Of a stretch of 64,000 bases of DNA, positions 1 through 64,000 are shown piece by piece (within the stretch, counting starts at the first letter, position 1; each line of letters starts with the position of its first letter). A program made the translations under genes and the position numbers. The notes under the pieces were generated by a model that saw only the letters and a program-made list of their open reading frames with translations, was not told where the DNA came from and made no database searches. Location of the stretch: contig FN648905.1 in NCBI GenBank assembly GCA_000310025.1, positions 62,001-126,000 on the forward strand, written 5' to 3'. Source of the DNA: Ectocarpus siliculosus. Its lineage: Eukaryota; Sar; Phaeophyceae; Ectocarpales; Ectocarpaceae.

Positions 1-1386
1 GCCTGTGTCGCAGTCTGTTCGATCGTGACTCCCCAGTACACGACCGATCGACTCCCAATATAGATCAGGCAGCATTCTTTCATCTGCTGACAACCCTTGC
101 GTTGTCAACCACGACAAAACTCCCTTGCCTTTCGCTTCCTCCAAGCGGATCAATGCCCTCTTCTTTGACATTTCCTCGCCTGCTACCTTTTGCAAGTCTG
201 TCTCGACCATATGGCGCACTGCTGCATAAGAAGGTTTCGAGACGAGGGCTTGGCGTCCAAAGACTTGGTAGTGTTGACCAAATTCATTTCGGCTGTAGGT
301 AAACGGCGGTTGATGTTCCACGTCAAAGTTTCCGTGTTCATGGGGTTTTCCCGCCTTCCCTGCTTCCAACAGGTAAACTCCTTTGAGGGCGGGGGTTATA
401 TCATCACTTGTGCCAAGTTTAGCCCATGACTGCCCAACAGCTTTTTCAAGCTTGTCTTTGGTGATGATCTCCTCCCACTTCTTGAGGGCGGCAATCAGAG
501 CCAATCCTATTGGTAGCTGGGCAAGCCGGGGCAGACATTGCCCAACTGTGTATGCTGTCGATGCTTGCACTGATTTGGAGAATACCAGTGCCTGCCCTGC
601 CACAAAAGCCGATTCTCGAACGAGAACATTGCTCGTGATTCCTAGTCCTCCTTCACGCATGGGTAGGTGCACCTGTGCCCGAGCTGCCCCTTTGAAGAAA
701 TCTACCTCCTCGCTTTTCGTCTGGTCTGCGCATACTTCGTTGTCCGTTGGTATTCTCATGCTGCCGGCCATCTTGCCGAGGACGATCACACTCTTTTGCC
801 CACATCATCATGTTGTCATGTTTTTCTTGCGGCAGAGTTAGTGATGGACGGTGCAATCGTCCTCAGCAGATGGAACAAACGTCGCACCCCAGATAAACGC
901 AGCAGTTGATAGCTGGCTTGAGGGTCGTCAAGGGTTACTAGACGGAGTATCAACTCCGCCGGGTCACCACCGGCAAATTTGGAGAGGAAATTTCTCTGGA
1001 ACTCTTCGGTCCCTATTGGGATCCAACTACTGGCATGCCACCTTCAGCAACTGGCAGACCAATTTTCGCCAATTGTTGCTGTTCGTCGTTTGTCAAAGAG
1101 GACGTGAAAAGACCTTCCGGGAAAAGCACTTCGGATTTCGGGAGACTGAGTTCAATCCCTTTTTGGGAGAGATGTTCCTGAATCCAATTCGTTATAGTGG
1201 ATAGGCCTGGCCTGCAATGTTCCTAGCCAAACCTGGTGGAAGATGCGCTTGGAGGTCGTCGACGTATCCGATGAGTTTGCTCCTGGCACTGGTGGGTATG
1301 TGTGTGTTTAATATTAGCATCGACCGCGCTAATCGGCTGACCAATGAAAAGACGTCAGTCTCAGTGCGGTTGAAAACACAAAACAC
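1..1386 (-). pseudogene. Degenerate LINE-type reverse transcriptase, C-terminal part, truncated by the window edge
   Basis: Read on the minus strand, this is the palm-to-C-terminal part of a reverse transcriptase. A YVDD box lies near 1270, followed after the usual gap by QKGIELSLPKSEVL. Next come GIPIGTEEF and LVTLDDPQASYQLLRLSGV, then a long tail with FFKGAARAQVHLPMREGGLG. This order (GxPIG, LxDPQ, LLR, AQxxLPxxxGGLG) is typical of polymerase-like open frames from non-LTR-type elements of algae, fungi and oomycetes. The frame breaks near 1195, 1035 and 790, so the copy is a pseudogene. However, the last ~268 codons, from about 804 to base 1, are open and run off the window. The element could be a LINE or another non-LTR type; no endonuclease domain is visible here. 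Confidence 0.65.
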
Positions 1387-1490
1387 TTCAAAACACCATT
1401 AACTGGGACCCCGTGAGGGGGCAGCATGGAGGAGACTAACTTATGCTCCGGATCAAACAACAGAAACGTCTATGACGGCTGCTACTTTGC
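1315..1490. repeat. Dispersed repeat, copy 1 (partner at 40301-40525)
   Basis: The segment shares order and sequence with 40301-40525 in the same orientation. Both hold the block CGGCTGACCAATGAA, then GTCTCAGTGCGG, then CTGGGACCC, a CTCCGGAT block, and GGCTGCTACTTTG or its near match. The copies have diverged by small insertions and substitutions. It overlaps the 5' part of the reverse-transcriptase remnant, so it may be element-derived. Confidence 0.55.
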
Positions 1491-4000
1491 GCTCCAGTTC
1501 TTTTTGGATTGCATTGACCGACATCCTCTTTCCTTCCAACTCCATCGTTCTGATGGTCGTTCTTCTCGTATGTGTGTGTGTGTGCCTTCTTGAAAACCTC
1601 GTCATTCACCGGGCTAACTGCTGTGGTTGACTGATGTACACGTGTTTGTGTACGTTGCGTGTGTAGCCTGCATCCGCAACACAACTGAGTTGTCCGTGCG
1701 TCTGCAAAGATTTTGTGAGCACCGCACATACCGGAGTCATCGCACAGGGGTGCGCGCAATATGTCGAAATCAATTGAATGAAGTCGATTTCCGCTCAGGT
1801 CCGGGTTCTCCGCACGGTCCGGAGTCATCGCACAGGGGTGTGATGCATATTTAATGGCGAAAATATTAAAAAAACGACCGCACGGGAGTGCGCTGACTCG
1901 CAACCTTACGGTAGTTCGCCCGATCCGCCAGTGTAGTGCACATGATCCTTTGCTGGCAGTCGTGGCTGTGTCTATTGTGCAGTGCACTTTGTACGCTGTG
2001 TACATTTTGGAGTCGTTACTATTGAGGTTTTTTTTGGGAGCGTTGATTGGTTGTTGATTGGATGCTTTGAACTGACTCTAGTCTCTTGGACTACCGACCA
2101 CGGACACTTTTTCGGCCAAAAAGAATTGTAATCTCCACGTCTAACAGTGTACTTCTAGCTCCACTCAATGTAAGACGAATGTCGAGGGAAAGTCTAATCG
2201 TTGCCGGCAGGCGACGCCGGCCGCTGGGAAGCGGAATGTGATGTCGCACGCCGCGTATAAACCAGGTGGCTTTGAAACTAGGCACATACTTGTGTCTACT
2301 GTTTCATCTTGGACTCAAAGTTTGGTAGATGTCAGTGAGCAGGTTGGGGAGTTGTCCACGCGGAAAAAAATGGTTTGGTCTGCCGCGGGAGGCGGAATAG
2401 CAGTCGGATTTGGCCAAACACTGTTTCTAGGCGCGCTCACTCTGCTCGCCACGAGCATTGAAGAGACTTGCGGGGCATCCCTATTCTGTCCTACTGCATC
2501 CCGCCGCGGCGAGCACAAGGCTGTATCTTGCTCGGTTGTGGAGAACGTCGTGGCGAAATATGTATGGATTTGGCCTCCAGGCGGAGGGGCCTAAGAGCGG
2601 CTCGATATTTGAACTTTGCCGTTGCGTTGCCTGCGATGCGAATTGAAACGCTCGGCGCGTTGGCCAGGGCTCGTGTGTGCGGAGGCAGGGCCGAGAGCGT
2701 CTTCGTCGTAGCGTTGTTGAGCTCAGAGAATTCAGCCGCGGCGAAGAAGGGCAAAAAGGCAGACACACAAAAAAAGACGTTAAAGGGATGCTGGTGAACG
2801 TCGAAGCAAAATGCTTGCGTTAGGCACCGGTGTCGCTTCGATTGAAATTCCTTTGCCAGGCCCTACAAGAAGGTACCGCCGCGATCTCGCGCTCGTAGCT
2901 TTCGCGAGCAGAGAGAAATCAGCCGCGGTCGAAGTATCGCGGACAAATTATCACGGTCAAGATTTCTTTTAGGTTCCTTTTCTCCGTAGCTGACCCCAAC
3001 CCTATTCGGATTGGAACCGTTTCGTTTGTGGTCCTTTTGGCGCGTCACATGTGGAGGTACCGTTGTTGCTGAGTGAGGTTGCTGAGTGGGACAATACCGG
3101 TAACAGCAACGAGGGCTGGTATGTAGCAGCGTTCCTTGAACGCGAGTTTGGCTATGGCTTGACAAGGAACAAAAACGACGTGGTTTCAGCTGGAATCCGA
3201 GTACAGACGATACCAGTTGGTCTCGCGCATTCGTTTCGGTCTTGAAATATGAATACCAGGACGTCCGCAGCTTACCTTGCGTTTGCTTGTACGATGTGGG
3301 GTAGGTTGCGGCTTGTATGTTGTGTGCTCGGTCAGTGTCCGGTTTGCTCAAACAGAACTCAATCTTGGATTAGGGGGTAGGTGACATCACACCGGGTGCG
3401 ATGTCACCGACCCCGGTGCGAATATCGATCGAATTTAATCTGATCATAATAGTTTGCGCACGCCGGTGCCATCTCTCCGCGCCTCTTACGGTGGTCGAGA
3501 ACCCAACACCGGTGTATTGTACGTACGGCATACACTCGATCTGTCGCATAAATAAAAGGCGACGCGTGGATGCACTTATACTGAAAGAGTGGAATACATG
3601 TCCACACATCCAACGTGTAGAATCGACCTTAGACGCGCTCCGAGAACCATCGGCAACCCGAATACCACTGATGGATACACGGATCGTCCACTGCCTTTGA
3701 ACACACTAACAGGCAAGCGCGATACAACATCTCACACGCGTGTTAACATCTTCTCTCGAGGGATTCCATCCTTTGTCGAAGCCAAGCCGCCGCTTTCTCG
3801 AGAGTGTACACGCGCCTGCCATTCGAAAAAACATGAACCGGGGAGGGACACGAGCACGAGGTACGCAAAAATGTGAGTAATACACCGGTTAGAAACATGT
3901 TGCGTTTTGGCTCGAATGAAAGTGGAAACTTGCCAACCAACGTTGAGGGGGAATCATTAGCCTCGCTCTACATGTGGCGCAGTATCTCAAACGTACCCAC
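1491..4000. other. No gene recognised; scattered fragments of a TIR-like motif
   Basis: Short open frames exist on both strands but none resembles a known protein. The segment 1730-1915 carries two copies of CCGGAGTCATCGCACAGGGG and ends with GTGCGCTGACTCGCAACC followed by TTACGGT. That is the terminal motif also seen at 4577, 4770 and 7377, so it is probably an eroded relative of the hairpin element at 4577-4796. A short palindrome (GGTGACATC ... GATGTCACC) lies at 3387-3414. Nothing else stands out. Confidence 0.4.
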
Positions 4001-4565
4001 GTGTAAATGTATCATTTGTGATGTTTATTGCTTCGGCACAACTTCCTCTCGCGGCAGGGAATCATTCCTCATGGTTCCTTGTCAGGGGCACGCAGGAGGC
4101 CAGTCAGTAGATTACCACGCACGCCCGAGGACCGCCAGGCATCCGTGGCGACGCCTAAAATCGCCCCTACTAGCTGTATGTCGCGAGCAGGCCTTCCGAA
4201 CCAAAAAAACTTCGGAAAAAATACAACAATTCTTTGCGTGAACTACAAAACTTTGGTTTGACTCCTGCGCAACGCACACAAGTCCCACAGACAAGGGGCA
4301 ACGAGTACGTAAGAGCGAGCCATCAGACGAAGTGGGTCACAGCAGTAGGATCTGCCGCAAAAATACCGCCAGCCTAACAGCACAGACTCACGGACACGCG
4401 AGAAGTCACGGCGAGAAAAAAAAAAACGCAAATGCTGCAGGTTGCACGGGAAACCGCCAATACCGAACGTTGACATACAACGATGCAACCGTGACATTGG
4501 CCATTCCTCTTGGTCGCCCCCGGGAGGCAAACCACCTAGACTGACTCCCGAAGGGGAGCCTTGTA
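4000..4565. repeat. Repeat families B (4022-4210) and A (4315-4565), first copies
   Basis: Family B is marked by CTTCGGCACAA, CCCGAGGACCGCCAG and CTTCCGAACCAAAAA. Family A is marked by GATGCAACC, GTCGCCCCCGGGAGGCAA and CTCCCGNAGGGGA. Diverged copies of both occur at 5700-6190 in the order A then B. A again occurs at 32520-32750 and, inverted, at 63640-63775. A related B' form occurs at 4800-5010 and 31895-32110. The minus strand of A copies reads LPPGxxxE-like peptides, which could reflect ancient coding sequence, but no intact frame is seen. Confidence 0.5.
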
Positions 4566-4576
4566 TAGCCTTGTAC

Positions 4577-4796
4577 CGGAAGGTTGTAAGTCAGCGCACA
4601 GGGTGTGATCGATTTTCAAAGAGTATTTTCTCCACAACCAGGAGGGTGCGAACACCAACTGATACTTCTCAGGGAAGCTCTCGATGAGATATTTCCAAAG
4701 CCGCACTTTTCGGAAGTGGTAACCTCCTGGTTGTCTAGAGATTACGCTTTGAAAATCGTTCGCACCCCTGTGCGCTGACGCGCAACGTTACGGTGT
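4577..4796. mobile_element. Hairpin MITE-like element with ~65 bp inverted arms
   Basis: The left arm begins CCGGAAGGTTGTAAGTCAGC and continues GCACAGGGTGTG, TTTTCAAAG and ACAACCAGGAGG. The right arm reads the reverse: CCTCCTGGTTGT, CTTTGAAAA, CGCACCCCTGTGCGCTGACG and ACGTTACGG. The arms are imperfect complements separated by ~85 bases. No transposase frame lies inside. The same terminal motif recurs at 1890-1915 and 7377-7402, so this is a small non-autonomous family. Target-site duplications are not clear. Confidence 0.55.
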
Positions 4797-4799
4797 GCT

Positions 4800-6190
4800 T
4801 ATCTAGGATTTCGACTCTTTGGGTGGTTGTGTTATTTTTTCTCTGGTGGGACAGCATTTTCTCCAACACTTTCTTCTGCATGGCACTCCGAGGACCCGTC
4901 GGTATGCTACCCGCTACGCGTGGGTCTCGGTACGCATTCGTCGTACCTGTGCTGGCCACCTAAAGTCGCCGCGACTGTCTCTATTTTCAGGGGCTGGAAA
5001 TCCGAACCAAGAAAGCATTCACATGTAGCATTCACATGCAGCATACATGAAAACTGAGACGGAACACTTTCTTAGCGGGGCGTTTTCGTGTTTTCCTCCT
5101 TGGCGGTCTGTTTTGTTTAGTTGCGTGTCTTTTCCATGATGATTTTTGCGCGTTGTTCGTCTGTTGAGAACATACACGATATTGAAAGACCAGCTGGGCG
5201 CTGGAGCTCTACACACATCGTACATTGCAACTGAACCAAGGGGAACAAATACCCCCACGAACATTCAACGGCAGTGGCATCCGTTGGAATTCGATAAGTG
5301 GCGACAGAGTGTGCTTTTTCTTCAACCGGCCAACTACAGCACAGCAGTTTTCTTTCTTGTGCAGTCCCGCGTGTGCCGCAAAAATAGCACAGCTGTCAAC
5401 CACAGACGTAAACAGCGGTTTGTCATGGCCGCAGAGGGGATCAAGGCTCTTGGTTGATGTTGCTCATGGGAACACACCACGCCACACAGAAGTCCTCTCG
5501 CACAACTCTGGGCAGCGGTCATTTATAGTTCAATTCCGAAAAATCGAAAATTCAAAATTCAAACATGTGGTAAGCAGTCTTTGTCGGTCACCGGTCTTGG
5601 GCACGCTGAGCGTCTCTTTGACCCGTTGTTAGTGTTCGCGTGAAATAGTCCCACCAACCATACATGGGAAACACCATCACACAAGAAGATTCAGTGATCA
5701 AACGCAGCGGATTAGAGCAGTAGGACCTGCAACAAAGACGCCACTCGCACACACTCGCGCACAACAAGCAAAGTCACGGCGGGAGAAAAGAAAATACCCC
5801 GCACATGATGCAGGCAAACTATGCAAGTCGCACGCAAAACCGGCACTACTGAAAGTCATGAAGTTGAGATGCAACCATGCGACCGTGATGACATTGATTG
5901 GCAATGTCCTCTTGGGTCGCCCCCGGGAGGCAAGTCACCTAACTCCCGCAAGGACACCTGTATGTATGTATCATTTCGATGTTTTTCGCACTTCGGCACA
6001 AGGTTCTCTGGCGGAAGTAAATTTGTCTCCCGCTTCCTTCTCAGCGGCACGCAGGGGGTACGTCGGTACATCAACGAGCATGCCCGAGGACCGCCAGACA
6101 TCCATGGCACGTGTGATCGACGCCCGCCTAGAGTGTCGCGACCGGGGAGCCATTCCGAACCAAAAAGGACTTCGCATGAAATGCCAAAGA
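4800..6190. repeat. Further copies of repeat families B' (4800-5010), A (5700-5965), B (5985-6190)
   Basis: B' shares GGGACAGCATTTTCTCCAAC-like sequence and ACCCGTCGGTA with 31895-32110. The A copy holds GTCGCCCCCGGGAGGCAAGT and the B copy holds CCCGAGGACCGCCAGACATC. At 4.0-4.6 kb the order is B-A, and here it is A-B. The original unit was therefore probably larger and tandemly repeated or circularly permuted. Sequence between copies (5010-5690) holds no recognised gene. Confidence 0.45.
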
Positions 6191-6605
6191 TGCTTGCATA
6201 GACTTAACTACAATTCCGTCTGAGCCCTGAGACGCGAAGAGTAACACCATTGTCATACTAAGAGCAAGATGATTTTTTCGGCGCATCAGTCTGCGGTCGC
6301 CTTCAGACTTTCTTATTCGCCGGTCTTCGCCCGCTGGAGCGGGCCAGTCTCTCGATCACAACGCCCCTGTCGCGATCTCGAAACTCCAAAGGCGAGTAGA
6401 GTTACAGCGCTGTGCACGTAACTATTATTCCAGTCATTCAGCTAGACATTGTGGTGCGGTAAATCGGTTTCAATCCATTTAAAACGGTGATAAAATATTT
6501 TTTTCGGCTGTCTTCGCGGACCTGACCGTGCTAATCTTATGATCACAACGCCCCAGTCGCGAGCTCGAGACTTCAAGGGCGAGCAGAGCTACAGCACCGT
6601 GAAAT

Positions 6606-7275
6606 TGCTGAAAATCTCGACCAATAACCAGAAACGGGTATAGTTCTACCCGGGTACTTTATCACCACTTGAGGGTACACTTAGAAATCAACACGCTTGC
6701 AACCCCAGGCTGTCAGCTGATTGGCCGAAAAACAATCGTAACCATTTCGGAAGAAACCTCCATCGGGTACAACTACCGCTGGCATTAGGACCCTCTGGTG
6801 TGACCGATATTGGTTACTGGTGTACCGGGAAGAGGTCGATTTTGTACCCAGAAATGGTCATATAATCCCGGCGCCCGACGCTCTAGCGTAAAACCCGCAA
6901 AAAAAACGTGTACCGCACACACATGCCCACAACCAAACCACCACCAACGCTCGCTCGTTGATGGGCACCGCCTCCATAGGATACTCTCGACAGAGGGTCG
7001 GACTCGCTTGACGCGCGAGTTCGTTCGGTGTGGTGCTGATCAGTAAAAGCACACACAGAGAGAGAGGCACAGAGAGAGAGAAAAACGGGCACGACGTGCC
7101 TCGTGCATCATGCTTCCGAGGCACAGGAAACAGACAGCGGTTTATTGGTTTCACCGCGATCTACGGCGGATGCTGTCGGAGATTGGTGTCGTGGTGATTT
7201 CCAAGTGTACCCTGAAATGGTGATAATCCACCCGGGTATACCCGTTTCTGGTTACTTCTCAAAAATCTTCTACCA
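6606..7275. repeat. Inverted-repeat element (~80-90 bp arms)
   Basis: The left arm at about 6610-6700 reads TAACCAGAAACGGGTATA, ACCCGGGTA, TTATCACCA, AGGGTACACTT and GAAATCA. The reverse complement of about 7182-7254 reads the same blocks in the same order with few changes. The interior holds another partial copy (6810-6870) and no recognisable protein. This fits a foldback or MITE insertion. No convincing flanking duplication was found, so the exact ends are uncertain. Confidence 0.5.
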
Positions 7276-8750
7276 GGAAGAATCTACGCACACAGCTGTC
7301 AACTCTACAGAATCGCGCACCTGGTTGGTCAAGGCTTTGTCGGAGAACGAAAATGTTTAAAACATGACATTGCGGGGGTGCGCTGACTCGCAACCTTACG
7401 GTATCCCCCTATCTACGTGGTTTGAGCTGGATATTTTCGGGAAGATAGATCAAATCAACTGCACATACTACATGTTTCGGGAGCTCGGAATCAGTTCGTA
7501 TTTCGGGGTACCCTACTGTGATCCTGCCTTATTGTGGTCCTCAATCAATCAGAGCGGTAGGTACTGTACAAGAGAGGGAGGCGTGCCATAGTTTTTTTTT
7601 TTTTCGAGAAAACAAAAAGTACCTGGTAGGCTCGTGCGTTGTTGTTAGATACGTTGTTACCATAGGCTCATTTATCACATAGGAGCATTAATACAGAGAG
7701 AGGGGGTGGTGTTCATCATCATCATAAATGCGGCCCGCACCTCATAAATGTAGCCCGCACCTCAAACACATGCGGCCCGCACACTCCGTACGGAAACGCG
7801 GCCCACATATGCCTAGAAAGATCCAAAATGCTGGCCGCAAGAAGGAAAAGTGTTCCGAAACACGTTGCGTAGCGAGACAAGTATGCCCGCACATGGCAGC
7901 ATCGAGATTTGTGGACAAACGTCGCCGTGTTATGCTGGATTGTACCGTTACCTGGCGAGGGCGCTAGTGTGGGACAAACTCTACGGGGATGGGCGTGGCG
8001 ACCTTTAACACTGTATATATTGATGAAATGGAGAGTGAAGATTGCGATGGAGAGTGACACATATTTCGTATTCGGAACACAACAAAAAAAATGATTCCTG
8101 GAGAGGTGTACATCTATTGCTTCTGAATCAATTGCCCCACATGCACTTTCCAGCAGCCGAGGCATTACGGGACGTTGGGAGGCATACATGTGTGTGTGCA
8201 CAAGTGCACACGGCACACACACACATATATATGCGGAGGTCAGTCTGAAAAATCCACAGAACATGGTATGCATATCGTATGAATATGTACCAACGGGCAA
8301 CGTCGAGACAGACACACGGGCTCAGCCAACAGCGACATGGCAAACTGGGTGGCCGGTATTACGTAAGATCATCAGGACACTGGTGTGGTATGTGGCTCTC
8401 TGGGCGTATCGAGTCTTGGGTGTGTAGGTGTAGACATGCGTGAGTTCTAGGTGCGAACACCGGCATGCCCCTTTCGACTGGTTACAAAAACAGTTTTTCC
8501 CGCCGCCATCTCGACGAAAAGAGGAAAATCAACCGCCGTCCTGAGGCCAACCCACCAAGCACACCGAGCGTTTTGTCTTTGGCACAGCTTTGTGGTTGTG
8601 GATTGCCATAGTGTATACCATCAGTTTCGGATACGAGGAGAGAGACCATTAGGTTTCTCTCTGCACAACGTGTATACTCTCAAGGTGTGGTGATACATCA
8701 GATCATCATCAGTCAATGGTGGACTTTTGCCGAGTCCTAAATCAAACCAA
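7276..8750. other. No gene recognised; short simple repeats
   Basis: There is a GCGGCCCGCACCTCATAAAT-type short repeat, three to four times at 7728-7800. A TIR-like motif (GTGCGCTGACTCGCAACC then TTACGGT) lies at 7377-7402, and a CA/TA dinucleotide stretch at 8208-8232. Open frames are short and unlike known proteins. Confidence 0.35.
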
Positions 8751-8754
8751 ACGT

Positions 8755-9512
8755 GTATCTCTCCTCTCGCTTCCTCCGCCGATAGTTGTAACAGCAGTAG
8801 CAATAGGGCACACCCTGCTCCCGCCGTCTCGCCCTCTCGCTATGTGGTGCGTGTGTGTCTCCCTCCCCCCTTGTCCACATGTATGTCTGGCTCATATGTC
8901 TGGCTCCCGATGATGGTGTCCTGCTGCGTGAGCCTACGTACGTCTGGTCAAACAAGCCTCCTTCTCCAAGTCGGGGACGACTGAATGCGACATGTATATT
9001 TTGCACAGATGCTGTGCTATCTCGACGCACCGACCACGGAATGAAAAGGAAGCAGTTCGGACAGCTCGGGCAAAATATTGCTTGTTGTGCGCAAGTCTTA
9101 GATTGCAATTTGGTGCCTTGATGGTGACATGGGCTCCAGTCTGCTGCGTATTAATCGAGCCAACTCGCCAGTCACAGACAGACGGACGCCTATCGTGTAT
9201 CCCCCCCCCCCACGTTCCCTTCAAACAGATTTTTTTTGCAAAACAAAAAGCGCACCCCTATACGGGCCACTCTTCTCGCCAAAATTACTGTATCTCAAGC
9301 ATTTGATACAAAAATAAGAGAATGAGTATGATGTGACAGGCCAAAGGAATAAGAAATCCGTTTTCAGAAATTGGCCGACTTCGGCTGGTCCTTCTGCCCA
9401 GAACAAGAAATTGAGGTTCGACCCGATTTTGACATTTCTTATCTCCGGGCCCTATCGGTAACTATACTGCTGGTAGCAAATCGGCGGAGGAAGCGAGAGG
9501 AGAGAAGAAGAA
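8755..9512. repeat. Inverted-repeat-bounded segment
   Basis: Sequence at about 8757-8800 (CTCCTCTCGCTTCCTCCGCC then GAT) occurs as its reverse complement at about 9478-9510 (GGCGGAGGAAGCGAGAGGAG). CAGCAGTA-like flanks are also shared. The arms are ~40 bp and the interior ~680 bp. The interior holds no protein match, but 9405-9455 is a fragment of the family at 39709-40295 (GGGCCCGGAGATAAGAAA and TCAAAATCGGGTCGA, inverted). It is either a MITE-like insertion or two fortuitously inverted repeats. Confidence 0.4.
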
Positions 9513-9764
9513 GCGTCTGCTGTCTTGTTGTGCGTTTTGACGAGTAAGCAAGCAGAGCAGAGCAGCAGCATGCCGCTGAAGCGTTTTTTTGTCATCAGCG
9601 AGAGAGGACAGGGCGTACACGCTCTGCTAGATACCACCGTTGATGATGCATGTACTGCTGACGCCTCTCTACACTTGTGCACGATGGTGTAGTGTGCGAC
9701 CTGTGCCTTCCGTTCCATTGAGTCTGGTCAACCTCGAGCACACGCTTTTGAATACCTGATGATG

Positions 9765-10450
9765 AATATTACCCCCCCTCTCTCTGGCTGATGATGAATA
9801 CCACCCACCCTCTCTGACGGTAAACACCACCCCCCCTCTCTGGCTGCCCCCCCCTCGGTGTTTGCCATCGGGGTTGGGTTTTCGTCGCTTGGCAGCGATG
9901 TTGTAAAACTAGCCGATTCACTTCGTGAGCTCGGCAACCAGGTTACCGGTTTTTTTTTTTTTGCGGTAACCATGAATGGTGGTCGAGTAGATTATGTTGT
10001 GCGGGGTCGAGAACCCTCACTCCGCGCAAAGGGGATAATCGCACGTTGTGTTAAATTGGCCAAGCACCCTCGAGGCAGTTACAAAGCACATACAACTGTC
10101 TCATGGAAGTGAAAGCGCCAGAAAATAAATTAAGTTATACGCAGCTGTCATTCGTACGCAAGGAAGTAAGCACAAGATGCCGAACACCCTTAGCAGGATG
10201 CAGTGCACCCTTCATGCGACTCGCCGAATACCTCACGGCGCTTCGCGCTTGGTGATGTGAGAGCCTGGTCCGGTGAGAACCCGGCGTGCTCCGTCCCGGC
10301 TTTGTAGGGATGCGAGGTCAATGGTCTAACGACTATGGCATGCACGACTACGAATACACCCCGCCCCCCCCCCCCCCTCTCTGGCTGATGATGAATACAA
10401 CTCCCCCCGTCTAGCTGATCATGGTGATCACCACCCCCCCTCCTGTAAAT
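9765..10450. repeat. C-rich minisatellite plus dispersed 0.5 kb repeat copy 1 (9858-10370)
   Basis: Units of CCCCCCTCTCTGGCTGATGA with GAATAC flank the segment at 9765-9850 and 10355-10440. Between them, 9858-10370 matches 42558-43080 in the same orientation at high identity. It starts at GTGTTTGCCATCGGGG and ends at GGCATGCACGACTA. Both copies border C-runs. The block CGAGGTCAATGGTCTAACG near the end vaguely resembles a tRNA A box, but no cloverleaf was found. It is best described as an unclassified interspersed repeat. Confidence 0.65.
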
Positions 10451-10590
10451 CACACTGCCACCCCCACAACTGAACGTCACCACTGCTGCTGTGTGGTAAA
10501 AGGAGATGAGCCAGTGGTAACAAACGTTATACCGCACGAGCTGCAGTCCTTTATTTTTCTAAACTAAAAAAAACTATTCCACCTGAGAGT

Positions 10591-11338
10591 TAAAATTATG
10601 AGCAGTGGCCAAAATCGGGTTCACCCGGTCAGAACACGACCATAATCGGGTACCCCTACAAGACACCATCTGATTGGCCGACGCCCAATCATACTCGACC
10701 TTGACTGTCTTTCCACCGGGTGCAACCGATCTTGGCTACTCACCCCCCGGAGGGGTACCCGGTTTTTCTTTCCCATACCCGAAAATGGCTGGGCTGTTCG
10801 ACCAAAAACCATGCACACAATCTCGGGTCGGACACACACCACTGGCCCTCGTTTGTCTCCAATGAGAAAGTAGCGGGAGGGAGACATGTCAATTTTTTAG
10901 ATGAATCCCGTGTTTGTCGCATCTCGTGGGGAGGCATTTTCATTCAGCTCTTCTTTTCGATCATTTGCACAGACCGCTAGCCGTTTCCCCCAAGGGAGAC
11001 TTTCACCGCCGGCGGGGGGTCTGCCTCATCCCACCGGGCCGTCAGAACATCCGAAATTCGAGGGCAGGGCGTTGCTGACGTGTACTTGTGTGAATGGGTT
11101 TTGGTCGAACAGTCCAGCCATTTTCGGGCAGGGGAAAGAAAGTCCGGGTACCCCTCTGGGGGGTGAGTCGCCAAGATCGGGTGCACCCGGTGGAAAGACG
11201 GTCAAGGTCGGGTAGGGGCGGGCGTCGGCCAATCAGATGGTGTCATGTGGTCACTCCCATCAGCATCTTGTAGGGGTTCCCGATTATGGCCGTGTTCTGA
11301 CTGGGCGTACCCGATTTTGGCCACTGCTCTAAAAATAT
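10591..11338. mobile_element. Mutator-like foldback element with ~9-bp target duplication
   Basis: Two long arms are inverted copies: 10600-10850 begins GAGCAGTGGCCAAAATCGGG and 11055-11329 ends with its complement, CCACTGCTC. Internal blocks also pair, including GATTGGCCGACGCCC, CCGGGTGCA, GGGGTACCCGG and GGCTGGGCTGTTCGACC, in reverse on the other side. The flanks are TAAAATTAT (10591-10599) and TAAAAATAT (11330-11338), matching at 8 of 9 bases. Long TIRs starting with G and a 9-bp duplication are hallmarks of Mutator-like (MULE) elements. The ~200 bp interior encodes nothing recognisable, so it is non-autonomous. Confidence 0.7.
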
Positions 11339-11339
11339 T

Positions 11340-14320
11340 GTGCGTAAAAATTCTTGTTTCCAAGAAAGTTATTTTGTGTCGCTGGCCAATCAGACAATAA
11401 TTCCGATTTCCCTGTTCGGTGTTCCATGTCCAAAACAGAGACGTTAGTTCACGCCCTTAGGTTCTTAAGGAACCGCCTTAAAACGATATTGGTCGGGACA
11501 ACTTTGTGACTCCGTGTGATTATCTTGAATCCGCGGTGGAATACTTACACTTTATCTTGAATAATTTCTCTTTCGTCCCCGTAAACTCCAACGGCAATAT
11601 AGAGCATATTTCTCTCTGCGCTGTCCTTCCACACCACACAACAACGAACAACAAGAGCAGAGAGAGCAAAAAGTATGAGTGGTGCATAGTGCCACTGCGC
11701 CGTGCCAGCCTCTGTTCGTCGACGTGAATCGTGCTATATCGTGATGTGGCTGCCTCTCCGGGTTGCAAATGATTCACCTTCTTGGGGGGTGTGCAGCGAG
11801 ATTCACAAGGATGGGTAAGCTTCAGTCGACGTTGTATACTATTGCCCATATCACGATTGTTTGTTGATGTACACGTATGCATCGCACATTCGAATAGGTT
11901 TTGTAAGGCATCCTGGAGCACTGCTGTGTCTTGACACCACACGCAGAGGACAGCCGAGACAACGAGACCCCAGTCAGGGCGCGCAAGAAAGAACATTTTC
12001 ACCTGGGACTTCTACCATTGAGTTTACCAACAAAGAGAGCACCTCCAACTCGAGCAGACAAAACCGAACCACATCGCTCACTCCTTATAGTCGACGAGGG
12101 ATCGAGGTCAAACGTTACTGGCGCCACCTCCGCCAAACTGGTCTCTTGTGACTTGTGTGTTGTGACTTGTGTGGGGGCGGGCTAGTGCAGGATATCTTGC
12201 GAGCACGTCTGTTTGCTGTAGACGTGCTGCAGACGTGACAAAAGGGGTCCCCAACGTAGATGTCAATTTTCGTTGTCTACAGTCGACACCCAGCGCATGC
12301 ATTGGGCTACGCGAGTGAGAAGGAAAACCCCTACCAGCTGTAGTTCGACCTATTTAAAACAGCAGAGCTCGACCGCGGCCACACGAACGGCCGCGTATAA
12401 GTTTGGAACGAAAGCTACTGATCACCTCATCCATTGCGCCAAGCGCACCAGCAGAGGTCCCTCTTCTTCCCAGTGGCCCGCGCTCATCCTGACGCACTCC
12501 CCCTCTGTTTGTCTCGTTCTCTCTCCCACTCTCTTTCCCTCTCATGTTTCTTCGGATAGCTCTTTCTGCGATCAGTTCGTTGGATGTTGCCCCACCAAAG
12601 ACGGCACACGCACACGTCACGTGTGCACGCGTGGTGGATCACCCACTCGGAGCACGTTGACAAAGGGGCTCCGCGAAACTCGGAGGTACCCCGCGTAGCC
12701 CCCATGATGGGTTGCCAACTGACGCTGATGAAATTGAAAAAAGTACCGACAAAAACTCACGCCGCAGGTTTCAGCGGGGTCACTTTGTTTTCATCCCCTC
12801 CCCAGATTGGACAAGGCTGAGCCCAGTTCTTTCACCACCTCGTGCTCCTCACACAGACCTCGGCGTGCCACCAAAGTACACGGGCACCTCAAGCAGATCA
12901 TACCCTCCACCGGAAAGCTGTTTTTACCCTTTGATTTTGCTTTGGACGCGAGAAGTGCCTCACGATCACATCTGAGTTGAACCAGCTTTCTGCTGCTGCG
13001 CGCAACCTTTTCAGTTCTTCGGCTCTTGGGAGCCAACTTTCACGGAGGTTTGCTGAAACACTACGGTCCCCCGATTCGGCCGATACTTGGCCTATCGTAG
13101 AGATAAAAGACCATAGAACGAATCAATGATGTGCACGATTAGGGATCTCCACTACAGCGTCCGCGGTTGGCCTGCGAAAGTCGGCCCAAATTCAAGTCTA
13201 AACTCCAGTAGTCAGCAGAAGTGGCTTCCAGAACGATCATGCGTCTACCTCCGAAAACATATAGAAATCCAAGCCATGGAAGCACGCACCGGACTTTCAA
13301 CGCCGTTTGCTGAAGACCTAACCCCAACCAAACCTGACAGAAATTGGGGTGTGTGCGTCTCTATGTGTGGGCAAAGCATATCGGATGTGCACGATTAGGG
13401 ATCAGCACTACAATTCGTCAGTGTCCAGCCAAATATCGCGATGCGGTGGTTTACTACTGCTGTGTGTATTTATGTCAATAACCCAGCCGGTAGGCACGTG
13501 CGTAAATTGGAACGGATATATATAGTTAATATTTCGTCCGGCAGGGGGGAGGGCGCAACCAAGTGTTGCATGTGGACGGCAAAGAACCTCATACGGTACA
13601 CGGTATTTTTCTGCCATTCGTGGAGCACATATATTGCAAAGACTTCCGGCTTGAACGGGATCGGATGGAGAGTATTACAATTTTTATTCAGTGCCGTTTT
13701 TTTTGAGAAGACAACGGACAGCGGACGGAGGTGTTATTTGTCAGTGATGATGTGCATCGTGTGTCCTGTCCTTTATTGTTATTTTTATCATGGTGAAAAT
13801 GTCGTGTACTGTTGTTCCAGCAAAAGCAAGACGTACCTGTAGTCAGTCGCGGATCAAAGCGGGTACAGACGCGGTACCACAACCACCTCTTTTTTGGGCC
13901 GAAGCTTGTTGCTTGTTTTGTCCACGGGGTACCCCCATAGCGACTATATAGGTTTTAGTGTAGACATCTTGCTTGAGCACCTGCCTGTTTTTATGGCCAA
14001 GTTCTTAGATTTTAGATTTTTTTTTGAGGCTCAAGTTCTCATGTGGTGGCGCGTTCTGTATTTCGTATTTCACAGTATTTCGCACGGTTCAGCCACGAGA
14101 CGATAAACATGAATGCAAAAAAATGTCCCGCGATCGCGATGGCAAATGAAAAAAAATAATGTACCAGTACCGACATACAGACACCACACTGCAATCGCGG
14201 CCGCAGATTGCTTGCACGGTGCGATTCGGGCCACCCTGGCAGGGTGGTGTGATGGGAACGCGTAGCTATCCCTGAAGACCCTGATGATGACTCACTTTGT
14301 TCTTGCTCTCTCTCTTGTTA
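11340..14320. other. No gene recognised; minor direct repeats
   Basis: The phrase GTGCACGATTAGGGATC, with a related tail CACTACA, occurs at 13132 and again at 13387, a ~255 bp direct repeat. A minus-strand frame at 12791-13036 (81 codons, Lys/Arg-rich start, several Cys) is not recognised and may be chance. The palindrome CCACCCTGGCAGGGTGG lies at 14231-14247 and is shared with 28.4 kb. Confidence 0.35.
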
Positions 14321-14322
14321 TC

Positions 14323-14520
14323 TCTCAACACAGCAGTACACTTGCTGTTCCTAGCTCCGTAGATAGACTGAACGGAAGGGGGCGCGGGCCGCTCCTTACT
14401 GAGAGGGGGGATGCTATGGCTCTATTCCCTGTTTAGCAATAATCCAAAGGAGTTGCAGTTTCCGCCAGATCTACATATCTTGCCGAGAACTGTCGTTAAG
14501 ATCCTAGTACTCAAAACCCA
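14323..14520. repeat. Dispersed repeat, copy 1 (partner 28114-28291)
   Basis: The segment starts TCTCAACACAGCAGTACACT and contains GGGGGCGCGGGCCGCTCCTT, CAGATCTACATATCTTGCCG and AAGATCCT. It matches 28114-28291 closely and in the same orientation. Copy 2 abuts the truncated 5' end of element 2, and copy 1 lies 1.8 kb beyond the 3' end of element 1. It could be an LTR fragment or a small independent element. Its ends do not read TG...CA. Confidence 0.6.
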
Positions 14521-15960
14521 GATCTGGAGGTTCGTATATGCAGATACATGGAAACTCCAAGATATGACCAAGTCAAATCTAAAATCCGAAGATGAATCGA
14601 AGATTCGAAACTCCACAACTCAACAATTCACCCTCCCACACCTCTACATTAGATGGGCAAGGACCATCGCCGTGACACGAATGTGAAAGTACTAATTAAC
14701 AAAAAGGGAACAAAAGCAGAAGCCCAAACTGAAAAAACACGAAAAGACCACAATCCACAATGTAATGGTATTTGACCCCTTCCTTCAGAATCAATCACCT
14801 TCGAGCTGTGTGGAACTCTCTTGTCCGCCCACAGTAGTAGTAGCAGGTTGTTGTTGCTTTCCGTTGTTCTCTTTCTCTTGATTAACGCTTTCCAAGCCAA
14901 CTCACCATATCCCGCGCGCACACGATCATAGATCGTCTGTACGCACACACTGAACAGAAGGGCACATGTCTCGGCATAAAGCCCTGATCTAGCATGACGT
15001 CACGTCTTAGCATCCGACGGCGCCAAATAACTATGATCAACCACGATCACATGTCTACCTCCAAATACCATAACAATAGCCCACCCTGAGTGGACGTAGA
15101 TGCAGATACAGAAGCAAACCTCGGAGGGACTCTAGTCAATCAAGAGGACTGCGGGATGCATCGAAGATACGACAACTCAAAACCCTCACCCGCACCTCTC
15201 CGTTAACCAAGCCAAAGAAGCGGAACCAAGAAAGAAGAAAACAAAGAAACCGGGGGCGGCAAACTCGGCGGATAAAATCGGAAAAAGGCACATGGGTGCG
15301 AAAAATAACAAAAACATCCAAACCGAATAGACCACAACACGAAGTAACGAAATCGTGAAGAGAAAATCACAAACGATCTCGTACGAATGAACCGATCGAA
15401 TACGCAATCAAGTAAGCCAGAACCTTACGGGAAGGGGGGCGACGATGCGATCGAGTGCTGAAACGTAAACATAAAGAATAAGAAACGAAAACCGAGTCTG
15501 CAAAGGATCAAACGGCATAGAAAACCGATAGGGGTCCACCAAAACCGAGAAAAGCGTGGCAAAAGGGGGTTTCCGGGGAACGTAAACAACGGCCAAAGAA
15601 AAGGACAGAACCAACGCCAAAAACAACGGTCGCATGTCATGATGCAACGTGGTTGCGATCGGGGTGGGGCGAGGAAAACAATCCTACTTGTGCGTCAAGG
15701 CCAATTGGATGAAGAAAAATGCTAAAGAAAGTAGCAAGATGGAACACGTTGGCCGTGGCATGCAATAGAAGCACTGGCGGAACGTTGGACCATAAAATAT
15801 GCAAAGCAAACCATAGGGGGGGGAGTTAAGCGATGCACCCAATTTGGGTGTAACCGCAACTAATGACGAACCTAGGTCGCACTGAAAAATAGGGAAAGGG
15901 GAGCGACTACTTTCGACAACCGACCGAGAAGTGACAAACGGGGGCGAGAAAGTACGCAAC
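14521..15960. other. AT/purine-rich spacer, no gene recognised
   Basis: The plus strand is A-rich with many AAAAC and GAAA runs, so the minus strand shows several hydrophobic Phe/Leu-rich open frames (for example 15136-15407 and 15408-15647). These look like composition artefacts rather than membrane proteins. This may be 3' untranslated or LTR sequence of element 1, but no LTR pair could be shown. Confidence 0.3.
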
Positions 15961-15964
15961 ACAA

Positions 15965-16235
15965 AAGCAAGAGCCAGTCTCAAAGAGATTGAGAGGGCGA
16001 GCGGCAAGCACAAAGGAGCAATAGCCAGTCTCAAAATATACGAGAGGGCGAGCTAGAAACATACAGAAGCAATAGCCAGTCTCAAAAATAGATCGAGAGG
16101 GCGAGCTAGAAACATACAGAAGCAATAACCAGTCTCAAAAATAGATCAAGAGGGCGAGCTGGAAAAATACAGAAGCAATAGCCAGTCTCGAAAATAGATC
16201 GAGAGGGCGAGCTAGAAACATACAGACGAATATAC
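15965..16235. repeat. 51-53 bp minisatellite, five copies, next to the 3' end of element 1
   Basis: The unit contains CAATAGCCAGTCTCAAAAAT and GATCGAGAGGGCGAGC followed by TAGAAACATACAGAAG. Starts of CCAGTCTC fall at about 15973, 16024, 16075, 16128 and 16181. The array sits immediately downstream, on the minus strand, of the Tudor-like domain end. It is followed by an ACATA-rich simple repeat (16215-16285). Confidence 0.75.
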
Positions 16236-16303
16236 ATAAACACAAACATATAACACACAAACATATACACATACATACACATAGAACAAGGGCAACATTC
16301 CTA

Positions 16304-16935
16304 TCAGCCAGGGGCAACGATATCCGTACCGCGCGATTCGTCTACATTGCGCAAGATACCTCGCATGAAGGGACTACTTCGGTGCAGCTGAAGGCACCAA
16401 GAACCACAAACAGCTCCCAAAGCTGTCGTGTAGCGCGAAGGGGAGAGGGTGATCTTGACAGATCCAGGGTCATCCAGGAAGCGAACGAAGAAAATGTTTG
16501 TAGTTGGAGTGTGTCCGGAGATTTTCCCTAGCCACCATAGAGCGTCTTGAGCCTTGTACCAGAAGTGTGCGCCAACAGGCAGCACGGTGTTGCGAAAACG
16601 GCGGGCCCAAACATCGCGGGGAACATATTCGTACCCAGGCGACGAGGAACGCTCGCCTATGATGCGAGACAGTTCACGTTCCGCTGCGCCGATGCGCATG
16701 CGACGATACAGACTGTTAGTCTGCCGGTGTTGGTCGGGTGTACCAGCCCAATACAGAAGAATCTGTTTTCGGGAGTGTTGGAGGTCCATTTCTCGTTCCC
16801 ACGATGACCGCAGCAGACCTTTCCAGTGGGTCTCGTACATGACTGCGATAACGCCACCACGTCCTCGAACCGACTGGTGTCCCGCGATTTTCTCAACCTC
16901 GAGCCTGCGGACAGGCGCCGAAAACATCGTCCGCG
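16304..16935 (-). pseudogene. Element 1: chromodomain and Tudor-like C-terminal domain
   Basis: After a frameshift near 16930 the open frame continues VEKIAGHQSVRGRGG, YETHWKG, SWEREMDLQHSRKQILLYW. This matches the chromodomain pattern V-E-K-I ... V-x-W-K-G ... S-W-E-x-E-x-x-L ... Y. About 70 residues later comes a second compact domain: VGAHFWYKAQDALWWLGKIS, FFVRFLDDPGSVKITL, SRYTTALGAV, GSWCLQLH. I read it as a Tudor/PWWP-like beta-barrel; this is an inference from the aromatic pattern, not a certain assignment. The same two domains recur in element 2, so the arrangement is ancestral. Their presumed role is to direct integration to modified chromatin. Confidence 0.7.
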
Positions 16936-18317
16936 GTAAAATGGTACGGCGGAGACTTCGTCGTGTAGTTGTTGAGAACATACTGCGTGAGGCCTGCAGG
17001 CAAGAACCGAGGCATGTCGTCACTATCGTGTGGGTTCGCACACGGTTTGCAACGAGCGACAGAAACTCGGTGCTTGGCATCCACTCCGGGCATATCGGAG
17101 GGAAGATCCAAGTACAGGAGCTTGTCAGCCACCGGGCTGCCATCGGGAGCCTTGTTGCAAGGACCGACTGCGAGGATTTTAAAAGGACCTGTCCAATTCA
17201 AGGACAGTTTCTTCTTGAGTACCTGGGAGTTAGCGTCTGTGCGGGCCTTGGAAGTGAGTTTGGCACCTTGGCGGACGGTAGCCAAATGGTTGTAGACCCA
17301 CACCCAACCACCGGTAGCGTAAACGGGTAGTTTGTGTAAGGCATCAGACAATTTGGAGTTCCGTCTTTCCATACGGGAAAATCTGAGTGCGTGTTGTTCA
17401 CGCACTAGCTCGTAGGAGCGCCGTTGCCGATCGGCGGCAAGGTTGCAATACTCGAGCTGATCGCGGGCAAGCGACTGGTGACCACGAGCGTAAATGTTGT
17501 CAAAACCGGTCAGTGGAAACCTGGGAAGGCGCGCCATATGCACCTCATTGGGCACCAATCCTGTGGCAGCGCTAACGGAGTTGTTGTACGCGAATTCAAC
17601 ATGCGGGAGATGAATGTCCCAATCATCTTGTCGTTCGTTCACAACCATAGCCAGCATCTGGACCATGGTGTGGTTCACGCGCTCAACTCCTCCGTTGCCG
17701 CTAGGGTGGTACGCGCTCGTCGTAATTTTCCGAAAGCGCAGCAATTTTAGGATGGCAACCGACAGTTTGGAGCAAAACTGCATTACATTGTCAAAAAGAA
17801 TGCTGAGGGGGCATCCCCAAACAGGCATGTATTTATTGACAAGGACGTCAGCTGTACCTTCAGCTGTGAACTCGGCGTCAGTCACGGCGTACATATTGGC
17901 TCTCCGACTGAAACGGTCGGTGAATAGCAAAATATACGAGAAACCTCGCGGAGTTGTGGGAAGCGGACCAAAATAGTCGACGCTAATCGCGACCCCGGGT
18001 GCCGAAGGCAGAGGGATCGTGAGAATCGGCCAGCGAATAGTCTGGCGCGCAGTTTTGCGGGCCTGACATTTCAAACATCGCCGAATCCACCAACGAGTAC
18101 TGATACTCATCCCAATCCACCAGTAAAACCTCTCAAGCAAGCTAAGCGTGCGAGCGGTACCAAGGTGGCAGAGGGCGTTGGCATGCCAAGCTTGCATGAC
18201 CCAAGGTCGCATTAACATGGGCACGTAAATACGAGTGGGTTCGTCATTCAACAGACTTGCAGCTCGTCCTCCGGGACGGTCAGAAGAGACCGGGGGCTTG
18301 GTATTCTTTCGTACCAA
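16893..18317 (-). pseudogene. Element 1: integrase
   Basis: The 474-codon frame shows the zinc-binding HHCC motif (His45, His51, Cys81, Cys84; numbering from its first in-frame start). It also has the DDE core: Asp114 in SVDYFGPLP, Asp176 in FDNVMQF, and Glu212 in GNGGVERVNHT. The last two are 35 residues apart, the classical D,D(35)E spacing. The usual S-D-N-G-T-Q-F around the second Asp has become F-D-N-V-M-Q-F here; element 2 keeps the usual form. Upstream coding continues in another frame (LNPAELEFREFVERY, QPLPIDFF-like), and downstream coding shifts frame near 16930, so as it stands the protein is interrupted. Confidence 0.85.
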
Positions 18318-18319
18318 GA

Positions 18320-19347
18320 GGCAAAGGCCATCGTCAGTGACGAGGCGTCCTTAATCTGCAAGCTCTCGAATATCCTCCAACGATGGTCTATGCCTGGAGT
18401 GATATTACACTCTGGCAAAGAAATCGATAGGTAGACTCTGAGGGCGTTTGAGGAGAATGTAGCGGATGGTGGCTTCACACACCGGCTCTTTCTGCTGTTC
18501 CCGCGCCCAATCGGCACGGGTGTAGCGTTCGACGAACTCACGAAATTCTAACTCTGCAGGATTGAGGACCATGGAATTCACTGCGGGCGTTGTCTTACCA
18601 GCTGCAGCAGTCGGTTGTGACAAACCCAACAGAGGACCCGTAGGTGCGTCGGTAACCGTCTCCGGCGGCGCTATGGGCACCGTTGGGACAGGTTCGACAG
18701 CAGGCTCAGGCGTGGTGTCAGCTGGCGTCACTCGTGTTTGACGACCAGAAGCGCCTGCAGCGGCAGCTGCACGCGGAGCGTGTGGGGGAATCGACAAATC
18801 AGGACCGAAACCGTAGTTTACATCGGGTTGAGGCTGACCCGCAGCAGCCGCGGTTCTGCGACGCGTACGAGTAGAGATCAGTTCCGACGGATCAATACGA
18901 TGCGGTTGCAACCGAGAGGTCGAAGGCGGCGGCAATGAGTCGGCGGCATCCAAACGATCAGAGTGGAAGCCGGCGTTGACAGTTGCTGTCGCAGGAGACA
19001 CGACAGGGGGCAATCGAGAGTTATCGTCGGCGGTCTGTGTGTCGTGGATAGGGAGCGCAAAGGCAGCTGTATCCGTGTGGGGTCGCGCAGACGGTCCGTA
19101 AACCGTGGCGGTGTCCCTATACAATGTCTCATCGGAGACACAACAGGAGAAGCTGAAGACCGGAGTGCCGGCACAGCGCCCTGTTTTTTCTAGGTTGCAG
19201 CGGAAATAACCTCAGGCACAGCAAATACGGAGTGTTCGGTGCAAGACAATGCACGATCGTCCGCAAGGTGTCGCAAAGGTCCTCGCGCATTGACATACGG
19301 AAAAACACGAGCGACGAATTCTCCTGCAGGAGCATCAAGGTCGTCAA
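18320..19347 (-). pseudogene. Element 1: Pro/Ala/Thr-rich linker between RNase H and integrase
   Basis: The main open stretch (19124-18405) is rich in Ala, Pro and Thr. It contains DPSELISTRTRRRTAAAAG and ends PAELEFREFVERYTRADWAR then EATIRYILLKRPQSL. The same landmarks occur in element 2 (PTEVISTRTRGRTAAADG and a matching tail), so the region is a real, conserved part of the polyprotein. It is likely a flexible tether between enzyme domains. Frame changes occur at both ends in this copy. Confidence 0.6.
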
Positions 19348-19350
19348 TCC

Positions 19351-22300
19351 TCATTCGAGGCCCGTGTTTGCGAAAATCCGCAAATCATCCGAAGTGAGGG
19401 GTAGCCCACCCAAAGCGGCGTTCTCGCTCGGGGGCGCCAGCCCACCCAAACCAACGCCAGGCGTGGTTTGTCCGGGTGATACGTGACCTGTGGCTCGGAT
19501 CAGATACACACCAACGTCTTCTGGGGACGTCAAACTACTGTTACCGTTGATGTCGGCGGCAGTAGGCTCAATCGGCAGACGAGACAGCATGTCAGCATTT
19601 CCGTTGGAGGCACCTCGTCGGTACTCCAACGTGTATGCTTCAAGGAACTCAATCCAGCGTTGGACGCGTGGGTTGTGCTCGCTGATTTTTGACAAAATTT
19701 CCAGCGCCTTATTGTCGGAATAGATGCGGAAGTGTGTGCCACGAAGGTATTCGCGGAGGCGCTTGATCGCCCATACAACGGCTCCTGCTTCGAGATCGAG
19801 AGCGGTCCAGTTGCGTTCAGCGTCGAGCGTGGCTCTGCTGATGAAAACGATCGGCCGTACCGAGCCGTCTTTCTGTTCTTGCTCCAGCGCGGCGCCGAGA
19901 CCGTTGGGGCTGGCGTCACAGCAAAGACGTACAGGGCGTGTACCGTCCGCGATAGCGTCCCAATCAGGAAACACTAAAATGGGCGGTTTCGCGAGCTCAG
20001 CCAGTAGGCTGCGAACAGTTGTTTCCATGTCGCTCGTGAAAGCGAAGGGAACACCTTCTTCGAGCAAGTGCGTAATGGACTTCACACGCTTGGCCACGTC
20101 TCTGAGGAAACGTCGGTAGTAGCTCAGACCACCCATGAGTGACCTGACTTGCTTGACGGTCGTAGGCATGGGCATACCTGCCAGGGCGGCTACTTTATGG
20201 GCGTTGGGGAGGACACCTTTCGAAGATATGGTGTGCCCCAAGAAGTCAGCCTTGGTGGTACCGATGGTGGCTTTCGAGGGAGAAAGTTTGAGGTCGTACT
20301 TTCTCAACCGTTCGAAGAGCGTGGGCATATTACGGACATGCTGCGGCGGGCCTTCGTCAAAAACAACGACGTCATCGAGGTATGCCTCGACTCCATCGAG
20401 TCCTTTGATTACTTCGTTAATCACTTTTACAAGGTGGCCTGCGGATTGGCTAGCACCCATCGGCATGCGGAGCCATTCGAACAAACGAGTGGGGGTCGCA
20501 AATGCCGTAGGGGGGATAGTGTCCTTGTGGACAGTGATCTGATGGAAGGAACCCGTAAAATCGAATAGCGAGAAAATCGAACCTCTGTTGAGTTTCGTTA
20601 GAATCTCGTCGACTCGGGGAATGGGAAGTTGACCAATGCTGCTGATATGGTTCAACTTTCTGTAGTTAACCGTGATGCGTATTCCACCAGACTTCTTTGG
20701 TACAACCACGATGGGGCTGGAATAAGGAGAGGTCGAGTGTTGAATTAGGCCAGCAGCTGGATACTGGTCCAAAATGGCATCGACTTGCTTTGCAACCAAA
20801 GGATTCATACGGAACGGTTTGGACGTCACAGGGGGACAATCCGGAGGTACTTTGATCTCAAACGGCATCAGGGAACAGGACCCTAAAGCCGTCGAGGATG
20901 TGGAAAACACGTCTTGGAAATCATGCAAAAGATCACCAAGTTCTGTGATGACCTCTGGTGACCAACCACGACCGTGTAAATCAAACTTAACCAACTTCAG
21001 GTGAGGCGGCAAGCGATTCCACAATGACTCAAAGCTAACTCTCTGATCAGCGCTCAACCGCTCCATCACATGCTGTGGTGGCGGCGAGGGCGAAGTGTGA
21101 GCGGGGGCAGGGGCCGCAGGGGACGATTTCCCTGGGTCCGGCACAGGAGGATCGGTGGATCGTGGGTTGTGCACGAAGGGATCGTGGCAACGCACCTGCG
21201 GATCGACGGTCCTGTCCTCGTTATCCTCGGTAGAACCCAAAATAGGTCCAGGCACCGAACATGAAGTATCAGCTTCGTCACTAAACTGTTGTTCTAAATG
21301 CTCTACCGGGACGCGCATCAGCGGGGCGGCAGCAGTAACGAGCAAGTCTCCTGGCTCAAGTTCTGCAGCACCCGCGAGCGGCACAAACTGACGTCCGTCG
21401 TAGACAAAAATTTCTTCGTGCGACGAAACATCAGGCAACATGTCGACAAGGTATTGACCGGTCAGAGCCGGTGTACCGTTGGAACGCACCAAGTTGACCT
21501 CGGTCATTTGGTGGTCGTCTGACAATGAGGTACCCGTTGGCCCTGCATAGTGGAGCTGGAATTGGTCCGCCGGGGCTGTGAAATTGGGCACATACGCGAA
21601 CGCACCAGAATCATCCTGGTGGGCAAGCGTATATTCACCAAAAACGCGATTGTCCAGTGGCCTCGGAGGCAACATACGATACGTGCGAGTGTTAAATCGC
21701 ATGGAACTATCGCGTCCCAATAGGATGGGAAACTGCATGGTGTTTGCAGGGACGATGTGCGCCCAAACGGCAAGAGAAGCCGAAGGGGTATCACCGTGGA
21801 AAAATTGCACACTCAGACGGACTGTATCAGACGTTTGAAGAGATTCGGATTTACCAAAACCTCCCCAAGAACGTGCGTTACCGTGCGAGATGCAAGCCTC
21901 TGAGATGGCTCCCATGGCTTTGAGGGTACCGACAGCGTTGCTGTTGATGAACGTGGCCGGTGATTCTGAATCAAGCAGAGCGGCGCAACCATATTGTGAT
22001 TTGGCTGGCCCAGCGTGGATTTTGACTCGAGTCGTAAATGAAGCGTCGTCAACTGTAACAACACCACCTACGAGGCAAGGACCATGCTCAGCGAACAAAG
22101 GTACACGATCTTCCTCATTACACTCAGCGGACGTAACCGCGAGAACTTCAGCGCTGTGATCCCTTGGAACATGCGCTGATTTTATGCGGTAACCTGACGA
22201 CGGGGCGGCCTCCTGGGCGGCAGCCGTCGAAATACGCTCTTGCGTTTCAGGGTTAACCTCATCTATTGTATTCCGGAGCTGAGCGTTGGACGAAACTTGT

Positions 22301-22983
22301 GGTGGAAGTGTCGGCGTCGGCGCGTGCTCTCGGAGTAGGTCTCGAACAACCTGCAGGCTTTTGCCAAGCAGATTGGAGCCCCGCCATAAAGAGGGTCGGA
22401 TTGCAGCAGGATCATCTGCGCGATGCCCAATGCCCCATATGGCATCGAATGGGCTAGGTTCGACGAGAATTTTGTCACCGGTGCCCAAACGATGTTGTCG
22501 CATAGCGGGATATTGCGAAAATTTGTAGTAGGAGGCGACACGCACCACGTTTTCACGCTCGCGCTCCCAAACAGCTTCGTCGAACCCTTTAACTTGGCGT
22601 CCGTAACGCTTATGTTTAATCGGGTCAGAAACACGCATAATCCGCCGCAACGTATCTTGGTCGCCAAAGAGACGAGCCTGGGCAGCCGCGAAGAATTGTG
22701 CTCCACAAGAGTATTCCACACCATCTACAGTAAAGATGGAGGGTGTCCATTGCGAGAAAACCGACGGGGCTTGCCAGAACAACACCATGTCAGGTGTGCA
22801 GTACTCCTTGCTCGGATCAAACGCTGGCGGTGACCACCTGGCGTCGGTCGGAGGAGGAGGGTAGATACGAATACCAGCTATAGCGGAGGAGGGGGATGTC
22901 TGTTTCCCCGAGTCCTCTACTCTACCAACAGCGCAACCCGGTGGGGGTGTATAGTCTGTAGTGCTTTCGCTAGAATCCATCAC
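19351..22983 (-). CDS. Element 1: NADAR-protease-reverse transcriptase-RNase H polyprotein (1210 codons)
   Basis: Domains in order. Residues ~66-219: NADAR/YbiA-like (VLFWQAPSVFSQW, YGRQVKGFDEAVW, GTGDKILVEPSPFDAIWGIG, WRGSNLLGKSL). Residues ~310-430: retropepsin-like, with LLDSES at the usual DSG site and ILLGRD near the end. Residues ~700-960: Ty3/gypsy reverse transcriptase with VNYRKLN, FDFTGSFHQ, MPMGASQSAG and YLDD (868-871). Residues ~1015-1137: RNase H with Asp1023 (CCDASPNG), Glu1065, Asp1090 (YSDNKALE) and Asp1131. The frame is uninterrupted, unusual in an otherwise broken element. The first ATG codons (MMDSSES) lie just before the NADAR domain. No CCHC zinc knuckle is visible. Within NADAR, the family's usual C-x-E-Q and K-A positions read C-G-A-Q and Q-A, so ADP-ribose chemistry may be lost in this copy. 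Confidence 0.9.
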   Translation of the reverse strand: MMDSSESTTDYTPPPGCAVGRVEDSGKQTSPSSAIAGIRIYPPPPTDARWSPPAFDPSKEYCTPDMVLFWQAPSVFSQWTPSIFTVDGVEYSCGAQFFAAAQARLFGDQDTLRRIMRVSDPIKHKRYGRQVKGFDEAVWERERENVVRVASYYKFSQYPAMRQHRLGTGDKILVEPSPFDAIWGIGHRADDPAAIRPSLWRGSNLLGKSLQVVRDLLREHAPTPTLPPQVSSNAQLRNTIDEVNPETQERISTAAAQEAAPSSGYRIKSAHVPRDHSAEVLAVTSAECNEEDRVPLFAEHGPCLVGGVVTVDDASFTTRVKIHAGPAKSQYGCAALLDSESPATFINSNAVGTLKAMGAISEACISHGNARSWGGFGKSESLQTSDTVRLSVQFFHGDTPSASLAVWAHIVPANTMQFPILLGRDSSMRFNTRTYRMLPPRPLDNRVFGEYTLAHQDDSGAFAYVPNFTAPADQFQLHYAGPTGTSLSDDHQMTEVNLVRSNGTPALTGQYLVDMLPDVSSHEEIFVYDGRQFVPLAGAAELEPGDLLVTAAAPLMRVPVEHLEQQFSDEADTSCSVPGPILGSTEDNEDRTVDPQVRCHDPFVHNPRSTDPPVPDPGKSSPAAPAPAHTSPSPPPQHVMERLSADQRVSFESLWNRLPPHLKLVKFDLHGRGWSPEVITELGDLLHDFQDVFSTSSTALGSCSLMPFEIKVPPDCPPVTSKPFRMNPLVAKQVDAILDQYPAAGLIQHSTSPYSSPIVVVPKKSGGIRITVNYRKLNHISSIGQLPIPRVDEILTKLNRGSIFSLFDFTGSFHQITVHKDTIPPTAFATPTRLFEWLRMPMGASQSAGHLVKVINEVIKGLDGVEAYLDDVVVFDEGPPQHVRNMPTLFERLRKYDLKLSPSKATIGTTKADFLGHTISSKGVLPNAHKVAALAGMPMPTTVKQVRSLMGGLSYYRRFLRDVAKRVKSITHLLEEGVPFAFTSDMETTVRSLLAELAKPPILVFPDWDAIADGTRPVRLCCDASPNGLGAALEQEQKDGSVRPIVFISRATLDAERNWTALDLEAGAVVWAIKRLREYLRGTHFRIYSDNKALEILSKISEHNPRVQRWIEFLEAYTLEYRRGASNGNADMLSRLPIEPTAADINGNSSLTSPEDVGVYLIRATGHVSPGQTTPGVGLGGLAPPSENAALGGLPLTSDDLRIFANTGLE

Positions 22984-23336
22984 GTTGGAGACATGACGGA
23001 CCTCCCTTGACGAGGGTCGCGAGTTTTTCGCTGTTTGTTCAGCGAGGGGCGCAATCGGAGCGTCCTCCGAATACGTGTTGTCAGCACCTCCGTGGTCGCG
23101 GTTGGCGACCGCTCAGTTTTGGTACTCCGTGAATCGCAAACCACGGGACATCGACGCGTATTTCTTTCAACGCAATCGGTCATACTCGCTTCACCGTGCG
23201 GCGAGTGACTTTTATCACCGTCTCGAGTTCCATCGGCTGTATCGCCGCAGGCTGTCGATGACCCGTACGCAGTGGACATGTCCAAAGCATCGTTCGAGGT
23301 GGCTAAACCCGGCGACACTTCATGCATTGTCGACAA
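22980..23336 (-). other. Element 1: open stretch between gag-like region and polyprotein
   Basis: A 118-codon frame (Ser/Thr/Arg-rich, SVMSPT at its end) ends at 22980, four bases into the downstream polyprotein frame (22983). Its phase differs from both neighbours. It might be part of Gag displaced by frameshifts, or noncoding leader. No motif was recognised. Confidence 0.25.
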
Positions 23337-23463
23337 CGTAGGTGTCCTAACGGTCTTCCACGAGGACGTCTGAGCGGATCTCTAGGGCATGCTCGACAAT
23401 CCCGACCTTCCGTACCCGCACCTCAAACCGACCCTTGCATTCGTGTAGCCAACACGTAATGGT

Positions 23464-24180
23464 TCAGGCTGGTTTGCGGGCGGCAACGTGGTGTAATCGT
23501 GCGTTGTGCAAGCTGCTCGAGCTGTGTTTACTCGGGGAGCCGCCTTCAAGACAGGTCACTCCGTGAGTTCCTAACCTTGGGGTATGTTTACTGACGACAG
23601 CGCTGAAGCTGCCGTGTGTGCAAGCTGCTCGAGCTGTGTTAAAACTCGGGGAGCCGCCTTCAAGACAGGTCACTTCGTGAGTTCCTAACCTTGGGGTATA
23701 TGCATTGACGACAGCGCTGAAGTTGCCGTGATCGGGAGTGTGGGCCACACCATCTTCACCCGATGAGGCCGAGGCACTACCGCTTGTAGCGGAAGTGTCG
23801 GTTGTAGGAACAGGAGTGGTACACTCGACCGAACCTACTATACGCGCATCCTGCGACACATATCTAGCTGCTCCCTGTTTTGCCATCGGCGGGTCGGGGA
23901 GTAACGACAAGCCGCCGTTGGGCTGTCAGTTACCAGCATTATACGTTCCAGGAGTGCGGGCATTTGGGTTGGAGTCTACGGGGAGTCGGCTGTTGATTCG
24001 CAACGCCGGCTGCGTGTGTGTGGCAGACGCTGGAGCAGTACCTGCTTTAGACTGGTATGCTACCAATGTGTGGTGGCGGTTGATGCCACGTCTGAGTGTA
24101 TTGTTGCGGGTTTGGAGCGTTAACAGCGTATTGAACTCTATGAGCTGGTCTGCGGGAACGGCGCCGGTGTTGTTGGTCAT
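23464..24180 (-). pseudogene. Element 1: gag-like leader region with one in-frame stop
   Basis: From a Met at 24180 the frame reads MTNNTGAVPADQLIEFNTLL and stays open to a TGA at 23926-23928. It continues in the same phase from QPNGGLSLLPDPP to a stop at 23464. The phase equals that of the 1210-codon frame. The second half holds a 112-114 bp tandem duplication (23508-23733), encoding repeats of TPRLGTHxVTCLEGGSPS. By position this should be Gag, but no capsid or zinc-knuckle motif is recognisable. The stop may be a mutation or a readthrough signal. Confidence 0.4.
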
Positions 24181-24395
24181 TCGAGTTGCGTGAGCCTTGT
24201 GTTGTGGCAGTCGCAGGCGTACCAAACCAACGGGGGAAAACGGAACGCCACAGAGACGAAACACAAGGGGTCGTAGTACCAACCAACTGCCCACAATCGC
24301 GGCTGTATAAAATAAAAACCACTGACTATGACGAAACGACGTACCATACGACATCAAGTCGATCGTCCAAATGACGGGAAAAAGGGGTCGTAAGG

Positions 24396-24480
24396 GTCGG
24401 TCTTAACGAAGAAATCAGATCTCGAAATCACATTTCGATATAAGAATAAAAGAGTCGGATCTACCCAAATCCGGACAGAA
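24396..24480. repeat. Short inverted copy of a segment 3' of element 2
   Basis: GGGTCGGTCTTAACGAAGAA with ATCTCGAAATC at 24396-24437 is nearly the reverse complement of 25130-25175. The pair sits in the spacer between elements 1 and 2. It may be a fragment of a terminal repeat, since the 25.1 kb copy follows the 3' end of element 2. Confidence 0.4.
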
Positions 24481-25324
24481 ATGGCCTGTGTGTCATAACG
24501 GGAGATCTGCCAAATGGAAACGAATCTCTGCCGTCCACCTCGGACAACGCGAGAGGTCCGCCTCTTGCCAACTGCCAGATTGCTGTTGTGATGTGCTGTT
24601 ATGACGTGGCCACACCACATGGGGAATTATCGCTCCCGACAAGCACACACAAACGCATACATGGCCTCTGTGCGGTACTGACACGATGTCTATATGCATA
24701 TGAGAGTTTGAATCGAGCCTCGTCCGACGGAACGCCGCCAATTCGCCTGTGCATTTGAAGTTCGACAACCCACTGGAGATTGCCCCACAGACCAACACAT
24801 CCCACACACGTTTTTTTCGGCACCAGTCACGTGCAACAACGATGCGCAGTCACCCTCCCTTTGGGTTGGCTTTTTGTGCTCTCTCTTTCGTCTGTGCTCG
24901 GCGGTGGATGGAGTTCGTGTGGATGGGGGTAGGTGGGCACGCGCCGTGCATGCGAGTAGACCGTGGTCCCGCAACTATGGACGTTGTTCACCCAAATCGG
25001 GATCCGATTAAATGATTTCACCATTTTTCAAATCCCGATTTGGTTTTGGGTCGTCCTGTTTTAAGTCCTAAAGATTCGACGGGTTCCATAATACGAAAGA
25101 GTTCTGTGGATCTTCCGGTCTCGTAACCAAATCTGAATGCGATTTCGAGATCTAATTTCTTCGTTGAGACCGACCCTAATAACAAAACGAAACGCAACAC
25201 CTACGCAAATGCCCCGAAAATCTCAAACACGGACGATGGTCCCAAACAAGCCAAAGAAGTCTGGAAGAAAAGCCAAACCACCAACTCTAAAACTTCGACA
25301 CAACACAGACAGTCGGAACCGCAA
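24481..25324. other. Spacer between the two retrotransposons, no gene recognised
   Basis: This holds CA/GC-mixed unique sequence to about 25000. Then AT-richer sequence with repeated AAATCxxGATTTGG-type words (24990-25045) probably belongs to the 3' untranslated or terminal region of element 2. A full LTR pair could not be demonstrated. Confidence 0.3.
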
Positions 25325-26100
25325 CTAACTGATCGTACGACAAAAACAAAAGAACACCATACACTCAAGCGCTATTATAATCAGTGCGCGCAGGATCGCC
25401 GGAGAGCGGATCACCCGCCTCAGCACCACGCGACATATCGACATTACGAAGGATGCCCTTAAGGAAAGCGCGACCAAGGTGTACTTGGAGGCACCACGAT
25501 CCGCACACGGCATTGTGGCGGTATCACAACGAGCAGCGGAGAGGACGATCTTGATCGGCCCAGGCTCGTCGAGGAAGCGAACGATGTACAGTAGTGATTT
25601 TCGTGAAGAGTAGGTCCAGAAATCTTGCCCAGCCACCAGAGTCCATCTCGAGCCTTGTACCAGAAGAACGCGCCCACAGGAAGAGGAGCAGCGGAGAAGC
25701 TACGGTCCCAACTAGATCGAGAGACGAGGGAATACCCCGAAGGCAACTATCTCTCTCGTTTAGCACGTGCCAATTCCCGAGCAGCGGCACCAACGCGCAT
25801 GGCGCGATACCGCCGATTCGTCTGGCGATGTTGGTCGGGCGAACCCGCCCCAATACCGGAGAATGTGGGATCTGGAGTGCTGAAGGTCCATCTCGCGTTC
25901 CCAAGAAGGACGGAGAAGACCTTGTCCAGTGTGTCTGATACAAAACAGCAATGATACCACCACGACCACGAACAGACTGGTAACCCGTAATTTGGTCCCC
26001 ACCTCCAGACGTTCGACCGGAGTCGACACGTCGTCTTCCGTCACATGGTACGGAGGAGATTTGTTTGTGTAGTTGTGCAGAACGTACTGAGTGAGGCCGG
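25325..26100 (-). pseudogene. Element 2: chromodomain and Tudor-like domain, frameshifted
   Basis: Pieces in different frames give ITGYQSVRGRGG, LLRPSWEREMDLQHSRSHIL, then LPVGAFFWYKARDGLWWLGK, VRFLDEPGPIKIVLSAARC and a tail with ILRNVDMSRG-like sequence. All align in order with element 1. At least two frame changes lie between 25990 and 25760. Conservation of WYKxxDxLWWLGKI and VRFLDxPGxxKIxLSxxRY between two diverged copies supports a genuine domain. Confidence 0.7.
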
Positions 26101-27450
26101 TAGGCAAAAACCTAGGAATATCATCGGTGTCATGCGGGTTGAGACACGGTTTGCAACGCGCAACCGAAACAGACGTTTCGAGTCTGTGCCTGGCACGTCC
26201 GACGGAAGGTCCAACAACAGCAACTTAGCTGCCAAAGGACTGCCATCAGGAGCCTTCCGGCAGGGGCCAACAGCCAAAATCTTGAATGGACCAGTCCATA
26301 GCAAAGAAAGTTTCGCTTTGAGTACCTTATCATCAGTACCGACCCGATCACCTGAGCGAATGGTGGATTCGGAGTTATACACCCAAACCCAACCACCGAC
26401 AGTGTAGGTTGGAAGCTTGTGCAAAGCATCCGAAAGAGCGGAATTGCGACGCTCAATTCGTGAAACGGACAAGGTGTGCTGTTCCCGCACCAGCACGTAA
26501 GCACGACGCTGGCGATCGGCAGCAAGATCTCAATATTCAAGGTGATCACGATCTAAGCCTTGATGACCCCGAGCATAAGGATGCTCGATAACGGTCATTG
26601 GTAGTCGAGGCAGACGGTTCATGTGCACTTCATTCGGCGCTAAACCGGTGGCGGTGCTAACAGAGTTGTTATACGCAAACTCCACGTGAGGGAGATGGGC
26701 ATCCCAGTCGCCTTGCCGTTCGTTGACTACCATGGCAAGCATTTGCGCCATAGTGTGGTTGACACGCTCTACACCGCCATTACCGTTCGGGTGGTAAGCG
26801 CTAGTCGCCACTTTGCGTACCCCGAGAAGCTTGTAGACAGCGCGCGACAGTTTGGAACAGAACTGCGTGCCATTGTCAGACAAGAGGCTCGAGGGGCAAC
26901 CCCAAAAAGGGATGTACCGATCGACCAATATATCTGCAGTGCCTTCGGCAGTACACTCAGCGGCCGTGACGGCGTACATGTCAGCACGTCGACTGAAACG
27001 GTCGGTGAAGAGCAGAAACGGTGGTTGGTACAGGGCCGAAATAATCGACACTCACGGAGGTGCCAGGTCCGGATGGCAACGGCATGCTCAAAATAGGCCA
27101 CCGCGCCGTGTGTCGAGACGTTTTGCGAGCTTGACAGCGCAGGCAATGGCGGATCCACCATTTTGTAGGAGCGCTCGTGCCCACCCACCAATAAAAACGC
27201 TCCAACATACACAATGTCGAGCAGCACCACAGTGACATGCATCGGCATGGCATAGCTGCATAATCCACGGGCGCATCAACATGGGAACATAAACCCGAAC
27301 AGGTTCATCATTCAGAAGACGCGCCGCACGCCCACCAGGGCGTGAGGACGAAGTGGACGGAATTGGAGTGGGTTTCCGTACGAGGAGAACCACGCCATCG
27401 ACATCGACATGCAAACGACTTTTGACTGCCAATTCGCGGATGTCCGAAAA
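26100..27450 (-). pseudogene. Element 2: integrase, frameshifted
   Basis: Fragments give KWWIRHCLRCQARKT (second half of the zinc motif), SVSVDYFGPVP (first Asp), LLSDNGTQFCSKL (second Asp, canonical form) and NGNGGVERVNHTMAQM (Glu). Then come HLPHVEFAYNNS and the C-terminal TGPFKILAVGPC stretch. Frame changes occur near 27050, 26520 and 26100. The catalytic D,D,E residues are all present, but no continuous protein can be made as it stands. Confidence 0.8.
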
Positions 27451-28082
27451 TGACGGTTGACGGCGTAACGGGATGTGATCAAGAAAACCCGGCGGCAAAG
27501 CCGAAGGCTGGCCGAGTTGAAGATAACGGATGGTGGCATCACACACCTGTTCGCTGCGTTGTTCTCGTGCCCAATCTGAATGAGAAAAACTCGCGACAGA
27601 TTCGCGGAAGTCGAGTTCAGCGCGCGAAGGCGCAACATCCTCAACAGCCGGTGGGACGGGCGAAGACCAAGGAATGGCTCTGACGTGGGCGCCGATGTCG
27701 ACGCACCCCCGCGTGGCAATGGCTCTGACGTGGGCGCCGATATCGACGCACTAACGCTTGGCAATGGTTCTGACGTGGGCGCCGATGTCGACGCACTCAC
27801 GCGAGGGGTGGCTGGCGAGACCGGGCCCGAAGGCGTCCGAATGACGGAATCGTTCTGTCGGTGATCCGACGAACGAGATGCACGAAGTGCAACAACCGCA
27901 GGGGTGGTTACCGGAGATTCCTCAGAGTCCGAAAAACCATAATCAACAGCGGGGCGAGGAGCACCATCAGCAGCGGCCGTACGCCCACGAGTTCGTGTTG
28001 AAATCACTTCGGTGGGATCAAGTGAGCGTGGGCGCGAGACGCCACGATAGGGGACACGAACGGTGTCACCCCCATCTTCCAC
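27450..28082 (-). pseudogene. Element 2: linker region with 45-bp tandem repeat
   Basis: The frame starts MEDGGDTVRVPYRGVSR then PTEVISTRTRGRTAAADG, matching the element 1 linker. It contains three 45-bp units (27674-27800) encoding STSAPTSEPLP-type 15-residue repeats. The Ser/Pro/Thr-rich content fits a flexible tether. The homologous element 1 region lacks this repeat. Confidence 0.6.
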
Positions 28083-28113
28083 GGGAAAACCTCCAGCAGG
28101 CGGGAGAACAGGG

Positions 28114-28291
28114 TCTCAACACAGCAGTACACTTGCTGTTCCTAGCTCCGTAGATAGCCTGAACGGAAGGGGGCGCGGGCCGCTCCTTGCTGAGTATCCC
28201 CTGTTTAGCAATAATAGAAAGGAGTTGCGGTTCCCGCCAGATCTACATATCTTGCCGAGAACTGCCGTTAAGATCCTTGTACTCAATCCCA
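28114..28291. repeat. Dispersed repeat, copy 2 (partner 14323-14520)
   Basis: It is nearly identical to 14323-14520, with a ~20 bp deletion between CTTGCTGAG and TATCCC relative to copy 1. It directly abuts the truncated 5' end of element 2. Confidence 0.6.
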
Positions 28292-28369
28292 TAACAGTGG
28301 GCCCTGTCCAGGGTGTGCAGCATAGACCTTGCAGCCGGTTCACCTTTCTGCCTTTCACAAGGTGGGGTG

Positions 28370-28410
28370 CCCTGGCAGGGTGGTTTTTTGGCCACCCTGC
28401 CAGGGTGGCC
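28370..28410. repeat. Strong hairpin, 14-bp perfect arms, overlapping a second palindrome
   Basis: CCCTGGCAGGGTGG (28370-28383) pairs perfectly with CCACCCTGCCAGGG (28392-28405) across an 8-base loop rich in T. The right arm is also half of GGCCACCCTG-C-CAGGGTGGCC (28390-28410). A related palindrome lies at 14231-14247. Both locations are next to the dispersed repeat at 14323/28114. Confidence 0.7.
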
Positions 28411-28437
28411 GAATGGCTACGGGTGCCGGCAAAATTG

Positions 28438-29716
28438 ATAGGCACACAGCTATTCCGACGTCGAAGGACTTGTCAATCCAGCTGTAGATTGGACGGGGCT
28501 TCAATTTGGTGGAGGTTAGGCAAAACGTTTAGGCATAAATTGATCGAGATCGGAGAAATTTTGGTGTCGGCAGCACCTGCTGCATGCTGCTCGTGTTTCG
28601 TGCTTGAGAGTGTCGGTCACCGACACAGCCAACCAACAACGCAGAAGGCGCCAATCAAGCTGAAACTTGCGAAGGGCTTCTCAAGTAGTGCAGGACGGCC
28701 GATGGGGGTGATTACTCACGTCTCGCGCGTTCGGCTAAAAAAAGTGCGTGGTTCAGGCCTTCGGATCATTCATTCATTCATCATTTTCTGTGAAAGCTCT
28801 AGAGAGCGTATCGGTCTCTTAGAGGAATTTCAGACAGAAAATTGCGTTGTGACCGCAAAACAAGCGGCCACAACATTCTGTTGGTGCAGTTATACCATCG
28901 TCCTTACAACATGCGAGGGACGTCCCAAATTTTTTTCAAAGGGATAATGGCCCAATGAAATTCCTTACCGGAAACCCTGTTTCTGAGCACTATCTTACCG
29001 TACATCCATTTTCATCAAAATCGAAAAGAACGCGAATTTATTCCCGGCGGATCTGCTACAAAAAACGGGGTGTGATTTGTCCACGTTCTTCTCGAAATAC
29101 ACCAAAAGAGAAATGGAGCGAAAAGTTCCCCTGTTTTATATTTTGCACCCCTCCTGTACAACAAACTACATGGGTTGGTGATGTATCTGTTCCGCAATTT
29201 TTTGCGCGCGCGCGAAAAAAAAAAATGATACCGTCGTTTTGCGGGGAACATATTGCTTCCTCGTCGGGTAGTTGCACGGTGTGGCCCGGACCTCTCGGTG
29301 GCAGGCCAAATAGGCACACAGCTATTCCGGCGTCGAAGGACTTGATAATCCAGCTGTAGATTGGACGGGGCTTCAATTTGGTGGAGGATAGGCAACGTTT
29401 AGGCATAAATTGATCGAGATCGGAGCAATTTTGGTGTCGACAGCACCTGCTGCATGCTGCTCGTGTTTCGTGCTTGAGAGTGCCGGTCACCGACACAGCC
29501 AACCAACAACGCAGAAGGCGCCAATCAAGCTGAAACTTGCGAAGGGCTTCTAAAGTAGTGCAGGACGGCCGATGGGGGTGATTACTCACGTCTCGCGCGT
29601 TCGGCTAAAAAAAGTGCGTGGTTCAGGCCTTCGGATCATTCATTCATTCATTCATAATTTTCTTTACCGCTCTGTGAAACCTCTAGAGAACGTATTATCG
29701 GTCTCTGACAGGAATT
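28438..29716. repeat. ~400 bp direct repeats (28438-28828 and 29310-29716) flanking ~480 bp
   Basis: Both copies start ATAGGCACACAGCTATTCC and end in TCGGTCTCTNANAGGAATT, with more than 90% identity by eye. They contain TGCATGCTGCTCGTGTTTCG and a CATT microsatellite that differs in copy number. The internal 481 bases hold no recognised protein. Two explanations fit: a terminal-repeat miniature retrotransposon (TRIM-like) or a simple tandem duplication of an 872-bp unit. No tRNA-complementary primer site was identified. Confidence 0.7.
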
Positions 29717-30225
29717 GCAACAAGGTGAAAAAAAAGCGCTTCAGAGTATCACGTTATCCGTTTCGCTCCAATGGAAGCGACTTGATTCCTCTCTTCCTTT
29801 CACAGGCCAGCGTTCCAATCACTATGCTACAGACGTGGAAGATCGCTGCGATCCATTCTTTCGCGCTTTTGTCGTTTTCGTGAGAATGAAATGCGCAGAA
29901 AAGAAGGCCATAGCAGTGGCCAAGCAAGTTGCTCTACGTCCCCGGAAGCAGCTATCTATGCTGTCGTGTTGTAGAAAGTCTTGTCAGCTTCTTCAAGCTC
30001 TTTGTACAGCTCCTTCTCTTCATCTGGCATTCTGCATTTCTCCTTGGTGCCTGGATTGCCGGATTTGTCCTCATGTGACATCCTGGAAAACTGACGACCA
30101 CCACTCCACCGTTGGCCGAAGGTTTTGCTCATTAAGCTCTTGGCCGCAGTCGATTTGGAACATCGTACCCCGATCGTCTCCTGCTAGACAAGCGGAAGTG
30201 TCACTATGCATACAGTAGTTTACTC
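29717..30225. other. No gene recognised
   Basis: A plus-strand frame covers 29715-30218 (167 codons). Its composition and lack of any motif make it unconvincing as a gene. No repeat structure was seen. Confidence 0.3.
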
Positions 30226-30230
30226 CACCA

Positions 30231-30300
30231 ATCCGGCGGCTCAGTTAGTACCTCGTAGCCTTCTGACTCTTAGGTTTCCGGTTCGAATCTTTCTGGGGTA
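30231..30300 (+). repeat. tRNA-like sequence with A and B boxes (possible SINE head or tRNA pseudogene)
   Basis: CGGCTCAGTTAGTA (30237-30250) matches a pol III A box and CCGGTTCGAATCT (30278-30290) a B box, at tRNA-like spacing. GACTCTTAG between them resembles the anticodon loop of a tRNA-Lys (CTT). An acceptor-like pairing ATCC/GGGT is possible, but the T-stem does not pair. So it is not a functional tRNA gene; it could be a decayed one or the 5' end of a SINE. Confidence 0.5.
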
Positions 30301-31890
30301 TTAAAATCTCATTTTAGCCTGGGAAGCGCACAGTCGCGAGCAAACACAACACGAGACACGGAACTGCTGAACTCTTATCGCGCCAAAGGGAAGCCAAGCA
30401 CTGCAGGGGAAAAGGAAAATAAAAAACAATACCGTGATTACCCTCCTTGTGCGACCCCGGCTGGTGCGTCAAACACTTACAACAATTATCGCTGAAGAAC
30501 TAGTCTCGCTGTGGTACTTATCACCCAACAGAAGTGACAGCGCTGCACCTGGTTGGTAAAGTGGGTATATGCTGGCGATGGACGACCGGTCTCTTTGTCA
30601 GCGTCGGCATTCCCAGTCCGCTTCACGCCTCGATGCACGGGGTGGATCCTGGGATTGACCAATCACCCAACACGTTTCACCGCTTGTAGTGAATAATAGA
30701 AAACCGTCTTATCTTCGAAAACGCACGGTGGGTTGTTGTGCGTCGCAGCCACTGACGATTTTGACGAGCATGCCCCTTTGTTTCGCTTCGATTGTTGGGT
30801 TTTGCCCCTACGATCACACCGTGTCCGGCCCAGGGAGCACCTACGGCCAAGCAACAATTATTCTCAGGACTAGGAACTGTGGAAAGCACGTTGTCCGTCC
30901 ACGGCACACTCCGAACAGTTGGATGCCGGGCGGCCCTTCGTTTCGTGCATTTGGGGGTACGGGTGCAACCCATACAGGCGCATTCGCAGTTTCTCTCGGG
31001 TTTGTTTCCCTTGGATCACAGTGCGATCCCAGGGAGGAAACAGTGGTTCGCTTTGTCATTGTCTCCTATCTTTGTGTTGGTTGGAAAGCTTATTCGTACC
31101 GCCTATACGTAGTTTGGGATCAACGAGGCCTCTCTAAGCCAATCACCCAGCAGTCCTCACGGAGTACCCCGTGAAAAGTACACTACCGATTGGCAGGCGG
31201 GATGACGTGCTTTCCCGGCCTCTTTTATGGCAGCCAAGAATATCTCTCTGTACATCCAACGTGCTTGCCCCAACGCCAACGGCGCCTAATCCTGCGGTTC
31301 GACCCTTTGGGCAGACAACTGTCGATATTACGCTCACGACACACGGTATTGTGTCAGTCGGTGGGCAAGACGAAGAAATTTAGTGACGGTATCGCATGAC
31401 ACACCGTCTGCTCGTAGTAGAGGGTAGGCCTGTATATATCCACGACACACACATGTTCAACATGTCCCTGTGTACCTCCGTTGCGGCCAGCGAGCAATAC
31501 GTGACAGCTGCACACCGCCGCTTCGGTTCGCGCACATACCCAACACGTTTCATAATGTCTACACGTAGCCTAGTGTGCCATATCTGGGAACAACTACCAA
31601 GGAAGCGGCCAGGACAAGTATTGGTGGCAGTCTTACCTTGGATGGATACGGGCGCCGCCCACGGGTGGCGTGTATTCGGCAACCTCCTGCCGGGGAAACG
31701 TTGTTACCGGTGGTTGGGATTAGAGAGGGCATGCTGTGTATGGGAAAAGGCCCGTTGTACAGCTGCAATTATCTGCGTGCAGAGCTGCTTCTAGTGTGTG
31801 CAACTAAGGCGAATACGGTAGATGGCCTGCCCGCCGTATCATACACCACCCTGATAACGCTTGCGGCGATTGTGCAACAACAAGCGACTG
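30301..31890. other. No gene recognised
   Basis: Several overlapping plus-strand frames of 70-160 codons lie at 30689-31794. None carries a motif I recognise, and both strands are comparably open. No strong repeat was found. Confidence 0.3.
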
Positions 31891-31894
31891 TGCG

Positions 31895-32755
31895 GGTGCG
31901 GGGTCGAACCCTTCAAAGATGCTCCATTTGTATCTCTGTCGGGACAGCGTTTTTTGTCACGCGTTCTTTTGCATGGCCCTCAGAGCACCCGTCGGTACAA
32001 TACCCGTTGCGTGTGTGGCTTGCTAGACACCAGTGGTGCGCGTGATGGCCGCTCAAAAGTCGCTGGCACTGGCTTTATGCCAGGGGTCGCGAATCCGCGC
32101 CACAAAAGCCTTCGCAGGATTTACAAAACATTTCATTCATCCGAACAAGAGGAACGATTTTGACAGTTTGTCCCTTGCTCAAACCACACACGTTCCACAC
32201 ACCATGAGCAACGCGGTACAAAACACAAGAGGGAGAGAGAAAGCAAGAGCAACGGGTTACAGCAGCACGATCTGGGGCAAGGATGCCGCTACCCTATCGT
32301 ATGTGTGCTTGGGACTCACCACGCCAACTGCTGCACAGCGGACACACGGAGAAATAGGGAACCATGCCGGCTCCAATCTATTCCCGATCACCCACCGGGC
32401 GGAGTATTTCGCAAGAGGAAATGTTACTACCTGCCGACTGATCACAGAGATTCTGCGCAAAAACTTCCGAGCGATGACCGTACAAATACTCGCCGAAAAG
32501 CGTGTAGTTGGACAACACAGCAGCAGTCTGTGTTTCAGCAGAAGTAGGATCTACGGCAACGACGCTGCGAGAGCGTACGCGAAGAGTAACGGCGAAAACA
32601 CATTTATTCACCCGAAACCAAGCGTGGCACTACCGAAGGTAGGTAGGTTGAGATATACAACGATGCAACCACGATAGTAGTGGCCATGTCCTCTTGCGTC
32701 GCCCCCGGGGGGCAGGCGCACCTACCTCCCGAAGAAGAGCCTTGTACAACAAACC
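31895..32755. repeat. Repeat families B' (31895-32110) and A (32520-32750), third locus
   Basis: B' shares GTCGGGACAGCGTTTTTTGT, TGCATGGC and ACCCGTCGGTA with 4843-4910. A shares GAAGTAGGATCT, GATGCAACC, TCGCCCCCGGGGGGCAG and GAGCCTTGTA with 4345-4565. The order B'-A with ~400 bases between them matches the 4 kb locus. Confidence 0.45.
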
Positions 32756-34220
32756 ATGGTAGTTGATGCCGAACACAATTTTTGCAAAGATGTGACCTCA
32801 AACAACATTTGGGCTGTCTGGATTGCAATGCAAGTGTGCGTGCGACGCTACTGACTGCGGCAGCTGAGAGCGTATGGAACGAGCCGCTGGTTAATTTTGT
32901 GCTTTTTGGCACCACTATCTCGTTTTTCAGATAGCACTTCGTCAAGCTACAAGGCGATAGAAATGTTACGCGCTTCTCACGCCGTGGGATTCCAGGTCCT
33001 ATTGATAGGTGTTACATCGTTTATCTCAGCTTGACACCAGAAGAACCCGCTCCATGTCGTGTCATCCACGGAGACCCAATTTTGGTTTTGCGCGAAAATA
33101 TGAGGAGAATACGTAGCTCCCGTCCAAAACGAAAGAGTCAAACATGAGCACAGAGCGGAGAGAAATAAGGCACCTCTGCCGACAAGTGTTGGCTGGTCGT
33201 ATCCAAAGAAGACCACCAGAACGCGCAATAGTCTAATGTTCATGCCCAAAGAGAGAGGGGGCACTAAGGAAGCGCGCACTCCAGAATATTGTGTACCCTA
33301 CATCTCCCAAGGCAAAATACTAAAAACCGGAAGGGATAGGGAACAGAGGAGAGAAAGGCAAAGGTCGTCGGCGCTTTCAGTGGTACCAGGCTACAATCCA
33401 ATCAAGTTTACCGCAGCGACCCCACGGGCCCTGTCGCACATGTACTACAGCACCACTAGGAGCAGCAGCGCGCCAGCTCACATGCAGTAGTGAGATACCC
33501 TGGTAGCACCTCTCACTCAGCAAGAAACCCAAACCACAGCGAGTGCGAGCGAGTCAAGAACAAGAACCCACCGATAGCTGATGCGCTCACGAACTACTAC
33601 AACCAGTACAATGATGCCCGTTCAAGTTAGTAAGATATGCACATCCTTACGCAAGCAAGGCGTCAAACCCTACATAGATGCAGCTCCAAACTATCACATG
33701 CAACAGTCGGATACACGGGAAGTCCCTCTCAGCCCTCCTCGTGGAACACAAAACACGTTGCTTTGTGTGGCGAACCGGACCCTCTTTATCTGTTCCAACC
33801 GCTGTTCGGATGGCGAAACATACAAAGGTGGAGTTTTGTTCGTCACAGGAGACGGGAGCTGCTCAAATTTGGGGAGGTGTAATGACTTTCGATGCCCTAC
33901 CAACCCATGCTTAAGACGCCGCGAGACTTGCACTGCACCTTGAAACCGGGTCGGAGAACGGTTGGGGAATCGAAACACACAACCTCACCAACGGGCATGT
34001 GGACCTGACATAACCACAGGGTTTTAAGGGCCTCCTGTGCCAAAGACACATTCCACTTGAAACATGTGTTTACTGCAGTAATATAGCCAAGCTCCATCAC
34101 TACATATCATGTTCCCCTTTCTAGTCACAGTAAAGTATGCCAGACAACCATAATTTGGCCTTGTTGAGCTTGGTTTCCACAGGGGAACTGTAATAGCGAC
34201 CCGACACCAAAAGGAGCAGT
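32756..34220. other. No gene recognised
   Basis: Unique-looking sequence with short frames on both strands. No protein motif or repeat was found. Confidence 0.3.
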
Positions 34221-34224
34221 ACTG

Positions 34225-34570
34225 TTGTACAAGGGCCATCGACGGGGGCGATCGACGGAGCGACGGCGGCGCGATGGACGAAGGCGGCCCAAGGCCGTCC
34301 GATCGACCGACCGACCGGCCGACCGGCCGACCCAACCCACCCCAACCCTACCCTGCCTAACCCAACCCAGCCCAACTCAACCCAACCCAACCCAACGGCG
34401 ACGAACGACGAAGCGACGGCGGCGCGATCGACGGCGACGGCGGCGACCCAACCTCAACCCAACCCCAATCCAACCCCAACCCCAAACCAAACCAAACCAA
34501 CACGACCCAACCCCCCGACCGAACCCAGCCCAACCTGACCCAATCCAACCCGACCCAACCCAAGTTATTC
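34225..34570. repeat. GACC/GGCC and CCCAA(C) simple-sequence tract, left of gap
   Basis: GACCGACCGACC and GGCCGACC units pass into CCCAACCCAACC-type units with CGACGGCGGCG interruptions. The strand bias (C/A-rich plus strand) is strong. The open frames here are translations of the repeat (Asn-Pro-Thr-rich) and not genes. Confidence 0.85.
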
Positions 34571-34707
34571 AGCCCAAAACAAACGGACACGGTCGGTCGG
34601 GTAAAGACGACCCCATCAATACCAGAGCAACAAAACACCCCCCAAAATTCGCCTTTATCCAAAGTGAACTAGCTGCAACGGCAAGGCGGCACTTGTAAAC
34701 AACACGT

Positions 34708-34722
34708 NNNNNNNNNNNNNNN
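34708..34722. other. Assembly gap (15 N)
   Basis: This is a run of undetermined bases. Sequence on its right (GCCAAGCGAATCGATGGGTC) recurs at 35113, so the gap lies inside a duplicated, repeat-rich segment and its true length is unknown. Confidence 1.
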
Positions 34723-35750
34723 GCCAAGCGAATCGATGGGTCTTTCTTCCCGATGAAGACTTCTTCTGTTTTCACGGCAAGAACACCACATCCTCGACTC
34801 TTCGTTTGTGAAGTTGAAGCCAAAGAGTAGTCTCACCAGGTCTGTCTGCCGTTCGTGCTTGTTACTGCTGCGTGTTTCGATCTATCTGACCGACAGATCG
34901 ACCGACCTACCCAACCCACCCTATCCCCAACCCAACCCAACCCGACCCCAAAACACACCCCGACCAACCGACCGACCAAACCCACCCTACCTACCCCACC
35001 CTACCCAACCCAACCCAACCCAACCCAACCCAACGTAACCCAACCTAACTCGACCGACCGACCGAACGCGCGACGGCAGCGACGGGATGAAGATTATTTG
35101 TTTGAAAAGAATGCCAAGCGAATCGATGGGTCTTTCTTTCTAGTGATTGTTGGGATGTAACCTTTGTGATAGGTGTATCTCTGGCAATGGCCACTGTGTA
35201 GTAACAGTGTGCAGAGGCTCACAGAGTGACTGTAAAGTACACCTGTGTTGTAGACCAGTTGATATGGTTGTATTGGCGCTTAGTTGGCCGAAAGGTCAGA
35301 TTAGAGAAGAAGAAGAAGAAGAAGTGAGCGAGTGCGGGCGAGCACCACGGGGGCCAGCCATCCACCGTCATCACGGAAAGGAAACACACACGGGCTATTG
35401 CAACGTACCGATCACGGTAATAGACGGTCAATCCGACCTACGGCAACGTTGCTAGAACATCCTACAGGACAATGGTCCTATGTACCATACTTCTATGCTT
35501 CAAAGTATAACCCGAAGGTGTGTACAATGATCCGATTACTGAATCAACATACCGAAGATTATTCCGGTAATACTCCTTAGGTGAATACCTACTTACTGTT
35601 GTTTATAGTAGTGCAAACTCTAATGACTGACATTGAGTATTCCAACAGTGATATATTCTTCTGTTTTCACGGCAAGAACACCGCATCCTCGACTCTTCTT
35701 TTTTTGTGAAGTTCTTGTTACTGCTGAGTGTTTCGATTTACCTATCAATG
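34723..35750. repeat. Duplicated segments and CCAACC tract, right of gap
   Basis: GCCAAGCGAATCGATGGGTC occurs at 34723 and 35113. TCTGTTTTCACGGCAAGAAC with ATCCTCGACTCTTC and TTGTTACTGCTG occurs at 34768 and 35660. The tract 34890-35070 repeats GACCGACC and CCCAACC units as on the left of the gap. A GAA microsatellite lies at 35308-35325. No gene was recognised. Confidence 0.65.
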
Positions 35751-36425
35751 ATGCGCGAGACGTGTGCTGTTTACAGAGTGAGGGGCCGAGATCTATCAAT
35801 AGATTAGCCAGCTACTTTTTCTAGACACACAAGAACGGACCATCTATGCATATCTACTACAAACATAGACTATAGTACTACATCGACCATGCCTCCTTTC
35901 TTCCCGAATTACTTTTTAACACGGTGAACAGCGCATCCATCGTCAACTTTTTCCCTATTTCCTAAAAGCCGGGGCTGCCGTTGTTGTTTTTACTGCCGTA
36001 CGATATCTTCTCTCCATGCCATCTACAGCAAGCAGTGTCTTGTTTTTTTGTGGGAGGCATGGGCTGTGTAGTGCACCGGGAGAACGGATCTTTCTTCCTG
36101 CATCAATTGCCTGCGCATGAACGACCTTTCCGACGAATCTTCTTCAGTTTTCAAAACATGAACTCTTCTTGTGTAGCCAACGCGGCCTCGTGGGCCTGCT
36201 TCTGCTGTGCTGGAGTGGTTGCTGAGCGAGCATCATCCAGCAGCAGCAGTAGCTAGCAGCGTGACCTACAACCTACAGAGTGTTAACAGGTACAACCGAA
36301 GGTAGGTACAACCGTATTGCACCTTTCTTTGTCAATTGCTATTGCTGCAATGGATACGTGGATTGGATGCATTTCATTTTTTATTCGTTGTGCCCCGTGC
36401 ACTTGCCTACACAGTGTTACTGCTG
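35751..36425. other. No gene recognised
   Basis: Short frames only, with a CAG/AGC run at 36236-36252. Nothing further was seen. Confidence 0.3.
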
Positions 36426-36429
36426 TGTC

Positions 36430-37150
36430 ACTCATGCGCCACGACAGCGGCCGCGATGGGTGCGAGACACGGCGTGCCGCACCTTGCGTGCCTCGGTCAC
36501 CCTCCGCGCGAAAGGAGAGCGCTAGGTTGGTAGCGGAGAGGTTGTTCTAAAACAGACCACACCCAGCAGCACAGCAGCAGCACCTCGAAAGCCGATCTGA
36601 CATTTTTTTTGTACCGAAGCCGGTTGCGCCGCCACCTCGCCACGCTCACCGCGCCACGCCCGTGGCCGGAGAAGCGGCGCGCAGCACCTTTTGTACGTCG
36701 GTCTCCCTCTTCTCGAAAGGAAAGCACTGGAATCGTAGCCGTGAGGTTGTTCGAAAACATACCACACATCAGGACAGCAGCACTCCCCAAAAACCGATTT
36801 GACCTACTTTTTGTGAGCCGCAGCCGGTTGCACCGCCACCTCGCCACGCTCACCGCGCCACGACCGCGGCCGCGCTGGGCGCGAGGAGCGGCGCGCAGCA
36901 CCTTTTGGGCCTCGGTCTCCCTCTGCGCGAAGGGAAGGCACTGGAATCGTAGCCCTGAGGTTGTTCAAAATACACCACACAGCAGCACAGCAGCAGCACC
37001 CCAAGGCCTTCTTTTTTGTGTACCACAGCCGGTTGCGCCGCCACCTCCTCATGCTCATTGCGCCACGACCGCGGCCGAGCTTGGCATGACACACGGCGCG
37101 CAACATCTTGTGTGCCTTGGTCTCTCTCCTCGTGAAAGAGCCGGAGGCTG
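36430..37150. repeat. Satellite, ~203-217 bp unit, about 3.5 copies
   Basis: Landmarks recur in order: GCGCCACGACCGCGGCCG (about 36430, 36647, 36855, 37058), GCGCGCAGCACCTT, CTCGGTCTCCCTC, GAAAGGAAAGCACTGGAATC, GAGGTTGTTC and CAGCAGCACAGCAGCAGCAC. The units are 75-90% alike by eye. The long open frames on both strands follow the repeat and are not taken as genes. Confidence 0.8.
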
Positions 37151-38100
37151 AAACAACCAACAGCGCGTTTTTGAATAGGCACCATACTAAACTACAGCAC
37201 GAAGCATCCGGCCTTCGGATCCTGCCGTTGTGCCAACTTGGTAGCCTTCTCCCGATAAGAATTGAGGCAAGACGGAACGGTTGTAGCGAGTTATGCACCA
37301 AGCTGATCTTCATCGTGACCATTGGTTAACAAGAACACAAGAACCCTTCCTGCTGTCACGCTATTCCAGGTGGGGGACATTTCAGCATGTTTTTTGTGGT
37401 CGTACCAGTTTTCCAATCTAGGGTTACCTCGCATAGAGTGCAGAGAGGCGAGCGGAGTGGCCTATAGACTATCTGTCGTTGACTTTTATTGGCGTGCGGA
37501 CCCTTCGGGTTCATTTTATTTTCGTTCAAGGGCTCCGGACGCGGGGGGCTACCGCCCCCCCCGTCTTCGTTTTGGCTGGTGTTCTATGCGGAGAGGGAAA
37601 CTTCGGGGCGTTGAAACACATACCAAGTGGGACGTGCTTAATGTGGTCAGAATTTTGTGGAGGACACCTGTCAGGAGTATAACCAACCATGTGTGCACAT
37701 ACAAAGTGAAGGAAGATATGGCTCCCTCGGGGTATCTTGTCACAAGGAGAGTGACAGGAAATGCACCGTCGGAGATGGATATCTTCCGAAGTCCCTGGCC
37801 ACTTGCCGGTAGTGGAAGCGGAGAGTCTTCGACTCTCCTCTCCCTCTGCCGCTATGGCCACTCTCTCTTTCTACCCTCTTCTCCTCGTTTACACATCACG
37901 AGAGGAAATAGCCTTCCCCTGGCAGTGGGATAATACTGCCACGGCACCGGCATCTGTCTCCGACAGTAGCCAGTGTCCTCAATTTGATTTAATTATCTTC
38001 CCGAAGAAGTGGAGCTGTGAAGGCAGCTCGTGGAACACGAAAGAAAAAACACCACAAACTGAAGATTTGACCGGAACTATTCTTCGGCGCAACGTGAAGT
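37151..38100. other. No gene recognised; shares a GC-rich block with 39.4 kb
   Basis: GGACGCGGGGGGCTACCGCC (37540) and ACACATACCAAGTGGGACG (37617) recur at 39370 and 39450 (GGACGCGGGAGGCTACCGCC and ACACATACCAATTGGGACGG). They are therefore dispersed repeat fragments. Plus-strand frames at 37322-37933 and 37761-38189 lack motifs. Confidence 0.35.
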
Positions 38101-38105
38101 ACATA

Positions 38106-38460
38106 CAATCTCGATATGCGAGATTTTCGGACTTGCGATGTACACCGGAAGCATTACGCAGCGTACCGTGTGAAACCATTTTGCCGTAAAGTAGAGCTTA
38201 GAAGGTGGCTCTTAAATGTTGCAAAGGAAACGACACAGTCGCAACTCTACTGTGATACTCTAGTATGGACAATGTGATATTCTAGACTACGGTCTTACAA
38301 CCTCGATATGCGAGATTTTCGGACTTGAAATGTACACCGGAAGCATTACTCGGCGTTCGGTGTTCAAACCGTTACCGCGAAGTAGAGCTCAGAAGACGGC
38401 TCTCACACGGTAAGAAGGAAACGACACAGTCCCAACTCGAATGTGATACTCTATGAAGTC
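38106..38460. repeat. Tandem pair of a ~195 bp repeat
   Basis: CTCGATATGCGAGATTTTCG then ATGTACACCGGAAGCATTAC, AAGTAGAGCT and GGAAACGACACAGTC occurs at 38110-38260 and at 38305-38445. A third weak trace (GAAACTATTCTTCGGCGC) appears at 38483 and 38077. Confidence 0.7.
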
Positions 38461-39708
38461 TACTAAGGCGTAATCTAGGCCGAAACTATTCTTCGGCGCT
38501 ATGTATTCATGCAAAGTTGAAAATGTACAACTTACAATGTAGAGCGACAGCGTTGTTCAGACGCAATCGGGAACGGCAAACGGGTCCCTTGGGAACCAAT
38601 CGTTAGCGTACACTCAAAATGTAGCCAACGCTTACACACACACTCATCTTGAAAGTGGTGGCCGACACTCTAAATGTACTTGGCATCTACACGTACATGT
38701 CTAAGCCGCTTGTCTAATTGTGGTACGTGGCAACATAAGATACTCTGAATGTGATGTATTTACGTGGCTTCTTACATGTCTGTCAAGGCGGGGATAAATC
38801 GATCGTGTAGAAGATAGGTGGTAGTACGCAAAGCTAAGAGGGAAACCGAACGACACCGAGAGGCATTTAATTTGCACAAAGAACTAAACACGAAAGAAAT
38901 CGAAAGGTCAGGCAGTGACACGGCGTGCCTGGAGTTTACATGGCTACATAATACATACGTGTTGCGAAGCAGGAGACATGCAACACCGAAAGACATAGAA
39001 AAACGAAGATCAGGCTTGTCACACAGCGTGCGTAGCGTTGATGGTCTATTTCCGTGCTGTTGAACAGGATTTCTGCCTTGGTAGCAGGAGCATCGTTGGA
39101 GGAAGAAGACCTGAGGTGGTGAAGACACTTCCGTCCAGTAAGGTCGCTTGTTCTTTACAGTCCCGAGCGGAGGGGTCCGAGGTGGAGACGCAGGTGCGAC
39201 AACGTGGTTTTTAGCCGTCCCGCCGGCGCGTGCAGCTCGCCCGTCGCTGGCCGCTCGGAGCCCCGAGCGGCCGCGTCTCGCTGAGAGAGGGCTCTCGGCG
39301 GGCTTCGCGGAGCGGGAAGCCGAGCGGCGGCCCCTTCGTCGCTCGCCAACATTTGACGCTATCGGTGGACGCGGGAGGCTACCGCCCCCCTCGTCCCCTG
39401 TTTGAGAGTGTTTGTATGTGCATACGAAACGAACGGTAACATTTGCAACACATACCAATTGGGACGGTTGTTCGCTACATACAGCTGAAGAGAACGATGG
39501 ACAGACAGACGCAGGTTCAAGTCGAGAGAAGCATGCATGCATGATGCGTCATCATGCTCTCCTTATCCACGTACCGTCTTCTTCTTTCTTTCACTGAAAC
39601 AAAACTAAGTGCAAAAATAATTAATTGTCGAACAAACGTTGAAGCTTCTGGCGCACACCCTGCTGTATGCCATAATGTATGTGTGTGCACCTATCTGTCT
39701 TTAGTATA
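38461..39708. other. No gene recognised; GC-rich patch at 39140-39390
   Basis: The patch at 39190-39350 is strongly GC-rich (GAGCGGCCGCG, GGCTCTCGGCGG), unlike its AT-richer surroundings. A similar patch lies at 63290-63440. Both strands stay open there because of composition. No protein motif was found. Confidence 0.35.
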
Positions 39709-40297
39709 CAGTACGGGCCCGGAGATAAGAAACGTCAAAATCGAACGTCAAAATCGGGTCGAGGCTTAATATCTTACTTTGCGTCGAAGGATCAACCGAA
39801 GTCGTCCATTTTCTTAAAAGAAAGACATTTATTTATTATTCCTTTGGACTGTCGCATCCTCCTGATTCTGCTATTTCTCATTTTCTTTTATTTCTGGCTA
39901 AGAAGATGCATACAACAACACCAAACATCCATGCAGCAGTGGGTAAAGCAGCCCGCGGCGGCGCCGAGTCGGTAGCTAAATAACGCGGAGGTGGGGGGGA
40001 GAGCGCCAACAATCACTCTCCCCCCCTACGAAAAAAAACGTTGTCCAGCTAGGTACGGGGGGAGTGGGAGCACGGAAGGAGCAGCAGTGGAACGTTTCAC
40101 ATTGGATACGCTCCCCCCGCGACCCTTGTTTCTCATGTATTGGGGGTATCGCACGATCATGTTTGTTGCTTGTTAGAACGTTTCTTATGTTGTGGCCGAG
40201 ATTGAGCTGTGTTTCTGAGTCCTTTTTTCTTATTTTTACTAAAAAGTTGAGTCTTTTTTCTTCGCGGAATGTTTCTTAAGTGCGGGCCCGTACTGTA
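39707..40297. mobile_element. Tc1/mariner-like MITE, 587 bp, TA target duplication
   Basis: The left end is TA then CAGTACGGGCCCGGAGATAA (39709 on); the right end is the complement, ending CGGGCCCGTACTG at 40295 then TA. The inverted ends also share TAAGAAAC just inside. A TA duplication with CAGT ends fits the Tc1/mariner superfamily. No transposase frame is present. A partial inverted relative lies at 9405-9455. Confidence 0.6.
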
Positions 40298-40300
40298 AGC

Positions 40301-40525
40301 AAGCATCTGACCGCACTAACCGGCTGACCAATGAAGGCGCCAGTCTCAGTGCGGCGGAAAACACACAATGCGCTTCTACAGTAAACAATCTGGGACCCTG
40401 TGACCGAGTGTCACGGGGGAGTCTACGCTACTCTCCGGATTAAAGACAGATAGATACCGTATAGCAGCAGAAGAAGAAAACTAACTGCACTTGTTTGCCT
40501 TGTTATGGCTGCTACTACTTTGGGT
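40301..40525. repeat. Dispersed repeat, copy 2 (partner 1315-1490)
   Basis: It carries the blocks CGGCTGACCAATGAA, CAGTCTCAGTGCGG, CTGGGACCC, CTCCGGAT and GGCTGCTAC in the same order as at 1315-1490. It directly follows the MITE at 39709-40295. Confidence 0.55.
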
Positions 40526-42550
40526 GCGCGTGGCGTGCGCTTTGACCTGTCTGTCTGTGTGTGCAAGTGTGGCTTGTACCATAGCTATATACAGCCGTGA
40601 GACTATATACAATACAGCAACATACAGGAGTCAGTCTAGATCAGTACTCCGTAAAGTTTAATGTTCGCACACTACACACACACCCGGACCACATACATAC
40701 CGCAGAGAGATCCAGCACACACAGAGCTGATCATGAGAAACAAACATGAGCGAGATGCATGTGATGTGTTCCGAGTCCGAGAGCCAGTGTTTTCTGTTAC
40801 AATGAATGCCGCAACTTGTCCGGCTTCCGTCTCCTCATTTATTTCCGGAAGAAAGGTTTGCCCGCTACCGCACGCGCATACAGGGGTGGCGCGCATAGAG
40901 GAAAACTAACCGGGATACAGGCAATCGACCCCTGTCACAAGGGATCTTCTTCTCTACGTGTGCTGATGATCTGATGTCCTTCACTACTGATGTTCTACAA
41001 TGTGGATGCTATCGAGCTGGATGGCTGCAACCTGCAACGCGCCGACAGGGGCTAGACGCGTCACCAAACCGAGCAAGACACAGGGGAGTTGATCCGCCTC
41101 GATTTATTTGGAGGTTTTGCCGAACATCATAGATCAACAGCAGAAAGAAAATAAATAAAATCCAGCAAGTTGTCAAGCGACACCGCGACGTGTTACTGCT
41201 GTAAAGGCAGAAGTTTACAACACACGACATAACGGAGGGTTTCTCCCCGATAATTTTGTCTTTGACCCCGTAGATCGAGAAAAATACGGGGGAGATGTCT
41301 TGTGGTATTTGTACCTATACAGCAGTGATTTTGTGATTAGCACCTGCTGGTATCACTGCTGACAAAAAAAAATCAGTGTATAGGCTCAAAATAAGCCCAG
41401 TACCCAGCCGGTTTCCCTCCATTCGCTGTACAGACTTCAACACATCCCGTTCGACTGTGGTCATATCTCGAATAGGTAGTCTTTCTGTGTTTGCATTAAA
41501 GTTTCCTAATAGTACTAGTCCACGGCCTGCAAAGTCTTGTTTTATATGTACATATGCATAGATCTACAGATATAGCCAAACAAATAGAAAGGAACCGCTA
41601 CGGTACCCTAGACTGTGCGAAGCGAGCTGAATCGCCTAAAACGAGTTCGAAACAGAACCCACACGCCGCTTAGGCAGGGTAGGGACAACCGTTCAACATG
41701 ACAATATTCACCCATGCTATTCCGTCCTTTCCTTGTGCCCAATCAGCCCCGACTATTCCCGAGCATGGTCAACGACACGAACTGGCGAGACAGAAGGTTC
41801 GTTCAGGTGAGATACCAAGACAATTGTTGCACGCACCTGCTATTGTGCAATGTGTGTTCTATTGTCCTGCAACTAGTTTCGTTGCGAATCCCTCACCCAT
41901 TGCGCGCGAGCGCATGGGGCATTGAAGCGTTGGAGTATTATGGGTTCCTCTTGTGTGTACAGCTATTTTCCTTCCATGCTGAGTTAGGTGGCGGTAGATC
42001 GACAGAGAATTATCGTTACACTATTCGCTCCAGCCTACACAAATGTATCCGTAGACCGATTGGCTCAGGCAGGGCGCGCGGGTCAGCGCCGCACTTCATG
42101 TTGGACTTCAATACATCTCCACCCACTTTCGTGTTCTCGAACCAAAGAAGGGAATCTGCTACATTTTCAGACAGTGCACATTTAACACCTTGGCAGATTG
42201 GTAGAGAACTTGGGGTTACAAGTGACATCTCAGTTGGCAGGATGAGACACAGCCAACAAGCGCCCATATAGTTCCCATATTTCTTCCCCGGCACTCAACG
42301 TGCTAGGCATGCAACTCGTCCCGGGCGGCAACTTGCAGGTGCCATTCATTATTGTGGTTGGGCCTAATCACCAAGGACTCGAACAAACGTTGCCTTCACA
42401 TTGACCAACCGTCGTAGGTTACTTGGCAGTTCTATCCTACGCTTTTTTCCCTCCATCGACTAGCGGGGCAGATTGTGCATTACGTTTTGGCCCTAAAGGC
42501 TACATTCTGTTCAGCCTAATTTCCACCCCCAATGTACTGCTTTCCCCCCC
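40526..42550. other. No gene recognised
   Basis: Frames at 41714-42271 (plus, 185 codons) and 42016-42294 (minus, 92 codons) overlap each other and carry no motif I know. No repeat was seen. Confidence 0.3.
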
Positions 42551-42557
42551 CCCCGAA

Positions 42558-43080
42558 GTGTTTGCCATCGGGGTTGGGTTTTCGTCGCTTGGCAACAACG
42601 TTGTAAAACAAGCCAATTCACTCCGTGAACTCGGCAACCAGGTTACCGTTTTTTTCTTTTTTACCTCTGTTTTTTTTTGGCGGTAACAATAATGGTGGTC
42701 GAGTAGATCATGTTGTGCGGGGTGGAGAACCCTCACTCCGCGCAAGGGGGATGATCGCACCACGTTGTGTTAAAATGGTCAAGCATCCTCGAGGCAGTTA
42801 CACAGTGCTTACAACTGTCTCTGGACGTGAAAGCACCAGAAAATAAATTAAGTCATACGCAGCTGTCATCCGTACGCAAGTAAGTAAGCACAAGATGCCG
42901 AACACCCTTAGCAGGATGCAGCTCACCCTTCATGCGACTCGCCGAATACCTCACGGCGCTTCGCGCTTGGTGATGTGAGAGCCTGGTCCGGTGAGAACCC
43001 GGCGTCCTCCGTCCCGGCTTTGTAGGGATGCGAGGTCAATGGTCTAACGACTACGGCATGCACGACTATGAGTACACCTC
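42558..43080. repeat. Dispersed 0.5 kb repeat, copy 2 (partner 9858-10370)
   Basis: Same orientation and near-identical over its length, with an extra T-rich insertion at about 42648-42678. Both copies are bounded by runs of C. Confidence 0.75.
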
Positions 43081-43670
43081 CCCCCCCCACCCCCTCCCCA
43101 ATGTACTGCCTTCTAAATTATCACCTACACTGCTCAATAACTTATTGTCGACTTGGACCATCTAAGGCCAAAACTCTAACGCTCTTGTCGTTGAGCATGC
43201 TCCAGGGGACAACGAAAACAGTTTGTAGGGCGATTTTCCGGCTCGGCTTGGCGCGTTGTCATGAGATTGTTTCCCTTTGGAGCAGCCGCCGTACCGGAAC
43301 ACAAACACTAGCACGGCACCACTACTCCCACGTCAGAAGTGTCCGAAACAAAATATACAACTCAAGATACATATTTTGGGAGATCTAATCCTCGGTTCGT
43401 GTTTATTGTGAACAATCAAACAACACGAACGAAAAATATAACCGCCGGCGATGCCATGACAGTGCCTGGACCCACCGATGGCGATGGCCTCACTACCGAC
43501 GTATTCCGCGGCTGCGACCAAAAGGCGTTATCCCACGCTACGTATATTCATCAGTCTCAGCGAGTTGGTCTCAGAATGATTCTTGAGGCCGTTCAGATCA
43601 AGACCAATGCAAGTAGGTATGTCGCTTGCATGAGAAGCAAAATAATGTCACATCCTGTACAACTACTTTA

Positions 43671-44063
43671 GTTGGTAGTTGTTTGCCAGACAACTACTCT
43701 TCCAGGAGGGTGCGCACCTAGTTGCCTGCAGACACCTACTCTTCTAGAATCGTGCGCACCTAGTTGCCTGCAGATGACTATTCTTCCAGGAGGGTGCGCA
43801 CCTAGTTGGCTGTAGATGACTACTCTTTCAGGAGCGTGCGCACCTAGTTGGCTGTAGATGACTACTCTTTCAGGAGCGCGCGCACCTAGTTGCCTGTAGA
43901 TGGCTACTCTTCCAGGAGCGTGCGCACCTAGTTGCCTGCAGACACCTACTGGTTCAGATTTGTGCGCACCTAGTTGCCTGCAGACACCTACTCTTCCAGA
44001 ATCGTGCGCACCTAGGTGTTTACGAACAACTAGCTGGTGGTTGTCTGGCAAACAATTAACTTA
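43671..44063. repeat. 42-bp minisatellite (7 full units) with inverted terminal sequences
   Basis: Units contain GCGCACCTAGTTGCCTGCAG and ACTACTCTTCCAGGAGCGT. GCGCACCTAG recurs exactly every 42 bases from about 43712 to 44006. The array starts with TAGTTGTTTGCCAGACAACT (43676) and ends with its near complement GGTTGTCTGGCAAACAATTA (about 44038). Because 42 is a multiple of three, the minus strand is open throughout, with a 14-residue repeat of the type QLGAHAPERVVIYS. This could be a miniature element that captured a minisatellite. Confidence 0.85.
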
Positions 44064-44485
44064 GCTGGCTTATTAGTGAAAGTCTTTCGTGGAGTTACAA
44101 TGAGAACGCATTAACAGTAGTAGCAGTGTGAGGTCGTTTCTGCGCAGAAAAGGGGGGGCAGACGAGGAAGATCAGGCCAACCTTATTAACCTTTATCGAT
44201 CTATTCCTGCCCGTCCGTGTGTATCTGTGAGTGCGAGTGCATGGGGTGCGGTAGTGCCCTGCTGTGCCGGCAGCAACAAATTGTTCTATATTGACACCTG
44301 GGTAGTCAGCCTCTGTCTGTGTGTATGTGCGTGACGTATGCGGTAGTGCGGTAGTCCACCTGTGGCGGCAACTTGTTCTATTTTGACATCTTCCCGTGTC
44401 TGTCTGTGTTTGGGTGTTTGGGTGTGCGATTCTTCTGTGGTTGACAATTGCCCGGGCAACGAACAACATGTTCTATATTGACAAC
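44064..44485. repeat. Three diverged copies of a ~105 bp repeat between the two 42-bp arrays
   Basis: TTGTTCTATATTGACACCTG with TCTGTGTGTxTGTG recurs, with the TTGTTCTATxTTGACA landmark at about 44281, 44372 and 44468. It lies between the first and second 42-bp arrays. Confidence 0.55.
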
Positions 44486-44823
44486 TGCCCGGGCACCTAG
44501 TTGCCTGCAGACACCTCCTCTTCCAGGACGGTGCGCACCTAGTTGCCTGCAGACACCTCTTCCAGAATCGTGCGCACCTAGTTGCCTGCAGATGACTACT
44601 CTTTCAGGAGCGTGCGCACCTAGTTGGCTGTAGATGACTACTCTTTCAGGAGCGTCTGTAGATGACTACTCTTTCAGGAGCGTGCGCACCTAGTTGCCTG
44701 CAGATGACTACTCTTCCAGGAGCGTGCGCACCTAGTTGCCTGCAGATGACTACTCTTCCAGGAGCGCGCGCAAGTAGGTGTTTACGAACAACTAGCCGGT
44801 AGTTGTCTGGCAAACAACTAACT
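44486..44823. repeat. Second 42-bp minisatellite array with one inverted end
   Basis: About six units of the same family as 43671-44063, one of them shortened. The array ends with GTAGTTGTCTGGCAAACAAC (about 44801), as in the first. The left terminal sequence is missing. Confidence 0.8.
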
Positions 44824-44973
44824 TAGTTAGTTTTAGAAGTTGTACAGGGTGTATTCAACAACCATGCTCAGAACTGTTCGCTGAGAGCACCAGGTATAAC
44901 GTGTAGTGTCGCTGAAGGATGATGGCAAGCTCGTCAGTTTGGTAGAAATCGAGTAGACCGCATTTTAACTCAC

Positions 44974-45347
44974 CTTCAGGTAGCGACACTTGTCCACGTC
45001 TGACCGCGCTTGATAACAGTTCTTCTCTTCGGTGGTTAATTCTTTCCAAGCCTGACCAAGCATTTTGTTCACTTCATTGTTGTTTCCGGGAGAAACCCCC
45101 TGACATGTTGTTGAGGTGCACAAAGGTGTTCAATCGGCGGATAACGGCAGTGTGAGATGGTGAAAAAGACTCTGGGGGGACGTGGTAGATATGTCCAAAC
45201 CAACAGGGAGAGGCGTGTCACCTGCGCATCCCGAACGTAGGCTGATCGCTTGTCCTTGACGAAGAAGTTGAAGGCACTGACATAGCCACGCGGACGATTC
45301 GGATCCTTCCTCTTGCGCCTGGGTGGCGAGGTCTTCTTGGGCACCAT
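44974..45347 (-). CDS. HMG-box protein, two exons (45347-45222 and 45099-44974)
   Basis: Exon A reads MVPKKTSPPRRKRKDPNRPR, then GYVSAFNFFVKDKRSAYVRD and AQ. It ends at 45222 before GTGACA. A 121-base intron ends TGTCAG, and exon B continues in phase with GVSPGNNNEVNKMLGQAWKE, LTTEEKNCYQARSDVDKCRY and LK to a GTGAGT donor at 44973. Together this is a canonical HMG box: basic N-terminus, the DPN-P motif, FxFF, and the helix with W in AWKELTTEEK. HMGB-type proteins bind and bend DNA in the nucleus. The start is uncertain: the frame is open upstream, with another ATG at 45473. A further exon may begin near 44920 (CCTTCAG, then RHYTLYLV...) but is unproven. Confidence 0.75.
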
Positions 45348-45598
45348 GCGGCGTGCTTCGGAAGAACGGGTGTGTCCACTCGTCAACGCTTGAGAATGTT
45401 CAACAAACCTCGTAGAACCGGAAGGATGGGTGTTAAAAATGACGAATGCATCTTGAACGCTGTTGTGGTACATTTCTTCCTTCGCCGTTGAGACAAGCCC
45501 GCCATCTCCGTTTACGAGGGAGTGTTGAAAAGCCACGCCATCCGTGACGCCGTCAGAGCTGCGTTGGTGAACTGAAACCTAAAGGCGCGTCGCGAATA

Positions 45599-45974
45599 TG
45601 GCGGTGGTTTGCTCATGGCACATACTCCTGCAGTGCGACAACAGTGGTGCATTCGTCAGAATGACTGGAAGGAGCCGAAACACGCTCAAGCTAGAACACT
45701 CTCAAGCTAAAGAATGGCACGCACGCACCCGATGTGGCGCCACATGCACCACAGATGCCCACAAGGGTAGCGCGTTGAATAGCGGTTCCATTCCGCCGAC
45801 GGCTCCGCACGCGTTACTACCCACGCCATCCGGAATGAGAGATGATGCAGCTGCATCAAGGATGTCTTGCCAGTCAGGTCTTGGCTCGATGGACACTCTG
45901 GCACAACATAGGGAGAAGACCAAAATTACCACATGATTTTCGAGTGATGCAGCCGTAGTGAGACGGAGGCCCAT
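45599..45974. other. Overlapping open frames upstream of the HMG-box gene, function unknown
   Basis: The minus strand at 45974-45702 reads MGLRLTTAASLENHVVILVF and continues 90 codons. The plus strand is also open at 45598-45936. Neither has a recognisable motif. The minus frame could be an upstream exon of the HMG-box gene or chance. I cannot decide. Confidence 0.2.
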
Positions 45975-46055
45975 AGCCCTTCGCTTGCAACTTTTGGCCT
46001 GTCAAACAAACTAAAGGGGGACGCCTGCATTATATCCCTAGCTTTCATCAAACGT

Positions 46056-46702
46056 TACAGTAGCAGCGCACAGGCCGCATAGTGCCAAGGGATTTGGATC
46101 GGCCTTGCAGAGGGCGCCCGGCCTTGTACAAAGCTGTTGTGGGTTCGTAGAGGTTTTAGATTTCCTCAGTACATTTACCGGCACTGCTATTGAACATCAG
46201 AGTGGATCACTCAACGGCTGTAGGCCATACGAAAATAAATCGCAGTACGATTTGACGGCTGGAGGGCAGCGGGGGCGTGCCCTCTTGCCATATATCCGTC
46301 GGTGCAAGGATAAAATTGACTGATGAGACCGCAATGCGCGCGCGAATTGTGGTCTGTTCAAGATCCAACAGCACAGCAGTACGCTCAGCAACCTACGCAC
46401 CCTTTTCGTTGCTCCATGTTGTTACTGTTGTTGCCAGGTCAGAAATTATACGAGTATATCTCTTGTAGCAACCCCTCTTGCTCTAAATTGTCTGACCGAT
46501 AACGGACCCGACCTTTGTTGGTCACAGACCATTCCAAACACGGGAGTGTGATGAAAAAGATATTAGACCCACGGTTATAAGTACGAAAAATAACCACTGC
46601 TGGCAAAGGCGATTCCCGGCCAGGCGTGCTTCAGAGAAGAACGTCTGACCCCTCTCGCGGTGAATAACACAAGCATGCAATTCAGAGGTAATGTTCGTGT
46701 GC
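46056..46702. repeat. ~647 bp direct repeat, left copy
   Basis: It starts TACAGTAGCAGCGCACA and ends GTAATGTTCGTGTGC. It matches 47956-48603 with only about nine differences seen by eye (~98.6% identity), so the duplication is recent. The flanks beyond both ends diverge abruptly. Confidence 0.9.
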
Positions 46703-46794
46703 TCTTCCACGCACTTGGTTCTCTCCGCTCGTAGTCGGCTCAATCGGTTGGGGGTTACGTTGTACTGTTGATATTTCTCAATACTATGTGCCAT
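46522..46794 (-). CDS. Small open frame with a C-terminal hydrophobic segment, unknown
   Basis: A 90-codon frame starts MAHSIEKYQQYNVTPNRLSR and ends with the hydrophobic stretch WLFFVLITVGLISF plus a short polar tail, as in a tail-anchored membrane peptide. Its last ~60 codons lie inside the left ~647 bp repeat and recur in the right copy. Two of the three differences there change an amino acid, so no protein-level constraint is evident. It is possibly only a chance frame. Confidence 0.25.
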   Translation of the reverse strand: MAHSIEKYQQYNVTPNRLSRLRAERTKCVEEHTNITSELHACVIHRERGQTFFSEARLAGNRLCQQWLFFVLITVGLISFSSHSRVWNGL

Positions 46795-46889
46795 AGTATG
46801 AAACCTGTTCGGGGTAGTTTGGCTGTGGCCACGAAAGGCGGCCGCGGTAGCTGGGTCAGTACGGGCAGAGATCGGGACGAATACAACGA

Positions 46890-47835
46890 TCTCACTTCCA
46901 TGGAAGCTGACCACTTCCATGGAAGCTACTCGTTTTGCATTTCCATGGAAGCGCAAAACGACACTTCCTGGAAGCGATATTCACTTCCTCCATGGAACTA
47001 AACATATGAAATGTAGACGTGCCACTTCCATGGAAGTCAGCTTCCACGGAAGTCCCATGGAAATCCCACGGAAGTGGAATAGCTTCCATGGATGTCGAAT
47101 CTTAGGCTTCCATGGCAGCTATATAAAACAGGTAAAGGGCAGCTTTCATGGAAGTACTCAGCCTCGGATTAGCTTCCATGGAAGTCCCCTTCGGGGCTAG
47201 GGTCAGGTGTAGGGTGTTAGGGTTAGGGTAGGGAAGCTGGAACGACCACATGCCCAGACCCTTCCGTGGACGTTACTTTGGGTTAGGATTAGGGTTGAAG
47301 TCAGGGTTAGGAAGCTGGAATGACCACGTGCCCAGATGCTTCCTCCGTGGAAGTTGCTTTCATGAAAGTTTCGGTGCTTCTACGGAAGTCGGTTTCGACC
47401 TCTGTCATCCACTTCATTGGAAGTTGCTTTCATGGTATTTTCGTGCTTCCATTGGAGATAGCAGAGACTTTGTCGAGCGACGAGCTTCCATGGAAGTACT
47501 ACTTCCATGCAAGCTCATCGCGCTTTCGTGGAAGTCCGAAATGCGACTTCCATGGAAGCAACGAGCGGTTGATATCGAGTGCTTCCATGGAAGTTGATAC
47601 ACTTCCATGGAAGCGGATAAGCTTCCGTGGAATTTGTTCACCGCTTCCATGGAAGCATTATGCAAGCTTGAACGCGAAACACACGAACAGAGTCTATGGA
47701 AGTCAACGAAGCCATAAAACTTCGAAGGAAGCCATCTAACTTCCATGGAAGTGACAGTGACTTCCATGGAAGGGGAGACCACTTCCATTGAACCAATTCC
47801 ATGGAAGTCGAAGTTGACTTTCATGGAAGCTTATT
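46890..47835. repeat. Array of the palindrome CTTCCATGGAAG with TTAGGG-like tracts
   Basis: About 13 exact copies of TTCCATGGAA and a dozen one- or two-base variants (TTCCGTGGAA, TTCCACGGAA, TTTCATGGAA) are scattered at irregular 15-80 base spacing. Each is self-complementary. The middle (about 47200-47340) has no palindromes. It holds GTGTTAGGGTTAGGGTAGGG, GGGTTAGGATTAGGGTTGAA and a duplicated GAAGCTGGAAYGACCAC block. The open frames through here (FHGS, SMEV, LPWK repeats) are translations of the palindrome. Confidence 0.9.
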
Positions 47836-47955
47836 CCATTTGTCAAATACGTTGCGTGCGAGCGTGCCGGAGGGCATGAGATACCACAAGGCGTAGAGTC
47901 CTCCCTGTAGTTCGCCGATAGTGTGACAAATGACTTGTACTGCAGCTGAGTCCGC

Positions 47956-48603
47956 TACAGTAGCAGCGCACAAGGCCGCATAGTGCCAAGGGATTTGGAT
48001 CGGCCGGGCAGAGGGCGCCCGGCCTTGTACAAAGCTGTTGTGGGTTCGTAGAGGTTTTAGATTTCCTCAGTACATTTACCGGCACTGCTATTGAACATCA
48101 GAGTGGATCACTCAATGGCTGTAGGCCGTACGAAAATAAATCGCAGTACGATTTGACGACTGGAGGGCAGCGGGGGCGTGCCCTCTTGCCATATATCCGT
48201 CGGTGCAAGGATAAAATTGACTGATGAGACCGCAATGCGCGCGCGAATTGTGATCTGTTCAAGATCCAACAGCACAGCAGTACGCTCAGCAACCTACGCA
48301 CCCTTTTCGTTGCTCCATGTTGTTACTGTTGTTGCCAGGTCAGAAATTATACGAGTATATCTCTTGTAGCAACCCCTCTTGCTCTAAATTGTCTGACCGA
48401 TAACGGACCCGACCTTTGTTGGTCACAGACCATTCCAAACACGGGAGTGCGATGAAAAAGATATTAGACCCACGGTTATAAGTACGAAAAATAACCACTG
48501 CTGGCAAAGGCGATTCCCGGCCAGGCGTGCTTCAGGGAAGAACGTCTGACCCCTCTCGCGGTGAATAACACTAGCATGCAATTCAGAGGTAATGTTCGTG
48601 TGC
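47956..48603. repeat. ~648 bp direct repeat, right copy
   Basis: Partner of 46056-46702. Together the two copies bracket the palindrome array. This looks like an LTR-bounded or duplicated segment, but the ends do not read TG...CA and no coding sequence lies inside. Confidence 0.9.
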
Positions 48604-49590
48604 AAATCCGGATCGGAGCTCTTCAGAGAGTAGACCTTCAGATAGGAAAGCTACTCGGTACGGTCTATAGATGTTAGGGGTGCTGGGATACTTGTTTCAT
48701 TTAATCGGTACGAAAGTTGTACACTGAACACTCCACACCACACAACCTACAAGCCAATATTCCGATGTAAGGTGGGGTGAATAAGGCGGTTGCCCGATGG
48801 AGGAGGCTGGACTTGGCGAAGACCAGCCGGTCACGGTATCATCCGGTGACCGCGTTACTCAGGCTAGACTCAACGCGATTTTACGCGCTATCGGAACCTT
48901 ACTGCTGTAGTTGCGTGATACAGTGGCATCATTTAGGGAGTTTCATTGCTGTCATTAATCTTGTCAGAACATAAACATAGTCGCATCATTCGGGAAGCGT
49001 TCGCGTTAGTTGGACCAGCATGGAAAATGGAAGGTCCGAGCAGAGATCGGAATGGACCTTTACGTGAAGACAACAGCAATAACAACAACAACAACAACAA
49101 CAACAACCAAAAATCACAGAAAGACTAACCGCGACTGACACTTCTCACAGGGCACGTGATGAAGTATAAGTATTGCCATCAAAGAATATGTTCTGTTGGT
49201 ACTGGACGCCCAAATGGGGACACTTTGGAGACACACCACTCAAATATCTGTTGACCGCACCGTAGTCGATCCGCTGTGTGAAAAGCACGTGAGAAACCTT
49301 GCCTACCATGCTTGTTTGGGTGGTACGCTGTGTGATGTACGTTGTCATGCTTCTCCTCGGCCTCTGACTTGCTGTACACATATCTCCAAGCCGTTTGTCC
49401 CCTTGTTGGTAACGTCTGTACAGCCTGGCACTGGAAAAAATGCTGACGTGCTTCAGAATAGAAAGTGTCCCCAGTGAACGTGGGAACACCGTCCATACTG
49501 AAGCCAAGTCAGCCTTCGGCCCTCGGGACTGTACAGCCTCTCTCAACGAGCGGCCGCGATTTTTTCTGGACCAATACCCTGTGACTATCT
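48604..49590. other. No gene recognised; AAC microsatellite at 49074-49110
   Basis: Minus-strand frames at 49648-49145 and 49496-49179 overlap in different phases and are about equally plausible. Neither has a motif I recognise. The AAC run is near-perfect. Confidence 0.3.
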
Positions 49591-49607
49591 GCGTACTAGA
49601 TGCCCTC

Positions 49608-49776
49608 CGAAAAATTGGGAGCCAATCAGATGAAACCAGTTCCGGCATGGAACACTACCAGCTGCGAGCCCCCCAAGTTACTTGAAATCGGTACGCCCGT
49701 TGGCACTTGTCTCTTCGAACAACCAAAACCTCTCAAAAGAATGCTAGAGGACAGGAAAACTAAAGAGACAATCCAT
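49608..49776. repeat. ~155 bp repeat, copy 1 (partner 58690-58850)
   Basis: It starts AAAATTGGGAGCCAATCAGA and contains CAAGTTACTTGAAATCGGTA and GTCTCTTCGAACAACCAAAA. It matches the 58.7 kb copy at roughly 95% in the same orientation. Confidence 0.8.
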
Positions 49777-51595
49777 GCCTAGCACGCGCTCGTCGCTGAC
49801 TCCCGCGGCAAGCCATCTCGCCGAGGCCCTACGGCCGCGGCTGCGACGAGGGCGATCTTCGATCTTCGCCTGCGCCAGAAAAGACTGCTCGTTCCTCCCG
49901 CAAGTATTTCCGGCGCGACGGTGGTGCTCGCTGCTCGCTTCGGATATGACGGATCCGCGCCAGGGAGTGCTGGGGGTGTGAATGGAGGGACATCGCTTCA
50001 TTGTGATCTCAACCCGGGCAGACGAGCAAGGTGAGATCTCGTTTGCTGTCGTATAGCAGAAGCTACAGCTTCTTGCTTGTCTTTTGCATTGGTTGCAGAG
50101 GTCTTGCATCCGATCAGGTGCCTGATCGTCTTCACCCGCAGGCTCGTACAGTATCTTATTGCTCCTCCACCCGACTTTTCCCCGGCGGCCAAGCCGGGGG
50201 GCATCTGGCCACCAGCACGCTCTGTGCGCTGCACAGGTGGTGTCGAGTGTCGAGCCGTGTGGTGCATATTTCCGGCCGAACACGGAAACGTTTTGGAAAT
50301 TAAGAAAAATTCGGCGGACGCCAAGCCTTGCACGATCAATATCATTTATGCCCCACAACCCGCCAAAAGTTTTATGGATCCAAACAGCAGTCATCTGTAG
50401 GCTCTACGTTATTCTGATGTTCTTGAGTCTTACCACGAGGTGTTATCCGGGCTGTGCCATCGGGCTTGTGGTCGACAGTCTGGCGTGGTGCATCGCACGC
50501 TCGGCGAGAGACATACTGCTGTACATCGACATTACACAGCAGTGGTTCGCAGCTAGGCAGGGTACAACTGTTGCGTTCAGACCACACCCTTCACCGCGGA
50601 CCTCGGCGAGTGACACACATACTGCTGTTGGCTGTACATCTATTGTTCGGCACCCAGCCCACGTGCATAGCAAGTGAGGTGATTTTGCTCTCTGTTTGAA
50701 GAAACTAATTGGTTCAACGTATTGCCGTCTGATCAGGAGGGGTGCAGAGTAGTTTTCTGTTCCCTCCTCAGCTGATGTGTCGCCGGCGACCTCGGCACCT
50801 CGAGCCGCAGTTGGCTACATCACTCACCCACTAACGCTGCCGACCACGGGATGCACAATTTCTCACACTGCAATCGCCTTTGCGCGCGAGTCCCTGAATT
50901 CCCTGTATCGGGGTAGTGCCGTCATGGCGCGTGGTTGGGTCTTGTGTACCGTCGGATCCGTCTACGCTTCCCTGGTGCGCCGAGCACGTAGCGTTGGGTT
51001 GGCTATGGCTACTGCGGTATGTCATCCGACGGGTGGGTTTCAGACCCCAGAAGACAAACGACCTCCTCCGTTCGTGGAACGCAACTCTGGATCCACGTAT
51101 GTTGCAGTCGCCTTGCCACCCCCTCCTCGATCTGCCTACCTTCGGCTACAGCAGTGCTTGGCCTCGCTCGGGTCTCGGTGCGTGCGTGTTGCATACCCGC
51201 GCGGATTGAGTCTATCTCGGGACATATTCGAGCTGTGGTTGGCGGCACCGATCAATGGTTGCCCGGTATTTATTTATTTATGTATATATTTATTTATGTA
51301 TTTATATATTGATTTATGTTCAGCATTGCTTTCGACCAAGTTGTCAGACCAATTCTTATGGAAGGTCCGCAGTTGCTGAGATTTCGGTTTGTAGTGAGGC
51401 CGACAGAACATACCAACCGGTCTTCTAGGGCTCTTTTCTCGACCGGTGCGGTAGCTGTTCTTTTCTTTCTGTCATTTTGTTTTTTTTCCAAGTGGTTTGT
51501 ACCCTGTTTTTGTTTTGTTTCCCCGCGGCGTCGTATGTGCCGGGTTTGAGCGACCACGGGCTCCCCATTTTTGTGGTCTATACAGCTAACGTGAG

Positions 51596-51634
<39 letters not shown>

Positions 51635-52430
51635 CCAACCCCTACGGTGCTGTTATTTGCCAGAAAAACGCGATTTGAAGTCGTATATACCCCGGAATCG
51701 CCCTGCTCACTACGATTTGGAGGCCCAAATCCCAAATCGCAGCGGGAATATTCTTTTTTCCCTTCGATTTGGGTATGAAGTCGTTTGAGGCGGCGTAACA
51801 AATCTTGCCTGGGTGCGGGATCACCGAAGGACAGTCAACCTAATCGCCCATAACGCCATGAAATCTGCACGTGGCACACTCGCAAGGGTCTCTAACGCAC
51901 CCTGGCGTCACTGTGTCAGCGCCACGGGCGCCGACAGCGAACGAAAACGACCAAGGCGGTCGAAAAAAATGCGTACTTGCCCTAGCTCGTTCCACGTGCG
52001 TCATCACCAGTCTGTCGAGGGACCGTTCAAAGAGTACTTTATTTTGAAGTAGAAAAATAGAGGAGGAGGAACGTTTTGCCAACACTGCTCTGTCGTGTGC
52101 GACGCTTCTATCTCTTCATCGAATCACCCCACACCCAACCCGTTTGCACCCGAGCCAAATGCGTGGGTGCAGATGATAGCGCCGGAGGTTCGACCTCGGT
52201 ACGCCTGCTACATAGTGAGATACGTGCATGGGTGTCATCGGCCTCGGGTTGATGTACTTTCTTGTCAGTTGGGCAGCAATGGAACAGTTTTGTTTCTCCG
52301 CTTGACATGAGCTCGTGGGCAACGGCTTAAATTTTGCACCCCAGGTAGGCGCCCATCGCTAGTATCCAGCCACAGTGTTGAGGCAATACAGCTGGGGGAG
52401 GGATGCCCCTTCTACAACTGCGTCATGCTC
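49777..52430. other. No gene recognised; CAA run at 51597-51635 and AT-rich run at 51266-51318
   Basis: Frames up to 216 codons (minus, 50394-49744) and 200 codons (plus, 50777-51379) occur without known motifs. The latter ends in a translated TATTTATT simple repeat. A short direct repeat CGATTTGAAGTCGTATA / GATTTGGGTATGAAGTCGTT brackets 51670-51785. Confidence 0.3.
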
Positions 52431-52435
52431 ACTTT

Positions 52436-52651
52436 TCGCCACACCTTGGCATTTTCTGTGGACCAAGTGGCCGTTGTGCCTTTATCACATTCAAGCAGAA
52501 GAGAGGAACAACACGCCGCTTTTTTAACATTCAAGATATTTCCCCCATAAATCGCGATACTGCAAATCTTCGCGGAGATATGTTGTGAGCAAATCTTGGG
52601 TCAAAATGCCAAGATATATTTGCAAGATTCTGTTTTCATAAACAAGGGTCT
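52436..52651. repeat. Repeat C, copy 1 (inverted partner 63786-64000)
   Basis: TTTTCGCCACACCTTGGCAT through AGAATCTTGCAA-complement sequence is the near-exact reverse complement of 63786-64000, with small indels. The partner reaches the window edge, so the full repeat is longer. Confidence 0.85.
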
Positions 52652-53100
52652 ACATACACATGCGAGGTTCTTGTTTCATGTATTTCCCTAGCGTTTCCCT
52701 GTGCTTCCGACACAATGCGTTCTGTCTCGTCACACTGGTGTTGTTGAATCTCGTACAATGTCTCCATGGTCGCCGAGGGGCAATGGCGTGCAGCGACGAC
52801 CGATGGCTCCACGTGATTGTCTCAAGCTTCGTTTGGTTCCACATCATCGCCGAGCCCCGCCCCGTGCTAGCATACAACAACAACGGATGCGCCCGTTGTG
52901 GCGGCAAACTCGCCCAATGGTAAGGTAGCATACAGAAGTATCTACATAATTGTTTCATGTTGTGGATGACAGGTGTAGAAGTGCTGTAACCACTGTTGCA
53001 CATACAAAAGTAGGACCAAGATACCATCAGAGCGTGTTGCAAAACAAGTGCCGCTGCCGCGTTTTTTCCGTACGCTCGGGGGCTTGTCGATACCACAGCG
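52652..53100. other. No gene recognised
   Basis: Overlapping short frames on both strands. No motif or repeat was seen. Confidence 0.3.
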
Positions 53101-56100
53101 CGCAGCGCCCGTCGTGTGCCCACGAAAAAAAAGAGGCTTGTCGCCGACATGTCCCCCCCTCTCCTGCCCATGGCATCGTGGATGGGCCTGCTAGTTCGCC
53201 GACGCCACCACCGACGCCACCGTGCGGTGTTGGTTTTGGGTGTAACTGTGACCGCTACGACGACGGGGTGGGCTTGGGTGCAACTGTCTTACTCTCACGA
53301 CACCGGCGAATGTGCCGGCGACGTCGCCCTCACCATAAATTGCGTTCCTATTGCTTTCGCGACGCCGGTGACGGTGCCGCCCCTCACCATTAGTTGGGTT
53401 GTTATGGTTCCGCGCGCATTGCGGGGAGTGTCCCCCTCTTGCCGACGCTGCTGCGCAAGAGCTCATCGCAAGCCCGCATGCCCTCGGGGATGCCGCCGTA
53501 ATCTCCTCCCCCCCCTGCTATCGCCACCAGCAGGGGCGGGTGTGTGGGTCGGCCTCGTTCGCTCCACCTCAATAGTATCTACGTCATTTTATTTTTGTTT
53601 CGGCCGCCGACGCTACCGTGTGGTGGGTGCTTTTATCCACGCAACGACGGTAGCCTTTCCCCCCCCAACAAAAACCATCTGTGGGCTTGCCGCCGACGCC
53701 ACCGTGCAGTGTTGGTGGGTGCCTTTATGCACGCAACAACGGTTGTATTTTCTTCCCCCCACTAACGCCACCAGTGGGTTTGCCGCCGACGATACCGTGC
53801 GGTGTTGGTGGGTGCCATTATCCGCGCAACAACGGTCATATTATCTTCCCCCCACTAACGCCATCAGTGGGTTTGCCGCCGACCTACTGTGCGGTGTTGG
53901 TGGGTGCCTTTATCCACGCAACAATGGTCGTATTTTCTTCCCCCACAAACGCCATCAGTGGGTTTGCCGCCGACGCTACCGTGCGGTGTTGGTGGGTGCC
54001 TTTACTCGCGCAACAACAGTAGTCTGTTCTCCCCACGAACGCCATCAGTGGGTTTGCCGCCGACGCTACCGTGCGTTGGCGGGTGCCTTTTTCCGCGCGA
54101 CGATAGTAGTCTGTGCTTCCCCCACTAACGCCATCAGTGGGTTTGCCGCCGACGCTACCTCGCAGTGGTCAGCGCCAAGCTTACGGCAAGCAGATCCAGC
54201 CACACGCGTGGCAGCTCACGCTCGTCGGATGTACCTTGCTAACCCTGTTCCTGCTAACGCCATCAGCAGGGGGTGGTGTGTGGGCCGGCCTCGGTTCATG
54301 CCACCGCAGTAGTCTAGTCCTTTATTATTCCCTGCTGCCGCCGTCAGATTTACTGTTGTTTCTCTGTTAGCTTTTGGCATGTTCTTGCATCACCCCTTGC
54401 CGCGGTGTTCTCTTTACCCCACTCCGGAGGGATGCCTTGTACTTCATAACAACGAGTCTAAGAACGAAAGGAAGGCAGTGTTGTCAAATATTTTTTACCC
54501 GAAATCAGATGGCGAGACGCATCAGCAGCCAGACGAGCGTCGCCTTGCTCGAGTGCAGAAACACCTCTCTAGTCCATGCACATGGCTTGTTGTTGTTATT
54601 GCATCTGGTGTGTCGAACGACTGAAGCGCAACACGTATGTATGTATATATGTGGAACTTTTCTGAAGGTAGAGGGACGTACGGTAGGCAAGGGTACCGCC
54701 GACGCTACCGTGCGGCGTTTATTTGATTGTAAATTCGCTTTGGGCCACCCGTTCCGCTTGTTATTGTTCTGCATGCCGTACGGGCGGTCCCCCCTTCTTG
54801 TCGACGCAGCCGCGCAAGAACTCGTTGTACGGGTCCCTCCCCCTGAGCCTCCGGGAATTAATTTTGCCGCCGACATCTCCTTCCCTTTCCCCGCTAACGC
54901 CATCAGCAGGGGTTAGTGTGTGCGCCCGCCTCGGTTCGCACCACAGCCGTAGTCTATTCATTTTATTCTCCAACGGCCGCCAGGAGTCGGTGATCGTGGG
55001 TGCCGCCGACGCTACGTGCGGCGTTGGGGTGTGCTTTTATCCGCACAACGACTGTAGTATTTTTCTTCCCCCCGCTAACCCCATCAGCGGGTTGGCTCCC
55101 CCCTCATTGTCCGCATGAATACAACTGTCTTTACTATATCTGCGCACGCCGTCAAGGTGGGCGTTATGCACCGCCGAAGCATACCGTGCGGTGTTAGTGC
55201 TCGTGCAGCTCCTTGGGTACATTGGCCAGCTTTCCTCTCCCCCGCTAACGCAACCCGTGGGGCGAACATACCACCGCCCGGGCCGGTGATACACTGACAC
55301 AATATCGAGTCTTTCCCGCGAAAGTCACCGGTGGGACTCCCTTCGCATGCCACAGACGCTACCGCGTGGCCTGCTCTTCTAATCCATTACCTTGCACAGC
55401 TGTCTGTCGGCTTTTGCTTAGGCCTCGTCGAAATATGCTCAGGCGGGTCCGCCTGCCGTTGGGCTTTACGCCGAGCACACGAGTTGTGCTGCCACATGTG
55501 ATCCTAGCGTTGCGAACCTCCAGCAGCAGTACGACCATCTCTCGCGCTATGTAGTTTAGAGGTGGCCTGCTGGGGGCCACGATAGCCGGCTACTGAAGTA
55601 GTGGGTATGACCCGTCCGCGCGAAGTCTTGTAGCTTCACAGGCACTTTTTGACGGCCGTTCGTTGTCGACCGGTTGTCTTCTTTGTGCTGATCTGCTACG
55701 TGGTCCCCATGGGCCAAGCAGGTTACTCATCTGTAAGGCTTTGTCGCTCGCTTTGGACCCGATGTCGCCGTGAACTTGCGCCGTGGTTCGCATGCACACC
55801 CAATGGTTGATCTTGGTTGCATACGTATCTATTTACTTATATATTCTGGGTGCGTCGCTACAGCGCGTACGCCTCCTTGCCGACGCTGGCTGAGCATTAG
55901 CTCGTCGTAAGCCCGCCCTCCCCGCGAAACCCTTGGGGGTTCACGTTCCGCCGAAATTTTAGTTCCCTTGGGGATTCACGTTCCGCCGATATTTTAGTTC
56001 TGGTCTTGCCAACGTCATGTATACCGCCGACGCTACCGTGCGGCGTTGGTGTGAACGTATCAGGTGGTGTGTACGCTTTATCCCGCACAATAATCGCTTG

Positions 56101-56520
56101 TTTATTTCTGCACGCTTTGCGTGAATAAGCTTGACGGGGGCGCCTGCTGTGCTTGGAAATGCCACCATGGCCAAGCCCGTCGCACGTCCGCCGCGGTTTG
56201 CCCTCCCCGCGCAACCCTCGAGGATAAATACACCGCCGACGGGGGTTTGTTAGTACTTGTATGCTTTGGGGCGCCAACGACTTCCCCTTTCCTTTCCCTG
56301 CTAACGCCACCCGCAGGGGGCGCGCAGCCGGCGACAGCGCGTTTCTTTTCCGAGACCCTTCATTTGTCGTCGCTACCGCCGACAGCCTGCACTCACACTC
56401 TCTATTTTCCGGCGTTTCTCATGCCCACGGGGGGGGGGCTGCAACGTTTTCGTATCACAGACACGCGCGCGACTCTAGCCGCAGATACTTCCTACCACAT
56501 GCATTGAACACTCGCATTCG
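53100..56520. repeat. Minisatellite field, ~91 bp unit; regular at 53680-54160, diverged outside
   Basis: The unit contains GGGTTTGCCGCCGACGCTAC, CGTGCGGTGTTGGTGGGTGC, CTTTATCCACGCAACAACGG and TTCTTCCCCCCACTAACGCC with ATCAGT. Starts of GGGTTTGCCGCC at about 53776, 53869, 53959, 54048 and 54139 give an 89-93 bp period. Diverged units recur near 53600, 54700, 54900, 55010-55090, 55170-55255 and 56020-56060. Unique-looking DNA lies between them. The 398-codon plus-strand frame at 53116-54312 is a translation of this repeat. Confidence 0.8.
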
Positions 56521-58620
56521 TTATATTGAACAATTGTAGGAATGGCCCGGAGTCTCGTTGCAGTGGTTCTGTGCTCCGTTACGTTTTCTCGGCGGTTCGC
56601 CTGGATTCTCAGCATCGTTTCGACATTTCCCTAACCAGTAGGTGCAACCCCAAAATCAACGGCTGCTGTATTCCGTTCATGATAGACACGATGCTGCGTC
56701 ATTTAATCCAGGCCGGGTATCCTCCCTCGCCGTTTTCACTGCTGTCCTAAGTCCTAGTGGGCGCTAATTCTATCGCATGGCAGTGGCTGTTCGCCCGGCA
56801 TCCCCACCGCTGCTCAGTACGATAATGGTGACGGAAAAGTCGCCCCGTCCCGGCCGCCCTCGGCGGCGGCGCTGCAGATTAGTCGTCGGTGGGCTGCGGC
56901 GGGGTCGTCCGCGCCACTGATAACCAGTCTTGATAACCAGTTTGTCCAGAGAATGGCTCTCCAAACACAATTCCAAAAGTAGGTGTCCGCCGTTCGTGCA
57001 GTATTGCGACTAGCACCCGGACACCGTGTAACGCGCCCAAGCACTTGTAGCCGTAGATAATCTGTCCGTAGTTGGCGCTTTAGCCAAGGGCCGTGCCAGG
57101 AACGGCGCACCGCACGCACTGCTCCTTCCGCCGTTCGAACTGCCAATCCTGTGTGGGTTCCCCTTGTCGCTCAAGTGGGTCCTCGCCGACCGGACCGGAG
57201 TTGCCGACGCTATATGGAGGACGTCCCGAGCTTCCGTTGTCCTGCTAGCTCCCTTCGTTTTCCGCGGTTCATAGGAGGACCTTAGCCGGTTCAAATTAGA
57301 TCTGATGACGTGCAGCTCATCGGCCCAGCGTTCGTTGACCTGCGGCGTTCAGCGGCCATTGGTTCTCGCAAGTTGGATGTTTGGTGCGTGGATGTGCTAG
57401 CGCGCGTTGTCGCCGTAATTCTCGAGTCTCTAGTAGAAGCCGTTTGATTTTGCTTCCCGGCGCCCGTGATGGTCGGCCGCGGCGTACCGCACCTCGCCGA
57501 GCGCAAGGCTCGCGCCGTGGTGGTTGTACCCGATGGGAAACAGTCGAGCTCCCAGTGGGGCACATCGCAGGGTCCTGTCGGCAGGTTTCCCCGGTGGCAG
57601 TACCACGAGCGAGGCTGCCATGTACCTTTGTCCACGGGGCGTTATGGAGCCGTGACGGCGGCCGACTGCCCCTCCTGGCTCCGGATGAGTCACCAGGTGT
57701 GCGGCAGGCTTCAGGCACAAACGTTTCGTGGCTAAACTTACAGGGAGACGGATGAGTCACAAGGTATACGGCAGGCTCCATGCACAACAGTTTTGCGTCT
57801 GAACTATTTGGGCGATGAGGGTGCAGTTGGGGTAAAGTGAGGCGCACACCACCAGCATCGCGGGCAACCCCTGTATTAGCCCCTAGTTTCTTCCTACCCG
57901 ACACTTGTTTCCGAGGAGCAAATGCTAGTTCAACCCCGAGCAAGTTCTGCGGAGTATCCGAACTGGGGCGACGCTCGCGTGTTCGCCGGGAGAGTATATT
58001 GCCGTATCGCGGGACGTTGCGCTCTACACGCTTGCGTTACACTCCATGAGGCGTGGCTTCAAGTTGCCATGCCTACGGGTTCGGTAAGTTCTTGCTATCG
58101 TCCACTGACGCAGTGTTTGTTTCTGCCGACGCAATGTCCCGAAAGTTGCATGTTGCCGCCGCTGCATGCACTGCAGCCGCCAACGGCGTTGAGTGGGCTC
58201 AACAAGAAGCGTCACCGCAGCAGGGAAGCGTTCCCCGCATGACGGCCGCCCTGCAAGTCGCGGGCAGCGAACCTTGCCCGTTACGATCACCTTGCCCTCC
58301 TTTTCGGGTCGAAGGACATTCGTGGTGGGGCACAGCGGTAGGCACAGTCTAGAAGGTGGGAGCTTTGAGCCCGAAAAAAAAATAGAACGCACGGCACCGG
58401 CGACTACCGGCAAGCCGGAGAGAAAGCTGCTTGTCGTATAGAGATTCCGCAGGGGCTAACGATGCGTTGTCGGGCCCCGATTGGGCTGAGCGATTCTCGG
58501 CGCGCCCGGCGGCAGGTTTCAAGTAAGTTGCGGGGATTGTGAGGCGGTAACCCGCCCCCCGGCATGGCGTCGAAGAAGAGGTATGTGAATACAACGGAAT
58601 TTTGGGTAGGTCCGCCAGCC
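56521..58620. other. GC-richer stretch, no gene recognised
   Basis: Frames are open on both strands (for example minus 57943-57317, 208 codons; plus 57381-57755) because of high GC. A 68-base-spaced direct repeat (GGATGAGTCACNAGGTNTNC then GGCAGGCT) lies at 57682 and 57751. No known domain was found. Confidence 0.3.
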
Positions 58621-58622
58621 GG

Positions 58623-59051
58623 GGGGGCAGGAGGCCTCATCCAATCCAAACTTACATCAAGTGATCGACAACGGTGTCAAGAATACAACAGCATAATTGG
58701 GAGCCAATCAGATGGAACCAGTTCCGGCACGGAACACTACCAGCTGCGAACCCCCCAAGTTACTTGAAATCGGTACGCCTGTTGGCACTTGTCTCTTCGA
58801 ACAACCAAAACCTCTCAAAAGAATGCCAGAGGACAGGAAACTAAAGACCATCCCACCCGCCCATCTAGTTTCCTGTAGTTGATATTTTCCACCACGGTGA
58901 TCATTTGCCTAGGCATGCTGCCGCGGCGTAAACGTTTCACGCCGCGGCGATATACCCAGGGGCGAGGACCTCCTGCCTCGGGGGCAGGAGGCCTCATCCA
59001 ATCCAATACTTACATCAAGTGATCGACAACGGTGTCAGGAATACAACAGAA
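58623..59051. repeat. ~70 bp direct repeats flanking the second copy of the ~155 bp repeat
   Basis: GGGGCAGGAGGCCTCATCCA followed by ATCCAA and TACATCAAGTGATCGACAAC occurs at 58623-58692 and 58981-59051. Between them lie the ~155 bp repeat (58690-58850; partner 49608-49776) and the palindrome GCCGCGGCGT...ACGCCGCGGC (58920-58948). The structure suggests an insertion or a small tandem duplication. Confidence 0.75.
58920..58948. repeat. GC-rich palindrome
   Basis: GCCGCGGCGT pairs perfectly with ACGCCGCGGC across AAACGTTTC, itself almost palindromic. A stable 10-bp-stem hairpin is predicted. Confidence 0.7.
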
Positions 59052-60190
59052 AACAGTAGGGATTGATGCCAGCCGAAACATGACATCCACATGCCTCACA
59101 ACCTAGGGACTGCCACAGGCAATCCTGAGCAGATAGACATGGCTAGCCCACATTACACTGGGTCTCGGAGTCTCTCTACTCTGCCCGTCCCCCAGTACGG
59201 TTTGTAAACATGAAAATCAATGTGGGGTTGACACAGCCGCTATTTCATCATCAACGGAGAGCAAAAGCGAAAGGCAAAATGCTGGAGTATTGTGATGGAA
59301 TATGATGTGCCACCACAAACTGATACAGTGTAGGAGATACTGAGCAGGTATGTAGCTCGCTCTTGCCGGGCTGATTCTCGGAACCTCTCTACTCCTCCCG
59401 ACCTCCACTTCATGGACTCCAAAAGCGTGGAGGAGCTGGCGGGGCGCACAACGGAGCTTGGGTAGTATAACTACAGATACGCCCACACTTACGAACCTCT
59501 AGTTTTGGCTGAAGCTGAGGTTCTTAGTTACAATTTGTGGGCTACAGATGGTCGCCATAGTCTTTAGGTTCTTGAGCGGGCTCACAAATGGTGTTCAAGT
59601 TCGTAGGTTTGACTAGGGTGAAGCATGCGCCCCCCCGCCCACTGGGGGCGGGGGGGGGCATAAGGGCCATAAGGTGATAGAGGTCGAGTAAGTCTGCGAG
59701 AACGGCCGACGTGTGCTGCGCGTCTATGGTCGATACTGTCGTCAATCATTTAGTTCGGGACTTTTCGACCATTTCATTTCGTGGGCAATGCAAACTTCGT
59801 GTTAAGAGCATTTATTTGTCCCATACAACCAACACGCGGGTCACCAATCAATCACCCTGCATTCGGTGCGGCAATGGTCGATGCATTTACTTTTTCGGTT
59901 TTAAGTATTTTGACGATAGTAACGAACGATTGTAACATGATGTATACAGTACTGTTTAAGGAAAAAAATGTGAGCCGAGAATAATAAGAATAAACAACGA
60001 AGAGAGGAGGGACGATAATTACTGACAGATATATGAAGGTACTGGGTGGTAGCCCGAAACGATCGGAACGGTTTTGGTGTGAAGACAATACCAACATAGG
60101 AATGACGTGGCCCCCATGGGGATGAAGGAACCGAAAGAAGAGTCAGCAGTGTGCAAGCATGAACTAACTACATCTGTGTTTGTTGCTCAC
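59052..60190. other. No gene recognised; possible intron of the RCC1-like gene at the right end
   Basis: The minus strand downstream of the donor at 60190 has no clear next exon. A C/G-run hairpin (CCCCGCC...GGGGGCGGGG) lies at 59632-59655. Confidence 0.3.
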
Positions 60191-60485
60191 CCTAAATCGT
60201 AGAGGCCGGCTGAAATTTGTTGGCAGAATACCCGAGTGCAATCTTCTGTCACCAATATCGCTGCATGCCGTCCATCGAAGGCGAATATGCGGCTCGTGTC
60301 GATCCCTGCGAGATCCTTCACTTCGGAGAGACCCTCAACCGCTCCAAGCGTCGAATTCAGAAACAGGCACCCGGCTTTGCGAATACTGTCTGCAAATCCA
60401 ATCGGAAGGACACCGTTTGTATTGGAGCCTTGCATTCCCCAGACTCTTTTCCGGCAGGACGAAAACCCAACCCAGTGTGTTGTAC
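60191..60485 (-). CDS. Probable internal exon of an RCC1-repeat-like protein
   Basis: The 295-base open segment is preceded by a good acceptor (a CCTAAC branch-like motif, then TGAACAATCAG) and followed by GTGAGC. It reads TTHWVGFSSCRKRVWGMQGS, then NTNGVLPIGFADSIRKAGC, VEGLSEVKDLAGIDTSRIFA, FDGRHAAILVTEDCTRVFC and QQISAGLYDLG. The pattern V-x-x-x-A-G ... FDGRHAAILVTED ... V-F-C ... S-A-G-x-Y-D-L-G resembles RCC1/regulator-of-chromosome-condensation blades, and VWGMQGSNTNGVLPIG resembles the start of another. RCC1-like proteins form beta-propellers with varied regulatory roles. Neighbouring exons were not identified, so the gene is incomplete here. Confidence 0.45.
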
Positions 60486-61575
60486 CTGATTGTTCAAAGG
60501 CAGCATGTGCGAGTTAGGAAAGAACACCCGGGATGCTATATCGTTTTTATCCCCAAAGGAATTTCCCGCATGTATTAAGGTATGATGGTGCGCTTGTCAT
60601 GGAACGGCTTATATGTCCTCTCCAAAACCCTAAGTAATGAAATACTTCGAATACGAAAGCCCGATACGAATTGTCTGGCATCTTACTTCACAGAGGTGTG
60701 TGTAAACTGTATGGTACCTGGTACATTGGTTATGGTCGAGTGTCTTTGTAAAGAGAGTGGGCTAGTGGGTGTGTTGGCTTAAACGGCGGCCCTCCACACA
60801 AAAATTAGACGCATCACGACAGCGCAGCGTTTGTGATCCTGTGCATGATGTTTATTTCTCCTCACACTACACGTAGACTTATTTCCATGTTCTCTGTACA
60901 ACCTACTAGACGTTTTTTGAGCACTTTTTGGTGCTCTTGGCGTGTATTTTCAAAATCCAAATCAGTCAAAATCCAAATAGGACTGACACAAACGAATGAC
61001 ATCGCTGTCACTTGAAGAGCAAGTATTTCTTTACACGTGACGGGCCGAGATCAGCTGTGTTTCGTTTTGAAATGCCCAACCACAAAGAATCAATGTATTT
61101 CACCGAGCAACACACGCCACGCAAGTACAACGCATACAGAACGCATACAGAACGCGCCACCACCTAAGAACAGTGAGAACTCGGGCCTCAAAACATAAAA
61201 AAAATCTAAGAACTTCGGAGTACAATAACAGGTGCTCAGTTCCGACGTGGCATAAATAACAAAAACCCGCCTTTGTGGTGTACCAACGTGCGTACAGATA
61301 ACAACGGAGCCCACACACGGCGGTTGCACCACAAGAATTCAGGAAGGTGGGGGGTGACCCCAAAGGCAGTTTGTTTCAGATTCGGGTACTCGCATGTTTT
61401 GCATGCCTTAGCGGTTTGACCATATTGACCCCGCGTCTTGGAGAGCATTCTTCCCACAGGATCCACCACCGTCAACCAATCGTTCCTTCCCTGGCCTATC
61501 TATCCTATCGATAGCACTTCCCGCCTTTTCAACTCACTGCCCATCTATGCCCCAATACAGCTACCGTCTGTTCGA
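60486..61575. other. No further exon identified
   Basis: A minus-strand open stretch at 61475-61236 (VGRMLSKTRGQYGQTAKACK...) has a protein-like composition with two Cys in CKTCE. It might be an upstream exon of the RCC1-like gene, but no family match or clear splice pair was established. Confidence 0.2.
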
Positions 61576-61585
61576 TGCAGCATAA

Positions 61586-61629
61586 ATCCACTATGCTAGA
61601 ACTCAGTGCTGACTTCTAGCATAGTGGAT
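61586..61629. repeat. Perfect 16-bp-stem hairpin
   Basis: ATCCACTATGCTAGAA (61586-61601) and TTCTAGCATAGTGGAT (61614-61629) are exact complements around a 12-base loop. Outside the stem AGCAT/ATGCT continues the pairing. It could be a small foldback insertion or a structured RNA. Confidence 0.8.
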
Positions 61630-63210
61630 ATGCTGTACATCTAACGTCTCATCAATCATGGTTGAATACAGTTCTATCTCCGTTGTTTCCAGGCCTGAAC
61701 TACAGTAGTACGTCTTTCGGCAAACAAACGACAACGGAGGTCTCAAGCATCAAATGCTACATATATCTTCTACCTGAAAAAACCCGGCTCAAAAGAAATA
61801 CATGCCGGCGCAGTGGTACGTGAATATGTCAGGCACAGGAGAAAAAAACCCTCAATTCATAGTCAGGTGGATATCGACCCGGCGCGTAGCATGTACATGC
61901 GCGGGTGCCCGTTGAGCATACCCAACGTACAGGCTAACTGCCGCGTATACACGCTATTAAGCAAGCCGGCTCCCTCTGCAGTTTATAGACTTTCCCTTTT
62001 TTTCGGGTTCAACCATCAATCGTTTCGAGGAAAAGGCGCCCGTGCCGAATTCCTCGCCCCAAACCATGTATTTTCGATCCAAGTTCTATCTTCCCGAAAG
62101 AAGCCGTTTTGGAAATTCCATCTTGTGCATGCATGTAGAAAAAGCGTGCAAATCTCCGTTACCACTCCTAAACTACGCCTTTCAGCAAACGACAACAACA
62201 GTCGTCTCAAGCAAGTACTAAGAATTTATGGGGCGGGAGGCAATAAGCCGGTACGCATATACAGACTTGAACTTGCGTGTGTCATCATGTGTGTTGACGT
62301 GCGCATGTCAGTTTGTGTAAGTAACAGGCCGCTTTGTGTTTGATGCTTAGCGCAGTCTCCTGACTGTTGACTGTGAAGAGGAGAAGGTTTCTCGTCGGGA
62401 GATACACGATATTCCGACTTTCGTGTTGGACTGCTGCTGCATGCTGCTGTGCATGCCTGTGACGTACAGGAAGAAACACCTGCTACCAGCCGAGAACAGT
62501 ATGGATGGATGGGTGATGCTGTCAGTCGACGTTCCTCGCCAATCGATTTCGTTTTCTCCTGCTAGTCTATATTTTGCCCGGGAGGAAATGCGCCGGTGCC
62601 GAATCCGTCTGCCTAAACCATGGGTTATGGATACCAAATTCTATCTTCCAGGAAGGGGCCGCTTAGGGGGTCAACTTGTGCATGTAATAAGCGTGCAGAT
62701 CTATCTCGGTTTCCACGCCTACACTACGCCTTTCAGCAAACGACAACGGTGGTCGGTCTGAATCATCGAATGCTGTTGAACCAATCGAAGTTGCCACGAA
62801 ATACGAAGTGTTGTCGAATACAGCAGTCCAAAACTCCATTTCCACGCCTAAACTACGCCTTTCAATAAACGACAACGGTGGTCTCAATCCGCTAATAAAA
62901 CACAGACATTTTGGGGGGGAGGAAAACGACAGGTGGTATGCATGTACAGACTTGATCTTGCGTGTGCCATGCCTGTGTGTTGACGTACGCGTGTAAGTTA
63001 CAGGCTGCTTCAATGCTTAGCACAATCGCCTGACGGTTGATTGTGACTGTGAAGAGGAGAAGATGTTCCCGCCCGGAGATACCCGCTGCTGTGTAAGTAT
63101 GTATACCTGTGACGAACAGGAAGAAAGCCCTACCCGCCGAGTACAGCAGCAGTATGATGGGTGATGATGTCACTTGACGTTGTTGACGTTCTCCGCCTAC
63201 AGCTCGACCA
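61630..63210. repeat. Tandem ~0.7 kb duplication with a CTTTCAGCAAACGACAAC motif
   Basis: The block ACTACGCCTTTCAGCAAACG with ACAACGGTGGTC recurs at about 61704 (diverged), 62173, 62715 and 62853. The block from TGTGTTGACGTGCGCATG through TGTGAAGAGGAGAAG, GACGTACAGGAAGAAA and GATGGGTGATGCTGTCA at 62297-62525 recurs at 62977-63170. So 62160-62840 and 62840-63210 are diverged copies of one unit. No gene was recognised. Confidence 0.6.
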
Positions 63211-63640
63211 CTATTGGCGAGCTCGACCAATGAGGATCGCAAATCTTTTTTGGACGAACAGCCCGGCGTAGACAGTCCGGGATGCAGGTCAAATCGGCCG
63301 ATTTTGGGCTGACTTCACGGCGGTGCAGCTCTCTCGGCGCGCGACCGCCCGGCCCCGCGACGGGCGCGAGGCGACGGAAAGACTTTTCTGGCGGGCGCCG
63401 CGAAGAGGAGGCGTCCGTCGGAGCTCTGTGGCGGGCGAGCCGAAGAATCGTCGCTAACGTTTTGCATTGAGTGAAGGGCCAAATTCCGCCGCTGCGCTCT
63501 CAGAGCTCCGGTTCTCGCTCTCAGCGCTCGAGGGAGCCGGAGCGTAATTGTCTATACCTCCATACTCACAGGATTGCGGTCGTGTCGTGACACAGTTCTT
63601 ACTGTTGGTCTATCGGGAAAAAGAACATATATATATACAT
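63211..63640. other. GC-rich patch, no gene recognised
   Basis: 63290-63440 is GC-rich with GGCGGGCG and GGCGCG words, similar in character to 39190-39350. Open frames are compositional. Confidence 0.35.
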
Positions 63641-63775
63641 ATATACGAGGTTCCCCTGCGGGAGGTAGGTGATTGTCTCCCGGGGGCGACGCAAGAGGAC
63701 ATGGCCAATCAATGCCATCGCGGTCGCATGGTTGGTCGTCATAGCGTTCGGTAGTGCCGGCTTACGTGCAACCTG
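63640..63775 (-). repeat. Repeat family A, inverted copy
   Basis: Its reverse complement carries GGTTGCACGTAAGCCGGCAC, CATGCGACCG, TGTCCTCTTGCGTCGCCCCC and CTCCCGCAGGGG. These match 4440-4560, 5820-5960 and 32620-32735. It abuts repeat C. Confidence 0.6.
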
Positions 63776-63785
63776 CGTACTAAGA

Positions 63786-64000
63786 CCCTTGTTTATGGAA
63801 ACAGAATCTTGCAAATATATCTTCGCATTTTGACCCAAGATTTGCTCACAAGGTATCGCCGCCAAGATTTGCAGTATCGCGATTTATGGGGGAAATATCT
63901 TGATTGTTAAAAAAGCGGCGTGTTGTTCCTCTCTTCTGCTTCCAGTTGATAAAGGCGCAACGGCCACTTGGTCCACAGAAATGCCAAGGTGTGGCGAAAA
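63786..64000. repeat. Repeat C, copy 2, inverted relative to 52436-52651
   Basis: TTATGGAAACAGAATCTTGC through CAAGGTGTGGCGAAAA is the reverse complement of 52436-52651. It runs to the end of the window. Confidence 0.85.

Follow-up and report, generated by a model that had tools for sequence, protein, structure and literature searches.

The window, a 64,000-nucleotide stretch of Ectocarpus siliculosus contig FN648905.1 (positions 62,001 to 126,000), contains a decayed Ty3/Gypsy retrotransposon from a lineage whose Pol starts with a YbiA-type NADAR domain (Table 1). An open frame on the minus strand (1210 amino acids with a GTG start; 1253 codons from stop to stop) carries NADAR, a protease region, reverse transcriptase (RT) and RNase H. 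An earlier note had read this arrangement from the letters, and matches to PF08719, RVT_1 and RT_RNaseH bear it out, with NADAR where the note had placed it. The PF08719 match, 139.8 bits against a cut-off of 35.1, assigns the domain to the NADAR superfamily in the profile search that the note had proposed, and NCBIfam TIGR02464 also matches above its own cut-off (E 2.6e-38). The NCBIfam model of anti-phage NADARs matches weakly, with 24.6 bits against a cut-off of 240, and the solved structures closest by sequence are 8bau (1e-13) and 2b3w (1.6e-8). None of Pfam's protease models matched, and the protease region is assigned by its motifs, LLDSES and ILLGRD. With the protease identified by motif alone, the window and its relatives present the domain order PR-RT-RH-IN of Ty3/Gypsy elements (Metaviridae).

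Table 1. Features of the NADAR-bearing element and of its neighbour, in window coordinates
Feature	Position	Strand	Basis
Open part of Pol: NADAR, protease region, RT, RNase H	19351..22983	-	ORF listing
NADAR (YbiA-type) domain	22330..22779	-	Pfam PF08719, aa 69-218, E 1.3e-40
Protease active-site motif LLDSES	21961..21978	-	Motif; 17 of 18 loci with the motif read LLD[S/T]GS
Reverse transcriptase (RVT_1), aa 761-919, YLDD motif retained	20227..20703	-	Pfam and motif
RNase H (RT_RNaseH), aa 1015-1117	19633..19941	-	Pfam
Integrase H2C2 zinc finger and core, separate frame (ORF 16893-18317)	17703..18224	-	Pfam
Weak chromodomain-like stretch	16748..16900	-	PF00385, 19.5 bits (cut-off 25.1), E 9e-4
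UGA between Gag and Pol, then C	23926..23928	-	16 fetched loci share this junction
Possible readthrough stem, 5' arm 9 nt past the UGA	23888..23916	-	Arms placed by homology to L046
Gag 3' remnant; homology to other copies ends at 24221 (5' truncation)	23929..24221	-	Homology
Element 3' end by homology to other copies; internal tandem-like repeats	14761..16232	-	Homology
Another element from this clade (C85 type): its 3' part, from integrase to the C-terminus	25424..27610	-	76% DNA identity to L050

A pattern search found no CCHC knuckle in the window, where Gag is a remnant. No pair of long terminal repeats was found in the window or in the pieces of one long-frame relative; the 3' end near 14761 may be the end of a terminal repeat. 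The tandem-like repeats near this end (15956-16232) are also multiplied in L040, L041 and L046. Immediately upstream of the NADAR-bearing copy sits a different element of the same clade, whose fragment includes an rve match (26530-27051) slightly below the Pfam cut-off and holds no NADAR. Outside the element, a stretch of about 350 bases is directly duplicated with 97% identity (28438-28784 and 29310-29655).

Because integrase sits in another frame, the window Pol is broken, and this, together with an interruption of the Pol frame between the UGA and NADAR and with the ends of homology at 24221 and 14761, marks the copy as defective. Its protease motif has DSE in place of DSG or DTG; among the 18 loci with the motif, L047 reads DSD. 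In the alignment, alanine and glutamine replace the catalytic E43 and K50 of NADAR, and all 36 other copies examined retain both residues. Having lost the catalytic Glu and Lys, the window copy could hardly act as an enzyme, and on these residues we reject it as an active one. Decay after insertion would be the plain reading of this loss, since the copy is also damaged in protease and frame; given the same damage, the idea that the loss marks a new function is unsupported.

A profile search of the genome (189 Mb, 492 contigs) scored at least 150 NADAR places among 230 candidates. Of 99 scored RT matches of the window type (629 candidates), 84 are preceded by a same-strand NADAR no more than 6 kb away, and in 79 of these 84 the gap between the two domains measures 1371 to 1598 nucleotides; the remaining 15 RT matches are without a scored NADAR upstream. 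NADAR and RT share open-frame length in 32 pairs, including 23 of the 27 paired RT matches that lie in frames of at least 2000 codons. RT_RNaseH_2 matches (150 scored of 383 candidates) divide by score: at 86.5 bits or more, none of 73 has a listed NADAR within 6 kb upstream, and below it 59 of 77 do, where the threshold was picked after inspection of the list and the NADAR matches compared are the at least 150 listed. The 73 better-scoring matches presumably belong to other Gypsy lineages. Within the matches scored, NADAR is thus confined to one lineage.

We fetched 20 loci (L031-L050), of which 19 have both NADAR and RT and one (L031) is without RT. Where the parts are present, they follow the order NADAR, protease region, RT, RNase H, integrase, and L043 additionally holds pieces of a second copy. 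Public proteins carry the same fusion, and five of them (P0003, P0125, P0127, P0129 and P0130) bear the source name Ectocarpus sp. CCAP 1310/34; IMG/VR contains three viral loci at 39-42% identity. Two NADAR matches in the genome (C3:3913787-3914242 and C489:435177-435536 of G000) fall in open frames of 10887 and 6365 codons, possibly produced by masked letters. A third, full-length but low-scoring (C46:327197-327646 of G000, 90.6 bits), has no scored RT near it and may represent either a host gene or an old copy. By precomputed Pfam annotation, public proteins P0133, P0134 and P0136 hold NADAR, PF10021, PF03747 and PF01661 in about 1000 residues, which we take to be several ADP-ribose-processing domains in one protein. 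The same kind of annotation gives P0004 a NADAR fused with a phosphatase-like domain and with an NAD-dependent DNA ligase.

The novelty of the fusion that the earlier note implied does not stand, because a NADAR-retrotransposon fusion was published in 2025 by Dinatale et al. (PMC12477816), who describe a NADAR-bearing Gypsy lineage of Ectocarpus, for example Gypsy-12_Ec32. In the portions of the literature on NADAR and retroelements available to us, theirs is the only paper found to describe such a fusion. In that lineage, as in the window family, NADAR is specific to the lineage and occupies the N-terminal region of Pol. Putative C-terminal chromodomains are reported for three of the paper's lineages, Gypsy-12_Ec32 included; the weak chromodomain-like stretch in the window matches PF00385 below its cut-off (E 9e-4). 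No difference between the two families is apparent from this comparison, which is between our sequences and a published description. The paper suggests a possible horizontal acquisition of NADAR and calls its role in retrotransposition unclear, with RNA processing as a suggestion. Evidence on the catalytic site, selection or readthrough is absent from the consulted passages of its main text, in which the words "readthrough", "read-through" and "stop codon" do not occur. It also describes NADARs in ORF1 of Tx1 elements of Crassostrea gigas, which likewise place the domain in a retrotransposon protein; however, Tx1 is a LINE and not an LTR element, and its NADAR is divergent.

Before a tree of 55 NADARs was built, 6 of 137 public proteins were dropped because they lack a full-length domain, and bacterial rows were thinned to 17. 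A single clade (98/93) unites the 22 rows labelled as retroelements with three short public proteins of unknown context; the retroelement label needs four changes on this tree because those three proteins are unlabelled. The tree does not single out a nearest bacterial or eukaryotic neighbour of the clade. Built from the same 18 elements, the NADAR and RT trees recover the same main groups, with several weak forks in the NADAR tree, and NADAR is co-inherited with RT. The clade, the agreement of the two trees and the 84 paired RT matches of 99 support what the earlier note had set as a check, a distinct clade of elements in which the fusion is stable.

Purifying selection acts on NADAR in the family, with an omega of 0.119 compared with 0.058 for RT in the same eight copies. 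When seven representatives are compared, silent sites approach saturation in 19 of 21 pairs (pS 0.73-0.90), for which pN ranges over 0.24-0.38. Subfamilies are on average 60% identical to one another in NADAR (19 pairs), 64% in RT (19), 69% in RNase H (8), 71% in integrase (9) and 51% in the protease region (13); the linker from the UGA to NADAR, compared in other copies, averages 25% (6 pairs).

In the relatives, a CCHC knuckle marks an upstream Gag in 17 of the 19 oriented loci, a set that excludes L031. In 16 of these 17, Gag terminates at a UGA with C as the next base, and the frame of L035 ends at UAA. NADAR lies in the same frame as Gag in 10 of the 16 UGA-C loci. In seven (L039, L041, L044, L046, L047, L049 and L050) nothing interrupts the frame between the UGA and NADAR, and in the others it is shifted or stopped. 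Such a separate zinc-knuckle Gag, with NADAR in the Pol frame, identifies NADAR as a domain of Pol and not a substitute for Gag. The structural Gag-like role entertained by the earlier note is accordingly disfavoured, also by the conserved catalytic residues described below.

UGA-C is a leaky stop context, and gammaretroviruses use a spaced structure after the stop. A stem can form 9 nucleotides downstream of the UGA in five subfamily representatives (L046, L049, L050, L047 and L032). The summed stem length at this position was reached in none of 1000 dinucleotide shuffles, for a position chosen after the folds had been seen, and three of the five stems are individually ordinary (0.08 to 0.19). 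For L046 and L032, the pairing partner that the computation chose for the 5' arm was not the aligned 3' arm. In the five-row alignment, 93% of cells pair, a value equalled or exceeded in 116 of 500 shuffles and falling to 23-73% on sliding; two of six stem pairs have two-sided changes (40 of 500 shuffles as high). RNAalifold predicts ten pairs, three of them with two-sided changes, and single-sequence folds of 120 nucleotides are ordinary in four of the five representatives (z -1.11 to 0.54), L032 being the one that stands out (z -3.14). These features suggest, and support short of proof, that Pol may be made by readthrough of the UGA-C at the end of Gag, so that NADAR would be made in the same low amount as RT.

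The active site is conserved across the family. Of 37 copies from the genome, 36 keep both E43 and K50 and 36 keep D130, a count biased toward conservation because 30 of the copies are top-scoring matches and several are near-identical. All 37, the window copy included, have Glu at the E125 position, and Glu there rather than Asp or His distinguishes the YbiA subfamily (PMC11543638, PMC11125620). Nine public proteins of the retroelement type, eight with RT and one (P0002) with the protease region only, show the same pattern: E43 is kept in eight (D in one), K50 and E125 in nine, and R93 in eight. Residue roles follow PMC11543638, which states that E125 equals D171. We placed E43 and K50 on the element sequences by alignment to 8bau and by spacing, and from the equal spacing they probably correspond to E88 and K95, the residues mutated in the E. 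coli C7 NADAR. As the earlier note had advised, the fold was checked by structure prediction: the model of the NADAR of relative L040 (pLDDT 96.3) matches 8bau with a TM of 0.88 (E 3.1e-12). The family NADAR is likely to be catalytically competent; the conserved catalytic site, the selection and the joint inheritance with RT favour an enzyme over a passenger.

The NADARs of P. nicotianae (8bau) and E. coli (YbiA, 2b3w) resemble the element NADAR in fold and sequence, with its catalytic residues aligned to 8bau, but unlike it they are unfused to RT. Another NADAR protein of Ectocarpus, Esi0017_0056, has its closest matches outside Ectocarpus among prokaryotes, and is described as a stress-induced protein of 391 amino acids with two predicted introns, encoded by a stress-tolerance gene (PMC7922944).

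NADARs reverse guanosine ADP-ribosylation of DNA (PMC11543638; PMC11125620) and of RNA (PMC11833690), and the P. nicotianae NADAR, of the YbiA subfamily, has also been reported in print to take off guanine-linked ADP-ribose. As part of Pol, the element NADAR would be co-produced with RT and would probably be co-packaged, entering the particle with it, and template RNA or cDNA would thus be its nearest substrate. An active ADP-ribosyl hydrolase could strip ADP-ribose from guanosine bases of this RNA or cDNA, and the removal would keep the template copyable. We tentatively propose, at somewhat less than an even chance, that the element NADAR is an active hydrolase packaged with RT and acting on guanosine ADP-ribose of the element's own RNA or cDNA. 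Its action as a counter-defence against host ADP-ribosylation is possible.

NADARs also act on riboflavin intermediates and perhaps on free ADP-ribose derivatives. It is conceivable, if unlikely, that the element NADAR is an N-glycosidase on such small molecules, which either disarms a soluble host signal or salvages metabolites. TIGR02464, which matches it at 2.6e-38, models a riboflavin-intermediate N-glycosidase, and soluble derivatives have been proposed as targets of viral NADARs (PMC9503650). The same paper, however, prefers macromolecules as targets where the NADARs belong to eukaryotic RNA viruses, and the position in Pol beside RT suggests a substrate within the particle. Animal RNA viruses join NADAR and a polymerase in one polyprotein, as the element does, and a counter to ADP-ribosylation is proposed for them, but they use RNA-dependent RNA polymerases and are not retroelements (PMC9503650).

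Intron-blind searches of the genome gave no match to DarT, the toxin partner in DarT-NADAR toxin-antitoxin pairs, none to Tpt1 and only four partial matches to PARP among 15 candidates. Within these searches, which introns limit, no host enzyme that ADP-ribosylates guanosine was identified. The PARP-like exons, together with the activity of NADAR on guanosine-ADP-ribose in DNA (PMC11543638), lend something to the view that the domain acts after reverse transcription, clearing the DNA of the host or of the element of ADP-ribose at breaks or sites of integration. We consider this improbable, as the PARP matches are few and partial, and nothing here supports PARPs making a mark on the guanosine base.

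Slightly less probable again is that the NADAR fold serves as an ADP-ribose-binding or structural module without catalysis. The window copy could be read in this way, having lost the catalytic pair in a domain that is otherwise open and recognizable. Against this reading, the pair is kept in 36 of 37 copies, Gag is separate, and the damage to the protease and frame of the window copy lets the loss pass as plain decay. The assembly or frame artefact that the earlier note named as a possible refutation is itself refuted by the at least 150 NADAR places, the near-constant NADAR-RT spacing, the fused public proteins and the publication. Chance as the origin of the match is likewise rejected, given those NADAR places and fused proteins.

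Returning to a packaged hydrolase that acts on the element's own template, a fuller account would be that the lineage took up a bacterial-type NADAR a single time and has retained it in Pol as a functional enzyme, made by UGA readthrough, that strips guanosine ADP-ribose from the element's own RNA or cDNA; taken as a whole, this account is doubtful. If true, it would mean that brown algae defend themselves against retroelements by ADP-ribosylation of nucleic acids, and that the element carries the eraser. An active NADAR in this family would suggest an unrecognised conflict over nucleic-acid ADP-ribosylation between a multicellular eukaryote and its retroelements.
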